A DNA stretch of 64,000 bases from Marivita sp. GX14005 (lineage in GTDB: Bacteria; Pseudomonadota; Alphaproteobacteria; Rhodobacterales; Rhodobacteraceae). Below the pieces are notes generated by a model. It was not told where the DNA came from and did no database searches. It saw only the letters and a program-made list of their open reading frames with translations. Shown one piece after another: positions 1 to 64,000 of this stretch; within the stretch, counting starts at the first letter, position 1; the number at the start of each line of letters is the position of its first letter. Position numbers and translations under genes: made by a program. Location: contig NZ_JAMCCQ010000001.1 in assembly GCF_023370775.1 (NCBI RefSeq), positions 930,001 through 994,000 of the forward strand, in the 5' to 3' direction.

Positions 1-19
1 CGCCTCTCGAAAAGAGGCG
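1..19 (-). terminator. hairpin at window edge, possible ahcY terminator
   Basis: A perfect 7-bp stem (CGCCTCT / AGAGGCG) with a five-base loop lies 64 bases beyond the ahcY stop codon. It is in the right place to end the ahcY transcript. The bases that would form the following U-tract on the minus strand are outside the window, so an intrinsic terminator cannot be confirmed. Confidence 0.35.
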
Positions 20-82
20 CGTCATATCGGGCATTCCGGTCACGGGGAGCAATCACCGGGTTTGCGGCAATCGCCCAATGCC

Positions 83-1471
83 TCAATAGCGGTAATGTTC
101 GGGCTTGAACGGGCCTTCGGGTGTCACCCCGATATAGGCCGCCTGTTCGTCCGAAAGCTGCGTCAGCTTCACGCCGATCCGGCCCAGATGCAGACGCGCG
201 ACCTTTTCGTCCAGATGCTTGGGCAGGATGTAGACCTGATTTTCATACTGATCGCCGTTCTTCCACAACTCGATCTGCGCCAGCACCTGATTGGTGAAGC
301 TGGCCGACATGACGAAGGACGGATGCCCGGTGGCGTTGCCGAGGTTCAGCAAACGGCCCTCCGACAACAGGATGATGCGATTGCCCGAGGGCATCTCGAT
401 CATGTCCACCTGATCCTTGATGCGGGTCCATTTGTGATTGCGCAGGTTCGCGACCTGAATCTCGTTGTCGAAATGGCCGATATTGCCGACAATCGCCATG
501 TCCTTCATCTCGCGCATATGCTCGATGCGGATCACGTCCTTGTTGCCGGTGGTGGTGATGAAGATGTCGGCGGAGCCGACCACATCCTCCAGCAGAACCA
601 CTTCGAACCCATCCATCGCCGCCTGAAGCGCGCAGATGGGATCAGCCTCTGTCACCTTCACCCGTGCGCCCGCGCCCCGCAGCGATGCAGCCGAGCCTTT
701 GCCCACATCGCCATAGCCGCACACGACGGCAACCTTGCCGGCCATCATCGTGTCGGTGGCCCGGCGAATCCCGTCGACGAGGCTTTCCTTGCAGCCATAC
801 TTGTTGTCGAATTTCGACTTGGTGACAGAATCGTTCACGTTGATCGCCGGGAAAGGCAGTTGGCCCTTTTTGTGCAAATCGTAAAGCCGGTGCACGCCCG
901 TCGTCGTTTCCTCGCTGACGCCCTTGATCGCGTCGCGTGTCTTGGCGAACCAGCCGGGGGTTTCGGCCATGCGCTTCTTGATCTGCGCCTTGATAACCTC
1001 TTCCTCCTCGGATTGCGGCACGGAAAGCACATCTTCGCCCGCCTCCATCCGCGCGCCGAGCAGAATATAAAGCGTCGCATCGCCGCCATCGTCGAGGATC
1101 ATGTTCGCGCCTTCGGGAAACTGGAACGAGCGGTCGAGATAATCCCAATGCTCCTCAAGGCTTTGCCCCTTGATCGCGAAGACCGGCACACCCGCTTCGG
1201 CAATCGCCGCCGCCGCATGATCCTGGGTCGAGAAGATGTTGCACGACGCCCAGCGCACATCGGCGCCCAGCGCCACGAGCGTTTCGATCAGCACGGCGGT
1301 CTGGATCGTCATGTGCAGCGAGCCGACGATACGCGCGCCGGCCAGCGGCTTCGCCGCGCCATATTCCTCGCGGAGCGCCATCAGTCCCGGCATCTCGGTT
1401 TCGGCGATGTCCAGTTCCTTGCGCCCGAATTCGGCAAGCGAAATGTCTTTAACGATATAGTCCTTGGCCAT
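83..1471 (-). CDS. ahcY: adenosylhomocysteinase (S-adenosyl-L-homocysteine hydrolase)
   Basis: Cytosolic NAD-dependent enzyme that splits S-adenosylhomocysteine into adenosine and homocysteine. This relieves product inhibition of methyltransferases and feeds methionine recycling. The 462-residue protein is full length for the bacterial family. It has the Rossmann motif GYGDVGKG near residue 250, the conserved [11 protein letters not shown] stretch that carries the catalytic Lys/Asp region, and the characteristic C-terminal KPEHYRY that completes the neighbouring NAD site in the tetramer. The start is ATG. I looked for SAH and SAM/SAH riboswitch cores in the roughly 120-base leader and recognised none. 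In related Rhodobacteraceae ahcY lies near the regA locus, as here, although an HD-domain gene intervenes. Confidence 0.97.
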
Positions 1472-1591
1472 GCCCGGCTCCGATTGTCAACTCATTGGCT
1501 GCGGCACGTAGCACGCAGGCCCGCCCCCGGCAATGCGCCCGGTTTACAAGCCGCAAGGCGCCGATTACCCAAAGCGCAAAACGAGGTGACA

Positions 1592-2188
1592 ATGGCAAAA
1601 CCCCCGCGCGCATGGCAACGGATGCTGTCGGGCCGCAGGCTCGATCTGCTCGACCCGACCCCGGTGGATATCGAGATCGAGGATATCGCCCACGGCCTTG
1701 CCTTTGTGGCGCGCTGGAATGGGCAGACCTTCGGAGATTACGCCTATACGGTGGCGGAGCATTCGCTTCTGGTCGAAACGCTGTTCTCGCGGCTGTGCCC
1801 CAGGGCCAAACCGCGCGAGCGGCTGACAGCCCTGCTGCATGATGCGCCGGAATACGTGATCGGAGACATGATTTCACCTGTGAAAGCCGCGGTTGGCCCC
1901 GGTTACGGTGCGCTCGACGAGAGACTGACCGCCGCGATTCATCGCCGCTTCGGACTTGCGGCCGAAACGCCTGCACGCCTGAAGAAACAGATCAAGAAGG
2001 CAGACCGCATAAGCGCCTGGATGGAAGCCACCCAGATCGCCGGCTTCACACAAGCCGAAGCGGACAAATTCTTCGGCAAGCCCGACCATGCGCTGATCGC
2101 CAATTTAACGATCGTGCTACGCCCTCCCGTGGAGGTGCGCCAGGACTTCACCGCACGGCATGAAGCATTGCTCAAGCAGATGGGCTAG
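1592..2188 (+). CDS. HD-domain phosphohydrolase (YfbR-like)
   Basis: A 198-residue protein with the HD-superfamily metal-binding pattern: His57 (AEHSLL), His83-Asp84 (LLHDAPEYVIGD) and Asp138 (KKADRI). The spacing and the HDAPEYVIGD segment resemble the YfbR/5'-nucleotidase-type HD proteins, which hydrolyse (deoxy)nucleoside monophosphates; the substrate here is inferred only. The ATG at 1592 is chosen because a GAGGTG ribosome-binding site lies just upstream. The open frame continues far upstream, but that part is antisense to ahcY. The gene converges on regA with a 4-base gap and diverges from ahcY, so it sits where Rhodobacter capsulatus carries hvrA between regA and ahcY. Confidence 0.82.
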   Translation: MAKPPRAWQRMLSGRRLDLLDPTPVDIEIEDIAHGLAFVARWNGQTFGDYAYTVAEHSLLVETLFSRLCPRAKPRERLTALLHDAPEYVIGDMISPVKAAVGPGYGALDERLTAAIHRRFGLAAETPARLKKQIKKADRISAWMEATQIAGFTQAEADKFFGKPDHALIANLTIVLRPPVEVRQDFTARHEALLKQMG

Positions 2189-2192
2189 GACG

Positions 2193-2747
2193 CTACCGGG
2201 GCGACCGTTTCGCCAGTATTCGCTGCAAGGTGCGCCGATGCATGTTCAGCCTCCGCGCGGTTTCCGAGACGTTGCGGTCGCAAAGCTCATAGACACGCTG
2301 GATGTGTTCCCAACGCACGCGATCCGCGCTCATCGGGTTTTCGGGCGGCGGCGGCAGATCATCTCCCTTGGCGAGAAGCGCATTGGTGATATCGGTCGCG
2401 TCCGCGGGCTTGGACAGGTAATCCACCGCACCGATCTTCACCGCAGCCACGGCCGTTGCGATGGCGCCATAGCCGGTCAGAACAACAACACGGCTGTCGG
2501 GGCGCTTTTCCCGGATCACTTCGACAACGTCGAGCCCATTGCCATCCTCCAGCCGCAGGTCAACGACCGCATAGGCCGGGGGCCGCGCCGTCGCGATGGC
2601 CGATCCTGCCGTCACGGATTGTGCTGTCTCGACCTCGAAGCCGCGTTTCTCCATTGCCTTGGCGAAACGGCGCAGGAACGGTTCATCGTCATCGACAAGA
2701 AGGAGGCTTTTGTCTTCACCCAGGTCCTCGACAGTGCGCTCGCTCAC
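2193..2747 (-). CDS. regA: global redox response regulator RegA/PrrA/ActR
   Basis: Response regulator of the RegB-RegA two-component system, which in Rhodobacteraceae controls photosynthesis, respiration, CO2 and N2 fixation genes in response to redox state. The 184-residue protein has a receiver domain (about 14-125) with acidic residues Asp20/Asp21, phospho-acceptor Asp63 (VVDLRLEDGNG) and Lys113. A four-proline linker follows (about 131-134), then a Fis-type helix-turn-helix at 150-184 (SETARRLNMHRRTLQRIL). This layout is the hallmark of RegA/PrrA/ActR. It lies downstream of senC on the same strand and both are divergent from regB, the classic arrangement. The gene usually following regA in R. 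capsulatus (hvrA) is absent here. Confidence 0.95.
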   Translation of the reverse strand: MSERTVEDLGEDKSLLLVDDDEPFLRRFAKAMEKRGFEVETAQSVTAGSAIATARPPAYAVVDLRLEDGNGLDVVEVIREKRPDSRVVVLTGYGAIATAVAAVKIGAVDYLSKPADATDITNALLAKGDDLPPPPENPMSADRVRWEHIQRVYELCDRNVSETARRLNMHRRTLQRILAKRSPR

Positions 2748-2829
2748 CTTGATGTCCTTCCTTGAAAACCGAATTATCCGCCACTCATAATGGCGAAGTT
2801 TCGAACTTCAAAGGACAAATGGCGCTTAA

Positions 2830-3450
2830 TCAGCCGACGTCAAGAAAGCAGGCCGTGCGCTCCGCCACCTGATCCGGGGTCAGATCCCGCCGGAAGAACT
2901 CGACGAACCCTTCTTCGGGCAGAACGAGATAGGAGAAGGTCGAGTGATCGACGAGGTAGTAATCGTCATCCCCCGGCTGGCGGCTGAAATAGGTGCGATA
3001 CGCCTGGCTCGCTGCCTTCACCTGCTCTTCGGACCCGGTCAGCCCGATCATGTCCTCATGCATGTTGGCGGCGTAATCGCCCACCACTTCGGGTGTGTCG
3101 CGCTTCGGATCGACGGAGATGAACACCGGTCGCACGTCATAGCCCTGCTCGGCCAGAAGATCGACGGCTTCGGCATTACGCGCGGTGTCGAGCGGGCAGA
3201 CATCGGGGCAGAAGGTATAGCCGAAATACACGAGCGAAGGTTTGGTGATCACGTCCTCGTCGGTCACCGTTTCGCCCTCGGCATTGACCAGCGTGAACGG
3301 TCCGCCGATCTGGTCCGTGCCCCCGGCAACGCTCGTCGCACGACATTCGGCGTATTGATCGCCGCCGCTCGACGGGCCGGCGACATACCAGACAGCCCCG
3401 AGCAGAACGACCAGCGCAATGGCTCCCGACGCGATTGCCAAACGGTTCAT
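2830..3450 (-). CDS. senC: SCO1/SenC/PrrC copper chaperone
   Basis: Membrane-anchored periplasmic thioredoxin-fold protein that delivers copper to the CuA centre of cytochrome c oxidase. In Rhodobacter it also affects RegB/RegA signalling. The 206-residue protein has one N-terminal membrane segment (about 5-24), the copper ligands Cys81 and Cys85 in FCPDVCP, and the third ligand His169 (VDHSTF). The start at 3450 is chosen because it gives the expected short anchor; an in-frame extension runs 78 codons further and overlaps regB. It lies between regB and regA, with 82 bases before regA, so co-transcription with regA is likely. Confidence 0.94.
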   Translation of the reverse strand: MNRLAIASGAIALVVLLGAVWYVAGPSSGGDQYAECRATSVAGGTDQIGGPFTLVNAEGETVTDEDVITKPSLVYFGYTFCPDVCPLDTARNAEAVDLLAEQGYDVRPVFISVDPKRDTPEVVGDYAANMHEDMIGLTGSEEQVKAASQAYRTYFSRQPGDDDYYLVDHSTFSYLVLPEEGFVEFFRRDLTPDQVAERTACFLDVG

Positions 3451-3568
3451 GCGATCCTCTCTTTTGTCATCGCCGACAAAGCGCTTCTCATCGAAGGCAC
3501 CTTGCCTATGCTTCGCTGCTGTGGAGGTAAGGGTTTTACCTCGGAACGCAAGCGGCGAAAGGGCGCAG
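3451..3568. promoter_or_regulatory. regB/senC divergent control region with two inverted repeats
   Basis: These 118 bases separate the divergent senC and regB starts and must hold both promoters. Two inverted repeats are visible: TTTGTC (3463-3468) with GACAAA (3475-3480), and GAGGTAA (3524-3530) with TTACCTC (3536-3542). The second lies 27 bases before the regB ATG and could form a leader hairpin or be a dimeric regulator site. RegA autoregulation is known in relatives; whether either repeat is a RegA site is not shown by the sequence. Confidence 0.5.
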
Positions 3569-4954
3569 ATGACGCAAACGGAGTTCGGCCAGTTCCAGAA
3601 AAGGCAGCGCGGCAGCTTCATCCGTCTGCGCACGATGATCCTGCTGAGATGGATGGCCGTGACCGGCCAGTTCGCCGCCATCACGCTGGCCCAGTGGTTC
3701 TACAACCTGCGGCTCGAGCTTGGCCTGTGCTACCTCGCCATAGGTGTCTCGGTGCTCGGCAACCTCGTTGCGACCTTCAGCTTCCCGCAGAACAAGCGCC
3801 TGAACGAGGCCGAGAATTTCTCGATGGTGCTGTTCGATCTGTTGCAACTGTGTTTCCTTCTCTATCTCACCGGCGGGCTGCACAACCCGTTCACGATCCT
3901 CATCCTCGGCCCGGTGATCGTCTCGGCCACGATCATGACGCTGCGCTCCACCATCATCATCGGCGGGGTCGCTCTAGCCCTTGTTACGCTGATGGTGTTC
4001 TTTCACCTGCCCCTGCGTACCGAGCAGGGATTCATCCTGCGGATCCCGGATCTCTTCGTCTTCGGCCAATGGGTGGCGATCACCATCGCGGTCGTCTTCC
4101 TGTCGCTCTACGCGCGCAAAATCACCAATGAGATGAACGCGACCGCCGATGCCGTGGTCGCGGCGCAGCTCGCGTTGAGCCGAACGCAGATGCTCAACAA
4201 CCTGGGCGGTGTCGTGGCCGCTGCCGCGCATGAGCTTGGAACGCCGCTCGCGACGATCAAGCTGACAAGCTCCGAACTGATCGAGGATCTCGATGACAGG
4301 CCCGAACAACAGGACGATGCGCGCCTGATCCGCGAACAGGCGGACCGATGCCGCGATATCCTGCGCTCCATGGGTCGGGCGGGCAAAGAGGATCTGCAAA
4401 TCCGCAGCGCTCCGCTGCTCGAACTCATCCGCGAAGCCGCCGAGCCCCATATCGACAGGGGCAAGGACGTGCGGATCGCAGGAAAGGGCCCGAACGAAAC
4501 GGCCCTCGCGCCCGAGGCACAGCGCGTGCCGGAGATCATCCACGGTCTGCGCAACCTCATCCAGAACGCCGTCGATTTCGCCCGCTCGACCGTGTGGATC
4601 GATGTGAACTGGACTGAAACCGCCATCACGATCCGCATCATGGATGACGGTCCGGGCTACCCGACGAACATGCTTGGCCGGATCGGCGATCCGTTCATGC
4701 GCACACGCCGCAGCGACCGCGACCGGGCCGCCCGCCCGGAATACGAGGGCATGGGGCTTGGGCTTTTCATCGCCAAGACGTTGCTCGAACGCAGCGGGGC
4801 ACAGCTCGGCTTTTCCAACGCAGCCTACAAGGAAGCCAGCCATCCCGAAGCGCGCGGCGCGATGGTCGAGGTCACCTGGCCGCGCGAGGCGATCGTTCCG
4901 CCCGAACGCGCTCTCGGCGAAGGGATCGGTGAGAATCAGCCCTTCGATATCTGA
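3569..4954 (+). CDS. regB: redox sensor histidine kinase RegB/PrrB/ActS
   Basis: Inner-membrane sensor kinase that phosphorylates RegA. The 461-residue protein has about six membrane segments (22-180), including GGLHNPF at 102-108, the segment that binds ubiquinone in R. capsulatus RegB. The H-box is AAHELGTPLATIKL with phospho-acceptor His221. The redox-active cysteine is present as Cys261 in EQADRCRDILRSMGR. The ATPase domain has the N-box (LRNLIQNAVDFA), DDGPGYP and GMGLGLFIAKTLL. Both redox inputs known from RegB are therefore conserved. The ATG at 3569 matches the usual family length; the open frame extends 50 codons upstream without support. Confidence 0.95.
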   Translation: MTQTEFGQFQKRQRGSFIRLRTMILLRWMAVTGQFAAITLAQWFYNLRLELGLCYLAIGVSVLGNLVATFSFPQNKRLNEAENFSMVLFDLLQLCFLLYLTGGLHNPFTILILGPVIVSATIMTLRSTIIIGGVALALVTLMVFFHLPLRTEQGFILRIPDLFVFGQWVAITIAVVFLSLYARKITNEMNATADAVVAAQLALSRTQMLNNLGGVVAAAAHELGTPLATIKLTSSELIEDLDDRPEQQDDARLIREQADRCRDILRSMGRAGKEDLQIRSAPLLELIREAAEPHIDRGKDVRIAGKGPNETALAPEAQRVPEIIHGLRNLIQNAVDFARSTVWIDVNWTETAITIRIMDDGPGYPTNMLGRIGDPFMRTRRSDRDRAARPEYEGMGLGLFIAKTLLERSGAQLGFSNAAYKEASHPEARGAMVEVTWPREAIVPPERALGEGIGENQPFDI

Positions 4955-5032
4955 AACGGCGATCGGAAATTAACCAACTGTTAAGCCGGAGCGTGTTTGA
5001 TTGCGCGGAACGGTTGTCTTGCAGGTGGCGCG

Positions 5033-6535
5033 ATGGATTCTCTTGTTCTGGTTTCGGCTTTGATCGGTCTGGCCTGCGCCGGCCTGACGGTGGCGGTCCT
5101 GCTCACGGCCCGCAGGCCCGGTCGTGAACCGATGGCGGACTTGTCGCAGAGTATCGCGCTCGTTTTCGACGGCGACAGGCTGATCGACGCGGATGATGCG
5201 ATCTGGCCGCTTCTCCCGGATGACGCCGAACCGCCCGATTGGCACACCGTGCGCAGCACGCTTGCCGGGATCGCGCCCGGCCTTCCGATGTCGCTCGATG
5301 CGCCGCCTGATGCGCAAGCGGACGGGCCGGCCGTTTCCATGACCTGTTTCGGCAAGCGAACGCGCATCGATCTTTCACCGGCGCCGACGCGCAAGCAGGA
5401 TTGGTTCACCGCCCGGCGCCGCGAAATCGCCGCGCGGCAGGCGCAGCCGGCGCTCGATCACTCACCGAACCCGATCTGGTCTCTCGATGGCAGCGGCCGC
5501 TTTCTTTGGGGCAATGAGGCGTTCGACAAGCTGTCGCGCAAGCATGGCGGGCCGGCGCAATGCGCAGCGAAGATCGCCTCGCATCTTGGCGACCTGCGCG
5601 GCCTGAACGCCGAACGCGTCTGCCTGCCGGACGGCATCGCGCGGCATGACCGCTGGTTCGAAGTGACCCAGCGCCAGACCGATACCGGCATCCTGCATTT
5701 CGCAACCGCCGTCGATGCGGTGGTTCAGGCCGAAGAGGCGCAACGCAACTTCGTTCAGACATTGTCCAAGACCTTTGCCAACCTGACCACGGGCCTCGCG
5801 ATTTTCGACCGCGACAGGCGTCTGGCGCTTTTCAACCCGGCACTTATCGACCTCAGCGGCTTGCCCGTCGATTTCTTGAGCGGGCGGCCGAACCTGTTCG
5901 AATTCTTCGACAAGCTGCGCGAACGTCAGTTCATGCCGGAGCCGAAGAACATCAGCGATTGGCGCGAACGCATGGCCAAGCTTGTCGCCGCTGCAAGCGA
6001 TGATCGTTTCCGCGAGACATGGAACCTTGCCGGTGGTCAGACCTTCGATGTCACCGGGCGCCCCTACCCGGACGGGGCCATCGCCTTCCTGTTCAACGAT
6101 ATCACCGCAGAGGTTTCCCTGACCCGCGGCTTCCGCACCGAACTCGAAACGATGCAATCGACGATCGACGCGATGGAGGACGCGGTTGCCGTGTTCAACC
6201 AGCAGGGCGTCCTGACGGTCTGCAACAGCGCCTTCCGGCAGATGTGGAACGTCGATCCGGACAGCTGCATCGTTGAAGCGACGATTGGCGATGCCACGCA
6301 AGATTGGAAAGCCGCCTTTCACCCCAGCCCGGTCTGGTCCGAATTGCGCGATTTCGTCACCAATGCCACCGAACGCGCAAGCTGGGACACCGAACTGCGC
6401 GCCAAGGACGGGCGCGAAGTGATCTGCCGGGTCGATCCGATCTGTTTCGGCGCCACGCTGATCCGATTCTGCCCGCCCTCGAACCTCCGCCTGCCCCGCC
6501 CGGACTCCGAGCCGCTGCAAATCGTATCCGGCTGA
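5033..6535 (+). CDS. membrane-anchored multi-PAS protein without kinase domain
   Basis: A 500-residue protein with one N-terminal membrane segment (about 3-25), followed by three PAS-like regions (roughly 135-215, 240-355 and 370-490). A helical linker (AEEAQRNFVQTLSKTFANL) precedes the second. The FDRDRRLALFNPAL and LPVDFLSGRPNLFEFFDKLRER stretches resemble PAS segments of alphaproteobacterial PAS histidine kinases of the DivL kind. The protein stops after the last PAS region: I find no H-box, ATPase, GGDEF, EAL or DNA-binding domain. Start ATG 5033 follows an AGGTGG site. It lies 78 bases after regB and just before tsaE. It may be a sensory adaptor or a kinase that has lost its output domain; function unknown. 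Confidence 0.75.
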   Translation: MDSLVLVSALIGLACAGLTVAVLLTARRPGREPMADLSQSIALVFDGDRLIDADDAIWPLLPDDAEPPDWHTVRSTLAGIAPGLPMSLDAPPDAQADGPAVSMTCFGKRTRIDLSPAPTRKQDWFTARRREIAARQAQPALDHSPNPIWSLDGSGRFLWGNEAFDKLSRKHGGPAQCAAKIASHLGDLRGLNAERVCLPDGIARHDRWFEVTQRQTDTGILHFATAVDAVVQAEEAQRNFVQTLSKTFANLTTGLAIFDRDRRLALFNPALIDLSGLPVDFLSGRPNLFEFFDKLRERQFMPEPKNISDWRERMAKLVAAASDDRFRETWNLAGGQTFDVTGRPYPDGAIAFLFNDITAEVSLTRGFRTELETMQSTIDAMEDAVAVFNQQGVLTVCNSAFRQMWNVDPDSCIVEATIGDATQDWKAAFHPSPVWSELRDFVTNATERASWDTELRAKDGREVICRVDPICFGATLIRFCPPSNLRLPRPDSEPLQIVSG

Positions 6536-6579
6536 CAAAGCCGCCTTGCGACCGCTGGCATGGCGGGTAAGTTGCCGCC

Positions 6580-7053
6580 ATGACGGATCACCACGCGACC
6601 TTTGCATCCTCTTCCCCCGACGATACCGCACGGCTCGCCCGGCGGCTCGGCGCGCGTCTTGTCGCGGGCGATAGCCTTCTGCTGTCCGGCGGGATCGGGG
6701 CCGGCAAAAGCCACTTCGCCCGCGCGCTGATCCTTTCGCGCCTTGCCGAGCCCGAAGATGTGCCGTCCCCGACCTTCACCCTGGTGCAGACATACGATCT
6801 TCCCGATGCCGAATTGTGGCACGCCGATCTCTACCGCCTGGCCGATCCCGACCAGATCGTCGAACTGGGACTGATGGACGCGTTTCAAACGGCCATCTGC
6901 CTTGTCGAATGGCCGGACAGGCTCGGCGATCTCGCCCCACAGGATGCGCTGCGGATCGGTCTTGCCGACAGCGCTCAGGATGACAGCCGCCGGATCGATC
7001 TGGACTGGAGCGCCGGGAAATGGACCGGCCGCATCGCGGATGTGATGGGATGA
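6580..7053 (+). CDS. tsaE: tRNA t6A37 biosynthesis ATPase TsaE
   Basis: ATPase of the TsaBDE complex that makes N6-threonylcarbamoyladenosine at position 37 of ANN-decoding tRNAs. The 157-residue protein has the P-loop SGGIGAGKS (about 36-44), SPTFTLV, HADLYRL and the family motif VEWPDRL. The length is normal. Its stop overlaps the amgK start by 4 bases (ATGA), so the two are probably translationally coupled. Confidence 0.94.
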   Translation: MTDHHATFASSSPDDTARLARRLGARLVAGDSLLLSGGIGAGKSHFARALILSRLAEPEDVPSPTFTLVQTYDLPDAELWHADLYRLADPDQIVELGLMDAFQTAICLVEWPDRLGDLAPQDALRIGLADSAQDDSRRIDLDWSAGKWTGRIADVMG

Positions 7054-8027
7054 ACGGGATCGAGCCGTTTCTCGAGGCGCATGGCTGGGCGCAAGCACAG
7101 CGTGACCCGCTCGCGGGCGATGCGTCGTCCAGACGCTATGTCAGACTGCGCTCCGGTGAAACCGGCGCCATCCTGATGGTCGATCCCGCCGATGACACCG
7201 CACGCTTCGCCCGCATCGCGGATCACTTGCTCGCCTCAGGCCTCTCCGCCCCGCGCATCATCGCCCAGGCGCCTGGGTTGATGCTGATCGAGGATTTCGG
7301 CGATGCGCAATTCGCGCGCGCGATGGAAGAAAGGCCCGCGATGGAAACGCCGCTCTATCGCGCGGCGGTCGATGTGCTGGCGCATCTCGACGACACGCCA
7401 CCGCCGCAAGGGCTCGTTGAGGCTGATGCGGAGTATCTCGGCGGTCTCATCGAACCGCTTTTTACCGACTACATCCCCGCACTCGGCGGCAACGCCGCCG
7501 ATCCGAAGCCGCTTACCTCTGCACTCACCGAATGTCTGGCAAAGCATCTGCCGCAAAAGATCGTGTTGATCCTGAGGGATTTCCACGCGGAAAACATGAT
7601 CTGGCTGCCCCAGCGCGAAGGAGTGCGCCGCGTCGGGCTGCTCGATTTCCAGGACGCGCTCGCCGGGCCGCCGGTCTACGATCTGGTCTCCATGCTGCAG
7701 GACGCGCGGCGCGACGTGACCGCAGAGGCGCAAAGCGCCGCGATCAGGCACTACGCGATCCAGACCGGCAGGGAAGAAGCCGATATCCAGCCTCTCTATC
7801 ACCTTCTGGGTCTGCAACGGAACCTGCGGATTCTGGGAATCTTCGCCCGTCTTGCGCGCACCTCTCACAAACCGGCCTATCTCCGCTTGATTCCGCGCGT
7901 CTGGGCATATGTCCAGACCAGTCTGAACAGCCCCGTCGCCGTGGAACTGGCACCGCTCGCCCGTCCGATCCTGCCCGAACCCACCCAAGACCGATTGCAG
8001 AAAGCCGCGACATGCCCGACACCGTGA
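7050..8027 (+). CDS. amgK: N-acetylmuramate/N-acetylglucosamine kinase AmgK
   Basis: Aminoglycoside-phosphotransferase-fold kinase that phosphorylates the anomeric hydroxyl of N-acetylmuramic acid in the peptidoglycan-recycling shortcut to UDP-MurNAc known from Pseudomonas. The 325-residue protein has the APH catalytic loop DFHAEN (within LILRDFHAENMIWLP) and the metal-binding segment LLDFQDALAGPPVYDLVSM. The assignment to AmgK rather than a generic phosphotransferase rests mainly on the directly following murU-like gene, which overlaps by 16 bases. The start ATG at 7050 overlaps the tsaE stop. Confidence 0.85.
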   Translation: MNGIEPFLEAHGWAQAQRDPLAGDASSRRYVRLRSGETGAILMVDPADDTARFARIADHLLASGLSAPRIIAQAPGLMLIEDFGDAQFARAMEERPAMETPLYRAAVDVLAHLDDTPPPQGLVEADAEYLGGLIEPLFTDYIPALGGNAADPKPLTSALTECLAKHLPQKIVLILRDFHAENMIWLPQREGVRRVGLLDFQDALAGPPVYDLVSMLQDARRDVTAEAQSAAIRHYAIQTGREEADIQPLYHLLGLQRNLRILGIFARLARTSHKPAYLRLIPRVWAYVQTSLNSPVAVELAPLARPILPEPTQDRLQKAATCPTP

Positions 8028-8692
8028 TGCTTTTCGCCGCCGGGTTCGGCACACGCATGGGCGCGCTTACCGAGGACCGTCCCAAACCCCTGATCGAGGT
8101 CGCTGGAACGCCGCTCATTGACCATGCGCTCAGGCTTGCGCGCGCGATTACGCCACGAAAAATCGTCACGAACGCGCATTACAGAGCCGAACAGATTATC
8201 GATCACCTGTCGGGGCAGCAGGTCGAAGTTCTGGTCGAATCTCCGAAAATTCTCGATACCGGCGGCGGGCTGAAGGCCGCGCTGCCGCTCCTCGATGCCG
8301 AAGCGGTCTTTACCATGAACACCGATGCGATCTGGAAAGGGCCGAACCCGTTTGCCTTGCTCCATGACGCGTGGCAGGACGATATGAAAGCGCTTCTGCT
8401 CTGCGTTCCATGCGAACGCGCTGCCGGGCATGACGCGCGCGGCGATCTGGATATTCTGCCGGACGGACGGGCTGTCTGGGGCACAAAGACGGTTTTTACC
8501 GGCCTTCAGATCATTCGCACCGATATCGTGGCCAACCATCCAGCCTCCGTCTTTTCGCTCAAGGCGATCTGGGACGATCTCGAAGCTGACGGCACGCTGC
8601 GCGCTATCGCCTATCCCGGCCAATGGTGCGATGTCGGTCACCCCGAGGGCATCGCGCTGGCAGAAGCGTTGTTGGACGATCCCGATGTTTGA
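8012..8692 (+). CDS. murU: N-acetylmuramate alpha-1-phosphate uridylyltransferase MurU
   Basis: Nucleotidyltransferase that converts MurNAc-1-phosphate to UDP-MurNAc, bypassing de novo synthesis by MurA/MurB. The 226-residue protein has the nucleotidyltransferase signature AAGFGTRMG near the N-terminus, DRPKPLIEVAG, the metal-binding NTD (VFTMNTDAIW) and a C-terminal WCDVGHPEG segment. The length is normal for MurU. The ATG at 8012 lies within the end of amgK, and the stop overlaps the addB start by 8 bases, so it is embedded in a tightly coupled operon. A related sugar-phosphate nucleotidyltransferase cannot be excluded, but pairing with amgK favours this call. Confidence 0.86.
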   Translation: MPDTVMLFAAGFGTRMGALTEDRPKPLIEVAGTPLIDHALRLARAITPRKIVTNAHYRAEQIIDHLSGQQVEVLVESPKILDTGGGLKAALPLLDAEAVFTMNTDAIWKGPNPFALLHDAWQDDMKALLLCVPCERAAGHDARGDLDILPDGRAVWGTKTVFTGLQIIRTDIVANHPASVFSLKAIWDDLEADGTLRAIAYPGQWCDVGHPEGIALAEALLDDPDV

Positions 8693-11630
8693 GCCAGCCC
8701 GCGCCCCCCGCCTCTTTGCCTTGCCGCCCGGTGCGGATTTCGGCCACGAGCTGGTGAAAGGCATCAAAACGCGGCTGGCCGGTCAGCCGCCCGAAGCCAT
8801 TGCGCGGGTCGAACTCATCCTCAACACGCACCGCATGCAGCGGCGGATCGAGACGATCTTTGCCGAGGATGGCGCATCTTTCCTTCCGCGCATCCGGCTC
8901 ATCACCCAGCTTGCCGATCCGCTGGAACATGCCATGCTGCCGGCCCCGGTGCCGGCGCTGCGCCGTCAGCTCGAACTGTCAGAACTGGTCGCGCGCCTGA
9001 TCGAGGCGGACCCAAGCCTTGCGCCGCGTTCTGCCATTTACGATCTGGCTTCGTCTCTTGGCGCATTGCTCGATGAGATGCAGGCCGAAGGCGTCACGCC
9101 CGAGGATATCGCAGCGCTCGACGTGACGGATCAATCCGGCCATTGGGAACGCGCGCAGCGGTTCCTTCAGATCGTGACGCATTACTTCGATCCGAACACA
9201 GACGCCCCCGACACGGCAACCGTCAATCGCATGGCGCTGGCGCGGCGACTCGAACGCTGGCGCAGCGACCCGCCCGACCATCCGGTGATCGTTGCCGGCT
9301 CCACCGGATCACGCGGCACCGCGTTTCGATTGATGCAGGCGACGGCGCGTCTTCCGCAGGGTGCTGTTGTCCTGCCCGGTTTCGATTTCGACATGCCGGC
9401 GCAGGTCTGGTCGGCGCTGCAAGCCGATGCTCGCAACATCGAAGCGATGCAGGGCGAGGATCATCCGCAATTCCGGTTTGCGCGCCTGCTGGAAGCATTG
9501 GAAATTGGCGCGGGGCAAGTGGCGAGGTGGACCGAAACGCCGCCTCCGAACCCGGCGCGCAACGCGCTTGTCTCGCTCGCCATGCGGCCCGCGCCGGTGA
9601 CGGATCAATGGCTGTCCGATGGGCCGAACCTGCCGCCGCTGGACGAGGCCGTTCAGTCTCTGACACTGGTCAACGCGCCGTCCCCGCGCGATGAGGCACG
9701 GGCCATCGCGCTCCGCTTGCGCAAGGCGGCGGAGGACGGGCAAACAGCCGCGCTCATCACACCCGACCGGATGCTGACACGCCGGGTCAGCGCGCTTCTC
9801 GACCGGTGGGACATCCTGCCCGACGACAGCGCCGGCACGCCGGCGCAACTCACCGCGCCGGGACGGTTGTTGCGTCATGTCGCGCAACTGCGCGTCAACG
9901 GGCCGACCGCCGATGCGCTGCTGACCATCCTCAAGCATCCGCTCTGCCATATCGGCGCGGACCGGGGGCAGCACCGGCTTTGGACATCGGAACTCGAACT
10001 CTTCATCCGCGCCAAAGGCGTGCCCTATCCCGATCTCAAACAGTTGAGGGCGTGGAAAAAGGCGGATGAGGCGCAGGACTGGCTTGGCTGGATCGACCGC
10101 TGGCTGTTGCAGCCGGCCAACCCTGCCAAGCAGACCCTGACCAGCCAAATAGAGTCGCATATCGCGCAGGCCGAAGCGATTTGTGCCGGATCGCGCAGCG
10201 CCGATGCGGCGGAACTCTGGAACCGCAAGGCGGGCGAGACATGCCGCGCGCTCTTTGACGATCTTGCCCGCAATGCTCCGTTCGGCGGCGCCATGACCGC
10301 CCGTGACTATGCGGATCTCGTTGATGGTCTGCTGCGCTCCGAAGAGGTGCGCGACCGCGACGCGCCGCATCCTCGGATCTTGATATGGGGCACCATCGAG
10401 GCGCGGGTGATGGGCGCCGATCTGGTCATTCTCGGCGGGCTCAACGAACAAAGCTGGCCGGACATGCCGCCCGCCGATCCGTGGCTGAACCGGCGGATGC
10501 GGCAGCAGGCCGGGCTGCTGTTGCCGGAACGCCGGATCGGCCTTGCCGCGCATGATTTCCAGCAGGCCATCGGAGCGGCGGAAGTCTGGCTCACACGTTC
10601 AGAGCGGTCGGAAGATGCCGAAACCGTGCCGTCGCGCTGGCTCAACCGTCTGACGAACCTGATGCGTGGATTGCCGGCAATGGGCGGTCCGCAGGCGCTC
10701 GTTGAGATGGAGCGCAAGGGCCGCCACTGGCTCGATCTGGGCCGCGCGCTCGAAGCGCCGATAGAGACCCCCCGCGCGCCCCGCCCCTCGCCGGTTCCGC
10801 CGGTGATGGCACGGCCAAGCGAGCTGTCGGTGACGAATATCGAAAAGCTCATCCGCGATCCCTACGCGATCTATGCCTCTAAGATTCTCCGACTGCGGCC
10901 GCTTCATCCGATCCAGCACGCACCGAACCCGATGCACCGCGGCACCGTCCTTCACAAGGTGTTCGAAACATTCGTCTCCAACACGCACGACAGGGTCGAT
11001 CTGGTTTCGGAAGAGGCGCTGATCGACACCGCGCGCCGGCTTCTCGATGCTGAAGTGCCGTGGCCTGCCGACCGTATTCAGTGGCGCATTCGGATCGAGA
11101 AGGTCGCGCACTGGTTCATCGCGCAGGAAAAGGCGCGGCGCCGTGATGCGCATCCCGTTCTTTTCGAGACGACCGGCAAGATCGACCTTGCGACCCCGCC
11201 CTTCCGCGTGACGGCAAAGGCGGATCGGATCGATCTGAACGACAGGGGCGAAGCGCTGGTCTACGACTACAAGACAGGCACCGCACCCAAGGCTGAGCAG
11301 CAGATGGCGTTCGATGTGCAGCTGCTCGTCATCGCGGCGCTTCTCTGTGAGGGGGGCTTCGATGCGATTTCACCGCGCGGCGTGGCGGATGCGCGTTACA
11401 TCTCGCTCGCCGGCACGGGCGAGGAAGTGGCCGCGCCACTGGCCGAGTCGCCGCCCGAACGCACGCTTGGCATGTTGCGCAACCTCATCACGGCCTATCG
11501 CGACCCCGATACCGGCTACACGGCGCGCAACAGGATGCACAAGGATTCCTTCGGATCGGATTACGACCAACTGTCGCGCTACGGCGAATGGGATGCGTCC
11601 GATCCGGCGCGAAAGGTGTTTCTGAGATGA
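8685..11630 (+). CDS. addB: double-strand break repair protein AddB
   Basis: Subunit of the AddAB helicase-nuclease that processes double-strand ends for RecA loading. The 981-residue protein has an inactivated helicase-like body and a C-terminal PD-(D/E)XK nuclease domain with FRVTAKADRIDL and VYDYKTGT. The C-terminus (ending ARKVFLR) has no cysteine triad, so the 4Fe-4S cluster of Firmicute AddB is absent, as expected for the alphaproteobacterial type. The ATG at 8685 overlaps the murU stop and was preferred to the longer frame, whose first 85 codons overlay murU. Its stop overlaps the addA start by 4 bases. Confidence 0.93.
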   Translation: MFEPARAPRLFALPPGADFGHELVKGIKTRLAGQPPEAIARVELILNTHRMQRRIETIFAEDGASFLPRIRLITQLADPLEHAMLPAPVPALRRQLELSELVARLIEADPSLAPRSAIYDLASSLGALLDEMQAEGVTPEDIAALDVTDQSGHWERAQRFLQIVTHYFDPNTDAPDTATVNRMALARRLERWRSDPPDHPVIVAGSTGSRGTAFRLMQATARLPQGAVVLPGFDFDMPAQVWSALQADARNIEAMQGEDHPQFRFARLLEALEIGAGQVARWTETPPPNPARNALVSLAMRPAPVTDQWLSDGPNLPPLDEAVQSLTLVNAPSPRDEARAIALRLRKAAEDGQTAALITPDRMLTRRVSALLDRWDILPDDSAGTPAQLTAPGRLLRHVAQLRVNGPTADALLTILKHPLCHIGADRGQHRLWTSELELFIRAKGVPYPDLKQLRAWKKADEAQDWLGWIDRWLLQPANPAKQTLTSQIESHIAQAEAICAGSRSADAAELWNRKAGETCRALFDDLARNAPFGGAMTARDYADLVDGLLRSEEVRDRDAPHPRILIWGTIEARVMGADLVILGGLNEQSWPDMPPADPWLNRRMRQQAGLLLPERRIGLAAHDFQQAIGAAEVWLTRSERSEDAETVPSRWLNRLTNLMRGLPAMGGPQALVEMERKGRHWLDLGRALEAPIETPRAPRPSPVPPVMARPSELSVTNIEKLIRDPYAIYASKILRLRPLHPIQHAPNPMHRGTVLHKVFETFVSNTHDRVDLVSEEALIDTARRLLDAEVPWPADRIQWRIRIEKVAHWFIAQEKARRRDAHPVLFETTGKIDLATPPFRVTAKADRIDLNDRGEALVYDYKTGTAPKAEQQMAFDVQLLVIAALLCEGGFDAISPRGVADARYISLAGTGEEVAAPLAESPPERTLGMLRNLITAYRDPDTGYTARNRMHKDSFGSDYDQLSRYGEWDASDPARKVFLR

Positions 11631-14600
11631 TCCGCAACGATGCTACCGAAGCGCAGGTGCGCGCGGCCGATCCGTCGGCCTCGACATGGCTGGGCGCCAA
11701 TGCCGGGTCGGGCAAGACGCGCGTTCTGACCGACCGGGTCGCGCGGCTGCTGTTGGGGCATACGCGGCCGGAGAATATTCTTTGCCTGACCTTCACAAAC
11801 GCCGCCGCCAGCGAAATGCAGAACCGTTTGTTCAAGCGGCTCGGCAAATGGGCGATGCTGAACGATCGCGCGTTGCAACAGGAACTGGCGGAGCTTGGCG
11901 AGGATCCCGCCGATCTCGATCCTGACTTCCTGGCCCGTGCGCGCACGCTGTTCGCGCGCGCAATCGAAACGCCGGGGGGGCTTCGGATCCAGACGATCCA
12001 CGCCTTCTGCGCATCGATCCTGCGCCGCTTTCCGCTGGAAGCCGGGATCAGCCCGCAATACCAGGAAATCGACGACCGCACCGCACAGCTGTTGCGCGAA
12101 CAGATCCTCGACGAGATGGCACAGGGGGACGAGGCCGACCTGATCGCGGACATCGCGCGCATCGCCTCCAACAGCCCCTTGCACGAGCTTGCCGACAGAA
12201 TCGTTGGCGAGAGGGAGGGCTTCACGCCGCCGCTCGACATGACGGCGCTGCGCAGCCGATACGGGCTCGCCCCGCATCAGACGCCGGAGAGCCTGCCCGG
12301 TTTTGTCTTCCCGGGCGACGAATTGACGTTTCTCGCAGGGTTAGAGCCTGATCTACGCAGCGGCGCAAAGGCGGACAACGGCTTGGCGGATGCGATCACG
12401 GCGGCGCAATGCGGCGGGATGGAGGCGGTTCTGGCAATGGAGCCAATCGTGTTCACCCAGAGCGGGGAGCGCCGCAAGAAGATACCGCCGAACCAGCCCC
12501 TGCGAAAAGGCGCGCTCGCGGCGCAGGTCAATCGGCTGGAGGACCTGTTCGACCGCATCGAAGCGGCGCGCGAGACACGGCTGGCGCTGGAGGCTTGCGA
12601 GCGCGACGCGATCCTGCACCGCTTCGCCGGCGCGTTCCTGGCCCGCTACGAGGACGCGAAACAGGCGCGCGGCTGGCTCGATTTCGACGATCTGATCTCC
12701 CGCACCCGACGGCTTCTGACCGATGCGAAACAGGCCGAATGGGTGCTCTACCGGCTCGATGGCGGGATCGATCACATACTCGTGGACGAGGCGCAGGACA
12801 CCAGCCCGGCGCAATGGGCGGTCATCGATCAACTCGCGCGCGAACTGACCTCAGGGACCGGGGCACGCGCGGACACGAGGCGCACGATCTTCGTGGTCGG
12901 CGACAAGAAACAGTCGATCTATTCCTTCCAAGGCGCCGATCCACAGGAATTTGACCATATGCGGAGCGCCTTCGGAGAGCAGTTGCAAGCCACCGAGGCG
13001 CCCTTGCAGGACGGGCAACTCAGCTATTCTTTCCGCTCCTCCGTGCCGATCCTGCGGCTTGTCGATACCCTGTTTCAAGGGCGCGACGCGGCCGGTTTTC
13101 TCCCGGATCAGACCCACATCTCCTTTCACCAGACCCTACCCGGTCGGGTCGATCTCTGGCCGCTGATCGAACCGGCGGAGGACGAGAAGGACGATCTGCC
13201 CTGGGACACGCCCGTGGATCGCGTCAGCCCGACCCATCATACCGTGACGCTGGCGCGGCGCGTGGCGCGGTTCATCGACGAGACGCTGAAAACCGGCACC
13301 GCCCTGCCCGTCATGCAGGATGGCGCCCTTGGCTCCCGCCCGGTCCATGCCGGCGATTTCCTGATCCTCGTGCGCAGTCGCGGCGCGCTTTTTCACGAGA
13401 TCCTCAAAAGCTGCAAATCGCTCGGCTTGCCGATTGCCGGGGCAGACAAGCTCAAGGTCATGGCCGAACTCGCGGTGCAGGATCTGCGTGCGCTTCTGGC
13501 CTTTCTCGCCACGCCCGAGGACAGCCTCTCGCTTGCCGCCGCGCTGCGTTCGCCGCTTTTCGGGCTCGATGAACAGGCGATCTTCGATCTGGCCCACCGG
13601 CGCAGATCGCCCCATCTCTGGGAAGAATTGCGCCGGCGCAGAGACGATTTCGCACCTGTCGTCGATATGATCTTCGATCTGCGCCGCCAGATCGATTTCC
13701 TGCGCCCCTATGATCTTCTCGAACGGATCCTCATCCGCCACCAGGGGCGGCAAAAGCTGATCGGGCGGCTCGGTGAAGAGGCAGAGGATGGCATCGACGC
13801 TCTGCTCAACCAGGCGCTCGCCTATGAACAGACCGATATCCCCAGCCTCACGGGCTTTCTGCACTGGATGGAAACCGACGATATCGAGATCAAGCGCACT
13901 GTCGACAGCGCAGGCGCGCGTATCAGGGTCATGACGATCCATGGCGCGAAAGGTCTTGAAGCGCCCATCGTGATCCTGCCCGACACACACAAGAAACAAT
14001 CCCAGTCAAGCCGCGAAAGCTTCGTGCAGGCGAACGGCAGCACGCATTGGCGAGGCACGGGTGCGACCCGCACGGCGCTTCAGAACGCCGCTGTCGAACG
14101 CGCCGCCGCCGCCGAGGAGCAGGAGAAGGACCGCTTGCTCTATGTGGCTTTGACGCGGGCGGAACGCTGGCTTGTCGTGGCCGGTGCAGGCGCCGCCGAC
14201 ACGAAAGCGGAGGCGTGGCACGACCGCATCAAGGCAACCTTGGCAACTTGCGACGCCGCGCCCCATGGCTTCGGTTTCGCCGATGGCGGGCCGAAGGACG
14301 GTCTGCGCCTGTCGCATCTCGATTGGCCCGAACCGCTCCCTCCCGCACCGCAACCCGCCGCTCCGCAACACATCGCGCTGCCCGATGAGTTCATTCGCCC
14401 CGCGCCGCACTGCGATCCGGCCCGCGAAGCGCTGACCCCGTCCGATCTCGGCGGCGCGAAGGCGCTGCCCGGTGCCGACAACGATCTGTCCGATCTGGCG
14501 AAGGAACGCGGCACGCTGATCCATCTTCTGCTTGAAACCCTACCCACGATCCCGGCCCCGGAACGCGCCGCTATCGCGCGCCGCCTGATTCCGGATCACC

Positions 14601-15016
14601 CGCATGCGGATGACATGATCGTCGAAGCGCTCGCCGTTCTGGACAGCCCGGAATTACAACCGTTCTTCGCGCCGGAAGCCCTCGCCGAAGTGCCGCTCAC
14701 GGCGCGCCTTCCGGCCTTGCGGAACGCTGTCCTGCGCGGTGTGATCGACCGGCTGCTCATCCGCCCCGACAAGATCATCGCAGTAGACTTCAAGTCCAAC
14801 CGGACCGTGCCCGAAACGCCGGCCCAAACCCCTGACGGCCTGCTGCGCCAGATGGGCGCCTACCGCGCGATGCTCGCCGTCATCTACCCCGATCGCGAGA
14901 TCGAAACCGGCATCCTCTGGACCCGAAACGCCAGCTACATGCCGTTGCCCGAACCGCTCACGACACAAGCCCTCGCGGCTTGCCCCTACCTTGACGCTGC
15001 AAGCGGGGATACATAG
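11627..15016 (+). CDS. addA: double-strand break repair helicase AddA
   Basis: UvrD/Rep-type 3'-5' helicase plus nuclease, partner of AddB. The 1129-residue protein has the Walker A motif NAGSGKT near residues 25-31, [11 protein letters not shown] (motif Ia), [15 protein letters not shown] (motif II), [15 protein letters not shown] (motif III), [15 protein letters not shown] (motif V) and [15 protein letters not shown] (motif VI). It ends with a PD-(D/E)XK nuclease containing VDFKSNRT. The ATG at 11627 forms an ATGA overlap with addB, which fits the 1:1 heterodimer. Confidence 0.95.
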
Positions 15017-15019
15017 TCT
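14991..15019 (+). promoter_or_regulatory. predicted sigma-70 promoter for trxA
   Basis: TTGACG at 14991-14996, a 17-base spacer and TAGTCT at 15014-15019 resemble a housekeeping -35/-10 pair. It overlaps the end of addA and lies 45 bases before the trxA ATG. It would let trxA be made at high level independently of the operon. The -10 match is weak. Confidence 0.4.
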
Positions 15020-15063
15020 CGTATACCGACCCAATCACGCGCCCAGTCGCAAGGAGAAACACC

Positions 15064-15384
15064 ATGTCCACCGTCGCCGTCACCGATGACACTTTCGATA
15101 GCGAAGTCAAGAATTCCAGCGTCCCTGTCGTGGTCGATTTCTGGGCCGAATGGTGCGGCCCCTGCAAGCAGATCGGCCCGGCGCTGGAAGAACTGTCCAG
15201 CGAATATGGCGACAAGGTAAAGATCGCCAAGGTCGATGTCGACAACAACCCGAACACCGCTGCCGCGATGGGCGTGCGGGGCATCCCGTCGCTCTTCATC
15301 TTCAAGGACGGCCAGATCGTCTCGAACCGCACCGGCGCGGCACCAAAGGCGGCGCTCAAGGGCTGGATCGACGAAAACATCTGA
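15064..15384 (+). CDS. trxA: thioredoxin 1
   Basis: Small cytosolic dithiol reductant for ribonucleotide reductase, Msr and other enzymes. The 106-residue protein has the redox site WCGPC (Cys31, Cys34), the cis-proline segment GIPSLFIF and the usual thioredoxin length. A strong AAGGAG site precedes the ATG. The gene lies 47 bases after addA, a conserved linkage in alphaproteobacteria, and is followed by an intrinsic terminator. Confidence 0.97.
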
Positions 15385-15404
15385 TTTGCTCACAACGCAA
15401 AACG

Positions 15405-15440
15405 AACGCCCGGCCGGGATCGCCGGGCGTTTCGCGTTTC
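15405..15440 (+). terminator. intrinsic terminator after trxA
   Basis: A perfect 10-bp stem (AACGCCCGGC, 15405-15414, with GCCGGGCGTT, 15422-15431) and a 7-base loop are followed by a short T-containing tail (TTCGCGTTT). It starts 20 bases after the trxA stop and separates the long plus-strand operon from hslVU. Confidence 0.85.
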
Positions 15441-15444
15441 AGGG

Positions 15445-15472
15445 TTGTGAGCCTCGCTCGGCCCACCCATAT
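15445..15472 (+). promoter_or_regulatory. possible RpoH (sigma-32) heat-shock promoter for hslVU
   Basis: TTGTGA (15445-15450) and CCCATAT (15466-15472) resemble the alphaproteobacterial sigma-32 pattern, with a CCCAT-type -10 element. The pair lies between the trxA terminator and hslV, 28 bases before the hslV ATG. hslVU is a standard sigma-32 target, which supports the reading, but the -35 element is imperfect. Confidence 0.4.
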
Positions 15473-15499
15473 CGACAGCGAACTGAACAAGGACAAAAC

Positions 15500-16057
15500 A
15501 TGGCCGACAAAGAGTTTCCCGGCTGGCACGGCACCACGATCATCGGCGTGCGCAAGGGCGGCAAGGTGGTGATCGCGGGCGACGGGCAGGTCAGCTTGGG
15601 CCAGACCGTCATCAAGGGCACCGCCCGCAAGGTGCGGCGCATTTCGCCGGGCGGCTATGATGTGGTCGCCGGGTTTGCCGGCTCCACTGCCGATGCTTTC
15701 ACCCTGCTCGAACGGCTCGAAGCCAAGCTGGAAGCGACCCCCGGCCAGTTGCAACGCGCCAGCGTCGAACTGGCCAAGGACTGGCGCACCGACAAATACC
15801 TGCAAAAGCTCGAAGCGATGCTGATCGTCTCCGATGGCCGCGATCTTTACGTCATCACCGGCGCGGGCGATGTGCTGGAGCCCGAACACAACATCGCCGC
15901 TATCGGCTCCGGCGGAAATTACGCCCTCGCCGCAGGGCGTGCGCTCATGGAAAGCGACATGGACGCCGAAGCCGTCGCCCGCCGCGCCATGCAGATCGCC
16001 GCCGATATCTGCGTCTATACCAACGGCAACCTCACGGTCGAGACGATCGACGCCTGA
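15500..16057 (+). CDS. hslV: ATP-dependent protease proteolytic subunit HslV
   Basis: Threonine protease forming the double hexameric core of the HslUV (ClpYQ) protease. The 185-residue precursor should be cleaved before Thr12, giving the N-terminal nucleophile [24 protein letters not shown] and the usual C-terminus are present. The start ATG 15500 is preferred to upstream in-frame codons because it gives the normal short propeptide. It is followed 14 bases later by hslU. Confidence 0.96.
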
Positions 16058-16071
16058 CCAAAGGACAGCAC

Positions 16072-17382
16072 ATGACAGACCTCACCCCGCGCGAAATCGT
16101 CTCTGAACTCGATCGCTTCATCATCGGCCAGAAAGATGCCAAACGCGCCGTCGCCGTCGCCCTGCGCAACCGCTGGCGGCGCAAGCAGCTCAGCGACGAT
16201 CTGCGCGACGAAGTCTATCCCAAGAACATCCTGATGATCGGCCCCACCGGCGTCGGCAAGACCGAGATCAGCCGCCGGCTGGCCAGGCTCGCGCGCGCGC
16301 CCTTCATCAAAGTCGAGGCGACGAAATTCACCGAAGTCGGCTATGTCGGCCGCGATGTCGAACAGATCATCCGCGATCTGGTGGATTCCGCCATCGCCAT
16401 GACTCGCGATCACATGCGCGAGGACGTGAAATCCCGCGCTCATGAGGCTGCCGAGGAACGCGTGATCGAGGCCATCGCCGGCGAAGGCGCCCGCGACAGC
16501 ACGCGCGAGATGTTCCGCAAGAAGCTGAATGACGGGCTGCTCGATGACACGATCATCGAACTGGAACTTCAGGACAATTCGAGCCCCTTTCCGATGATGG
16601 ATATTCCAGGCCAGCCGGGAATGGGCGGCGCGGGGATGATGAATCTCGGCGATCTTTTCGGCCAGGCCTTCGCCGGACGCACCACGCGCAAGCGCATGAC
16701 CGTGGCCGAAAGCTACGACATTCTGATCGCCGAAGAAGCCGACAAGCTGCTTGACGACGAACAGGTCAAGGAAGCCGCGCTCGAAGCGGTTGAACAGAAC
16801 GGTATCGTATTCCTCGACGAGATCGACAAGGTCACTGCGCGGCAGGAAGCGCGCGGCGGCGATGTCAGCCGCGAGGGCGTGCAGCGCGATCTGCTGCCCC
16901 TGATCGAAGGCACCACCGTCAGCACCAAACACGGGCCGGTGAAAACCGATCACATCCTTTTCATCGCCTCGGGTGCCTTCCACATCGCCAAACCCTCCGA
17001 TCTGCTACCCGAACTTCAGGGCCGCCTACCGATCCGCGTCAACCTGCGTGCGCTCACCGAAGAGGATTTTGTACGCATCCTGACGGAAACCGACAACGCG
17101 CTGACGCTGCAATACACCGCGCTGATGGCGACGGAGGAGGTGACTGTCGATTTCACCGAAAACGGCATTGCCGCGCTCGCCAAGATCGCCGCCGACGTGA
17201 ACCAGAGCGTCGAGAATATCGGTGCGCGGCGGCTCTACACCGTGATGGAGCGCGTCTTCGAGGACCTCAGCTTCGACGCGCCGGACAAATCCGGCCAGAG
17301 CGTCACCGTCGATGCAGATTTTGTCGAAAAGCACCTGGGCGAGCTGACGCGATCGGCCGATCTGAGCCGCTACGTACTCTGA
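16072..17382 (+). CDS. hslU: ATP-dependent protease ATPase subunit HslU
   Basis: AAA+ unfoldase that feeds substrates to HslV. The 436-residue protein has Walker A GPTGVGKT (57-64), the family motif [16 protein letters not shown], Walker [10 protein letters not shown] near residue 245, an inserted I-domain between them, and the C-terminal tail DLSRYVL, which docks into HslV and activates it. The length is normal. It converges with the pip gene across a hairpin-containing gap. Confidence 0.97.
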
Positions 17383-17403
17383 TCCTATCTTCTCTTTCCA
17401 AAT

Positions 17404-17439
17404 ACTCCCGCCGGAGGCGACACAAGCGCCGACGGGAGT
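17404..17439. repeat. inverted repeat between hslU and pip, probable terminator/intergenic repeat
   Basis: ACTCCCG (17404-17410) pairs with CGGGAGT (17433-17439), and the inner CGG/GCG bases extend the stem, giving a long imperfect hairpin. It is preceded by TTTCCAAAT. The place, 21 bases after hslU and 16 bases from the pip stop, suits a bidirectional terminator, though there is no T-tract. From memory, similar CAAATACTCCCGCCGGAGGC-like strings recur between genes in Rhodobacteraceae; I see only one copy here. Confidence 0.55.
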
Positions 17440-17455
17440 CGCCCATGGAAATTGA

Positions 17456-18427
17456 TTACCGCCTCGCGATCCTGTCCATGATGCGCACCAGTTCCGCGCT
17501 GATCCCTGGCTCCGACAGGGCGTGCCCGGCATTGCGGATCATCCGAAAATCGCAATCGGGCCAGGCTTGCGCCAGATCCCAGGCTCTTTGCGGCGGGCAG
17601 ATCATGTCATAGCGCCCCTGCACGATCACGCCCGGAATACCGTGGAGCCGGCTGACATTCTTCAGGATCCAGCCGTCTTCGTCGAGGAACCCGTTATTGA
17701 TGAAATAATGGCTCTCCAGCCGTGCGAAGGCCCGTGCATACTCGCCCGGAGCATCGCCGCCCGCCCCGCTGGGATAGACCGACGCGAGCGCGTTTTCCCA
17801 TGCCGACCAGGCCCGCGCGAAATGCGTTTCACTCCGCAGGTCCCCGCTGAACAGGCGGCGGTGATAGGCGGCAATAAGATCATCCCGCTCCTCCTCAGGG
17901 ATCATCTGGACGAAGCGCGCCCAAGTCTCGGGCCAGAACTGCCCGGCACCGCCGCCATAGAACCAATCGAGCTCCGCCTGCGTCATGGTGAACACGCCGC
18001 GCAGCACCAGTTGCCGAACCCTCTCGGGATGCGTGATCGCATAGATCAGCGCCAGCGTCGCGCCCCAGCTTCCGCCGAACACGATGGCCCGCTCGATGCC
18101 GAGCGTCGTGCGGATAAGCTCGATATCCCTGACCAGATGCCAGGTGGTGTTGCTCTCGACGCTGGCATGGGGTTTCGACCGCCCGCAGCCGCGCTGATCG
18201 AACAGCACGATGCGATAGGTTTCGGGATCGAAATACCGCCGCATCGCCGGGCTGCACCCGCCACCCGGCCCGCCATGCAGCACGATCACGGGAACCCCGT
18301 CCGGCGCGCCGCATTGTTCGACATAAACGCGATGCCCGTCGCCGACATCCAGCATCCGCTGGTCGAACGGCTCGACGGGAGGATAGAGAAACTGAACTGC
18401 GCGCTTTTGGCTCGGGAATTTATCCAT
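17456..18427 (-). CDS. pip: proline iminopeptidase
   Basis: Alpha/beta-hydrolase (peptidase family S33) that removes N-terminal proline from peptides. The 323-residue protein has the oxyanion-hole HGGPGGG near residue 51, DQRGCGRS, and the nucleophile elbow GGSWGA with Ser120; a late Asp and a His ([10 protein letters not shown]) complete the triad. The length matches family members. The ATG lies close to the divergent ubiG gene, which starts 49 bases away. Confidence 0.92.
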
Positions 18428-18476
18428 GACCAGACTATATTGCGCGAAACACGCAAAAGACCATGAGGAAACTTAC

Positions 18477-19220
18477 ATGACCGGGGCCAGCACCGTCGAT
18501 CCCTCCGAAATTGCAAAATTCGAAGCGATGGCCGCCGAGTGGTGGGATCCCGATGGCAAGTTCAAGCCTCTCCACATGCTCAATCCCTGCCGCCTGGATT
18601 ACATCACGACCCAGATCGCGGCGGAGTTCGAGCGTGATATGAGCAAGCCGCACCCCTTCGAGGGGCTGCGCATCCTCGACATCGGCTGCGGCGGCGGGCT
18701 TTTGTGCGAACCGATGGCGCGGCTCGGCGCGACGGTCGTCGGCGTCGATGCCGCCGAACGGAACATTCCCGTGGCGCGCACCCATGCCGAACAGTCGGGG
18801 CTAAAGATCGATTACCGCCACACCACGGCGGAAGCGATGGCCGAAAAGGGCGAAGCGTTCGATGCCGTGCTCAACATGGAGGTGGTCGAGCATGTCGCCG
18901 ATCCGTTGGCTTACCTCACCGCGTGTCAGCAGCTTCTGAAACCCGGCGGGCTGCATATCTGTTCGACTATCAACCGCAATCCCAAAAGCTATGTCATGGC
19001 GATCTTCGGGGCCGAATATGTCATGCGCTGGCTGCCCAAGGGCACGCATGAGTGGTCCAAGTTCATCACGCCGGACGAGCTTTTCGATCTGCTGCGCAGG
19101 GCCGGGCTCGATCCGGTGGATCGCAAGGGGTTCCAGTTCAACCCGGTGACATGGACCTGGCGCCTGTCGGATCGCGATCTGAGCGTCAATTACGTGACAG
19201 CGGCAACCAAACCCGCCTAA
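18477..19220 (+). CDS. ubiG: ubiquinone O-methyltransferase UbiG
   Basis: SAM-dependent methyltransferase for both O-methylation steps of ubiquinone synthesis. The 247-residue protein has the UbiG-type N-terminus ([20 protein letters not shown]), SAM motif I LDIGCGGG (67-74) and [12 protein letters not shown]. The ATG at 18477 is supported by GAGGAA nine bases upstream. Ubiquinone is also the input signal of RegB in this genome, though the loci are far apart. The stop codon overlaps that of the convergent marR gene by three bases. Confidence 0.95.
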
Positions 19221-19663
19221 TCGGCACCGTCCGGTTCCAGCTTGACCCGCAATTCCCGCAAAACGGGGATCGCGGCGCGCACCTTATCCTCGCCCAGCTC
19301 GCCCATCATCTCGGTGATGAGCGGGGTGATCGCCGCAATCGCCGCATCGCGCGCCCGCGCTCCGGCCGGGCTGATCGATACCTGCTTGCGGCGCGCGTCG
19401 TCCCAATCTGGCCGGATATGCACATATCCCGCCACTTCCAGCTTGCGAAGCGTGTTCGTCATCGCCCCGCGCGTGACGTGGAAGGATTTGGCAAGCTGCG
19501 CCGGCGTTTTCTCCGCACCACCGCGGGCAAGCTGGTTCAGCACCGAGAAATGCGAGATTTCCATCCTGTCAGGCAGAACCCGCGTCAGGCGATTGCGCAG
19601 CAGCTGATCGGCGGTCAGCAACTCGCTGAAGAGCGAGATGGCAAGGGGGCTATTGTCGCTCAT
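19217..19663 (-). CDS. MarR-family transcriptional regulator
   Basis: A 148-residue winged-helix regulator: [13 protein letters not shown], then a recognition-helix region [29 protein letters not shown] and a wing [13 protein letters not shown], all typical MarR features. The ligand and targets are unknown. The ATG at 19663 is chosen over a GTG eight codons upstream; neither has a clear ribosome-binding site. The gene is followed by no same-strand partner; glutaredoxin and comF lie upstream on the same strand. Confidence 0.85.
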
Positions 19664-19738
19664 GTGGCGGCCGCCGGCGGTTCGCACCGCTGCGCCGAAC
19701 GCGATGATTTGCGTCGACTCCGCCCCGCCCGCATCCGT

Positions 19739-19996
19739 TCAGGCCTTCAAGAGCGGATCGAGCTTGCCCGCACGCTCCAGCGCGTGGAGCTCATCGCAGC
19801 CGCCGATATGGCGCTCCCCGATGAAGATCTGCGGAACGGATGTCTTGCCCTTCGCGCGCTGCACCATTTCGGGTTTGCGGCCTGGATTGGCCCAGACATC
19901 GATTTCGGTATAGCTGGCGCCCTTGCGGTCCAAAAGGCTTTTGGCCGCGTGGCAGAATCCGCAAAGCGGGGATGTGTAAATCTCGATAGTCGGCAT
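19739..19996 (-). CDS. grxC: glutaredoxin (GrxC type)
   Basis: Glutathione-dependent disulfide reductase of 85 residues with the active site CGFC (Cys12, Cys15), the cis-proline TSVPQIF and the glutathione-binding GGCDEL. CGFC is intermediate between the classical CPYC and the monothiol CGFS; both cysteines are kept, so dithiol chemistry is possible. It lies 30 bases after comF on the same strand. Confidence 0.92.
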   Translation of the reverse strand: MPTIEIYTSPLCGFCHAAKSLLDRKGASYTEIDVWANPGRKPEMVQRAKGKTSVPQIFIGERHIGGCDELHALERAGKLDPLLKA

Positions 19997-20026
19997 GTCG
20001 GTTTCCTTTGCGCGTTTGTCGGAGAT

Positions 20027-20755
20027 TTAGGTCTCCTTTGCAACGCGCGCCATGACCGAAACGAAAATCCTTTGCGATTGCGCGGCACGGCACGCATCGG
20101 CACAAGCCGCCATCGTCGCACCGGAGGTCATCACATCGTCGACGAGCAGCACCGGGCGGCCGCGCAAAAGCGCTGTCCGTGCGGGATTCGCCCGGATCGC
20201 GCCGGAAACTTCCGTGAACCGCGCATCCCGGCTCTTGCCGTTGAGCGTTTCGGTGCGGCGGTGCCGTTGCAGCGCATCGGGGCAATAGCCCAGCCCGAGC
20301 CGCTTCGCCATCGCCTGCGCCAGCAGGGCGGACTGGTTGTACCTGCGCTTCAACAGCCGCCGCAGATGAAGCGGCACGGGTATGACGAGCGTATTCCCCG
20401 CCAGCGGTTCAGGAAGCGCGCCGATCATCCAGTCGGCGGCGGCGGAGACGATTTCGTGCCGGTCGCCATGTTTCAGCGCCAAAACCAGTTTGCGCCCGAT
20501 CCCGTCATATCTAAGCGGCGCGCGGCCCTGATCCCACGGTCGCGGCATCGCGAGGCAGGCGTCGCACTGCACGGCAACATCCGACGCACCCGGCAGCGGC
20601 ACACCGCACAGATCGCAAACCAGCCCGGTGATGAAGGGCGTATCGCGAAAGCACGCGGCACAAAGCCCGTTCTCCTGTTCCACCATCGTGCCGCAGGCGA
20701 TGCAGCCCGGCGGGTAGACCAGCCGCAACGCGGTTTGCAATCCGGTGTGCAGCAT
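20027..20755 (-). CDS. comF: ComF family phosphoribosyltransferase-like protein
   Basis: A 242-residue protein with an N-terminal four-cysteine zinc-finger-like region (CIAC, CAAC, CDLC, CDAC within about residues 18-68) and a C-terminal PRTase fold with the PRPP loop VLLVDDVMTSGAT. ComF proteins are linked to DNA uptake in naturally competent bacteria, but in alphaproteobacteria the role is not settled. It is divergent from the methyltransferase gene, with only 14 bases between start codons, so the promoters must overlap the coding regions. Confidence 0.9.
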   Translation of the reverse strand: MLHTGLQTALRLVYPPGCIACGTMVEQENGLCAACFRDTPFITGLVCDLCGVPLPGASDVAVQCDACLAMPRPWDQGRAPLRYDGIGRKLVLALKHGDRHEIVSAAADWMIGALPEPLAGNTLVIPVPLHLRRLLKRRYNQSALLAQAMAKRLGLGYCPDALQRHRRTETLNGKSRDARFTEVSGAIRANPARTALLRGRPVLLVDDVMTSGATMAACADACRAAQSQRIFVSVMARVAKET

Positions 20756-20769
20756 CCTATTTCCCGTTC

Positions 20770-21591
20770 ATGTCCGAAACGCCTCTTTTGACCGACCGCG
20801 CGGCGCTGAGCCGCCACCGGGCGCGTGCTTCGTCCGCGCCGGCGCTTTTCCTGCACGAGGAAGCGCGGGCCGACATCGAGGATCGCCTGAGTCTGGTTAA
20901 CAAATCCTTTCGCGATGCGGCGATCGTAACGCCTTTCGCCGAGGTGTGGCGCGATGCCTTCCCGGCGGCTAAAATCATACCCGATGCCGAGATGCTCGAT
21001 CTGGACGAGGCGGCGCATGATCTCGTCATCCACGCAATGGCGCTGCATTGGGCGAACGACCCTGTCGGCCAGCTCATCCAATGCCGCCGCGCACTGATAC
21101 CGGACGGGTTGCTGCTCGCGGCGTCGTTCGGCGGGCAGACTCTGCACGAATTGCGCGCGGCGATGGGGCAGGCGGAAATCGAGATCACCGGCGGGCTGTC
21201 TCCCCGCGTCGCACCGATGGCGGAGATCCGCGATCTCGGCGCGCTGCTGCAACGCGCGGGTCTGGCGTTGCCCGTCGCCGACAGCGCGGTGTTGACGGCG
21301 AGTTACCCGAGCGCGCTGCACCTCATGCGCGACCTGCGCGCGATGGGGGAGGCCAATGCCCTCTCCGCCCGGCTCAGGGCTCCGACCCGGCGCGGCGTCC
21401 TTCTGCGCGCGGCAGAGCTTTATGCCGAAGCCTATGGCGACGCGGGAGGCCGCGTTCCGGCGACGTTCGAACTGATTACACTGACCGGCTGGGCGCCCGA
21501 TGCCTCCCAACCGCAACCGCTTCGCCCCGGCTCCGCCGCCGCACGCCTTGCCGATGCGCTGGGCGCGACCGAAACGCCGCTAAAGGATTGA
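20770..21591 (+). CDS. BioC/NDUFAF5-like methyltransferase-fold protein
   Basis: A 273-residue protein resembling the BioC/NDUFAF5 class: the segments LVIHAMALHWANDPVGQLIQ, RRALIPDGLLLAASFGGQTL and ALHLMRDLRAMGE match the later methyltransferase motifs and C-terminal region of that family. The glycine-rich SAM motif I expected around residues 45-60 is not visible; that region reads RDAAIVTPFAEVWRDAF. The protein may therefore bind SAM atypically or not at all. NDUFAF5 in mitochondria hydroxylates a complex I subunit, so methylation should not be assumed. It is followed by hemH after 28 bases. Confidence 0.75.
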   Translation: MSETPLLTDRAALSRHRARASSAPALFLHEEARADIEDRLSLVNKSFRDAAIVTPFAEVWRDAFPAAKIIPDAEMLDLDEAAHDLVIHAMALHWANDPVGQLIQCRRALIPDGLLLAASFGGQTLHELRAAMGQAEIEITGGLSPRVAPMAEIRDLGALLQRAGLALPVADSAVLTASYPSALHLMRDLRAMGEANALSARLRAPTRRGVLLRAAELYAEAYGDAGGRVPATFELITLTGWAPDASQPQPLRPGSAAARLADALGATETPLKD

Positions 21592-21619
21592 CCCGCTCCG
21601 CCACGGGTTTAGGTAGCCG

Positions 21620-22708
21620 ATGAACAAGAACAAGGACGCAGGCCCGATGCTCGACGCCACAACACCGGAACACCGACCGACCCACGCCCCCGAAGATCAC
21701 CCGAAGATCAAGGCCGAGCGGGTCGGCATCCTGCTCGCCAATCTTGGCACGCCCGACGCCTATACCTACTGGCCAATGCGCCGTTACCTCAACGAGTTCC
21801 TTTCGGACCGCCGGGTGATCGATTACAGCCCGTGGAAATGGCAGCCGCTGCTGCAACTCGTGATCCTGTCGAAAAGGCCCTTCGCCTCCGGTGCGGCCTA
21901 TAAATCCATCTGGAACGAAGAGATCGGCGAAAGCCCTCTCATGACGATCACCAAGGCGCAGACGGCCAAGATGCAGGCCGCCCTGCGGGAACGCTACGGC
22001 GATCAGGTGATGGTCGATTTCTGCATGCGCTACGGCAATCCCTCGACCAAATCCAAGGTGCGCGAAATGGTTGATGCGGGCTGCCGAAAGATCCTGTTCT
22101 TTCCGCTTTATCCGCATTACGCCGGTGCCACATCGGCCACCGCGAACGATCAGTTCTTCCGCGCGCTGATGGAAGAAAAGTGGCAGCCGACGGTCCGCAC
22201 CGTCGATCCCTATTTCGAGCATCCGCTCTATATCGACGCGCTCGCGCAATCGATCGAGCGCGCCTATGGCGCACTCGACAAGCGGCCGGACATCCTTGTC
22301 ATGTCATATCATGGGATGCCGAAACGCTACCTTATGGAGGGCGATCCCTACCATTGTCAGTGCCAAAAGACGACGCGGCTCGTCAAGGAACGGCTCGGTT
22401 GGGACGATACCGATATCACCACGACGTTCCAGTCCGTGTTCGGCCCCGAGGAATGGCTGAAGCCCTATACCGTCGATCACGTCGCCGATCTTGCCCGCGA
22501 GGGCAAAACGAACATCGCCGTCGCGGCCCCGGCCTTTTCGGCCGACTGCATTGAAACGCTGGAAGAGATCAACGAGGAGATCAAGGAAAGCTTCGAAGAA
22601 GCGGGGGGCAAGACCTTCACCTATATTCCGTGCCTCAACGACGACGATGCGCATATCAAGGCGCTGTCCGCAGTGATCGAGGAAAATATGCGCGGCTGGC
22701 TTGAATAA
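21620..22708 (+). CDS. hemH: ferrochelatase
   Basis: Inserts ferrous iron into protoporphyrin IX, the last step of heme b synthesis, at the membrane. The 362-residue protein has VGILLANLGTPDA at the N-terminal domain, GNPSTKSKVREM, LYPHYAGATSATAND, the catalytic-histidine segment MSYHGMPKRYL, and the conserved AFSADCIETLEEI with a catalytic glutamate. The 25-30-residue N-terminal extension is polar and probably unstructured; an alternative ATG lies at 21647. A strong bidirectional terminator follows. Confidence 0.96.
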   Translation: MNKNKDAGPMLDATTPEHRPTHAPEDHPKIKAERVGILLANLGTPDAYTYWPMRRYLNEFLSDRRVIDYSPWKWQPLLQLVILSKRPFASGAAYKSIWNEEIGESPLMTITKAQTAKMQAALRERYGDQVMVDFCMRYGNPSTKSKVREMVDAGCRKILFFPLYPHYAGATSATANDQFFRALMEEKWQPTVRTVDPYFEHPLYIDALAQSIERAYGALDKRPDILVMSYHGMPKRYLMEGDPYHCQCQKTTRLVKERLGWDDTDITTTFQSVFGPEEWLKPYTVDHVADLAREGKTNIAVAAPAFSADCIETLEEINEEIKESFEEAGGKTFTYIPCLNDDDAHIKALSAVIEENMRGWLE

Positions 22709-22725
22709 AGAGCCCCCGAAACACA

Positions 22726-22755
22726 AAAAAGGCGGTGCAGATGCACCGCCTTTTT
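22726..22755. terminator. bidirectional intrinsic terminator between hemH and the small membrane protein gene
   Basis: A 14-bp perfect stem (AAAAAGGCGGTGCA, 22726-22739, with TGCACCGCCTTTTT, 22742-22755) has a T-tract on both strands: TTTTT on plus, TTTTTT on minus. It serves hemH from the left and the small gene at 22778-22969 from the right. Confidence 0.93.
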
Positions 22756-22777
22756 CGTTTCCGTCATCCGGTATGGA

Positions 22778-22969
22778 TCAGTCGGCAGCGGCAGCAGCCA
22801 GCAGCGCGACCACGATCAGCGGGATGATGAGACCAGCGGACGAAGACGTGGCTTGTGCTTCTTCAACAACAACCACGGGCTCCATGACCACGTCGTCTTT
22901 TGCGTAGGAACCAGCCATTGCTGTCGAAGCAGCACCGGCAAACGCAGCGGCGAGTACGAGTTTTTTCAT
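22778..22969 (-). CDS. small secreted/membrane protein of unknown function (63 aa)
   Basis: A 63-residue protein with a signal peptide (MKKLVLAAAFAGAASTAMA, probable cleavage after AMA), a short acidic middle (DDVVMEPVVVVEEAQ) and a C-terminal hydrophobic segment (about 46-61) ending in Asp. The ATG at 22969 has a strong GGAGG site, spaced 6 bases, and is much better than the longer frame. The gene has its own terminator. Similar very small proteins next to hemH occur in other Rhodobacteraceae, from memory, sometimes mislabelled as ferrochelatase. Function unknown; no enzyme motif is present. Confidence 0.75.
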   Translation of the reverse strand: MKKLVLAAAFAGAASTAMAGSYAKDDVVMEPVVVVEEAQATSSSAGLIIPLIVVALLAAAAAD

Positions 22970-23117
22970 GTTAACCTCCAGATATTCGCCAATCGGTGCG
23001 CACACAGCATCACACGACCAGCACCCAAGACTTACCTCGTAACCCGTTCTAACCAGCTTATCCGCGCAAAAGCAAACCCATCTTATCGCTGGACTTTTCA
23101 GCGTGGTTGCCGTGTCG

Positions 23118-23717
23118 TCAAATTAGCAACACCTGCGTGCCGACCTTGGCGAGCGCGTAAAGCTCTTCGATGTGCTCGTTGTAAAGCCCGATGCATCCGT
23201 TCGAGGACCGCCGCCCGATCTTGCGCGTATCATGCGTGCCGTGGATGCGGTAATAGGTCCAGCTCAGGTGCAGCGCGCGCGTGCCGAGCGGGTTGTCCGG
23301 CCCCGGCGGCACATAGTCCGGCCAATCGGGGTCGCGCTTCTTCATCGCGGGGGTTGGTCGCCAGTCGGGCGCGGGATCCTTGAAGGTCACGCGCGTGCGT
23401 CCGCGCCGCGTCAGGTCTTCGGTCAAAGGAACGGAGGACGGGTAAAGCCGGTAATTTCCGTTCTCGGCCCAGAAATGAAGGGCGCGCGAATCGATGTCCA
23501 CCAGGATCGCGCCGTTGTTCAGATCGCTGAAATACGGCCGCCAATCGAGCGTGCGGAAGCTGGAGATGTTACGCCGCACCGATTGCGACAGATCGCGCTC
23601 CATCTCGACCGTGGCCGCACTATTGACGTTCTGCGCCATCGCCGGCGTTGCGAGAAGCGCGGCAGACCCGGCCAGGAACGCCCGGCGGTTTACGGGAAAT
23701 CGCGGTGTTTTCGCCAT
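23118..23717 (-). CDS. L,D-transpeptidase (YkuD domain), Tat-exported
   Basis: A 199-residue periplasmic enzyme predicted to form peptidoglycan 3-3 cross-links or attach proteins to the wall. The N-terminus NRRAFLAGSAALLATPAMA is a twin-arginine signal. The YkuD catalytic signature is complete: IHGTHD, then SSNGCIGLYNEH with the nucleophilic cysteine about residue 175. Substrate choice among cross-linking, Braun-lipoprotein-like attachment and hydrolysis cannot be told from sequence. A promoter-like element lies 46 bases upstream. Confidence 0.9.
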   Translation of the reverse strand: MAKTPRFPVNRRAFLAGSAALLATPAMAQNVNSAATVEMERDLSQSVRRNISSFRTLDWRPYFSDLNNGAILVDIDSRALHFWAENGNYRLYPSSVPLTEDLTRRGRTRVTFKDPAPDWRPTPAMKKRDPDWPDYVPPGPDNPLGTRALHLSWTYYRIHGTHDTRKIGRRSSNGCIGLYNEHIEELYALAKVGTQVLLI

Positions 23718-23762
23718 GTCTTAGCCCTCTTCTTAACCAATCAGTGGTCTCAACCAGAGATC

Positions 23763-23791
23763 TATATATGACTTGAATGCCGCAGTCGCAA
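23763..23791 (-). promoter_or_regulatory. predicted promoter of the Tat-exported L,D-transpeptidase gene
   Basis: On the minus strand TTGCGA (23791-23786), a 17-base spacer and TATATA (23768-23763) resemble a sigma-70 promoter. It lies in the 173-base gap between this gene and the divergent CAP-domain gene. No separate promoter for the CAP gene is clear. Confidence 0.35.
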
Positions 23792-23890
23792 TTCAAAGGA
23801 ATGAGAGATCGGCAAATCGCGGCTTTGTGTGTTTGCGCCCCTCTGTCTGGAGGGCTAAGCCGGGGGGCATGAACAATTCGGGTGGCTATG

Positions 23891-24445
23891 ATGAAGCGTT
23901 CGACATTTTTGCTGGGTGCGGCTGCACTGGCTTTGACGGCATGTGCCGGCGCTCCGCCGCCGACAACGCTGGGCCCGGATGGCAAGCCGCTGCCGAAACT
24001 CTACCGTATCGGCCCCGGTGACAAGGCGCAGATCCAGTTTCGCATGCTCGATGCGATCAATGCGTTGCGTCAGGCAAAGGGCGTCGCCCCGCTTGAGCTC
24101 AACTCGCGCCTTACCGCCGCCGCCGCGACCCATGCACGCGATATGAGCGCCCAGAACCGCCCGTGGCATTTCGGCTCCGACGGCTCATCGCCGATCACCC
24201 GCATCCAGCGGGCCGGATATGACGGGCGCCTCGTCGGGGAGGCGATCTCCGAAACCTACGAGACAGAGCTTGAAACGCTCGGTGCGTGGATGGATGCGCC
24301 AAACACGCGGACGGTCATTCTCGATCCGACGGCGCGGGACATGGGCTTTTCCTGGTATCAGGAATCCAACGGCAAGATCTGGTGGAATCTCGTGCTTGGC
24401 GCGCCGGGCGAATCGGGCTTCATCCCCGTCAACGCCCCCGCCTGA
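23891..24445 (+). CDS. CAP/SCP-domain lipoprotein
   Basis: A 184-residue exported protein with a lipobox (LALTAC, lipidated Cys about residue 17). A CAP (CRISP/antigen 5/PR-1) domain follows: MLDAINALRQAKGVAPLELNSRLTAAAATHARDMSAQNRPWHFG, then RIQRAGYDGRLVGEAIS. The canonical HxxxN-type bacterial CAP residues are only partly recognisable. Role unknown; bacterial CAP proteins are often envelope-associated. Of two adjacent ATGs (23888, 23891) the second has better spacing from GGGTGG. It lies between two L,D-transpeptidase genes. Confidence 0.8.
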   Translation: MKRSTFLLGAAALALTACAGAPPPTTLGPDGKPLPKLYRIGPGDKAQIQFRMLDAINALRQAKGVAPLELNSRLTAAAATHARDMSAQNRPWHFGSDGSSPITRIQRAGYDGRLVGEAISETYETELETLGAWMDAPNTRTVILDPTARDMGFSWYQESNGKIWWNLVLGAPGESGFIPVNAPA

Positions 24446-24502
24446 AGCGCCAACTTCACACGAACACATACGGGATGAGGCGTCACCGCCTCACCCGCCC
24501 TG

Positions 24503-24991
24503 TCACGGCGTGATCGTGATCGGCGTTCCGTCGCGGACCATCGCATAGATCTCGCGCATCTGCCGATTGGTCACGGCGATACATCCGGCCGTCCAGTCCT
24601 GGCCACCCTTGCGATATTTCCACGGCCTTCCATGAATGAAGATATCGCCGCCGGGCGATTTGCCCATCGTGCTGGCAATCTCGATATCGCGCGGGCGGGG
24701 ATAATCGATGCCGATCGACAGATAGAACTTGCTGTTCGGATTGCGCTTGTCGATCAGATACTCGCCTTCCGGCGTTTTGCCATCGCCCTCGATCTGCTTG
24801 TGCCCCTCGGGCGCGAAGCCAAGGCCCACGTCATAGCTTTCAAGCACCTGATTGTGATGCAGCAAATACATTCGCCGCATGCCCTTGTTGACGATCACAC
24901 GGGTCACTTCTGGCCCGTCATAGGTCTGAAACTTGCTCGCACAGCCCGATAGCCCGAGGGCCACGGTCAATAATAAAATCAGCCGAAACAT
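24503..24991 (-). CDS. L,D-transpeptidase family lipoprotein (ErfK/YkuD)
   Basis: A 162-residue lipoprotein: hydrophobic signal ending LGLSGCAS (lipobox cysteine near residue 17), then a compact YkuD domain with VIVNKGMRRMYLLH, GDGKTPEGEYLIDKRN, FIHGRPW and the catalytic cysteine in DWTAGCIAVTN. This is the short YafK-like form; relatives include enzymes that detach or attach lipoprotein from peptidoglycan. An ATG at 24991 is used; a GTG three codons upstream is an alternative. It converges with the CAP-domain gene, 57 bases apart. Confidence 0.87.
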   Translation of the reverse strand: MFRLILLLTVALGLSGCASKFQTYDGPEVTRVIVNKGMRRMYLLHHNQVLESYDVGLGFAPEGHKQIEGDGKTPEGEYLIDKRNPNSKFYLSIGIDYPRPRDIEIASTMGKSPGGDIFIHGRPWKYRKGGQDWTAGCIAVTNRQMREIYAMVRDGTPITITP

Positions 24992-25065
24992 GCCTGCCAC
25001 ACCGCTCTTGGTTTTTTTGGCAGGCTACACCAAAACCGTGGCGATTGCGAAAGGAAATGAAAAGC

Positions 25066-25845
25066 TCACCGCTCTCCGAGCCGTTTTTCTATGGCCTCCA
25101 GCCGGTGCAACACCTCGTCACGATAGGCGTCCGTTCTCTCGTTCGATTCCTCGGCATGGGCGTCCTGCATTGAATTGACGATCAGGCCGACCAGCAGGTT
25201 CACCACCGCGAAGGTCGTGACCATGATAAACGGCACGAAGAACGCCCAGGCATAGGGGTAGACATCCATCACCGGGCGGACGATGCCCATCGACCAGGAT
25301 TCCAGCGTCATGATCTGGAATAGCGAATAGGCCGAGCTTCCCAGATCGCCGAACCATTGCGGGAACGCATCGCCGAAGATCTTGGTCGCCATCACCGCGC
25401 CGATATAGAAGATCAACGCCATCAGCAGGAATACACTGCCCATGCCGGGAAGCGCGGTGACGAAGCCTTCGACGACGCGCCGCAGGCGCGGTGTGGCCGA
25501 CACCACGCGCAGGATTCGCAGGATGCGCAGCGCGCGCAGCACCGAAAAGCCCTGTGTCGCCGGCACGAGCGCGATGCCGACGATGACGAAATCGAAAAGG
25601 TTCCATCCGCTTCGAAAGAACCGAAACCCGTGCGCATAGATTTTCAGAACGATCTCGATCACGAAGATCGCCAAACAGGCGGCATCCAGCGCGAGGATCA
25701 GCGGCCCCGCGACGGCCATGATCCTGTCCGATGTCTCCATCCCGAGCAGGATCGCGTTGAACACGATCACACCGATGATGAAATTCGTCACCCATGGCTG
25801 CGCCATGAACGCTGCAACCTTTTCTTGCATCGACCTCCCTCTCAT
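25066..25845 (-). CDS. NaChBac/NavSp-type voltage-gated sodium channel
   Basis: A 259-residue single-repeat six-segment channel subunit, expected to tetramerise in the inner membrane. S4 carries four regularly spaced arginines in LRALRILRILR (about 103-113). The pore loop has the selectivity filter TLESWSM (180-186), the same as I recall for NavSp1 from Ruegeria (Silicibacter) pomeroyi. The cytoplasmic C-terminus (about 235-259) is a heptad-like coiled coil. The ATG at 25845 overlaps the rlmD-like stop (ATGA); an internal ATG at 25830 with GGGAGG close upstream is an alternative start. Such channels are common in marine bacteria. Confidence 0.92.
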   Translation of the reverse strand: MRGRSMQEKVAAFMAQPWVTNFIIGVIVFNAILLGMETSDRIMAVAGPLILALDAACLAIFVIEIVLKIYAHGFRFFRSGWNLFDFVIVGIALVPATQGFSVLRALRILRILRVVSATPRLRRVVEGFVTALPGMGSVFLLMALIFYIGAVMATKIFGDAFPQWFGDLGSSAYSLFQIMTLESWSMGIVRPVMDVYPYAWAFFVPFIMVTTFAVVNLLVGLIVNSMQDAHAEESNERTDAYRDEVLHRLEAIEKRLGER

Positions 25846-27062
25846 GACCTGCGGCGCAGAAGCGCCACCAGTTCCACATGGGTGGACCAGCGAAACTGGT
25901 CAACCACCCTGACCCATTCCAGATCGTATCCCGCCGCGATCAGCGTCGCGGTATCGCGCGCGAATGTCGCCGGATTGCAGGACACATGCGCGATCCGCGG
26001 CACGGCGGCCTTTGCCACTTGCGCGACCTGCGCCGCCGCACCGGCACGCGGGGGGTCTATCACGACGGCATCGAAGCGGGAAAGCTCCTCCGGCAAGAGC
26101 GGATCGCGGAAGAGATCGCGCGCCTCGTGGGTGATGCGCTTCAGCCCTTCGGTGTTGCGCCACGCATGATCGAGTGCGCGCATCATCGCGCGATCCCCTT
26201 CGACCGCATGAACCGGCGCGCTCTCGGTCAGGGGCAGGGCGAATGTCCCGCACCCGGCGAAGAGGTCCACGACGCGTTTCGCCCCGGTTAGAGCCTGTTT
26301 CACGGCGTCCACCAACGCGGTCTCGCCTTCCCTGGTGGCCTGCAGGAACGCACCGGGCGGCAGTGTCACCTCGGCCCGGCCGAGCCGCAGCACAGGTGCA
26401 CGGCGCTGCAGCGCGATCTCCCCGTCCCAAGCGATCCGGGCAAGATCATGCGCACGCGCAATTTCGGCCAGCGATTGGTGCAGCGTGGTATCGAGCGGCT
26501 TGCCCCCCTGCACCGCAACATCGAGCCCGGTCTCTGTCAGCGTGACGAGAACCGACAATTCGCCCTTGCGCGACGCCCCGGCCACGCCCAGCGCCTCGAC
26601 CATCGGCAAGGCGGCGACCAGCTCGGGATGCACGAGGATGCAATTCGGAACCGCAATGATCACGTCCGACGCTTTCATGTGAAATCCCGCCAGCGCGCCT
26701 TTCTTGGTGCGGCGCACCGAAAACGCGGCGCGGCGTCTTGAGCGGGGTGGCGAGGTGATGGGCAGGTCGGGATCAGCCGCAATCCCCTGCTGCGCCAGCG
26801 CCTGCCGCACCGCGTCGCGCTTCCATTCGGCAACGAAACCGTCTGCCGCATGCTGCAACTGGCAGCCACCGCAAGCGCGTGCATGGGGGCAAGGCGGCGC
26901 CACCCGGTCGGCGGAGGGTGTGAGGATACGCATATCGCGCAGCACATCGCCCTCACGCGTTCCGGTCACGCGCTCGCCCGGCAACGCGCCGGGGACGTAA
27001 ACCGGCCCTTCCGCGATCCCGTCGCCAAGATGACCAAGCCGTTCGATCGTCAATTCCGTCAT
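25842..27062 (-). CDS. 23S rRNA (uracil-5-)methyltransferase, RlmD/RumA family
   Basis: A 406-residue RNA m5U methyltransferase. It has a short N-terminal TRAM-like beta-barrel, an Fe-S cluster cysteine set (Cys58, Cys64, Cys67 in CPHARACGGC, plus a Cys near residue 140), the SAM motif VVDLFAGCGTFALPL, DPPRAG and the catalytic cysteine in HVSCNPATFARD. RlmD, RlmC and related RlmCD enzymes cannot be separated by eye, so no symbol is assigned. It starts 39 bases after the ABC transporter gene on the same strand. Confidence 0.9.
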   Translation of the reverse strand: MTELTIERLGHLGDGIAEGPVYVPGALPGERVTGTREGDVLRDMRILTPSADRVAPPCPHARACGGCQLQHAADGFVAEWKRDAVRQALAQQGIAADPDLPITSPPRSRRRAAFSVRRTKKGALAGFHMKASDVIIAVPNCILVHPELVAALPMVEALGVAGASRKGELSVLVTLTETGLDVAVQGGKPLDTTLHQSLAEIARAHDLARIAWDGEIALQRRAPVLRLGRAEVTLPPGAFLQATREGETALVDAVKQALTGAKRVVDLFAGCGTFALPLTESAPVHAVEGDRAMMRALDHAWRNTEGLKRITHEARDLFRDPLLPEELSRFDAVVIDPPRAGAAAQVAQVAKAAVPRIAHVSCNPATFARDTATLIAAGYDLEWVRVVDQFRWSTHVELVALLRRRS

Positions 27063-27101
27063 GCGCCGGCTTTTGCCCCACCCACGCTGGCCCGTCGAGC
27101 C

Positions 27102-28931
27102 TTATTCGGCCGCATCGCGCAGATCGAGGAAACCGCCCGATTGACGGCTCCAATAGCGTGCATAGAGCCCGCCCATCGCGATCAATTCGTCATGTGTGCC
27201 GATCTCGGCGATATGGCCCTGATCCATCACGACGATCCGGTCCATATTGGCGATGGTGGAAAGCCGGTGCGCGATGGCCAGCACGGTCTTGCCCTCCATC
27301 ACATGCTCCAGCGCCGTCTGGATGGAGGCTTCCACCTCGGAATCGAGCGCGCTCGTCGCCTCATCCAGAACGAGGATCGGCGCGTCCTTCAGGATCGCCC
27401 GCGCCAGCGCGATCCGTTGCCGCTGGCCGCCCGAAAGCTTGACGCCGCGCTCGCCCAGATGGGCGTCATAGCCGGTGCGCCCGCGATGATCTTCCAGCCC
27501 TTGGATAAACTCATGCGCTTCGGCCTTCTTCGCAGCGGCGATCACTTCGTCCTCGGTCGCGTCGGGGCTGCCATAGCGGATATTGTCGCGCGCCGAGCGG
27601 TTGAACATCGCGGTTTCCTGCGTGACCATGCCGATCTGCCGCCGCAGGCTTTCCTGCGTGACGGAGTCCACCCCCTGCCCATCGATCAGGATCCTGCCGC
27701 CCTCGGTGTCGTAGAGCCGAAGCAGCAACGCCACCAAGGTCGATTTACCGGCACCGGACGCGCCGACGATGGCCAGCTTCTCGCCCGGATGAATGGTCAG
27801 CGAGATATCCTCGATCCCGCCACTGCGCCGCCCATAGGCAAAGTTGACCGCATCGAAGCGCACCTCGCCTTGCGTGACCTCGAGATCGGGCGCACCCGGC
27901 GCATCTGTCAGCAGATGCGGCGGCGATAGCGTGCGCATCCCGTCCTCGACCTCGCCGATATTGGCATAAAGGCCCATCAGCGTGAAACTGACCCACCCGG
28001 TCATCTGCGCCAGCCGCAGGCTGACCGCCCCGGTCGCCGCGATATCCCCGGCCGAAATCAGCCCGCGCGACCAATACCAAAGCGCGCCGCCCACAAGCAG
28101 CACCGGCAGCATCCCGGCAAGCGTCATCAGCCAGAACCGGAAGGCGACCGAAACGCGCCCGAACTCCAGATACCGCTCGCGATATTCCCCCATCGCGCCC
28201 AGCGCGGCGCGGTCCTCGTGGCCCTGATGCGCGAAAAGTTTGACCGTCTTGATATTGGTCACCGTATCGACGACCTGCCCCGTCACCATCGCCCGCGCCG
28301 AGGCCCGCGCCTTGGAGCGTTTGCGAATCCGCGGCATGAAGAACCGGATCAGGAACCCGTAGCCGATCATCCAGATGAGCAGCCCCGCCGCGATACGCAC
28401 ATCCACCGTGCCGAGCAGAAGGATCGCCCCAACGACCGATGCCAGCGCAAAGAGCACCGTATGCACGATTTCGACCACGCAATCGTTGAGCGCCCTTGCC
28501 GTCTGCATCTCTTTCTGCGCGATACGCCCGGCGAAATCGTCGTCGAAGAAGGTCACCGACTGACCCAGCGTGTAGCGATGAATCCGCGACAGCACGAGGT
28601 TGAGGATATTGGGCTGCATCAGCACCGTCTGTGCATAGGCGCTCAGCCCAAAGATCGTAGGGCGTAACAGGATGAAGAACACAAGCGAGCCGATGAGCAG
28701 CCCCGACCCTTCGGCGAACACCGAGTCCGCCCCCGATGCCAGCGCCGCATCGATCACCCGTCCGAGCAGGATCGCCGCTGCGACCTCGGCCACGCCGCCG
28801 ATGATCGACAGCACGCCGGCAAAGCTCAGCACCGGCCATGCGCCGCGCAGCGCCCAGCCGAAGAACGCACCGAGCGTCTTGGGCGGCGGCCCGCCGGCCG
28901 GCGCGAAAGGATCAATGAAAAACCGTTTCAC
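27102..28931 (-). CDS. ABC exporter half-transporter (TMD-NBD), second of a pair
   Basis: A 609-residue ABC transporter half with six membrane segments (about 30-330) and a C-terminal ATPase. The ATPase has Walker A VGASGAGKSTL, signature LSGGQRQR, Walker B ILVLDEATSALDSE and the H-loop AIAHRLSTI. All catalytic residues, including the Walker B glutamate, are present. The GTG start overlaps the stop of the preceding half-transporter by 4 bases (GTGA), arguing for 1:1 synthesis and a heterodimer. Substrate unknown: lipids and drugs are the usual choices for this family. Confidence 0.9.
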   Translation of the reverse strand: MKRFFIDPFAPAGGPPPKTLGAFFGWALRGAWPVLSFAGVLSIIGGVAEVAAAILLGRVIDAALASGADSVFAEGSGLLIGSLVFFILLRPTIFGLSAYAQTVLMQPNILNLVLSRIHRYTLGQSVTFFDDDFAGRIAQKEMQTARALNDCVVEIVHTVLFALASVVGAILLLGTVDVRIAAGLLIWMIGYGFLIRFFMPRIRKRSKARASARAMVTGQVVDTVTNIKTVKLFAHQGHEDRAALGAMGEYRERYLEFGRVSVAFRFWLMTLAGMLPVLLVGGALWYWSRGLISAGDIAATGAVSLRLAQMTGWVSFTLMGLYANIGEVEDGMRTLSPPHLLTDAPGAPDLEVTQGEVRFDAVNFAYGRRSGGIEDISLTIHPGEKLAIVGASGAGKSTLVALLLRLYDTEGGRILIDGQGVDSVTQESLRRQIGMVTQETAMFNRSARDNIRYGSPDATEDEVIAAAKKAEAHEFIQGLEDHRGRTGYDAHLGERGVKLSGGQRQRIALARAILKDAPILVLDEATSALDSEVEASIQTALEHVMEGKTVLAIAHRLSTIANMDRIVVMDQGHIAEIGTHDELIAMGGLYARYWSRQSGGFLDLRDAAE

Positions 28932-30790
28932 TCTGCTGCCTCGGTATCTGTCTCTGTGTCGGGCTCTATCGCGATGAACCCGCCGGATTGGCGGGCCCAG
29001 AACTGCGCATATAGCCCGCCTTTCCCCAAAAGCGCGTCATGGCTGCCATCCTCGACGATGCGCCCCTGATCCATGACCAAAATCCGGTCCATATGCGCGA
29101 TGGTGGAGAGCCGATGCGCAATCGCGATCACCGTCTTGCCTTCCATCATGCCGTAGAGCGTATCCTGAATGGCCGCTTCCACCTCGGAATCGAGCGCGCT
29201 TGTCGCCTCGTCCAGAAGCAGGATCGGCGCATCCTTCAGGATCACCCGCGCCAGCGTCACCCTTTGCCGTTGCCCGCCCGACAGCTTGATGCCCCGCTCA
29301 CCGACCTGCGCGTCATAGCCGGTGCGCCCCTCGGGATCGGTCAGATCGCAGATAAACTCATGGGCCTGCGCCTGTTTGGCGGCGGCGATGATTTCGGCCT
29401 CCGTCGCATCGGCGCGCCCGTAGCGGATATTGTCCCGCACAGAGCGATGCAGCAGCGCGCTGTCCTGCTGCACCATGCCGATGGCTTGCCGCAAACTGTC
29501 CTGTCTGACGTGGCGGATATCCTGCCCATCGATCAGGATGCGACCCTGTTCGGCATCGTAGAACCGAAGCAGCAGCTTCACGAGGGTCGATTTCCCGGCC
29601 CCCGACCGCCCGACAAGGCCCACCTTCTCGCCCGGCGCGATACTCAGATCGATCCGGTTCAGCCCGCCCGATCCACGCCCGTAATGATGCGTCAGCGCCT
29701 CGATCTCGATCCGGCCCTCGCCAAGGCTGAGTGCTGGCGCGCCGGTCGTATCCGTCAGCGTGATCGGCTGCGCGATGGTCTGCATTCCCTCGGCCACCAC
29801 GCCAAGCTGGCGGAAAAACGAGGTCAGAGACCACATGATCCACCCGGTCATCGAATTGAGCCTGAGCGTCAGCGCGATCGCCGCCGCCACCACACCGACG
29901 CTGGCCTGCCCCTGCATCCAGAGCCAGAGCGCCCAGCCCACGACGGACACGATCAGAAACCCGTTCAGTATCACCAGAACGACATCCATGATCGTGAAGA
30001 GTCGCATCTCGTATTGGAACGTCTGCCGCGCACGTTCTATCGCGCTTTTGGCATAGTCGATTTCCTGCGCATCATGCGCGAACATTTTGACGGAATGGAT
30101 GTTGGTATAGCTGTCAACCACCCGCCCCGTCACCTCGGACCGCGCGTCCGACGCCGCTTGCGAGGCCGGCCCGACGCGCTTCACCGTCCAACGCACCAGC
30201 GCGCCGTATAGCACCAGCCAGACAAGCATCGGCAACGCCAGCCGCGCATCGGCCTGCCCGAGCAGGACCAACGCGCCCACGACATAGGCAATCGAAAAGG
30301 TGATCGCATCGAACACCTGAAACACCGCCTCCCCGGCGGCGGGGGGCGTCTGCATGATGCGATTTGCGATGCGGCCGGCAAAATCGTTCTCGAACCAGCC
30401 GACCGATTGCCGAAGCACATGCTTATGCGCGCGCCAGCGGATCAGTGTGCCGAAATTCGGCAGGATCGTGTTGTTCAGCAGCAGCACATCGATCGCCTGC
30501 AACGCCGGGCGGACCACAAGGATGAACGCGGCCAGCGCGATCAGCCAGACACCGTAATCCTGCCAGACCTCCGCCGGCTCCCCATCGAGGATATCGACCA
30601 CCCATCCCATCGCCCAGATCAGCAGGATCTCGATCCCGGCCACGATCACCGACATCACCGCAGCGAGCGCGAAGACCCGTTTGAACGGCTGCGCATAGTC
30701 CAGCATGAAGGGCAGCAACCGGTCCGGCGGCGTATCCTTCGCGTCATAGGTCGCGTAGGGATTCACCAAGTTTTCGAAAAAGCGAAACAC
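28928..30790 (-). CDS. ABC exporter half-transporter (TMD-NBD), first of a pair
   Basis: A 620-residue ABC exporter half whose membrane domain spans about 25-330 and whose ATPase domain has GRSGAGKSTLVKLL, LSGGQRQRVTLAR, ILLLDEATSALDSE and AIAHRLSTIAHM. Both halves have full consensus motifs, unlike asymmetric heterodimers with one degenerate site. The GTG at 30790 is chosen because AAGGAGG lies 7 bases before it; the longer frame (to 30853) has no such site and adds a non-conserved N-terminus. It follows cca by 75 bases. Confidence 0.91.
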   Translation of the reverse strand: MFRFFENLVNPYATYDAKDTPPDRLLPFMLDYAQPFKRVFALAAVMSVIVAGIEILLIWAMGWVVDILDGEPAEVWQDYGVWLIALAAFILVVRPALQAIDVLLLNNTILPNFGTLIRWRAHKHVLRQSVGWFENDFAGRIANRIMQTPPAAGEAVFQVFDAITFSIAYVVGALVLLGQADARLALPMLVWLVLYGALVRWTVKRVGPASQAASDARSEVTGRVVDSYTNIHSVKMFAHDAQEIDYAKSAIERARQTFQYEMRLFTIMDVVLVILNGFLIVSVVGWALWLWMQGQASVGVVAAAIALTLRLNSMTGWIMWSLTSFFRQLGVVAEGMQTIAQPITLTDTTGAPALSLGEGRIEIEALTHHYGRGSGGLNRIDLSIAPGEKVGLVGRSGAGKSTLVKLLLRFYDAEQGRILIDGQDIRHVRQDSLRQAIGMVQQDSALLHRSVRDNIRYGRADATEAEIIAAAKQAQAHEFICDLTDPEGRTGYDAQVGERGIKLSGGQRQRVTLARVILKDAPILLLDEATSALDSEVEAAIQDTLYGMMEGKTVIAIAHRLSTIAHMDRILVMDQGRIVEDGSHDALLGKGGLYAQFWARQSGGFIAIEPDTETDTEAAE

Positions 30791-30865
30791 CGGGCAGCCT
30801 CCTTTCCACCGCGCATGACAAGAACCGCCAGACAATAGCGATGCGCCGGACAAAAGGCCAATGGA

Positions 30866-32011
30866 TCAGTTCAGAAGATCGGCCTTATCCAGCGCAAAGC
30901 CCGATGCGATCCAGCGCGCCTCGATCTCGCGCAGCTTCTCGCCCAGCGCGGCGCCGGAATAGTCCGGCATCAGATCGGCAGGCTTGACCGGACACCGCGC
31001 CGTCGCGCCGGCCTCTGCGGCATCCATGGCTTCCGCGTCCAACGGCGTTTCGAACAAGACCGCACGCAGCAAAAGCGCATCGCGCGCCACATCCGCGCCA
31101 TGCCTGTAGCCCAGTTCCGCAGCACTCTCGGCGGAGGAGATCAGTCTCTGATAAAGGGCAAGTCGTCTCTGATCGCGCTTCGGCAGGCGCAGCGCGGTGC
31201 CATCGAACGCACCCAGGCACGCCAGCCGACGCAGCGCGTCTGGTGTGATGGAAAGGTTTTGCTCCAGATGCACAAGCGCCGCCAGCGCGCGCGGGTCCGC
31301 ACCTGGAAGCACCGCGTTCAAGACGCCGGTTTGCGCCATCGTGGCAACAGACGGCGCGGGATCGGCCGCTTGCAGCAGCTTGACGATTTCAGCGCCGACC
31401 CTTTCGCGGGACAATCCGGCCAAGCCATCGAGACCGCCGGCAATCGACGCCAGTGCCTCCGGGTCGAAGCCTTGCGCCGGATCGCCATACCAGGCCGAAA
31501 AGCGAAAAAAGCGCAGGATACGCAGGTAATCCTCCGCAATCCGCGCGGTCGCGTCGCCTATGAACCGCACCCTCCGCGCTTTGAGATCCGGCAAACCGCC
31601 CAGCGGATCGATCACACGGCCCTGCGCATCGGCATAAAGCGCGTTCATCGTAAAATCGCGCCGCGCGGCATCCTCTTTCAGATCGTTCGAAAATCGCACC
31701 AAGGCGTGCCGGCCATCGGTCTCGACATCGGCACGAAAGGTCGTCACCTCGTAGCCCATGCCGTCCGACACGACCGTGATCGTGCCATGTTCGATCCCTG
31801 TCGGCACGGGTTTCAACCCGGCCGCTTCGGCCAGCGCCTGAACCTGATCGGGGCGCGCGTCGGTGGCGATATCCACATCCTTTACCGGCACCCCCATCAG
31901 CGCATTGCGCACGCAGCCGCCCACCGCGAAGGACTGGTGCCCGCCCGCGCCCAGAGCCGCGAACACCGCTTGCGTCTCTGGTGCGTCCAACCATGCGCCC
32001 GAAACCTTCAT
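30866..32011 (-). CDS. cca: CCA tRNA nucleotidyltransferase
   Basis: Adds or repairs the 3'-CCA of tRNAs (or adds part of it if a separate poly(A) polymerase is present). The 381-residue class II enzyme has the nucleotidyltransferase loop FAVGGCVRNALMG, the metal-binding DVDIATD, RRDFTMNALYAD and RFIGDATARIAEDYLRILRFFRF. This set is shared by CCA-adding enzymes and poly(A) polymerases, so the specificity is inferred from the usual single copy in this group. Its ATG overlaps the stop of the upstream NUDIX gene by 4 bases. Confidence 0.91.
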   Translation of the reverse strand: MKVSGAWLDAPETQAVFAALGAGGHQSFAVGGCVRNALMGVPVKDVDIATDARPDQVQALAEAAGLKPVPTGIEHGTITVVSDGMGYEVTTFRADVETDGRHALVRFSNDLKEDAARRDFTMNALYADAQGRVIDPLGGLPDLKARRVRFIGDATARIAEDYLRILRFFRFSAWYGDPAQGFDPEALASIAGGLDGLAGLSRERVGAEIVKLLQAADPAPSVATMAQTGVLNAVLPGADPRALAALVHLEQNLSITPDALRRLACLGAFDGTALRLPKRDQRRLALYQRLISSAESAAELGYRHGADVARDALLLRAVLFETPLDAEAMDAAEAGATARCPVKPADLMPDYSGAALGEKLREIEARWIASGFALDKADLLN

Positions 32012-32604
32012 ACTGCCTCCAGCTGCTCGGCCAGCCCGCGCAGGATACGCGCGGTCGCGCCCCAGATGTAATAGGGGCCGAAAGGAACGGTGTAATAATG
32101 CCTCCGCGATCCGCGCCAGCGCCGCGACTGCACGGAAAACCGGGCCTTGTCGGTCACGCGATGAAGCGGCACGCGGAACACTTCCGCCACCTCGCCGGGT
32201 TCAGGCCGAATTGTAAACGGCCTGTCGATCCATCCGATCACCGGCGTGACGACGAACCCTGTCACCGTTTCGTGCGAGGGAAGCGTGCCGAGGATCTCGA
32301 CATGTTCCGGCGCAAGCCCGACCTCTTCCTGTGCCTCCCTGAGCGCCGCATCGATGGAATCGGCGTCCGACTCTTCCCGCTTGCCGCCCGGAAAGGAGAT
32401 CTGCCCCGGATGATGCTTGAGCCGCGTCGAACGGATCGTCAGCAGAACATCGGCCCCGCCCGCGCCGGGCATCACCGGAACGAGAACGCCTGCCTGCCGA
32501 AGCTTGCGGCCCTCCGGCAGAACGGTATCCGGGTTGAGATCGAAATCGGACGATGCGTCGGCCTCGCGCCGAACCGCCGCGATCAGCCGGGCGCGATCAT
32601 TCAC
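32008..32604 (-). CDS. NUDIX hydrolase, coenzyme A pyrophosphatase type
   Basis: A 198-residue NUDIX enzyme with LLTIRSTRLKHHPGQISFPGGKRE and ALREAQEEVGL. The SFPGGK-type segment before the NUDIX helix is typical of CoA diphosphatases (NudL/PCD1), which cleave CoA to 4'-phosphopantetheine and 3',5'-ADP. The GTG at 32604 is chosen: AGAGGTG lies just before it and the start overlaps the hslO stop by 8 bases. The 30 extra in-frame residues upstream lie over hslO and look unlike the family. Confidence 0.86.
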   Translation of the reverse strand: MNDRARLIAAVRREADASSDFDLNPDTVLPEGRKLRQAGVLVPVMPGAGGADVLLTIRSTRLKHHPGQISFPGGKREESDADSIDAALREAQEEVGLAPEHVEILGTLPSHETVTGFVVTPVIGWIDRPFTIRPEPGEVAEVFRVPLHRVTDKARFSVQSRRWRGSRRHYYTVPFGPYYIWGATARILRGLAEQLEAV

Positions 32605-33586
32605 CCGGCACCTCTTTGGCCTCGAACCCGAGCGTGTCGGGATCGAGATCGTAATGCGCGCCGCAGAACTGGCAATCGGCGGTGACGCGGCCATCCTCGG
32701 TCGTCATCTTTTCGATATCCCGCGCAGAATAGATCGACAGGCTCTGCCTGACCCGCTCTTCCGAGCACGTGCAGCCGAAACGGATCGTCTGCGCATCGAA
32801 GACGCGCGGCTGTTCCTCGTGAAACAGCCGCACCAAAAGGTCCGTCGGAGGTAGCGACGGGCCGACCAGCTCCATATCCTCGACCGTCGCGAGCAGATGG
32901 TTAGCGCGGTTCCAGTTCTCGCCCTCTTCACCGTCGAGGATATCCTCCGGCATCAACAAACCACCCTCGCCCGAAGCATCCCGCGCCACGCCGGGGGACG
33001 CCTTGGGCATGTGCTGGATCATGATCCCGCCCGCGCGCCAATGGCTCGCAACGCCCGGTTCGGTCGATTGGCCGAAACTGAGCGCGAACTTGGTCGGTAA
33101 CTGCTCGGATTGCGCGAAATATGCCTCCGCGCAATGTGCAAGCGTCGGACCGGACAGGCCGGTGATTCCTTTGTAAGGCTCCATGCCGGCGCCCTGGTCC
33201 AGCAGAACGGCGAAATACCCTTTGCCGATCTGCTCCATCGCGGGGCCATCGGTGATCTTGTCCCTGTCGAAACTGGCATAGGCCCGGATTCGCGCCGGCT
33301 CGCCCTCATTCTCAGGGGCGTAGAAATCGGTCGCGATCATCCGCACCGCGCCCTTCGATTGCACCTGCAGCGACAACTTCCAGCGCAGCTTGATCGTCTG
33401 CCCGATCAGAGCCGTCAGCAGCGCCATCTCCGCCACCAGCGCCTCGACCGCCGGGGGATAATCGTGCTGCTTGAGAATACCGCTGAGCACACCGTCGAGC
33501 CGCGCGACGCGGCCGCGAATGTCCGAGCGATCAAGCTGAAACGGCAGGACGGTATCGTCCCAAACGATTTTCGAACCAAAAGTCAT
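32597..33586 (-). CDS. hslO: redox-regulated chaperone Hsp33
   Basis: Holdase chaperone switched on by oxidation when zinc is lost from a four-cysteine site and disulfides form. The 329-residue protein has the N-terminal Hsp33 fold and the C-terminal zinc site as CTCSEER followed about 30 residues later by CQFCGAHY. Both CxC and CxxC pairs are intact. It heads the minus-strand run that continues with the NUDIX gene and cca. It is divergent from a second NUDIX gene 78 bases away. Confidence 0.95.
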   Translation of the reverse strand: MTFGSKIVWDDTVLPFQLDRSDIRGRVARLDGVLSGILKQHDYPPAVEALVAEMALLTALIGQTIKLRWKLSLQVQSKGAVRMIATDFYAPENEGEPARIRAYASFDRDKITDGPAMEQIGKGYFAVLLDQGAGMEPYKGITGLSGPTLAHCAEAYFAQSEQLPTKFALSFGQSTEPGVASHWRAGGIMIQHMPKASPGVARDASGEGGLLMPEDILDGEEGENWNRANHLLATVEDMELVGPSLPPTDLLVRLFHEEQPRVFDAQTIRFGCTCSEERVRQSLSIYSARDIEKMTTEDGRVTADCQFCGAHYDLDPDTLGFEAKEVPGE

Positions 33587-33664
33587 GGAAATCCCTTCAA
33601 AACGCGTTGGCGACTATATATGCGGCGGCAGGCGCGGTCCAAGGGGGCAAGGGGAATTGGCACG

Positions 33665-34126
33665 ATGCGCAGGTTCGACGATCCACCCGAACGCGGTCGG
33701 CGCTATCGGTTCCGCATGGGCGCCTATGCCATCCTGCCGGGCCCGCGCGGTGTTCTGATCACGCGTCAGGACGGGCAGGAGCGCGAATATCAACTGCCGG
33801 GCGGCGGCATCGATCCGGGCGAATCCCCGGTTCAGGCGCTGGCGCGCGAAGTGCGCGAGGAAACCGGCTGGACCATTGCCGAGCCACGCCGGCTCGGTGC
33901 CTATCGGCGCTTCACCTTTATGCCGGAATACGACATCTGGGCCGAAAAACTCTGCCTGATCTACATGGCACGGCCCATCCTTCGGCGCGGCCCACCGTCA
34001 GAGCCGGATCATACCGCGCTCTGGCTTCCCCAGCGCGACGCGCTGCGCTGGCTTTCCAATTCCGGCGACCGCGATTTTCTGCGGCGTCATGGCTCACAGG
34101 CCGCCATATTCCAGAAACGCGGCTGA
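33665..34126 (+). CDS. NUDIX hydrolase
   Basis: A 153-residue protein with a canonical NUDIX box: GGGIDPGESPVQALAREV followed by REETGW, which contains all the metal-binding glutamates. Substrate unknown. The ATG at 33665 has AAGGGGA upstream; the much longer open frame upstream is antisense to hslO. The 3' end overlaps the convergent phosphatase gene by 33 bases, an unusually deep convergent overlap. Confidence 0.87.
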   Translation: MRRFDDPPERGRRYRFRMGAYAILPGPRGVLITRQDGQEREYQLPGGGIDPGESPVQALAREVREETGWTIAEPRRLGAYRRFTFMPEYDIWAEKLCLIYMARPILRRGPPSEPDHTALWLPQRDALRWLSNSGDRDFLRRHGSQAAIFQKRG

Positions 34127-35365
34127 GATATCGTCGTCGAAATCACGCCCCTCGGGCGCGCGTGCCTTCAATTCCTCGTATAGGCGATCAAGGAACTCCG
34201 GTCCCGAGTATCCGTCGGATATGGACAGCACCAACTCACGCAACCCCTCCTCCTCCAGCATCGTGCCATCGGCCAGACGCGCTTCGGTGAAACCATCAGT
34301 GTAAAGCAGCATCCTGTCGCCCGGATAAAGCTGAAGCATGTGATCCTCATAGGTCGCCCCCGCGATCAGCCCGATGGGAAGCCCGCCATCGCCGATGAAC
34401 TCCACTTCCCCCGTCCGGCGCAGCAGCAGCGGTGGGGGATGCCCGGCCTGAACGAGGCTCGCCCGGCCGGACCCGGCGGCGACCTGCAGATAGGCCATCG
34501 TGAGATATTCGGTGACGCCCTTCTGGCCAACGATTCGTTCATTCAGCCGCCGCGCAACGCATTGCGGCGGCAGGAACCCGAAATCCCGCCCGTCCGGGCA
34601 AAGCGCGAGATTCTCGTCCGGAAATTTCGAGCCGAGCGCACCGGCGACGCGCGCCGTTATCATCGCCGACGTGATACCGTGGCCCGATACATCGAGACTG
34701 AACAGACCGAAATCGCCCGAATCGATGCCGAACATTCCAGCCAGATCGCCGCCCACGTGGCCGCAGGATTTGAGCATCACGCTCACCCGGCTCTTGCCAT
34801 ATGTCACCGACCGCACCGGCATCAGCGAATGTTGCAAAACCCGCGCGCGTTTCAAGTCCTTGTCGATACAGGCGTGAATCGCCTGTAGTTCGGACAGTGT
34901 CGCAGCGATCATATCGCTCTTGGCCTTCAGCTGACGCTCCATCGACAGGATGCGTGCGCCAGCGGTGATACGGGCGCGAAGCTCCGCGCCGCTGACCGGT
35001 TTGGTCAGGAAATCGTCGGCCCCCGATTCGAGGCCCGAGGCCACCGCCGCCTTCTCGCTTTTCGATGTCAGGAGGATGAAATAGCCGTAGCTGTCGCGCT
35101 CCATGCGACGAAAGGCGGTGCAGAATTCAACGCCGGTCATGCCCGGCATCATCCAGTCCGATATCACGAGATCGGGCCGGAACGTCTCGCAAAGCGCCAG
35201 ACCGGCTTGCGCATCCTCCGCCTCGGCCACCTCGAACCCCCAGCGCCTGAGCATCAGGCCCAGAATCCGCCGCTGTGCGGCGCTATCGTCAACCACCAGA
35301 ACGCGGCGCAGGCAATCGCCCTCCACATGCGGAAGCGCCATCGCAGCGCCTTGCACCATACCCAT
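34094..35365 (-). CDS. response regulator with PP2C/SpoIIE-type phosphatase output (RbaY/HsbR-like)
   Basis: A 423-residue protein with a receiver domain (about 20-135; phospho-acceptor Asp70 in ISDWMMPGMTG, Lys122) joined by a helical linker to a PP2C/SpoIIE phosphatase (about 190-420). The phosphatase motifs are GGDLAGMFG, FSLDVSGHGITSAM, AGHPPPLLL and LLYTDGFTEA. Such proteins dephosphorylate STAS anti-sigma-antagonists in partner-switching. Known relatives in layout are RbaY of Rhodobacter capsulatus and HsbR of Pseudomonas. No STAS or RsbW-type gene is in the window. Start ATG 35365 has AGGGG upstream and replaces a TTG 15 codons further. It is divergent from an Hpt gene. Confidence 0.88.
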   Translation of the reverse strand: MGMVQGAAMALPHVEGDCLRRVLVVDDSAAQRRILGLMLRRWGFEVAEAEDAQAGLALCETFRPDLVISDWMMPGMTGVEFCTAFRRMERDSYGYFILLTSKSEKAAVASGLESGADDFLTKPVSGAELRARITAGARILSMERQLKAKSDMIAATLSELQAIHACIDKDLKRARVLQHSLMPVRSVTYGKSRVSVMLKSCGHVGGDLAGMFGIDSGDFGLFSLDVSGHGITSAMITARVAGALGSKFPDENLALCPDGRDFGFLPPQCVARRLNERIVGQKGVTEYLTMAYLQVAAGSGRASLVQAGHPPPLLLRRTGEVEFIGDGGLPIGLIAGATYEDHMLQLYPGDRMLLYTDGFTEARLADGTMLEEEGLRELVLSISDGYSGPEFLDRLYEELKARAPEGRDFDDDISAAFLEYGGL

Positions 35366-35511
35366 GTCACCAACCCCTACATTGGCCCCCGCATCCTGCC
35401 TAAGCGCCAAGTCTTAACCGAAGGTGAAGCTTAAAATTGAAGGTGGTTTACCGGCGTCGAAGACCCTTTCTTTACCTCTTGGCGCCACACTTTTGCGAAA
35501 AGGAGGCTGAA

Positions 35512-35817
35512 ATGATCGACTGGACGCGCGTGGCCGAGCTGCGCAGTGAAATCGGCGCCGATGATTTCGACGAGGTGGCGGAACTGTTCTTGATGGAGGT
35601 GGAGGATACGCTTTCGCGGCTCGATACGGCCCTGCACGACCCCCCGCATCTGCGCGAATTGCTGCATTTCCTCAAGGGTTCCGCCCTGAATCTGGGCTTT
35701 CACGAAGTGTCCGAAATGTGCAGCGGTGAGGCACCTGATATCGCGGCGCTCAAATCGCTTTACCACGCATCGCGTGCAAGTTTCGAAGCGGAATATGGAA
35801 AGCGATTCGCGGCCTAG
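35512..35817 (+). CDS. histidine phosphotransfer (Hpt) domain protein
   Basis: A 101-residue stand-alone Hpt protein. The phospho-acceptor is His52 in LLHFLKGSALNLGF, matching the HxxKGxxxxxG consensus. The whole protein is one four-helix-bundle-sized domain with no kinase or receiver. The ATG at 35512 has AGGAGG seven bases upstream; upstream in-frame codons are not needed. It is transcribed divergently from the REC-PP2C gene, 146 bases apart, so it is the natural candidate phosphodonor or drain for that receiver. Its stop overlaps that of ilvA. Confidence 0.87.
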   Translation: MIDWTRVAELRSEIGADDFDEVAELFLMEVEDTLSRLDTALHDPPHLRELLHFLKGSALNLGFHEVSEMCSGEAPDIAALKSLYHASRASFEAEYGKRFAA

Positions 35818-37040
35818 ATCACGAATTGCGCGAGCAGATCATCGTCAGTGATATCCTGATAGGTGAACCCGCCAGCATCGAGCTTGGCAAAAAGCTTGTC
35901 GAAACTTCCGGCCTCGCGGGTTTCGATCCCGATGAGGACCGATCCGTAATTGCGCGCCGATTTCTTGAGATATTCGAACCGCGCGATATCGTCATCGGGG
36001 CCAAGCAGCCCGAGGAAATCCTTGAGCGCGCCGGGCCGCTGCGGCATCCGGAGAATAAAATACTTCTTCAGCCCAAGGAATTTCTGCGCACGCTCCTTCA
36101 CTTCGGGCAGCCGTTCAAAATCGAAATTGCCACCCGAGGTGATGCAGACCACCCTGCGCCCCGCGATCGCCTGGCCAAGATCGGGCAGCGCATCGACCGA
36201 CAGCGCGCCAGCCGGTTCCAGCACGATCCCCTCGACATTCAGCATTTCCAGCATCGTCGTGCAAAGCCGGTCCTCCGGAATGGTCAACGTATTAGCCAGC
36301 CCCACACCCTTGAGTCGCGCAAAGGTCCGCTGGCCGATCTGCCCGACAGCGGCCCCGTCGGCAAAGGTGTTCACATGATCGAGCTTCACCGGCCGTCCGG
36401 CCTCAAGCGCGGCATGGAGACAGGCACCGCCTTTCGGCTCGACGAAGGTATATTGGCAGTCGGTCCCCAGGTAGCTGAGCATCCCCGCCGAAAGCCCGCC
36501 ACCCCCGACCGGAATGACAAGGTGATCCGGCGCGCCGCCCAGCTGTTCGATCAGTTCCACCGCGACGCTGGCCTGACCCTCGATCACGTCCTCATCGTCG
36601 AAGGGTGACAGGAAATGCCCGCCCGCTTCCTTGCAAAACCCCTGCGCGGCGGCGAGCGTATCGTCGAAATAGTCCCCGACAAGGCGGATCTCGACACTAT
36701 CGCCCCCGAAGATCTCGGTTTTCTGGATTTTCTGTTGCGGCGTCGTCACCGGCATGAAGATCACCCCCTTCACCCCGAAATGACGGCACATGAAGGCAAC
36801 GCCCTGCGCATGGTTCCCGGCGCTGGCACAGACGAAAAGCCCGGCGTCGGGCCGCTTGCGCATCGCGTTGAACGCGCCGCGCAGTTTGTAGCTGCGCACG
36901 GGCGACAGATCCTCGCGCTTGAGATACACTTCGGCGCCGTAGCGATCCGACAGATGCGCGTTGCGCAAGAGCGGTGTCGGCGGAAACACCTCTCGCATCG
37001 CTTGCGTCGCGTCGCGGGCCGCCTTGGCAAAATCAGTCAA
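35814..37040 (-). CDS. ilvA: threonine ammonia-lyase (threonine deaminase)
   Basis: PLP enzyme that converts threonine to 2-oxobutyrate, the first step of isoleucine synthesis. The 408-residue protein has PLP Lys52 in PVRSYKLRGAFNAM, the glycine loop VGGGGLSAG, and a single short C-terminal ACT-like regulatory region (about 328-408: FILRMPQRPGALKDFL). The TTG at 37040 is used because the protein then begins MTDFAKAARDATQAM, as I recall for Rhodobacteraceae IlvA, and it overlaps the upstream gene by 8 bases; an ATG at residue 15 is the alternative. Confidence 0.93.
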   Translation of the reverse strand: MTDFAKAARDATQAMREVFPPTPLLRNAHLSDRYGAEVYLKREDLSPVRSYKLRGAFNAMRKRPDAGLFVCASAGNHAQGVAFMCRHFGVKGVIFMPVTTPQQKIQKTEIFGGDSVEIRLVGDYFDDTLAAAQGFCKEAGGHFLSPFDDEDVIEGQASVAVELIEQLGGAPDHLVIPVGGGGLSAGMLSYLGTDCQYTFVEPKGGACLHAALEAGRPVKLDHVNTFADGAAVGQIGQRTFARLKGVGLANTLTIPEDRLCTTMLEMLNVEGIVLEPAGALSVDALPDLGQAIAGRRVVCITSGGNFDFERLPEVKERAQKFLGLKKYFILRMPQRPGALKDFLGLLGPDDDIARFEYLKKSARNYGSVLIGIETREAGSFDKLFAKLDAGGFTYQDITDDDLLAQFVI

Positions 37041-37785
37041 TGGACCGCCCTTCGATGAAATACCCGTAAAGCGTCGTCAGCACCGAAATTCCGATCATGG
37101 TGGCAAACCAGTTCATCACCAGCGCATAGACGAGATTAATGATCGAGGAAGGATCGTCATTGAAAAAGGACGGCAACTGGATAAGCACGCTCGCCCCGAC
37201 GACGATCAGGGCCAGAACAAGGATCGGCCCGCTTTGACCGCGCGTTGCGGCCCATGCCTCGGCAAGGCGAAGATCCGCCCCGATGGCCGCGGCGGGAAGC
37301 ATCACGCCCAGCCGAAAGAAAAGGTAAGCCGCCGCACCGACGATCGCCAGCGTCATGAGACCGATCAGCCCCGGCAGCCCGGCGGACAGGATGCCCAGCG
37401 GAATGGACACTGCCAGGATACCGATCACCACCAGAAGCCCGATAAGCAGGGATCGCCCAAGATAGGCGAGGATCTCCGAACCGTGAAACCGCGGCAGCCA
37501 ACCCTGCACCCGCTCCCCAGACAGTGCGAAACGATGCCACGCCACCGCGATCCAGAGACTCGCGACAATCGCGAACGTGCCAAGTAGCAAAATCGCAGTC
37601 ACATCCTCCCCGCCCGGCACCGCCGGCGCATCGCCTTCTGCCGCGATCATCTCCGGCGGGTTGAGGAACGCGTAAAGCGTATAGGCGCTCTGCACGAGAT
37701 AGAGCAGCAAGGACAGCCGCAGAGCCTGATCGAGATTGGCGATCACCAAATTGAACGAATGTAGGAAGATTCGCCAACCAAGCAC
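37033..37785 (-). CDS. multi-pass membrane protein of unknown function
   Basis: A 250-residue protein with about six hydrophobic segments (roughly 15-40, 62-85, 108-135, 138-165, 185-205 and 215-240) and few charged residues between them. It has no enzymatic or transport motif that I recognise. The C-terminus overlaps the ilvA start by 8 bases, suggesting co-translation, and the gene is divergent from argG 99 bases away. The neighbours do not indicate a function. Confidence 0.75.
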   Translation of the reverse strand: MLGWRIFLHSFNLVIANLDQALRLSLLLYLVQSAYTLYAFLNPPEMIAAEGDAPAVPGGEDVTAILLLGTFAIVASLWIAVAWHRFALSGERVQGWLPRFHGSEILAYLGRSLLIGLLVVIGILAVSIPLGILSAGLPGLIGLMTLAIVGAAAYLFFRLGVMLPAAAIGADLRLAEAWAATRGQSGPILVLALIVVGASVLIQLPSFFNDDPSSIINLVYALVMNWFATMIGISVLTTLYGYFIEGRSID

Positions 37786-37884
37786 GGCATGTCTCCTTTA
37801 GCCACGCGGCCGCTGCCGGTCCGCTTCTTGCCCCTACCCTGAAAAACAAGTAATCGCCACGGCAAACCCGATAAAGGAAAACCC

Positions 37885-39108
37885 ATGTCTGCGCCCAAGA
37901 AAGTCGTGCTGGCCTATTCCGGTGGCCTCGATACCTCCATCATCCTGAAATGGCTCCAAACCGAGTATGGCTGCGAGGTCGTGACCTTCACCGCCGATCT
38001 GGGCCAGGGCGAGGAACTCGAGCCGGCGCGCAAGAAGGCCGAACTTCTGGGGATCGCGCCGGAGAACATCTATATCGAGGATATCCGCGAGGAATTCGTG
38101 CGCGATTTCGTCTTCCCGATGTTCCGCGCCAACGCGGTCTACGAAGGCGTCTACCTGCTTGGCACCTCCATCGCGCGGCCGCTGATTTCCAAGCGTCTGG
38201 TCGAGATCGCAGCCGAAACCGGCGCCGATGCCGTCGCTCATGGCGCGACCGGCAAGGGCAACGATCAGGTGCGCTTCGAGCTCGCTGCCTATGCGCTCAA
38301 TCCCGATATCAAGGTGATCGCGCCGTGGCGCGAGTGGGACCTGTCATCGCGCACCAAGCTGCTCGATTTCGCCGAAAAGAACCAGATCCCCATCGCCAAA
38401 GACAAGCGCGGCGAAGCGCCGTTCTCGGTCGATGCGAACCTTCTGCACACCTCGTCCGAAGGCAAGGTGCTGGAAGACCCGGCGCAGGAAGCGCCCGATT
38501 ACGTCTATCAGCGCACGGTCCATCCCGAAGACGCGCCCGATACGCCCGAGATGGTCGAGATCAGTTTCGAAAAGGGCGATGCGGTCGCTATCAATGGCGA
38601 AGCGATGAGCCCGGCGACGATCCTCACAAAGCTGAACGAACTTGGCGGCAAGCACGGGGTCGGGCGGCTCGATCTGGTGGAAAACCGTTTCGTCGGGATG
38701 AAATCGCGCGGCATTTACGAAACCCCCGGCGGCACTGTCCTGCTCGAAGCGCATCGCGGGATCGAGCAGATCACGCTCGACAGCGGCGCGGGGCACCTCA
38801 AGGATTCGATCATGCCGCGCTATGCGGAACTGATCTATAACGGCTTCTGGTATTCGCCCGAGCGCGAGATGCTGCAAGCGCTGATCGACAAGAGCCAGGA
38901 GCATGTTACCGGCACCGTCCGCGTGAAGCTCTACAAGGGTTCGGTCAACACGGTCGCGCGCTGGTCGGATCACTCGCTTTATTCCGAAGCGCATGTGACC
39001 TTCGAGGAAGACGCCGGCGCCTACGATCAGAAGGACGCGCAAGGCTTCATCCAGCTCAACGCGCTGCGCCTGAAACTGCTCGCCGCGCGGGATCGTCGGT
39101 TGAAATAA
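37885..39108 (+). CDS. argG: argininosuccinate synthase
   Basis: Joins citrulline and aspartate with ATP in arginine synthesis. The 407-residue protein has the N-type ATP pyrophosphatase loop AYSGGLDTS (about 11-19), [11 protein letters not shown]-like segment ([15 protein letters not shown]) and the citrulline/aspartate-binding regions of the family. AAAGGA precedes the ATG. It converges with the sulfotransferase gene, 4 bases apart, around the palindrome GCTCTAGAGC (39110-39119). Confidence 0.97.
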
Positions 39109-39112
39109 GGCT

Positions 39113-39844
39113 CTAGAGCGGGGGTTTCTCCGCCTTCAGCGCCTTTTCCTTCATCCGGGCGTAATAGGGCATCGCCTCATTCGCCACATCCTTCAGCCGG
39201 CCTGACATTGGGGGCAAATCCCCTTCCGGCCCGGCGAAGCCCGTTGTCCGATGAAGCGAGCGATACCACACAGGCGCCCAGACCCCGTCATAGGGTTTGG
39301 GCCCCGCAGGCCAGCTCAACATCGCCGGATCCCAGCCCAGCCCGACGGCATCGCAAAGCGCGCGCAACATCGCTTCGGGATCGCGGCGGATATCGGCGCT
39401 GTCGATGACGATGGGCTGCTGACCCAGCGCAATCGCCTCGTCATATAACTCCGCCTGCTGGCGAAAACCGATATCCTCGGCCGTCACCTGCGGATAGCCC
39501 TTGGCGAAACTGGCTGTCACCCGCGCGGGATGGCGGATCAGAAACACGTTTACGCACTCGCCCATGAACGCGCGCGGCATCCCGTCGATCATGTGCTGGC
39601 ACATATGCTTGTGATAGACATGCCGGCCAACCGGTTGCGGTGACATCAGTCTCTGTTCGACGGTTTCGGCATCCTCCGGGCGGCTTTGCAGGATCTCTTC
39701 GCGCATCGGATGGGCGAGCCCCGTCATCCACAGGTAAGGCCCGTAGAACGGCTCATCCCAAACGTCGAAATCCCGCCGCTGTGCAAACGCATACATCATC
39801 GCGGTCGACAGGTTGCGCGGCCCCGACCACATCGCCAGTTTCAT
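39113..39844 (-). CDS. sulfotransferase-like P-loop protein
   Basis: A 243-residue protein starting MKLAMWSGPRNLSTAMM, with SGPRNLST as the P-loop-like PAPS-binding element. HPARVTASFAKGYP in the middle corresponds to the 3'-phosphate-binding region. It resembles the sulfotransferase-like family that databases sometimes call branched-chain-aminotransferase-like; it lacks PLP-enzyme motifs. The acceptor is unknown. The ATG at 39844 has GGGAGGGG upstream; 19 further in-frame codons have no support. Confidence 0.8.
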   Translation of the reverse strand: MKLAMWSGPRNLSTAMMYAFAQRRDFDVWDEPFYGPYLWMTGLAHPMREEILQSRPEDAETVEQRLMSPQPVGRHVYHKHMCQHMIDGMPRAFMGECVNVFLIRHPARVTASFAKGYPQVTAEDIGFRQQAELYDEAIALGQQPIVIDSADIRRDPEAMLRALCDAVGLGWDPAMLSWPAGPKPYDGVWAPVWYRSLHRTTGFAGPEGDLPPMSGRLKDVANEAMPYYARMKEKALKAEKPPL

Positions 39845-40003
39845 GTTGCGGCCCCTCCCGAACGCCCTGGAAGTCACGCTACCCCATGCGCCGGGCGGCA
39901 CAAGCGGTAACTCCCGCTCACCTTCGAGTGAACCCGCCTCATGGAAATTGCGTTCGCCCTAGAACCTGTCTCAAACTGGAGACAACCGAAAAGGAGACAC
40001 CCC

Positions 40004-40660
40004 ATGCGCTTGCGCCGAACTAGACCCGTTCTCTTGTCACTCGCCATTCTTGCCGGAATGGCGCTGCAATCCCAGTCCGCCAAGGCGGGCGAGACACGCG
40101 ATATCGTCGTCGCCGGCGGCTGTTTCTGGTGCGTCGAAGCGGATTTCGAAAGCGTCAAAGGCGTTCAGGAAGCCGTTTCCGGCTATACCGGCGGGACAAC
40201 GGAAAACCCGACCTACAAAGAGGTCAGCCGCGGCGGCACCGGGCATTACGAGGCGGTCCAGATCACCTATGACAGCGATGTCGTGGATCGCAAAACCCTC
40301 TATGACCTTTTCTTCCGCTCCATCGACCCGACCGATCCGGGCGGCCAGTTCTGCGACCGCGGGCAAAGTTATGCCACCGCCATTTTCGTCTCTAACCCAG
40401 AGGAACGCGCCGCTGCCGAGGCGGCAAAGGCCGAGGCTCAGGCAGAGCTCGGGCAGGAGATCGTGACGCCAATCCTCGATGCGCAAACCTTCTACACAGC
40501 CGAGGATTATCATCAGGACTATTATCTCGGGGATAACCTGATCCTGTCACGCTTCGGCCCGATCAAGCAGTCCAAAGCATATAAGCGTTACCGCGACGGT
40601 TGCGGGCGCGATGCGCGGATCGAAGAGCTTTGGGGCAGCGATGCGCCCTTCATCAACTAA
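40004..40660 (+). CDS. msrA: peptide-methionine (S)-S-oxide reductase MsrA, exported
   Basis: Repairs methionine-S-sulfoxide in proteins. The 218-residue precursor begins with a signal peptide (about 1-28, [19 protein letters not shown]), so it probably acts in the periplasm. The catalytic cysteine is Cys40 in [28 protein letters not shown] and YHQDYY are typical MsrA motifs. The ATG at 40004 has AAGGAGA upstream. The exported form would need a periplasmic reductant rather than cytosolic thioredoxin directly. Its stop codon overlaps that of the convergent kinase gene. Confidence 0.93.
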
Positions 40661-41532
40661 CCGAGCCGCGCATCCTCGACATCCTTGAGATCGGGGATTA
40701 CATCGGCCGTTCCGTGCCGCGTCACCATGATCGCCCCGGCCTGTTGACCAAGCGAAATCGCCTGCTCCATCGGCAAACCGCGATCGAGCGCGGCGACAAG
40801 GAACCCTGTAAACGTATCCCCGGCCCCGGTCGTGTCGACCGGGGTCACAGGGATGGCGGGAAAGTTTCGGTCCGTTCCCAGATCAGTGTTGAGCCAACGG
40901 CACCCGTCCGCCCCAAGCGTCACGATAACGTCACGCACCGGCAAATCCGCGAGGTCAAGCCCCATCGCCTCGCTCAACTGCCGTGCTTCGACCGCGTTCA
41001 TCACCAGCATGTCGAGCATCGGCAGAACCGCCTTGACCGCTTCCGCATCGAACGGCGCGGCGGCATAGACCACACGCATCCCCTTGGCCGACGCCAGCGC
41101 CGCGCCCTCGATCTGGGCCGAGGTTTCGTTCTGGAAAAGGAAGGTGTCCGCTTCTCCCGCTCCGGCCAGCGCCTCCGCAATATGCGGCTCTAACACGGCG
41201 TGATTGGCACCGGGGTGGATCAGGATCGCGTTTTCCCCGCGCGCATCCACCATGATGACGGCATGGCCCGTCGCCTCGCCGATCTCGCGGATCTGGCGCG
41301 TATCCACCCCGTATTCGAGCATTCGTCCGACCGCCCAGCGCCCATCGGCCCCAACCGCACCGATATGGACCGCCCGCGCCGCTGCCCGCGCGATGGCGAC
41401 CGACATATTTGCGCCCTTGCCGCCCAGCCCCCTGCGGTGCTCGGTCGCGGCCAGTGTCTCGCCAGGCGCAAGCAGATGCGGCACTTGGTAGAACAGATCG
41501 ACATTGATCGACCCGAGGTTATAGACCGCCAC
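40657..41532 (-). CDS. PfkB-family carbohydrate kinase (ribokinase-like)
   Basis: A 291-residue kinase with N-terminal [35 protein letters not shown] and the PfkB C-terminal signature [17 protein letters not shown] including the catalytic Asp. It resembles ribokinase in length and motifs, but the sugar is not determined and no ribose transporter is nearby. The GTG at 41532 starts 4 bases after the malic enzyme stop, with AAGGGGA upstream inside that gene, so translation is probably coupled. Confidence 0.85.
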
Positions 41533-41536
41533 CGGA

Positions 41537-43792
41537 TCAGTTCCCCTTGCACGCGGCCAGAACCGCCATGTTGAGAATGTCATTCGCCGTCATGGTGGTC
41601 GAACAGACCTGAATCGACTTGTCGATGCCGGTGAGGATCGGCCCGATCACCGTCGCATGGGCAATCTCCTGCATCAGCTTGACCGAGATCGAGGCCGAAT
41701 GGCGCGCCGGCACGATCAGGATATTCGCCGGGCCGGTCAACCGCTGGAACGGGTAATGCGCCTGCGCCTTCGGGTTGAGCGCGACATCAACGGTCATTTC
41801 GCCTTCATATTCGAAATTCACCCCCCGCTGATCCAGCACGCGCGGCGCGAGATACATCTTCTCCGCCCGCTCCGAGACCGGATAGCCAAAGGTCGAGAAG
41901 GACACGAACGCCACACGCGGCTCCAGTCCGATCAGCCGCGCGACGCCCGCGGCTTGTTCGGCGATATCGGCCAAGTCATGCTCGTTCGGCCATTCATGCA
42001 CGAGCGTATCGGCAATCAGCACGATCCGCCCGCCATAGAGCAGCGCGGTCACGCCAGCGGCACCATGCGCGGCATCCGCATCGAACACATGGTTGATAAG
42101 CTCCAGCACATGCGCCGATTTCCGCGTCGCCCCGGTGACGAGCGCGTCACCATGCCCTTGCTGGAGCATCAGCGCACCGAAAACATGCCTGTCCCGCGCG
42201 GCAAGCCGATGAACATCCTGCCGATCCAGACCCTTGCGCTGCAGGCGGCCGTAAAGAAACTCCTTGTAGTCTTCGAGATGCGATGTGTTCGCGGCGTTCA
42301 CCACCTCAAGCTCGCGCACCGCATCGCCAAGACCGGAGGCTTCGAGCTTTGCCTTCACATCATCGGCGCGCCCGACGACCAGCGCCTTGCCGAACCCGCC
42401 GCGCTGATACATCACTGCGGCCCGCAAAACGCGCGGATCGTCCCCCTCGGCAAAGATCACCCGCGCCTGGGCCTTGCGTGCCCGTGCGTTGATCCCGCGC
42501 AGGATGCTGGCCGTCGGATCCATGCGCGACTTGAGCGATTCCTCATAGGCCGCAAGATCGATGATCGGCCGCCGCGCAACGCCCGTATCCATGCCGGCCT
42601 TCGCGACGGCGGCGGGAACACGGTGAATCAGGCGCGGATCGAACGGCGTGGGGATGATGTAATCGCGCCCGAAACTCAGATTCTTGCCATAGGCCAGCGC
42701 CACCTCGTCCGGCACGTCCTCCCGCGCCAGTTCGGCGAGCGCCTCGGCGCAGGCGATCTTCATCTCGTCATTGATCGCGCGCGCATGAATGTCGAGCGCC
42801 CCGCGAAAGAGATACGGAAAACCCAGCACGTTGTTCACCTGGTTGGGATAATCGCTCCGCCCCGTCGCGACGATGGCATCGACGCGCACCTCATGGGCCT
42901 CTTCCGGCGTGATCTCGGGATCGGGGTTCGCCATGGCAAAGATTACCGGATTGTCGGCCATGTTCCGCACCATCTCCTGCGTCACCGCGCCCTTGGCACT
43001 GACGCCGAGGAACACATCCGCTTCCAGCATCGCCTCTTCTAGGCTGCGCGCCTCCGTCTTGACGGCGTGGGCCGATTTCCACTGGTTCATCCCCTCGGTG
43101 CGGCCTTGATAGATCACGCCCTTGGTGTCGCAGACGATGCAGTTTTCATGCCGCGCGCCCATCTGCTTGAGCAGCTCGATACAGGCGATCCCGGCCGCGC
43201 CTGCCCCGTTCAGCACGATCTTCACATCCTCGATCTTCTTGCCGGACAGATGCAGCGCGTTGATGAGCCCCGCCGCGCAGATCACGGCCGTGCCGTGCTG
43301 GTCGTCGTGAAACACCGGAATGTCCATCTCTTCCTTGAGCCGCTGCTCGATAATGAAACATTCTGGCGCCTTGATGTCCTCAAGGTTGATGCCGCCGAAT
43401 GTCGGCCCCATCAGCCGCACGGCGTTGCAGAAGGCATCGGGGTCTTCGGTGTCCAGCTCGATATCGATGGAATTCACATCCGCGAACCGCTTGAACAGCA
43501 CCGACTTGCCCTCCATCACCGGCTTCGATCCCAGCGCGCCCAGATTGCCCAGCCCCAAGACCGCCGTCCCGTTGGAGATCACCGCAACCAGATTGCCCTT
43601 GTTCGTGTAGTCATAAGCCAGCTCCGGGTTTTCGGCGATATCCTCGCAAGGCACCGCGACACCGGGCGAATAGGCGAGCGACAGATCGCGCTGCGTCGTC
43701 ATCGGAACGGTGGCGTTGACCTCCCACTTGCCGGGCGACGGCTCGAAATGAAAGGCAAGCGCTTCTTCGCGGGTGAACTTCGGTTTGGGCAT
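41537..43792 (-). CDS. maeB: NADP-dependent malic enzyme with C-terminal phosphotransacetylase domain
   Basis: Oxidatively decarboxylates malate to pyruvate and NADPH. The 751-residue protein has the malic-enzyme half (about 1-425: [36 protein letters not shown]) and a phosphotransacetylase-like half (about 430-751). This is the large MaeB form, in which the second half is regulatory in studied cases and not known to make acetyl-CoA. It may be co-transcribed with the downstream kinase. It is divergent from mutS with 84 bases between. Confidence 0.95.
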
Positions 43793-43876
43793 GTATCGGG
43801 GTCTCTTTCGTCAAATTCGGGTTTTCGAGCCGTGCGGCCCCCTTTATTGTCACGACAAGGCACCGAGGGGAAGCTT

Positions 43877-46534
43877 GTGAACGCGAATAAATCGGCCGTC
43901 ACACCCATGATGGCGCAATATCTGGAAATAAAAACGCAGCATCCCGATGCTTTGTTATTCTACCGCATGGGCGATTTTTACGAATTGTTTTTCGACGATG
44001 CGATCGCGGCGTCCGAGGCGCTCGATATCGCGCTGACGAAGCGCGGAAAGCACGACGGTGACGATATTCCCATGTGCGGTGTGCCGGCCCATTCGTCGGA
44101 AAGCTACCTGCTGACACTCATCAGGAAGGGATTTCGCGTTGCCGTCTGCGAGCAGATGGAAAGCCCCGCCGAGGCCAAGAAACGCGGCTCCAAATCTGTC
44201 GTGAAACGCGATGTGGTGAGGCTTGTCACGCCCGGCACTCTCACCGAAGACAGCCTGCTCGAAGCCCGACGCCACAATTATCTGGCCGCATTGGCCTGTG
44301 TCAGAGACGAATGGGCGCTTGGCTGGACCGATATTTCCACCGGCGCGCTGCATGTCCTGCCGCTCACGGCGGTGCGGATCGGCCCCGAACTCGCACGGCT
44401 GGCGCCTTCGGAGATCCTCGTCGCCGATGGACAGGACGAACAGCTGCGCGGCACGCTCTTCGATCTCGGGATCGAACCGACGATCCTCGGCAAATCGAGC
44501 TTCGATTCAACCGGCGCGCGCTCCCGGCTGAAGCAGCAATTCGGCGTTGCCTCGCTCGATGCCTATGGCCAGTTTTCGCGCCCCGAACTGTCGGCGCTCG
44601 GTGCGCTTGTCGACTATCTGGACCTGACGCAAAAGGGCCGTCTGCCGCTCTTGCGACCGCCGCAACAGGAACAGATCGGCACCGCAATGCAGATCGACGC
44701 GGCCACGCGGCGCAATCTGGAAATCACGCATGGGCCAAATGGCGGGCGCGCCGGATCCCTGCTGTCCGTCATCGACCGCACTTCCACCGCTGGCGGCGCG
44801 CGGCTGTTGGAACGACGCCTCTCCGCGCCCTCTTGCGACCTGCCCTGTATCGCGCAACGTCACGATGCGGTTGCGTGGTGCCTCGACACAACCTCCCCGG
44901 CCCGTGAGATGCGCGATGCGCTGAAATCGGTTCCCGATATCGACCGCGCCCTGTCCCGACTCAGTCTCGATCGCGGCGGTCCACGCGACATGGCCGCAAT
45001 CCGCAACGCTCTTGCACAGGCAAAGACGATTTCCGCCGTGTTAGAGCCGCATGATCTGCCCGACATCCTGGCCCGAGCCGCCGCTGATCTCACCGGCCAT
45101 GACGACCTTCTCGCCCGGCTCGATGAGGCACTTGTCGCTGATCCGCCGCTTCTCGCCCGCGACGGAGGGTTCATCGCGCCCGGCTTTGACCCGGATCTCG
45201 ACGAAGCACGCAAGCTGCGCGACGAAGGGCGCGGCATCATCGCCGGACTTCAATCGCGCTATGCAGAGCAAACGGGCGTGTCCTCGCTCAAGATCAAGCA
45301 CAACAACGTGCTGGGCTATTTCATCGAAACCACCGCCATCCATTCACAAAAGATGCTGGCCCCGCCGCTCAACGAAACCTTCATCCACCGGCAAACCACC
45401 GCCAACCAGATCCGGTTCACCACGGTCGAGCTGTCAGAACTCGAACGCCGGATCATGAGTGCCGGAACCGAAGCGCTCGAACTCGAAAAGCGGCTCTATT
45501 CCGCGCTTCGAGACGGGATTATGATGAAGCAGGCCAATCTGGGCGCCCTCTCCGCCGCGCTTGCCGAACTCGATCTGGCCACCTCGCTCGCCGATCTGGC
45601 CGCCGATCAGAACTGGACCCGGCCAAGGGTCGACAAAAGCCGCGCCTTCGCCATCGAGGCAGGGCGTCACCCTGTCGTCGAACGCGCCTTGCGCGCGGAA
45701 AATGGTGCAACATTTATTGCGAACGACTGCGATCTGACCGCCGAGGACGACGCAGCAGCCATCACGCTCCTCACCGGCCCGAACATGGCCGGAAAATCCA
45801 CCTACCTGCGCCAGAACGCGCTGATTGCACTGCTCGCACAGGCCGGATCATACGTTCCGGCGCAATCGGCCCATATCGGCATCGTCAGCCAGATCTTCAG
45901 CCGCGTCGGCGCGTCGGACGATCTGGCGCGGGGGCGCTCCACATTCATGGTCGAGATGGTGGAAACCGCTGCGATCCTCAATCAGGCCGATGATCGCGCG
46001 CTGGTGATCCTCGATGAGATCGGCCGCGGCACCGCAACTTATGACGGTCTGTCCATTGCCTGGGCCACGCTGGAGCATCTGCAATCGGTCAACAAGGTCC
46101 GCGCGCTTTTCGCGACGCATTACCACGAACTCACCTCCCTCGCAGCGAGGCTCGATGGTGTGAGCAATTCCACCGTTGCGGTGCGCGAATGGGAAGGCGA
46201 GGTGATCTTCCTGCACGAAGTGCGCAGCGGCGCTGCGGATCGGTCCTACGGCGTTCAGGTCGCGCAACTGGCCGGGTTGCCGCCCGCCGTCATCACTCGC
46301 GCAAGATCCGTTCTGGACGCGCTCGAAGCCGGAGAGCGCGAAAAGACAGCCCCCAAGGCGCTGATCGACGATCTACCGCTCTTTTCCGCAGTCGCGCAAA
46401 CAGCGGCGCCAGCTCCGAAACAGGACAGCGAACTAGAGGCGCAGATCAAGGATCTGCACCCCGATGACATGACCCCGATGCAGGCGCTTCAGGCTCTATA
46501 CAAGCTGAAATCGCTGGTCGAAACCGGCGATTAA
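43877..46534 (+). CDS. mutS: DNA mismatch repair ATPase MutS
   Basis: Recognises base mismatches and small loops. The 885-residue protein has the mismatch-binding F-x-E motif in [11 protein letters not shown] (about residues 31-41), the connector, lever and clamp domains, and the ABC-type ATPase with [13 protein letters not shown] (about 634-646) and [15 protein letters not shown]. The C-terminus has the short tetramerisation region. The GTG at 43877 follows GAGGGGA and gives the usual N-terminus; the long upstream frame is antisense to maeB. Confidence 0.95.
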
Positions 46535-47097
46535 GACGCCGGCGTCGAGCTTACGCCAACCTGCGCCGGGCGCAGAAGGCGATCATGCAGCATGAACCCT
46601 TCGGCGGAGACCTGAATGATCTCCCCGGCCTTGGTGCCGGGCACGGGTGCTTCGAACATCGCTTCGTGCTTTTGCGGATCGAACTTCTCGCCCACCTCGG
46701 GCTTGATGAGCTGCACGCCATGCTTGGAAAACACGTTGAGCAATTCGCGCATGGTCAATTCGACCCCCTCGATCAGCGCCTTGGACGATTCGCGCTGGTC
46801 TTCGGGAATGGCGGCCAGGGCGCGTTGCAGGTTGTCGTAGACCGGCAGCAGATCGCGCGCCAGACGCGAGCCGCCATATTGCTGCGCCTCGCGCCGATCC
46901 TTCTCCGACCGCTTGCGCACGTTCTCGGCATCCGCCAGCGCGCGCATGAAACGATCCTTCAGCTCGTCCCGCTCCGCACGCAGCGCATCGATCTCAGCCG
47001 CCTCGTCGTCGATCTCTTCTTCCAGCGCCTCGTTTTCCTCGGCCTCGGCCTCTGCCAGGCTATCGAGGAAATCCGTTGTGTGATCCGTTTCCGCCAT
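46531..47097 (-). CDS. grpE: nucleotide exchange factor GrpE
   Basis: Co-chaperone that releases ADP from DnaK. The 188-residue protein has an acidic disordered N-terminus ([20 protein letters not shown]), a long coiled coil (about 30-75) and the C-terminal beta domain with [12 protein letters not shown] and [16 protein letters not shown]. The ATG at 47097 is preferred to a start 14 codons upstream, as AAGGGTG lies before it. It follows hrcA, 4 bases apart, a common heat-shock pairing. Its stop overlaps that of mutS (TTAA). Confidence 0.95.
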
Positions 47098-47101
47098 CTC
47101 G

Positions 47102-48172
47102 TCACCCTTGGTTGCGGTCGCCGAGAACCCTCCCGACAAGCTGCGCGGTGTAGTCCACGATCGGCACGATACGCCCGTAATTCAGACGTGTCGGACCGAT
47201 GACACCAACCGCGCCGATTATTTTCCGATCCGAGTTCATATATGGAGAGACAACCAAAGAGGAACCCGAAAGTGAGAAAAGTTTGTTCTCCGAACCGATA
47301 AAAATGCGCACACCCGCGCCCTCTTCGGTCAGCTCCAGGAACTCGGCGATATCGCGCTTGCGTTCCAGATCATCGAAAAGCTCACGAATTCGGTCGAGCT
47401 CTTCGGCATGCGCCTCTTCCGCCAGCAGATTGGAACGCCCGCGCACAATCAGACGCTCCGACGTGTCACCGTTCTCGTCCCAGATCGCGAGCCCCTGCTC
47501 CACCAGCCCGGCCGCCAGCGCGTTCAACTCCCGCCGCCGCGCCGCGATCTCATCCGCGATGGAACGACGCAGCTCCGACAGGGTCTTGCCCTCGACCAGA
47601 GCATTGAGGAAATTCGCAGCCTCACGCATCGAACTCGGCGTCTGACCCGGCGGCGGCGTGAAAAGCCGATTCTCGACATGGCCATCGGAAAACACCAGAA
47701 CGACGAGCGCCTGGTCTCCACCGATGGGCACGAACTCGATATGCTTGATCGCTGCCTCATGCTTCGGCGTCAGCACCAGCGACGCCCCCTGCGTCACCCC
47801 CGACAGCGCCGATCCGACGCGGTCGAGAATACTGCCAACATCCTGGCTGTTGCTGCCCATCGTCGCGTCGATCTTCTCGCGATCCGCCTGATCGAGATCG
47901 CGGATTTCCAAAAGCCCATCGACGAACATGCGCAGTCCCATCTGCGTGGGCACGCGCCCCGCGCTGACATGTGGGCTGTCGAGCAGGCCCAGGAATTCGA
48001 GATCCTGCATGACGTTCCGGATCGTCGCCGCCGATACCTTCTCCTCGAGGATACGCGTCAGCGTGCGCGATCCCACCGGCTCGCCGGTTGACAGGTAGCC
48101 TTCGACCACCTTGCGGAACACCTCTCGGGACCGGTCGTTCAACTCGTCCAGAAGTTTCGATCCGTCGCTCAC
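47102..48172 (-). CDS. hrcA: heat-inducible transcription repressor HrcA
   Basis: Repressor of groESL-type operons through CIRCE elements. The 356-residue protein has a winged-helix N-terminus ([24 protein letters not shown], then [19 protein letters not shown]) and the GAF-like and dimerisation regions, ending [18 protein letters not shown]. The GTG at 48172 has GAGGTGG upstream; 48 extra in-frame residues cover the divergent rph start region and are not family-like. I see no CIRCE repeat in its leader, so it may not be autoregulated that way. Confidence 0.95.
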
Positions 48173-48190
48173 TCGACCACCTCGTGCAAC

Positions 48191-48208
48191 GCCCGTGTCA
48201 TCACGGGC
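48191..48208. promoter_or_regulatory. hairpin/inverted repeat in the hrcA-rph divergent region
   Basis: GCCCGTG (48191-48197) and CACGGGC (48202-48208) form a perfect 7-bp inverted repeat with a 4-base loop, 18 bases before the hrcA GTG in the 98-base gap to rph. It is too close to hrcA for a -35 element, so it is a leader hairpin or an operator. It is not CIRCE. Confidence 0.4.
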
Positions 48209-48270
48209 TATTGGGTTGCGGACCCAGCCGGCCTGACTGTATCCACAGCCGGAAATCAAAGGAAATGCCC

Positions 48271-48984
48271 ATGCGACCCTCTGGACGGAAGTTAAGCGAA
48301 ATGCGCGCGGTTTCAATCGAAACCGGGATCATCAAACATGCGGAAGGATCGTGCATGATCCGTATGGGGGACACGCATGTTCTCTGCACCGCCTCCATCG
48401 AGGACCGCGTGCCGCCCTTCATCAAGGGTTCGGGCCTTGGTTGGGTGACAGCCGAATACGGAATGCTGCCGCGCTCCACCACGACACGGATGCGCCGCGA
48501 AAGCTCGGCCGGCAAGCAGCAGGGCCGTACCATCGAGATCCAGCGCCTGATCGGCCGCAGCCTGCGCGCCGGGGTCGACCGCGTCGCCCTAGGCGAGCGT
48601 CAGATCTCCATCGATTGCGACGTGATCCAAGCCGATGGCGGCACCCGCTGCGCCGCGATCACTGGCGGCTGGGTCGCGCTGCGCCTTGCGGTGAACAAGC
48701 TGATGAAGGCGGGAGATGTGAAAACCGATCCGCTGGTCTCTCCCGTTGCTGCGGTCAGCTGCGGTATCTATGCCGGTCAGCCGGTGCTCGATCTCGATTA
48801 CCCCGAGGACAGCGAAGCCGGGGTTGACGGCAACTTCATCATGCGCGGCGATGGCCAACTGATTGAAGTCCAGATGTCCGCCGAAGGCGCAACCTTCTCG
48901 CGCGACCAGATGACAGAGCTTCTCGATCTCGCGAATGAGGGCGTTCAGGAGCTTGTCGCCATGCAGATCAAGGCCGCCGAATGA
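48271..48984 (+). CDS. rph: ribonuclease PH
   Basis: Phosphorolytic 3'-5' exoribonuclease that trims tRNA precursors; hexameric. The 237-residue protein starts [19 protein letters not shown] and has the conserved [15 protein letters not shown] stretch and [19 protein letters not shown]. The ATG at 48271 follows AAAGGA; another ATG two codons upstream is possible. Divergent from hrcA; overlaps rdgB by 4 bases. Confidence 0.97.
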
Positions 48985-49592
48985 CCCGCAAGTTCGAAGG
49001 CGACCGCCTGCTTGTCGCGACCCACAATCGCGGAAAGCTCGACGAAATCGCCGATCTTCTGAAGGACTACAACGTTTCCGTTGTCGGCGCGGCGGAAATG
49101 AACCTGCCGGAACCCGTCGAGGACGGAACCACCTTCATCGAAAACGCCCGGATCAAGGCCCATGCCGCCGCCAAGGCAACCAGCCTGCCCGCGCTCGCCG
49201 ATGACAGCGGGCTGGAGATCGACGCGCTGGACGGCGCGCCCGGTGTTTATACCGCGGATTGGGCGGAAACCCCGACCGGGCGTGATTTCGGCATGGCGAT
49301 GCAGAAGGCCTACGACGAGATCCGCGCGACCGGAACGCCGCCCCCTTGGACAGGGCGGTTCTGCTGCACCCTCGTTCTCGCCTGGCCCGATGGGCATGAC
49401 GAGGTGTTCCCCGGAACCATGCCGGGCCGGATCGTCTGGCCGGGGCGCGGCGATCAGGGGCACGGGTATGATCCGGTTTTCCAGCCCGAGGGCTATGACA
49501 TGACTTTTGGCGAAATGGACCGGTGGGAGAAAAACCGCATCAGCCACCGCGCAGATGCCTTTGCAAAGCTTGTCGCGGGCTGCTTTGCCTGA
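48981..49592 (+). CDS. rdgB: XTP/dITP diphosphatase (non-canonical purine NTP pyrophosphatase)
   Basis: Removes dITP/XTP from the nucleotide pool to avoid mutagenic incorporation. The 203-residue protein has the substrate-binding [11 protein letters not shown] at the N-terminus, [19 protein letters not shown] and [20 protein letters not shown]. The ATG overlaps the rph stop (ATGA). It overlaps hemW by 38 bases at its end. Confidence 0.96.
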
Positions 49593-50730
49593 GCTTTGGC
49601 AAAGCCGGGGCTTTGGCCTTTACGTGCATTGGCCCTTCTGCGCCGCGAAATGCCCCTATTGCGATTTCAACAGCCATGTTCGCGCCTCCATCGATCAATC
49701 TGCTTGGGCCGATGCGCTCGCCGCCGAGATCCGGCGCTGCGGCGCACAGACCGGCCCGCGCGTGCTGTCCTCGATCTTTTTTGGCGGAGGCACACCCAGC
49801 CTGATGGAGCCCGAGACCGTTGAGGCCGTGCTTTCCGCCGCGCGCTCCGTCTGGTCTTTTGCCAATGACATCGAAATCACGCTGGAGGCAAATCCCACTT
49901 CGGTCGAAGCACGCCGCTTCGATGGATATGCATCGGCCGGCGTCAACCGCATTTCTCTCGGCGTCCAGGCATTGAACGACCCGGATCTTCGCAGGCTCGG
50001 TCGTTTGCACAGCGTCGAGGACGCGGAACACGCATTCACCGTCGCGCGCCAATACTTCGACCGCGTCAGTTTCGATCTCATCTACGCCCGGCAGGATCAA
50101 ACGCTGGACGACTGGCGCGATGAGCTGACCCGCGCGCTTGATATGGCCGTCGATCATCTATCGCTCTACCAGTTGAGCATCGAGGAAGGCACCGCTTTCT
50201 GGGATCGTGCGCAGAAAGGCGGGCTCAAGGGGCTTCCGTCCGATGATTTGGGCGCGGATCTCTATGAATTGACGCAGGAGCTTTGCCGCGAGGCAGGTTT
50301 GATCGGTTACGAAGTATCCAACCACGCCCGCCCGGGCGCCGAAGCGAAGCACAATCTGCTCTATTGGCGCGGCGGTGACTATGCGGGCATCGGCCCCGGT
50401 GCACATGGGCGCCTGACACTGAACGGAAAGCGGTACGCAACCGAGGCGTGGAAGCAACCCGAGACCTGGTTGGCACGAGCCGGCTCAGGGGACGCGATTA
50501 AGACGGCGAATCTGCTGTCCTGCCAAGATATAGCGGAAGAACGCCTCATCATGGGGCTACGTCTTTCCGAAGGTATATATCTTGATGACATAACGGAAAT
50601 TCTCGACCGCGACCGTGCGGAGGCGCTGATCGCCGACGGCTACCTTTGGCAAGGTGCCGGAAAGATTGGCACGAGCGCGCGCGGTCGCCCACTTTTGAAC
50701 CACCTTATCACGCAACTCGTGCAAGCCTGA
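49555..50730 (+). CDS. hemW: radical SAM heme chaperone HemW (HemN-like)
   Basis: Binds heme and a 4Fe-4S cluster; formerly called oxygen-independent coproporphyrinogen oxidase-like. The 391-residue protein has the radical-SAM motif C29-A-A-K-C33-P-Y-C36 followed by DF, with FGGGTPSLM and the HemW-type C-terminal region. A fourth cysteine after CxxxCxxC, which HemN proper has, is missing, supporting HemW. The ATG at 49555 lies inside rdgB; its weak spacing makes the exact start uncertain, but the radical-SAM motif sits at the usual distance from it. Confidence 0.92.
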   Translation: MPLQSLSRAALPELWQSRGFGLYVHWPFCAAKCPYCDFNSHVRASIDQSAWADALAAEIRRCGAQTGPRVLSSIFFGGGTPSLMEPETVEAVLSAARSVWSFANDIEITLEANPTSVEARRFDGYASAGVNRISLGVQALNDPDLRRLGRLHSVEDAEHAFTVARQYFDRVSFDLIYARQDQTLDDWRDELTRALDMAVDHLSLYQLSIEEGTAFWDRAQKGGLKGLPSDDLGADLYELTQELCREAGLIGYEVSNHARPGAEAKHNLLYWRGGDYAGIGPGAHGRLTLNGKRYATEAWKQPETWLARAGSGDAIKTANLLSCQDIAEERLIMGLRLSEGIYLDDITEILDRDRAEALIADGYLWQGAGKIGTSARGRPLLNHLITQLVQA

Positions 50731-50731
50731 C

Positions 50732-51637
50732 CTACCCTGTAGCGCTCAACACCATGCAAAGCGCATCCAGGTCTTCCAGCGACTCATAGGCAATCGTCAC
50801 CGTCCCGGTGTCCCCTCCCTGCCGATGGTTGATCGAAACCTTCATCCCAAGCGCCGCCGACAAATCCGCTTCGAGCGCCTTTGTATCGGCATCTTTTTCG
50901 GTCTTAGCAGAACTGGACTTAGGTTTTGTCGCCTTCGCCCCCTCGGGATTCAGTGCCGCTTTTACCAAGCGCTCCGTTTCCCGGACCGACAGCCCACGCC
51001 GAACGATATCTCCCGCCATCAATACGGGATCCGGAGCGGTCACCAGCGCACGCGCATGGCCGGCTGACAACTTCCCGTCCTGAACCGCTTTCTTGACCAC
51101 GTCCGGCAGGTTGAGCAACCGCAAGAGATTGGCGATATGGCTGCGGCTTTTGCCAAGTGCTTTCGCAAGCTGTTCCTGTGTATGGCCGAACTTGGTCATC
51201 AATTGTTCATATCCGGCCGCTTCTTCGATGGCGTTCAGATCCGCCCGCTGGATATTCTCAATGATCGCGATCTCGAGAACGTCCTCATCCGACAGGTCCC
51301 GGATGACCACCGGAAGTTCGTGCAACCCCGCTGCCTGCGCTGCGCGCCACCGCCGCTCACCCGCAACGATTTCATAGCTATCGGGATCTCCCTTCTGCCG
51401 AACGATCAACGGCTGAATGACACCCTTGCTGCGGATGGAATTCTTGAGGTCCTCAAGCGCATCCGCGTCAAACTGTCGGCGCGGCTGATCGGGGTTGGGA
51501 ACCAGCTTCTCGATCGGCACTGTCCTGTTCGGACGCGGCGCATCCTTCACAACCGCCTCGCCCGCCGGCTCGATATCCGCCATCAAGGCCGAAAGCCCGC
51601 GCCCAAGCCCACGTCTCTGTTCTTTCCTGTCCGACAT
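50732..51637 (-). CDS. parB: chromosome partitioning protein ParB
   Basis: CTP-dependent DNA clamp that loads at parS and spreads to build the segregation complex near the origin. The 301-residue protein has the N-terminal ParA-stimulating basic region (RKEQRRGLGRGLSALM), the CTP-binding GERRWRAAQ (from residue 93), a helix-turn-helix near 145-175 (QEQLAKALGKSRSHIANLLRLL) and a C-terminal dimerisation domain. It starts 9 bases after parA. Three parS sites lie just upstream, in rsmG and mnmG. Confidence 0.97.
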   Translation of the reverse strand: MSDRKEQRRGLGRGLSALMADIEPAGEAVVKDAPRPNRTVPIEKLVPNPDQPRRQFDADALEDLKNSIRSKGVIQPLIVRQKGDPDSYEIVAGERRWRAAQAAGLHELPVVIRDLSDEDVLEIAIIENIQRADLNAIEEAAGYEQLMTKFGHTQEQLAKALGKSRSHIANLLRLLNLPDVVKKAVQDGKLSAGHARALVTAPDPVLMAGDIVRRGLSVRETERLVKAALNPEGAKATKPKSSSAKTEKDADTKALEADLSAALGMKVSINHRQGGDTGTVTIAYESLEDLDALCMVLSATG

Positions 51638-51646
51638 CGGCCGATC

Positions 51647-52459
51647 CTATGCTGCTGTCATCGTCTGGTGTTTACTGAGAAATTCCCGTGCGAGCGCGCG
51701 GTAGGCCGCGGCGCCCTTGGAACCGGTATCGTAATTGAGAACCGGCATTGCAAAAGATGGCGCCTCGCTGACACGCACATTCCGGGGAATCACAGTATTG
51801 AAAACCAAATCGCCAAGATTATCGCGCGCGTCACTCTCGACCTGCTGCGAAAGGTTGTTGCGCGCGTCATACATCGTCAGGACGACACCCTCGATCCGTA
51901 AAATGGGGTTTGCCGATTGTCTCACTTCGCGAATGGTCAGCATCAACTGGCTCAGCCCTTCAAGCGCAAAGAACTCGCTTTGAAGCGGAACCATGATCGA
52001 ATGCGCAGCCACCATGGCATTGACTGTAAGCAGATTCAGGGATGGAGGACAGTCGATCAGGATGAATTCAAAACCGAAGCGCTCCATTTCCGGCTGCCGA
52101 AGCGCGTCATGCAAAAGATGGCTGCGCTTTTCGTTCGAGATCAGCTCGATATCCGCAGAGCTAAGGTCTGTTGTAGATGGTACCAGGTAGAGCCCCGCGC
52201 TCTGAGTCCGGCAGATAATGTCATTCAACGGAAAATCATCGAGGAGCAGATCATAGGTGGTGGCCTTTCGATCCTCAGGCATAATTCCCAACCCGGTGGA
52301 CGCGTTTCCCTGCGGGTCGAGGTCCACGACAAGAACCTGCCTTCCAAGTTCGGCCAGCGCCGATGCCAAGTTGATTGCTGTCGTGGTTTTCCCCACGCCG
52401 CCTTTCTGGTTGGCGACTGCAATTATCTTCGGCTTGCTGCGATCTGCCGTATCATGCAC
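51647..52459 (-). CDS. parA: chromosome partitioning ATPase ParA
   Basis: Deviant Walker-type ATPase whose gradient on the nucleoid pulls ParB-parS complexes. The 270-residue protein has NQKGGVGKTTTAIN (KGGVGKTT at 19-26, with the signature lysine), LVVDLDPQGNASTG and FILIDCPPSL. The start is GTG with GAGGA upstream, overlapping the rsmG stop by 8 bases, so rsmG, parA and parB form one transcription unit. Confidence 0.97.
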   Translation of the reverse strand: MHDTADRSKPKIIAVANQKGGVGKTTTAINLASALAELGRQVLVVDLDPQGNASTGLGIMPEDRKATTYDLLLDDFPLNDIICRTQSAGLYLVPSTTDLSSADIELISNEKRSHLLHDALRQPEMERFGFEFILIDCPPSLNLLTVNAMVAAHSIMVPLQSEFFALEGLSQLMLTIREVRQSANPILRIEGVVLTMYDARNNLSQQVESDARDNLGDLVFNTVIPRNVRVSEAPSFAMPVLNYDTGSKGAAAYRALAREFLSKHQTMTAA

Positions 52460-53045
52460 GGGATAGGTCCTCGATCCTCAAAATCACTGCCTCATCATCG
52501 GTCATACTCCGATGCGCCGCATAGGAAAAGTGCCATGTTTTCTCCGCATCTGCGACCTCTTGGCGCCAATTCGCGCCCTTCGGAAAAATCATGACTCCCC
52601 CCTTTTGCAAGTGCGACTCCGCGTAGTCGAAAAGCCTCGATAAGGGTGCCAGTGCGCGGGCGCTGATTATGTCGGCTCCTAACGGCTCGATGCACTCAAT
52701 ACGTTCCGCCAAAACGGTGAAGTCGGCGTTTGTTTCACGTGAAACAGTGCGAAGGAACACCGATTTACGCTTGTCGCTTTCGACCAAAATAGTCTTCCCC
52801 GCATCCGACGCTCCTGCGCGCGCAATTGCGATGATAGCTCCTGGAAATCCCGCCCCCGATCCAATATCCACCCAGCGCTTACCGCGCGGGCTCTCTACCG
52901 ACAACAATTGCAGCGAATCCTTAAAATGCCGTAAACGGGCGTTTTGTAGCGTTGATGGGCTCACGAGGTTGATTTTGCGCGACCATTTATCAAGAAGATG
53001 ATGGTAAACCTCCAGCCTGTCGAGTGTTTCACGTGAAACATCCAT
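52452..53045 (-). CDS. rsmG: 16S rRNA (guanine-N7-)methyltransferase RsmG (GidB)
   Basis: Methylates G527 of 16S rRNA. The 197-residue protein has the SAM motif VDIGSGAGFPGAIIAI (from residue 59) and PLSRLFDYA. It contains the peptide VSRET twice, at residues 3-7 and 101-105; each copy is encoded by a perfect parS palindrome, so the segregation sites are written into the reading frame. The ATG at 53045 overlaps the mnmG stop by one base (TGATG); a GTG one codon upstream is possible. Confidence 0.95.
   Translation of the reverse strand: MDVSRETLDRLEVYHHLLDKWSRKINLVSPSTLQNARLRHFKDSLQLLSVESPRGKRWVDIGSGAGFPGAIIAIARAGASDAGKTILVESDKRKSVFLRTVSRETNADFTVLAERIECIEPLGADIISARALAPLSRLFDYAESHLQKGGVMIFPKGANWRQEVADAEKTWHFSYAAHRSMTDDEAVILRIEDLSRA
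52731..52746. other. parS centromere site 1 (within rsmG)
   Basis: Perfect 16-bp palindrome TGTTTCACGTGAAACA, the universal chromosomal parS sequence bound by ParB. It lies in the middle of rsmG and encodes Val-Ser-Arg-Glu-Thr (residues 101-105). Confidence 0.97.
53025..53040. other. parS centromere site 2 (5' end of rsmG)
   Basis: Perfect 16-bp palindrome TGTTTCACGTGAAACA covering about codons 2-7 of rsmG and encoding Val-Ser-Arg-Glu-Thr (residues 3-7). It is 294 bases from site 1 and 1,884 bases from site 3, centre to centre. Confidence 0.97.
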
Positions 53046-54925
53046 CACGCCAGCCGCTTTTCTTTCTGGTCGCTTTTTATTTTCATGAGAATAAGCAAGA
53101 GAGCAGACGGCGTCATCCCATCCAGTCGGCTCGCCTGTGCGATATTCGCGGGTTTAGCCTCAGCCAACTTGGCGCGGAGTTCGTTGGAAAGGCCGTGCAA
53201 TGCGCCATAGTCAAAATCAAGAGGTATGGCTTGAGCCTCATCCCGTCGAAGTATGTCGATATCGCGCGCCTGTCGTGCAACATAATTCGCGTAAAGTGCC
53301 TCCTTTGAAAGCTGATCTTGTATTGCCTGGGGAACCCCACTGAGCGATGGGTCTGCTTTCGAAAGAACTGTCCAATCAACCCCCTCGATCGCCAACGCTT
53401 CAAACCCATTGCGACGAGCACCGTCGTTCGAGACAGGACCTCCACCGTCGATCAATTGCTTTGACGTGAAGGATGTTTGCGCCAAAGCGGATTTGGCTTG
53501 TTCCAAAGCGGCAAGTTTAACGGTGAACATCGCCTCGCGCTCCGGCGAGACGCATCCGATTTCCACGCCGAGTGGTGTTAATCTTTGGTCCGCATTATCT
53601 GCGCGTAGCGAGAGCCGATACTCCGCACGCGACGTGAACATGCGATACGGCTCCGACACACCGCGCGTGATCAGGTCGTCGATCATTACCCCGATATAGC
53701 TGCCTGCGCGACTGAAATGGATCGGATCACGCTTTTTCGAGCACAACGCCGCGTTCAACCCCGCGACGAGACCTTGAGCGGCAGCCTCCTCATAACCGGT
53801 CGTTCCATTGATCTGCCCGGCAAGATAAAGATTCGTCCTAATTTTCAATGACAAGTCGAGGTTCAATGCACGAGGATCGATATAGTCGTACTCGATAGCA
53901 TATCCAGGCTGCAATATTTCGGCGCTCTCCAGCCCCTTGATCGATCTCACATAGTCGATCTGGACGTCCTCTGGAAGCGACGTTGAAATGCCGTTCGGGT
54001 AAACTGTGAAATCGTCCAGACCCTCCGGTTCGAGGAAGATCTGGTGCGAGCTTTTATCGGCAAAACGCACGACTTTGTCTTCGATGGATGGGCAATATCG
54101 CGGGCCGGCACCGCCGATTTGGCCACTATACATCGCCGATCGACCCAGATTCTCGCGTATGATCTCATGGGTCCGCTCGTTGGTATGGGTGATGGCGCAG
54201 GACACCTGACGCCCCGTCGGCTTGTGAGACATGAAGGAAAAGAGCGCCGGCATCTCATCGCCCGGCTGCTTGTCCAGTGCGTTCCAATCGATGGTCCGGC
54301 CGTCCAACCGCGGCGGGGTGCCGGTTTTCAATCGGCCAAGGGGAAGATCGAGTGCGGCAAGGGTATTAGCAAGAGACGTGGAAGGCCGTTCTCCCATCCG
54401 ACCGCCAGCGATTTGGCGATCGCCGATATGGATAACTCCGCGCAAGAATGTTCCAGTGGTGAGGACCACGGCATTGGCGGTGAGGCTTCTGCAGTTGTCG
54501 AGTTCAACCGCTTCCACGCGGTCATCTCCCAAAGAAAGGTCAGTTACCTCGCCTTCGATGATGGTGATGTTGGGAAGCGCTTCGATTTCCGCCAGCATTT
54601 CGGACTGGTAGATTTTTCGATCTGCTTGCGCTCTGGGTCCTTGTACGGCCGGGCCCTTTCTCCGATTTAGAAGGCGAAACTGAATGCCCGCTTTATCCGC
54701 GACACGCCCCATAACGCCATCGAGAGCGTCGATTTCCCGGACAAGATGCCCTTTACCCAACCCCCCAATCGCGGGATTGCATGACATGACGCCAATTCCG
54801 CTCTTGGAAAGGGTTACAAGAGCTGTACGGGCGCCAAGACGGGCAGAAGCATGCACCGCTTCGCACCCGGCATGCCCACCGCCCACAACGATCACGTCGA
54901 AGTCAAATTGTTTCACGTGAAACAC
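53045..54925 (-). CDS. mnmG: tRNA uridine-34 5-carboxymethylaminomethyl synthesis enzyme MnmG (GidA)
   Basis: FAD-dependent partner of MnmE in wobble-uridine modification of tRNA. The 626-residue protein has the dinucleotide fold [14 protein letters not shown] (from residue 10), GGRMGERPS-type segment and [17 protein letters not shown]. It begins with a GTG and its first residues, MFHVKQ, are encoded by a parS palindrome. Only 3 bases separate it from the upstream mnmE stop, so mnmE and mnmG are surely co-transcribed. AAGGAG lies just before the GTG. Confidence 0.97.
54909..54924. other. parS centromere site 3 (start of mnmG)
   Basis: Perfect 16-bp palindrome TGTTTCACGTGAAACA that includes two bases of the mnmG start codon and runs to codon 6. 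It encodes Phe-His-Val-Lys, read in a different frame from the two rsmG copies. Confidence 0.97.
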
Positions 54926-54928
54926 TCC

Positions 54929-56212
54929 TTACTTTCCAATGCAGAAGCTGGCAAAAACGTGATCCAGGATATCTTCTATGTCCACCCGGCCGACAAGGCG
55001 TTCGAGAGAAAAAACCGTGGAACGCAATTCCTCGGCAGCGAGATCGTAAAATTTAGATCCTTTTTCCAAGAACACAATGGCCTGCGTCAGGTGATCCACC
55101 GCATCTTTCAGAACATCCATTTGACGTTGGTGAGATACCAACCCGGCGCCGGTGACTTTATCCAGAAGGTGACGCTGAACACGCTCGACCAAGGCCTGAA
55201 TACCCTGACCGGTTTTTCCTGACACCCCATCTTTGCCAGCGCCGAGATCTGCCTTTCCCCGAACGACAATATCCTCTCTCCCCGGTTCAAGATGAGCGAA
55301 GGTTTCATCGCCCTGAAGAAAGATCCGCAAGTCAGCTTCCCGAGCGCGGGCGACTGCGCGCTCTATGCCGATGGATTCGACCGTATCGGTGGTTTCCCTA
55401 AGCCCCGCGGTGTCGAGAAACGTGACCGGCAGGCCGCCGAGATCCATGCGCACCTCGATCACGTCACGGGTCGTTCCGGCGATTTCAGAAGTGATCGCCG
55501 CATCCCTGCCGGCCAACGTGTTCAATAAGGTCGATTTACCGGCATTTGGAGGCCCGACGATAGCCACTTCGAATCCGACGCGGATACGCTCCGCCACGCC
55601 GAAACCATCGATTTCCTGCGCCAAATCGGCTTGGACTTTTTCCAGCAGCGCGCTGACCTCGGGCGTGACGTCAACTGGAACATCCTCATCTGCGAAATCT
55701 ATTGTCGCCTCGAGCAGTGACAAGGCGCGAATCAGATGGGCGCGCCATGTTTCGGCCGCATCTCGCAGCTTTCCAGAGTATCCCGACAACGCCTGCTTGC
55801 GTTGCATTTCCGTTTCGGAATCGATCAGATCCGACAGCGCTTCGACTTGGGTAAGGTCAAGACGGTCGTTCATCAGCGCGCGACGCGTGAATTCCCCCGG
55901 CGCCGCGCGGCGGAATTCGGCATGGTCTTCAAGACAGTCGAGAACGGCCTGTGCGATCGCGATACTGCCGTGGAGGTGCAACTCGACCACCGGCTCACCG
56001 GTAAAACTCGCGCCGCCTTCGAAGGTCAAGATCAACGCTTCGTCGAGAAATCCCCGCACCCTGTGAGTCAAGCGCCGCAGGCTCGCGCGACGAGGCTCCG
56101 GCGGCGAGATCTCGAACAGGTCGAACAGGTCGAAAGCGTCCGGGCCGGACACCCGTACGACCGCGACACCGGATTTTCCGGGCACGGTCGCAAGCGCGAA
56201 GATTGTATCCAT
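54929..56212 (-). CDS. mnmE: tRNA modification GTPase MnmE (TrmE)
   Basis: Potassium-dependent GTPase that works with MnmG. The 427-residue protein has an N-terminal folate-binding domain (IFALATVPGKSGVAVVR), a G domain with G1 GPPNAGKST (220-228), DTAGLRET (G3), and the C-terminal cysteine motif CIGK (424-427). The G4 motif reads VRGKADLG where NKxD is usual (here GKAD), a mild deviation. It follows rho by 21 bases and precedes mnmG by 3. Confidence 0.96.
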   Translation of the reverse strand: MDTIFALATVPGKSGVAVVRVSGPDAFDLFDLFEISPPEPRRASLRRLTHRVRGFLDEALILTFEGGASFTGEPVVELHLHGSIAIAQAVLDCLEDHAEFRRAAPGEFTRRALMNDRLDLTQVEALSDLIDSETEMQRKQALSGYSGKLRDAAETWRAHLIRALSLLEATIDFADEDVPVDVTPEVSALLEKVQADLAQEIDGFGVAERIRVGFEVAIVGPPNAGKSTLLNTLAGRDAAITSEIAGTTRDVIEVRMDLGGLPVTFLDTAGLRETTDTVESIGIERAVARAREADLRIFLQGDETFAHLEPGREDIVVRGKADLGAGKDGVSGKTGQGIQALVERVQRHLLDKVTGAGLVSHQRQMDVLKDAVDHLTQAIVFLEKGSKFYDLAAEELRSTVFSLERLVGRVDIEDILDHVFASFCIGK

Positions 56213-56233
56213 GACGGGTTAGATAGACCGCCT

Positions 56234-57502
56234 TCAGGAATTCATCGAGTCGAAAAATTCCGAATTGGTCTTGGTCTGTTTGAGCTTGGAAATCAGGAAC
56301 TCGATCGCATCGGTCGTTCCCATCGGATTGAGAATCCTGCGCAGGACAAAAGTCTTTTGCAGATCGACCTTGTCGACAAGCAGGTCTTCCTTGCGTGTTC
56401 CCGATTTGAGAATGTCGATGGACGGGAAGACGCGCTTGTCCGCGATCTTGCGGTCCAGCACGATCTCGGAATTGCCCGTTCCCTTGAATTCTTCGAAAAT
56501 GACTTCGTCCATCCGGCTGCCGGTGTCGATCAGCGCGGTCGCGATGATCGTCAGCGATCCGCCCTCTTCGATATTCCGCGCCGCGCCGAAGAATCGTTTC
56601 GGCCGTTGCAGCGCGTTCGCATCCACACCACCTGTCAAAACCTTGCCGGAAGACGGCACAACCGTATTGAACGCTCTACCAAGTCTTGTGATTGAATCGA
56701 GAAGAATAACAACATCTCGTTTATGTTCGACAAGTCTCTTGGCTTTTTCGATCACCATTTCTGACACGGCAACGTGCCGTGTCGCTGGCTCATCGAAGGT
56801 GGACGAGATGACCTCGCCCTTCACCGACCGCTGCATGTCGGTGACTTCTTCGGGCCGTTCGTCGATCAGCAGGACGATAAGATAACATTCGGGATGGTTG
56901 CGCTCGATCGAATGGGCGATGTTTTGGAGCAGAACCGTTTTACCCGTGCGCGGCGGAGCAACGATGAGCGAGCGCTGGCCCTTGCCGATCGGCGCGACCA
57001 GGTCGATGATCCGGGCGGAACGATCCTTGATCGTCGGATCCTCGATTTCCATCTTCAAACGCTCATCCGGATAGAGCGGCGTGAGGTTGTCGAAGGCGAT
57101 CTTGTGTCGCGCGCGTTCGGGTTCCTGGAAATTGATCTGCCGACAATCCATCAGCGCGAAATAGCGCTCGTTATCCTCGGGCGCCTTGATCTCGCCATCG
57201 ATGGTATCGCCCGTGCGGAGCGAGAATTTGCGGATCATCTCGGGCGAGACATAGATATCGTCGGGACCGGGAAGATAGTTCGCCTCCGGGGAGCGGAGAA
57301 AGCCGAACCCGTCCTGCAGAACTTCGAGCACACCATCGCCGAAAATCGTCCAGCCTTCATCGGCGCGTTCGCGCAGGATCTGGAACATGATCTCGCCCTT
57401 GCGCATGGTCGAGGCGTTCTCGATCTCCAGCTCTTCGGCCATCGACAAGAGGTCTTTGGGGCTTTTCGCCTTGAGATCGGCAAGATTCAGTTTTTCGGTC
57501 AT
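56234..57502 (-). CDS. rho: transcription termination factor Rho
   Basis: Hexameric RNA helicase for factor-dependent termination. The 422-residue protein has the N-terminal Rho domain ([19 protein letters not shown]), the OSB-type RNA-binding [23 protein letters not shown]-loop APPRTGKT (182-189) and the Q/R-loop regions. It is the first gene of the leftward run from the putative origin and probably has its own promoter (57580-57608). A hairpin in the leader may take part in autoregulation, which is known for rho elsewhere. Confidence 0.97.
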
Positions 57503-57513
57503 GAGATATCCCG

Positions 57514-57531
57514 GACCGCAAATTCGCGGTC
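57514..57531 (-). promoter_or_regulatory. hairpin in the rho leader
   Basis: GACCGC (57514-57519) and GCGGTC (57526-57531) form a 6-bp stem with a 6-base loop, ending 11 bases before the rho ATG. It could cover the ribosome-binding region (CGGGATATCTC, itself a weak site). Confidence 0.4.
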
Positions 57532-57579
57532 ATGTCAGTTAGGTCTTTGGAAAGCATCATCCAGAACAGGACTGTCCGC

Positions 57580-57608
57580 CTCTTAGCCGAGCGGGTGCGA
57601 CCTGTCAA
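57580..57608 (-). promoter_or_regulatory. predicted sigma-70 promoter of rho
   Basis: On the minus strand a perfect TTGACA (57608-57603), a 17-base spacer and TAAGAG (57585-57580) make a plausible promoter about 80 bases before the rho start. The -10 element is weak. It sits on the rho side of the A/T-rich tract of the putative origin. Confidence 0.5.
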
Positions 57609-58003
57609 ACCGGCGATCCTCTCAATAAAAAAGAAAGAGAAAAGAAAGGTTTTTGTTTTAGATAGGGCTGCCCCTCGGCTGTGGATTATCGAGCCATCCC
57701 CGTTTTATCCCGAGGTGAACAACCCTGCCCCCATCTGTGGAGAACCTGCAGCGCTGCTTCGGCAAACGATTGGAATCGCGCCATGTTTCGGGCTGTTTAT
57801 CGATTGGTGCCGTAAACATCCAACGTGGATAAAAGTGTCGGGCCCGCTTTGCTGTGGATTGCGGAACTATCCTTTGCACAGGGCGGATAATCGCGGGGCT
57901 GCGGTTGAACGGTTTGGGTATTCATCACAAGCCTTGCCCGAAGCAGCAGTTTTCCGCAAAACATCCCGGGAAAGAAACCGCGTTTGTCCCGAAGGTTGTC
58001 CAC

Positions 58004-58603
58004 ATGAGTCTCGATCTTGCCCTCGCATCCGGCTCGACGATCCGTGCCGACATGCTGCGGAATGCAGGGCTGCGATTCGATGTGGCGGTGCCTCGGCTCG
58101 ATGAGGCGTCCATCCGCAATGCGCTTCTGGCCGAGGATGCCAGCCCGCGAGATATCGCGGATGCGCTGGCTGAGATGAAAGCGCGCAAGATATCAGACAA
58201 GCGCCCAGGCGTGCCGGTTCTGGGCTGCGATCAGATGCTTTCGGTGGATCGCGAGATCTTTGCCAAGCCCGAAACGGTGGATGAGGCGCGCGAACAGCTC
58301 TGCCGGCTGCGCAACCGCTCGCACCTCCTGCTGTCGGCGGCGGTGCTTTACGAAGATGGCAAGCCGATCTGGCGGCATGTCGGAACGGTGCGGCTCAGGA
58401 TGCGGGACTTCGGTGACGCGTATCTCGACGCCTATCTGAAGCGGAACTGGGACAGCATTCGCCACTCCGTCGGTGGCTACAAGCTGGAGGAGGAGGGCGC
58501 GCGGCTTTTCACGCAGGTTCAGGGAGACTATTTCACCGTGCTCGGACTTCCGCTACTTGAGCTTCTCAATTACCTTGCAACGACCGGACGGATCGACGGA
58601 TGA
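58004..58603 (+). CDS. maf: Maf-family nucleotide pyrophosphatase
   Basis: House-cleaning pyrophosphatase of the Maf/YceF family acting on modified or canonical nucleotides. The 199-residue protein has the substrate loop [13 protein letters not shown], the catalytic Asp76 in VLGCDQML and [10 protein letters not shown]. The ATG at 58004 is at the very edge of the origin gap, and a DnaA-box-like TTGTCCACA overlaps its first base. The longer frame upstream crosses the gap and is not family-like. It overlaps aroE by 4 bases. Confidence 0.92.
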
Positions 58604-59433
58604 GCGACGAGAAAATCCCCCTGGCCGGTGTGATCGGTCATCCGATTGCCCATTCACGTAGTCCCCGGCTGCACGCGTATTGGTTGCGCAAATACGGGCT
58701 GCGGGGGCATTACGTTCCGCTTGATATCGCGCCGGAGAAGCTTGGCGATCTGGTGCCACGGCTGGCCGATATCGGGTTCGTCGGGGCGAATGTGACGATC
58801 CCGCACAAGGAAGCGGTGATGGATTTGGCCGATCTGATCACCGACCGCGCGACCCTGATCGGCGCGGCGAATACGCTGATCTTCCGCAAGGACGGCAAGA
58901 TCCACGCCGATAATACAGATGGCTACGGGTTCATCGAGAATATCCGTCAGACGATCCCGGATTGGACGCCGAAAAGCGGCCCGGCTCTCGTTCTCGGTGC
59001 GGGCGGCGCGGCGCGGGCGGTGGTTGCTTCGCTTGTCGATATCGGGGTGCCGCAGATTCTGCTGACGAACCGCACCCGCGCCAGGGCCGAGCGGCTGCGC
59101 GAGGATTTCGGGGCGCGGGTTCAGGTGATCGACTGGGTTCAGGCGGGCAATGCGGTGGAGGAGGCCGATCTCGTGGTCAACACCACCTCTCTCGGTATGA
59201 CGGGCAAGCCCGAGCTGCGTATTCCGCTCGACGGGCTGCGACCCGGAACCATTGTTAACGATCTGGTCTACGCGCCCCTGCGGACGCGGCTTTTGACCGT
59301 CGCGGAGGAACAGGGTTGCCGGGTCGTCGATGGGCTGGGGATGTTGCTGCATCAGGCGGTGCCGGGGTTCGAGCGTTGGTTCGGCAAACGACCCGTGGTC
59401 GATGAAAACCTGCGTGCGGCGGTGCTGCGGTGA
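58600..59433 (+). CDS. aroE: shikimate 5-dehydrogenase
   Basis: NADPH-dependent reduction of 3-dehydroshikimate in aromatic amino acid synthesis. The 277-residue protein has the substrate motif [20 protein letters not shown] with the catalytic Lys, NTDGYGF with the catalytic Asp, and the NADP motif LGAGGAARA. Start ATG overlaps the maf stop; the stop overlaps the coaE GTG start by 4 bases. Confidence 0.96.
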
Positions 59434-60023
59434 CCTATCGGCTGGGGCTGACCGGATCCATCGGCATGGGCAAATCGACGACGGCGGAGATGTTCGCCGA
59501 TGAAGGCTGCGCGGTCTGGGATGCGGATGCGGCGGTGCATCGGCTCTATGCAAAGGGCGGCGCGGCGGTCGCGCCGATGCGCGCGGCCTATCCCGGCGCG
59601 GTCACCGAAGATGCGGTGGACCGGGCCGCTCTGCGCAAAATCATAGCAGATGATCCTGACGCGTTGCGGGCGATCGAGCGGATCGTGCATCCTTTGGTGA
59701 AAGCGGATCGGGATATGTTTGCGGCAGAGGCGCAGGCGGATATCCTCGTCTTTGATATTCCATTGCTCTTCGAAACTGGGGCCGAGAGTGAGATGGATGC
59801 GGTTGCATGTGTCACTATTCCGGCCGATTTGCAGGAAAGTCGCGTGTTGGAGCGTGGCACGATGGACCGCGATGCGTTTATCGCCATTCGTGACAAGCAG
59901 ATGCCGAACGCGGAGAAATGCCGGCGCTCGGATTTCGTGATCGAAACCGATACGCTCGAGCATGCGCGTTGCCAGGTGCGCGATGTGGTGGCGCAGATCA
60001 GGGAGCGGATGAAAGATGCGTGA
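59430..60023 (+). CDS. coaE: dephospho-CoA kinase
   Basis: Last step of coenzyme A synthesis: phosphorylates dephospho-CoA. The 197-residue protein has the P-loop [11 protein letters not shown] (7-17), [12 protein letters not shown] and DIPLLFETG. It starts with GTG (GTGA overlap with aroE) and ends 8 bases inside dnaQ, so maf, aroE, coaE and dnaQ form one tightly coupled operon. Confidence 0.96.
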
Positions 60024-60699
60024 GATCGTTCTGGATACGGAAACCACCGGATTCGAGCCGGATCAGGGCGACCGCATCGTCGAGATCGGGGCGGTGGAGC
60101 TTTACAACCACGTTCCGACCGGGCGGACGTATCACCAGTATATCAACCCAGAACGCGCCATGCCGCAGGAGGCGTTCGAAGTGCACGGGCTCGGGGATGA
60201 TTTCCTGCGCGACAAGCCGATCTTCTTCCATGTCGCACAAGCCTTCATCGATTTCGTCGGCGATGCGAAGCTGGTCATTCACAACGCCGCGTTCGACATG
60301 AAATTCCTCAATGCCGAACTGGGTTGGGTGAAACGTCCTCCGATTCCGTTCGACCGGGCGATCGACACGCTCGCCATCGCGCGGCGCAAGTTTCCCGGCT
60401 CGCCGTCGTCGCTAGATGCGCTCTGCCGGCGCTTCGGGATCGACAATTCGGCGCGCACGTTGCACGGCGCGCTTCTCGATTCCGAGATCCTCGCGGAAGT
60501 GTATCTTGAACTCATCGGCGGCAAGCAGCCCGATTTCGGGCTGAGCGTATCGCGCGGAAGGTCGGGCGGCGCCGATCAGGATTGGCGCCCGCAACCACGG
60601 CCCGCGCCCCTGCCGCCGCGGATCACCGAAAACGAAAAGGCGGCTCACGCCGCCTTTGTCGAGAAGCTTGGTGAAAATGCGCTCTGGCGCCGGGTTTAG
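60016..60699 (+). CDS. dnaQ: DNA polymerase III epsilon subunit (proofreading exonuclease)
   Basis: 3'-5' exonuclease that proofreads for the replicative polymerase. The 227-residue protein has the DEDDh set: Asp7 and Glu9 in VLDTETTG, Asp in [10 protein letters not shown] and the late [12 protein letters not shown] proline-rich tail ([23 protein letters not shown]) leads to the polymerase-binding C-terminus. The codons for EKAAHAAF overlap a hairpin that looks like the secB terminator on the opposite strand. The stop overlaps that of secB. Confidence 0.95.
60636..60657 (-). terminator. secB intrinsic terminator embedded in dnaQ
   Basis: AAAGGCGGC (60636-60644) and GCCGCCTTT (60649-60657) form a perfect 9-bp stem with a 4-base loop. 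Read on the minus strand it is followed by a T-rich run (TTTTCGTTTT counting the end of the stem). It lies 39 bases beyond the secB stop but entirely inside the dnaQ coding sequence. Confidence 0.65.
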
Positions 60700-61205
60700 G
60701 CGTCCGCCTTTTCCGACTGCTGCGCCTGCGCCCGGCGGGCCAATTCCGAGCGATACAGCTGAACGAAATCGATGTTTTCGAGGTTCAGCGGCGGGAAACC
60801 GCCATCGCGGGTCACATCGCTGACGATGCGGCGGACGAAGGGGAAGAGCATCCGCGGACATTCGATCAGCAGGAACGGGTGCATCTGATCTTCCGGCACG
60901 TTCTCCACGTGGAAGACGCCGGCATATTCCAGCTCGAGCATGAAGAGCGTGTCGCCGCTTTCCTTGGCTTTCGACGTGACCTGAACCTTCAGGATCACTT
61001 CGAACTGATGCTCGACCGTGCGCTTCTTGGCGTCGAGATTGACCTGAAGCTGCACATCGGGCTGCACCTCGCCCTGAACGCCCTTCTGCGCGAGGATGTT
61101 CTCGAACGACAGATCGCGCACGAATTGCGCAAGGACGTTCATCTTGATCGGCGCGGCTTTCTGTTCCGCTGCGCCATTGGTGGCGGGTTCCGGCGTATCG
61201 GTCAT
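60696..61205 (-). CDS. secB: protein-export chaperone SecB
   Basis: Tetrameric cytosolic chaperone that holds preproteins for SecA. The 169-residue protein has the SecB core [39 protein letters not shown] and [25 protein letters not shown], plus an alphaproteobacterial C-terminal extension rich in Ala, Arg and Gln. It converges with dnaQ with overlapping stop codons (TTAG). It stands 54 bases from fxsA on the same strand. Confidence 0.96.
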
Positions 61206-61259
61206 GTCTGTCTCCCTCGGATCGAGCGTTTCAAAATCCAGCGTTGCTTATCAGCAGGC

Positions 61260-61754
61260 TCAATGCCGGGTCCAGCCGGAACCGGGATGGTTCGGTTTTT
61301 TCCGGTCGGTGACCTCGTGAAACTCGCCCTCGATGACAATATCGCGCGGCTTGCGCTGGGGCGATTCGCGGTGCGGCGGGGTTTGCGGGCCCATCTCGAA
61401 ACGCTGCACGGTGATGTGTTTGCGCAGATAGCCGATCACCGCCTGACGGACCGGCGGTGCAAGGAGGGCAAATCCGACGCCATCGGTGAAAAACCCCGGC
61501 GTGAGCAGCAGCGCGCCGGCCAGCAGGATCATCGCGCCATGCGCGAGCGGTTCGGCCGGATCCTCCAGCCGCGAGAAGGAAGCGCGCAGGTTGTTCAGCG
61601 CCATCGCGCCCTGCGAGCGCACCAGCCATGTGCCGAGGATCGCGGTCAGGATCACGATGCCAAGCGTCGGCCAAAGGCCGATCAGGCCGCCGACCTGGAT
61701 GAACAGGCCGATCTCAATGAGCGGGACCAGCAGGAAAGCCGCAAAAAGCCACAT
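61260..61754 (-). CDS. fxsA: FxsA family membrane protein
   Basis: A 164-residue membrane protein with hydrophobic segments at about 2-22, 24-45 and 70-100 and the FxsA motif LLTPGFFTDGVGFALLAPPVR. In E. coli FxsA reduces F-exclusion of phage T7; the general role is unknown. The tail (about 118-164) is charged and cytosolic. The ATG at 61754 has AAGGAG upstream; the longer frame lacks one. Confidence 0.88.
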   Translation of the reverse strand: MWLFAAFLLVPLIEIGLFIQVGGLIGLWPTLGIVILTAILGTWLVRSQGAMALNNLRASFSRLEDPAEPLAHGAMILLAGALLLTPGFFTDGVGFALLAPPVRQAVIGYLRKHITVQRFEMGPQTPPHRESPQRKPRDIVIEGEFHEVTDRKKPNHPGSGWTRH

Positions 61755-61859
61755 ATGAGCACACTCCTTTCGCCGGGTGCGCGGTGGACTAAGCAACACC
61801 CAGCCCCTACATAAGGACGCGACACTGATGTTTCCACTTATGGTCTGGGCGAGGTCCTG

Positions 61860-62519
61860 ATGAATTCACCGCTGATACAGCTTCTGGTGCTTGCCGGCAT
61901 CGCCGTTTTCCTGATCCTGCGCTTGCGCAGCGTTCTGGGAACGCGCGAAGGGTATGAAAAGCCTGCGGTGTCGCAGGACGAGCCGGCCTCGCGCTCGCGG
62001 CGCGAGTTCGAGGTGATCGAGGGCGGGCCGGATCACGATATCGTGGATCACGTCGACTCGGGCAGCGATGCTGCCGATGCGCTCGCGCGGATGAAGCGGG
62101 TGGAGCCGTCTTTCGGCGTCGGCGATTTTCTCGGCGGCGCGCGCGGTGCCTATGAAATGATCCTGATGGGCTTCGAGCGCGGCGATCTGGCCGAGATCAA
62201 GCCGTTCCTGTCAGACGAGGTTTACGAGAGTTTCGCCGAAGTCGTGCAGGCCCGCGAGGCGCAGGGTTTGACCATCGAGGCGGAATTCGTGGGCGTGCGC
62301 GAGATGTCGCTGGCCGATGCGACATTCGACGAGGCGACCCAGATCGCGGAAATCACCGTCAGGTTCATCGGAGAACTGACCTTTGCGGTGCGCAACAGCG
62401 CGGGCGAGATCATCGAGGGATCGACGAGCCAGCTCAAGCGTCAGAAAGATGTCTGGACCTTCTCGCGCCGCATGGGCGTCGATGATCCGAACTGGCAGCT
62501 CGTCGCCACGGGCGAATGA
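61860..62519 (+). CDS. Tim44/TimA-domain membrane-anchored protein
   Basis: A 219-residue protein with an N-terminal membrane anchor (about 4-22: LIQLLVLAGIAVFLILRLRS), a polar linker and a C-terminal Tim44-like domain (about 85-215) with FLGGARGAYEMILMGFERGD and VRFIGELTFAV. It is the bacterial relative of mitochondrial Tim44 (TimA), whose bacterial role is not settled. Placement near secB fits a protein-export or membrane role. The stop overlaps the mltA ATG by 4 bases. Confidence 0.88.
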   Translation: MNSPLIQLLVLAGIAVFLILRLRSVLGTREGYEKPAVSQDEPASRSRREFEVIEGGPDHDIVDHVDSGSDAADALARMKRVEPSFGVGDFLGGARGAYEMILMGFERGDLAEIKPFLSDEVYESFAEVVQAREAQGLTIEAEFVGVREMSLADATFDEATQIAEITVRFIGELTFAVRNSAGEIIEGSTSQLKRQKDVWTFSRRMGVDDPNWQLVATGE

Positions 62520-63559
62520 TCCGCCTTGCCGGTGCGGCGCTGCTATGTGGGGTTTTGATCGCAGGACACGCCGTGCCCGATGAGGTGGACACATCCTATT
62601 CCATTCTCGATTTCGAGGAACTGGACGGCTGGGCGCAGGATGATCACGCCGCTGCTCTGGCGGTGTTTCGCAACACCTGCGGCGATCTGGACGGCCCGGA
62701 TTGGAGATCGCTCTGCGCACTGGCCTTCGATGCAGCCGATGCGCGCCAGTTTTTCGAATTGTTCTTCCGCCCGGTCCTGATCGAGGACGGGGACGATGCG
62801 CTTTTTACCGGCTATTTCGAGCCTGAACTGAACGGCTCCCCGGTGCGCACCGATCGCTACCGCTACCCGCTTTTCCGAATGCCGCCCGAAGCGCAGGACG
62901 CCCGGCCCTGGTTGACACGGCGCGAGATCCTGACCAGCGGCGTGATGGAGGGGCGCGGTTTCGAGATTGCCTGGGTGGACGATCCGGTCGAGAAGTTCTT
63001 TCTCCAGGTGCAGGGATCGGGTCGCGTGCGGTTCCCCGACGGGCGTGTGATCCGCGTCGGCTATGGCGGCGCAAACGGGCATGATTATCGCTCCATCGGC
63101 AAGGAACTGGTGCGGCGCGGTGTCTACGAGGCGCATCAGGTGTCCGCCGATGTCATCAAGAATTGGGTGCGGCGCAACCCGGCAGAGGGCGAGGATCTGC
63201 TGTTCCACAATGCGTCTTACGTGTTCTTTCGCGAGGTCAGCGAGGTTCCGGCCGATCTTGGCCCGCTGGGTGCGATGAATCGATCGATCACGCCGATGCG
63301 GTCGATTGCCGTCGATCCGGCGTTTACCCCGCTTGGCGCGCCGGTCTGGATCGAGAAGGACGGGCGCAGCCCGATGCGGCGTTTGATGATCGCTCAGGAC
63401 ACCGGATCGGCGATCAAGGGCGCGCAGCGGGCCGATGTGTTTTTCGGAACGGGGGATGCCGCAGGGCTGGAGGCCGGCACGATCCGAGATCCGGGGCGCA
63501 TGGTGGTTCTCATGCCGATCCAGCGCGCCTATGCGCATCTTCCGGAGGCGCTGCAATGA
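62516..63559 (+). CDS. mltA: membrane-bound lytic murein transglycosylase A
   Basis: Cleaves peptidoglycan glycan strands with formation of 1,6-anhydroMurNAc, the substrate that enters recycling. The 347-residue protein has a short signal region, the MltA barrel (FTGYFEPELNGSPVRTDRYRYPLF, FFLQVQGSGRV) and the 3D domain AQDTGSAIKGAQRADVFFG with the catalytic aspartates. No lipobox cysteine stands out: the N-terminus MIRLAGAALLCGVLIAGHA has one Cys, at position 11, without a clean lipobox. Confidence 0.93.
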   Translation: MIRLAGAALLCGVLIAGHAVPDEVDTSYSILDFEELDGWAQDDHAAALAVFRNTCGDLDGPDWRSLCALAFDAADARQFFELFFRPVLIEDGDDALFTGYFEPELNGSPVRTDRYRYPLFRMPPEAQDARPWLTRREILTSGVMEGRGFEIAWVDDPVEKFFLQVQGSGRVRFPDGRVIRVGYGGANGHDYRSIGKELVRRGVYEAHQVSADVIKNWVRRNPAEGEDLLFHNASYVFFREVSEVPADLGPLGAMNRSITPMRSIAVDPAFTPLGAPVWIEKDGRSPMRRLMIAQDTGSAIKGAQRADVFFGTGDAAGLEAGTIRDPGRMVVLMPIQRAYAHLPEALQ

Positions 63560-64000
63560 GCCGCCGCCGTCTGCGTGCAGAGGAGCGCGAGCTTTGGAAC
63601 CGCGTCGCGCGCTCTACCCGCCCCCTGCCGGGCGCGGCGCGGCGGGAGAGCGAAGCGCCTAAACCCCCTGCCCCGCGCGCGCCAAAGCCGGAGCCGATGG
63701 ATCTGCCCAAGGCGTTCGGGATCGGAGCCAAGCCGCCCCGGCCCGCGAGCCGGATCACGACGCCTGCGACCGCCGCGCCCAAGCCGACCATGGACAAGAA
63801 AACCTTTGGCAAGATGCGGCGCGGCAAGATGGTGCCGGAGGCGCGGATCGATCTGCATGGCATGACGCTCGATCAGGCGCATCCAGCGCTATCGCGGTTC
63901 ATCCTGGCAAGCTATTCGCGGGGCTTTCGGCTGGTTCTGGTGATTACCGGCAAGGGACAGCGCGACGATCCGCATGATCCGATGCCGCGCCAGCGCGGGG
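63556..64000 (+). CDS. Smr-domain protein (3' end outside window)
   Basis: The first 148 codons are visible. A basic, proline-rich N-terminus (about 1-95) leads into an Smr domain: IDLHGMTLDQAHPALSRFI followed by LVLVITGKGQ. Smr domains are linked to nicking or RNase activity, with DLHG and TGKG as the signature motifs. The ATG overlaps the mltA stop by 4 bases. Truncated by the window edge, not a pseudogene as far as can be seen. Confidence 0.87.
   Translation, partial: MSRRRLRAEERELWNRVARSTRPLPGAARRESEAPKPPAPRAPKPEPMDLPKAFGIGAKPPRPASRITTPATAAPKPTMDKKTFGKMRRGKMVPEARIDLHGMTLDQAHPALSRFILASYSRGFRLVLVITGKGQRDDPHDPMPRQRG

Follow-up and report, generated by a model that had tools for sequence, protein, structure and literature searches.

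The gap between the rho and maf genes is almost certainly the DnaA-dependent replication origin (oriC) of the main chromosome in Marivita sp. GX14005, as far as this can be read from the sequences of the genome and its relatives. This reading draws on a switch in GC skew, a cluster of DnaA boxes, an A/T-rich tract, parS sites nearby, and box positions that recur in relatives. The conclusion that the origin is of the ordinary alphaproteobacterial type, in the place typical of the family, is well supported. The window analysed here is a stretch of 64,000 nucleotides, positions 930001-994000 of contig C1 in a 3.45-Mb draft genome of 11 contigs; coordinates without a contig name refer to the window. 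Its closest relatives among the named genomes belong to Marivita, with Maf at most 80% and Rho at most 98.6% identical.

An earlier note, made from the letters of the window, described the gap as the only gene-free stretch above 300 bases, flanked by divergent genes and holding an A/T-rich tract and at least four one-mismatch DnaA boxes, with parAB-parS nearby. All of this is borne out. On the minus strand, rho (56234-57502; over the TIGR00767 cut-off) starts at 57502. On the plus strand, maf (58004-58603; matches to NF002690 and TIGR00172, both below their cut-offs) starts at 58004. Between them lie the 501 bp, 57503-58003, that we assign to oriC on the skew switch, the box cluster and conservation. 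Beyond maf follow aroE, coaE and dnaQ on the plus strand and secB on the minus strand (58600-61205; families over cut-off). The claim that no other gene-free stretch exceeds 300 bases holds within a crude codon-usage gene caller, with which we searched the window for gaps of at least 250 bp. It returned four: the rho-maf gap, a runner-up of exactly 300 bp (33794-34093), and two that are false. One of these, 2748-3568, contains an open reading frame at 2830-3684 that looks SCO1/SenC-like by eye, and the other, 52460-53044, is occupied by the rsmG reading frame. A search with Rfam gave no RNA match up to E = 1 in 57400-58100 or in L014:2900-3700, from another genus.

How unusual is the composition of the gap? 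Measured in 50-bp steps, positions 57601-57675 are 60-66% A+T, and the gap as a whole is 52.9% G+C. Taken in 2-kb steps, the window is for the most part 60-66% G+C, but from 50 to 59 kb the value is itself only 54-59%, so the gap falls just a little below its surroundings. The tract at 57626-57660 is a probable DNA unwinding element, judged by composition and alignment. Relatives carry a similar A/T-rich tract after the box that corresponds to the one at 57680. At the level of sequence, then, the A/T-rich element that a DnaA-dependent oriC should have beside its boxes is present.

The turning point in GC skew expected of such an origin is found at the same place. Within the window the cumulative G-C curve has its minimum at 56,829, 0.7 kb from the gap, and the sign of its 8-kb blocks changes from negative in the seven up to 56 kb to positive in the last. 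The rest of contig C1 agrees: to the left of the window 13 of 16 stretches are negative and three barely positive (at most 0.002), and to the right all four are positive. In a relative assembled as one contig of 3,558,757 bases (G019), a walk over the last 119 kb places the minimum at 3,475,899, inside rho. The distance to the rho-maf interval is 1.0 kb and that to the intergenic part of the interval about 1.6 kb, the difference being due to an extra gene located between rho and the origin. The left arm of this chromosome is negative in 12 of 12 stretches and the right arm positive in 18 of 22 (negative in the other four); the reverse switch falls between 1.44 and 1.62 Mb. Two further relatives are less sharp. 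G029, sampled up to its last megabase, has a local minimum 18 kb from the gap, with 7 of 7 stretches negative on the left and 10 of 12 positive and two negative on the right. G061 is negative over the 20 kb to the left of maf and climbs only gradually on the right, with its local minimum 19 kb from maf. Both are consistent with an origin at the gap, to within about 20 kb only. The check on skew that the earlier note had named thus gives a turning point at the gap in the window; in three relatives the turning point falls 1 to 19 kb from these two genes. This outcome supports the proposal, already made there, that the gap is oriC, and independent support comes from the clustering of boxes and from conservation between species.

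Compared with the consensus TTATCCACA, the gap holds four boxes with one mismatch, all within 325 bp, and five with two mismatches; no perfect box occurs in the window. The first one-mismatch box, TAATCCACA (57680-57688, minus strand), adjoins the A/T-rich tract, and the same 9-mer is found in 38 of the 56 loci, out of the 80 described below, that have TGTGGA 300-385 bp before maf. Next comes TTCTCCACA (57736-57744, minus), at -268 of maf, where five loci have a box. The third, TTATCCACG (57824-57832, minus; -180 of maf), is not aligned with boxes of the other Marivita-type rows, but relatives repeatedly have minus-strand boxes between -179 and -202. The last, TTGTCCACA (57996-58004, plus), ends with an A that also opens the start codon of maf.

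We compared this cluster with 501-bp spans of 462 kb of the genome, made up of the window and 20 other stretches. No other span has more than two one-mismatch boxes, against four in the gap, and with the pattern TTWTNCACA at one mismatch the gap has six against three in the next-best span. The cluster therefore exceeds chance, as it should in a DnaA-dependent oriC. Over the whole genome there is no excess of the one-mismatch motif, which has 247 matches where the reversed pattern has 309; it is thus the clustering alone that stands out. Positions are given for 100 of these 247 matches, with one-mismatch sites up to C1:1,068,007. The single dnaA gene over cut-off lies about 45 kb to the right of the gap.

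The boxes recur across the family. From the best 80 of 134 maf relatives in named genomes we dropped one locus (L032) that is without rho, leaving 79, which with the window make 80 loci; 867 windows of equal length downstream served as controls. Over the 400 bp upstream of maf, the loci average 3.14 boxes of at most one mismatch per 401 bp, and the controls 0.119. At least three boxes are present in 56 of the 80 loci and in none of the 867 controls, where the maximum is two. A perfect box is present in 34 loci and absent from 46. The earlier note had called the absence of a perfect box notable; it is instead common, and the high-affinity box of Caulobacter, TGATCCACA, likewise has one mismatch (PMC4285127). 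With no perfect box, firing would probably depend on cooperative loading of DnaA onto the weaker ones.

Thirteen rows of the alignment are Marivita-type: 12 loci, one of them (L005) from a metagenome-assembled genome, and the window. Their gaps are only 50-58% identical to that of the window, yet some blocks are fully kept: the rho leader hairpin, a promoter-like pair before rho, the A/T-rich tract, the TAATCCACA box (which reads AAATCCACA in L008), the element TTATCC-N4-CACA, and some 60 bp running into the maf start. The element lies at -136/-137 of maf in 13 of 13 rows, 12 of them exact; the window has one mismatch (CTATCCTTTGCACA, 57867-57880, plus). In the 462 kb of the window's genome there is no exact copy and there are nine with one mismatch, including this one. 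With at most one mismatch, the element also occurs at -135 to -138 in L020, L022, L028, L061, L070 and L077.

The box on the maf start codon recurs at a constant position. In 69 of the 80 loci the start codon is at the aligned place, and the other 11 were dropped. Scored against TTATCCACA, positions -8 to +1 are perfect in 16 loci, have one mismatch in 39 and two in three (58 of 69 with at most two). Thus 55 of 69 loci have a box of at most one mismatch at exactly this position, its last A beginning the start codon, whereas eight shifted offsets, taken as a control, give 0 or 1 loci each. In six Aliiroseovarius loci (L036, L040, L042, L043, L046 and L047) the nearest of the boxes listed is at -19, which indicates that the box can move while staying upstream. 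This suggests that it is the origin, not maf, for which the box is conserved. Among class-level genomes outside the family, 21 of 24 have a Maf match. The 21 best outside loci are L160-L180; three of them, L168, L170 and L173, have at least three one-mismatch boxes within 420 bp upstream of the gene. A box at exactly -8 is found in none of the 21, several of whose matches are weak and may be Maf paralogues.

Could the start-codon box act on maf itself? Maf is a nucleotide pyrophosphatase, and its gene is linked to the septum. On its upstream side the box borders a G-rich stretch that is probably the ribosome-binding site, and it fills the space from there to the start codon. In Rhodobacteraceae the origin might then have its right edge fixed on maf in such a way that bound DnaA blocks maf transcription and assembly of the origin switches the gene; we regard this as unlikely. 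If true, it would tie the clean-up of the nucleotide pool, or division, to initiation with no separate regulator. Among the papers listed by our searches of an open-licence library, no title or abstract opening mentions a box on the maf start codon.

To the left of the gap lies the partition system. The parB and parA genes occupy 50732-52459 on the minus strand: the product of 50732-51637 is over the cut-off of a ParB-family domain model, and that of 51647-52459 matches ParA-type models, all those shown being below their cut-offs. Beside them a motif search finds three perfect parS sites, TGTTTCACGTGAAACA at 52731-52746 and two more at 53025-53040 and 54909-54924, 2.6-4.8 kb left of the gap. 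The window has one further site with two mismatches, at 32811, and 20 other stretches of C1 have none with at most two. The perfect sites lie inside reading frames, one at the start of mnmG (residues FHVK) and two in rsmG (residues VSRET), so that centromere and protein sequence are kept together.

Two other explanations of the gap deserve consideration. It might be merely a divergent promoter region, serving rho to the left and, under DnaA control, maf to the right, with the origin elsewhere. The promoter-like pair before rho, kept in all 13 Marivita-type rows, and the DnaA box on the maf start codon both speak for this, as does a site on contig C5 (G000:C5:196925-197008, L241), where two perfect boxes (196925 and 196978) and a weaker third, TTATCCCCA, fall within 84 bp outside the 462-kb sample. 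The skew, however, turns at the rho-maf gap and shows no sustained flip at the C5 site; parS sites lie beside the gap; and at least three boxes kept in 56 of 80 loci would be unexpected for a promoter region. We therefore consider this explanation very improbable. The C5 trio, which we rejected as an origin for the lack of a sustained flip, has an exonuclease III-like reading frame (by eye) downstream and is possibly a DnaA-regulated promoter or a titration site. Perfect boxes on contig C4 (736076 and 736530), with three boxes in about 460 bp and mixed skew, were also considered as an origin and set aside.

The box cluster might instead be a DnaA-titration or reactivation site near the true origin and separate from it. 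Sites of this kind are likewise clusters of DnaA boxes, and parS and parAB locate an origin only to within some kilobases. But here the A/T-rich tract adjoins the terminal box, the skew minimum is about 1 kb or less from the rho-maf pair in two genomes, and after checking the window has no other gap above 300 bp. This explanation seems to us the less probable of the two, by a little, and hardly tenable.

If the rho-maf gap is oriC, its layout suggests how it might work. DnaA would occupy the array of boxes, whose ends are the start-codon box of maf and TAATCCACA (57680). Starting from the latter, it would spread to the left, cross a short spacer, and reach and melt the A/T-rich tract (57626-57660). 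Helicases would load at the melted tract and two forks depart, one through rho, mnmE, mnmG, parAB and parS, the other through maf, aroE, coaE and dnaQ. ParB bound to the three parS sites would then separate the copied origins. The coordinate of the origin is now fixed for Marivita-type genomes, and the gap before maf, with its DnaA box on the start codon, gives the family a landmark, of use in orienting draft genomes and in estimating growth rates from coverage. Two small leads on how assembly of the origin affects neighbouring genes, both open to test, are the start-codon box and the Marivita-type element.

The left flank differs among genera. On the minus strand we find by eye a probable rho promoter (57580-57608), TTGACA at 57608-57603 and, after 17 nt, TAAGAG at 57585-57580. 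Both hexamers are kept in 13 of 13 Marivita-type rows, and it is this conservation that makes the reading probable; a consensus promoter scanner reports no promoter at the site. Nearer the rho start, a leader hairpin (GACCGC/GCGGTC; 57514-57531, minus) was found by eye in the alignment. Its stem letters covary in several Marivita-type rows and look broken in L006, again by eye, and the fold of the leader has a z of only -1.39. The stretch after the promoter, 57549-57597 on the minus strand, is strongly kept in the Marivita-type rows. Several other genera have a CCCGTCCGGG-like palindrome at the leader position.

Two loci of other genera have an open reading frame of 149-153 amino acids between rho and the origin (L014:3147-3596 and L110:2890-3351). 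The L014 product scores 133.1 bits against HemJ, just below the cut-off of 138.05. The spacing from rho to maf exceeds 900 bp in 61 of 80 loci, which leaves room for hemJ and suggests that hemJ stands there. In the other 19, including all 13 Marivita-type rows, it is below 600 bp and leaves none. Most Rhodobacteraceae loci thus seem to have hemJ between rho and the origin, and the Marivita type differs in having none; most likely, loss of hemJ put rho next to the origin. By this spacing, hemJ has apparently been lost from the place more than once. The window's genome keeps two UPF0093 relatives elsewhere. The earlier note had taken rho to stand in place of hemE. That rho is the left neighbour is correct; the simple swap is not, as hemJ intervenes in the two loci of other genera. 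The hemE gene itself lies on the same contig at C1:312010, about 675 kb from the gap.

Like Cori of Caulobacter crescentus, where the one-mismatch boxes are of high affinity, this is an alphaproteobacterial DnaA origin with one-mismatch boxes, an A/T-rich region and further weak boxes (PMC1914354, PMC4285127). The boundary genes differ. Caulobacter oriC lies between hemE and COG1806/DUF299 (PMC1914354), so maf is not its direct neighbour and a right-hand neighbour of the maf type, given for Caulobacter in the earlier note, is mistaken; here the boundary genes are rho and maf, and COG1806 (PF03618) has no match in the window's genome. An Ori-Finder survey predicted oriC in 101 Rhodobacteraceae chromosomes (PMC6699656), and our origin resembles these predictions in its skew minimum, DnaA boxes and nearby parAB. 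The main text of that survey names neither 'maf' nor 'hemE' (PMC6699656).

As in the basal unwinding system of the Bacillus subtilis type (BUS), a box faces the A/T-rich tract over a short spacer. A published rule asks for at least three 3'-NAN-5' DnaA-trios within 16 bp of a DnaA box (PMC8287927). The window does not follow it, and 11 of the 56 loci do, against 11.7 in shuffled sequence. In 38 of 56 loci CTA (3'-GAT-5' on the other strand) follows the box at 13 or 14 nt; counting every offset from 2 to 17, it is found in 46 of the 56, where shuffles give 16.9. The recurrence of CTA and, in other genera, a TCATCATC-like pattern had suggested a basal unwinding system, an idea that we dropped because the trio rule did no better than shuffles. 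In view of the CTA counts, a diverged form of such an unwinding element may exist.

Consensus sites for CtrA (TTAA-N7-TTAA) and IHF, which would be expected of a Cori-like origin, are absent from the 400 bp before maf in the window. The exact CtrA pattern occurs somewhere in 10 of the 80 loci, which suggests that CtrA may control the origin in some Roseobacter-type lineages, not including the window. In L034, L038, L051, L067 and L076 it stands at -36/-37 of maf.
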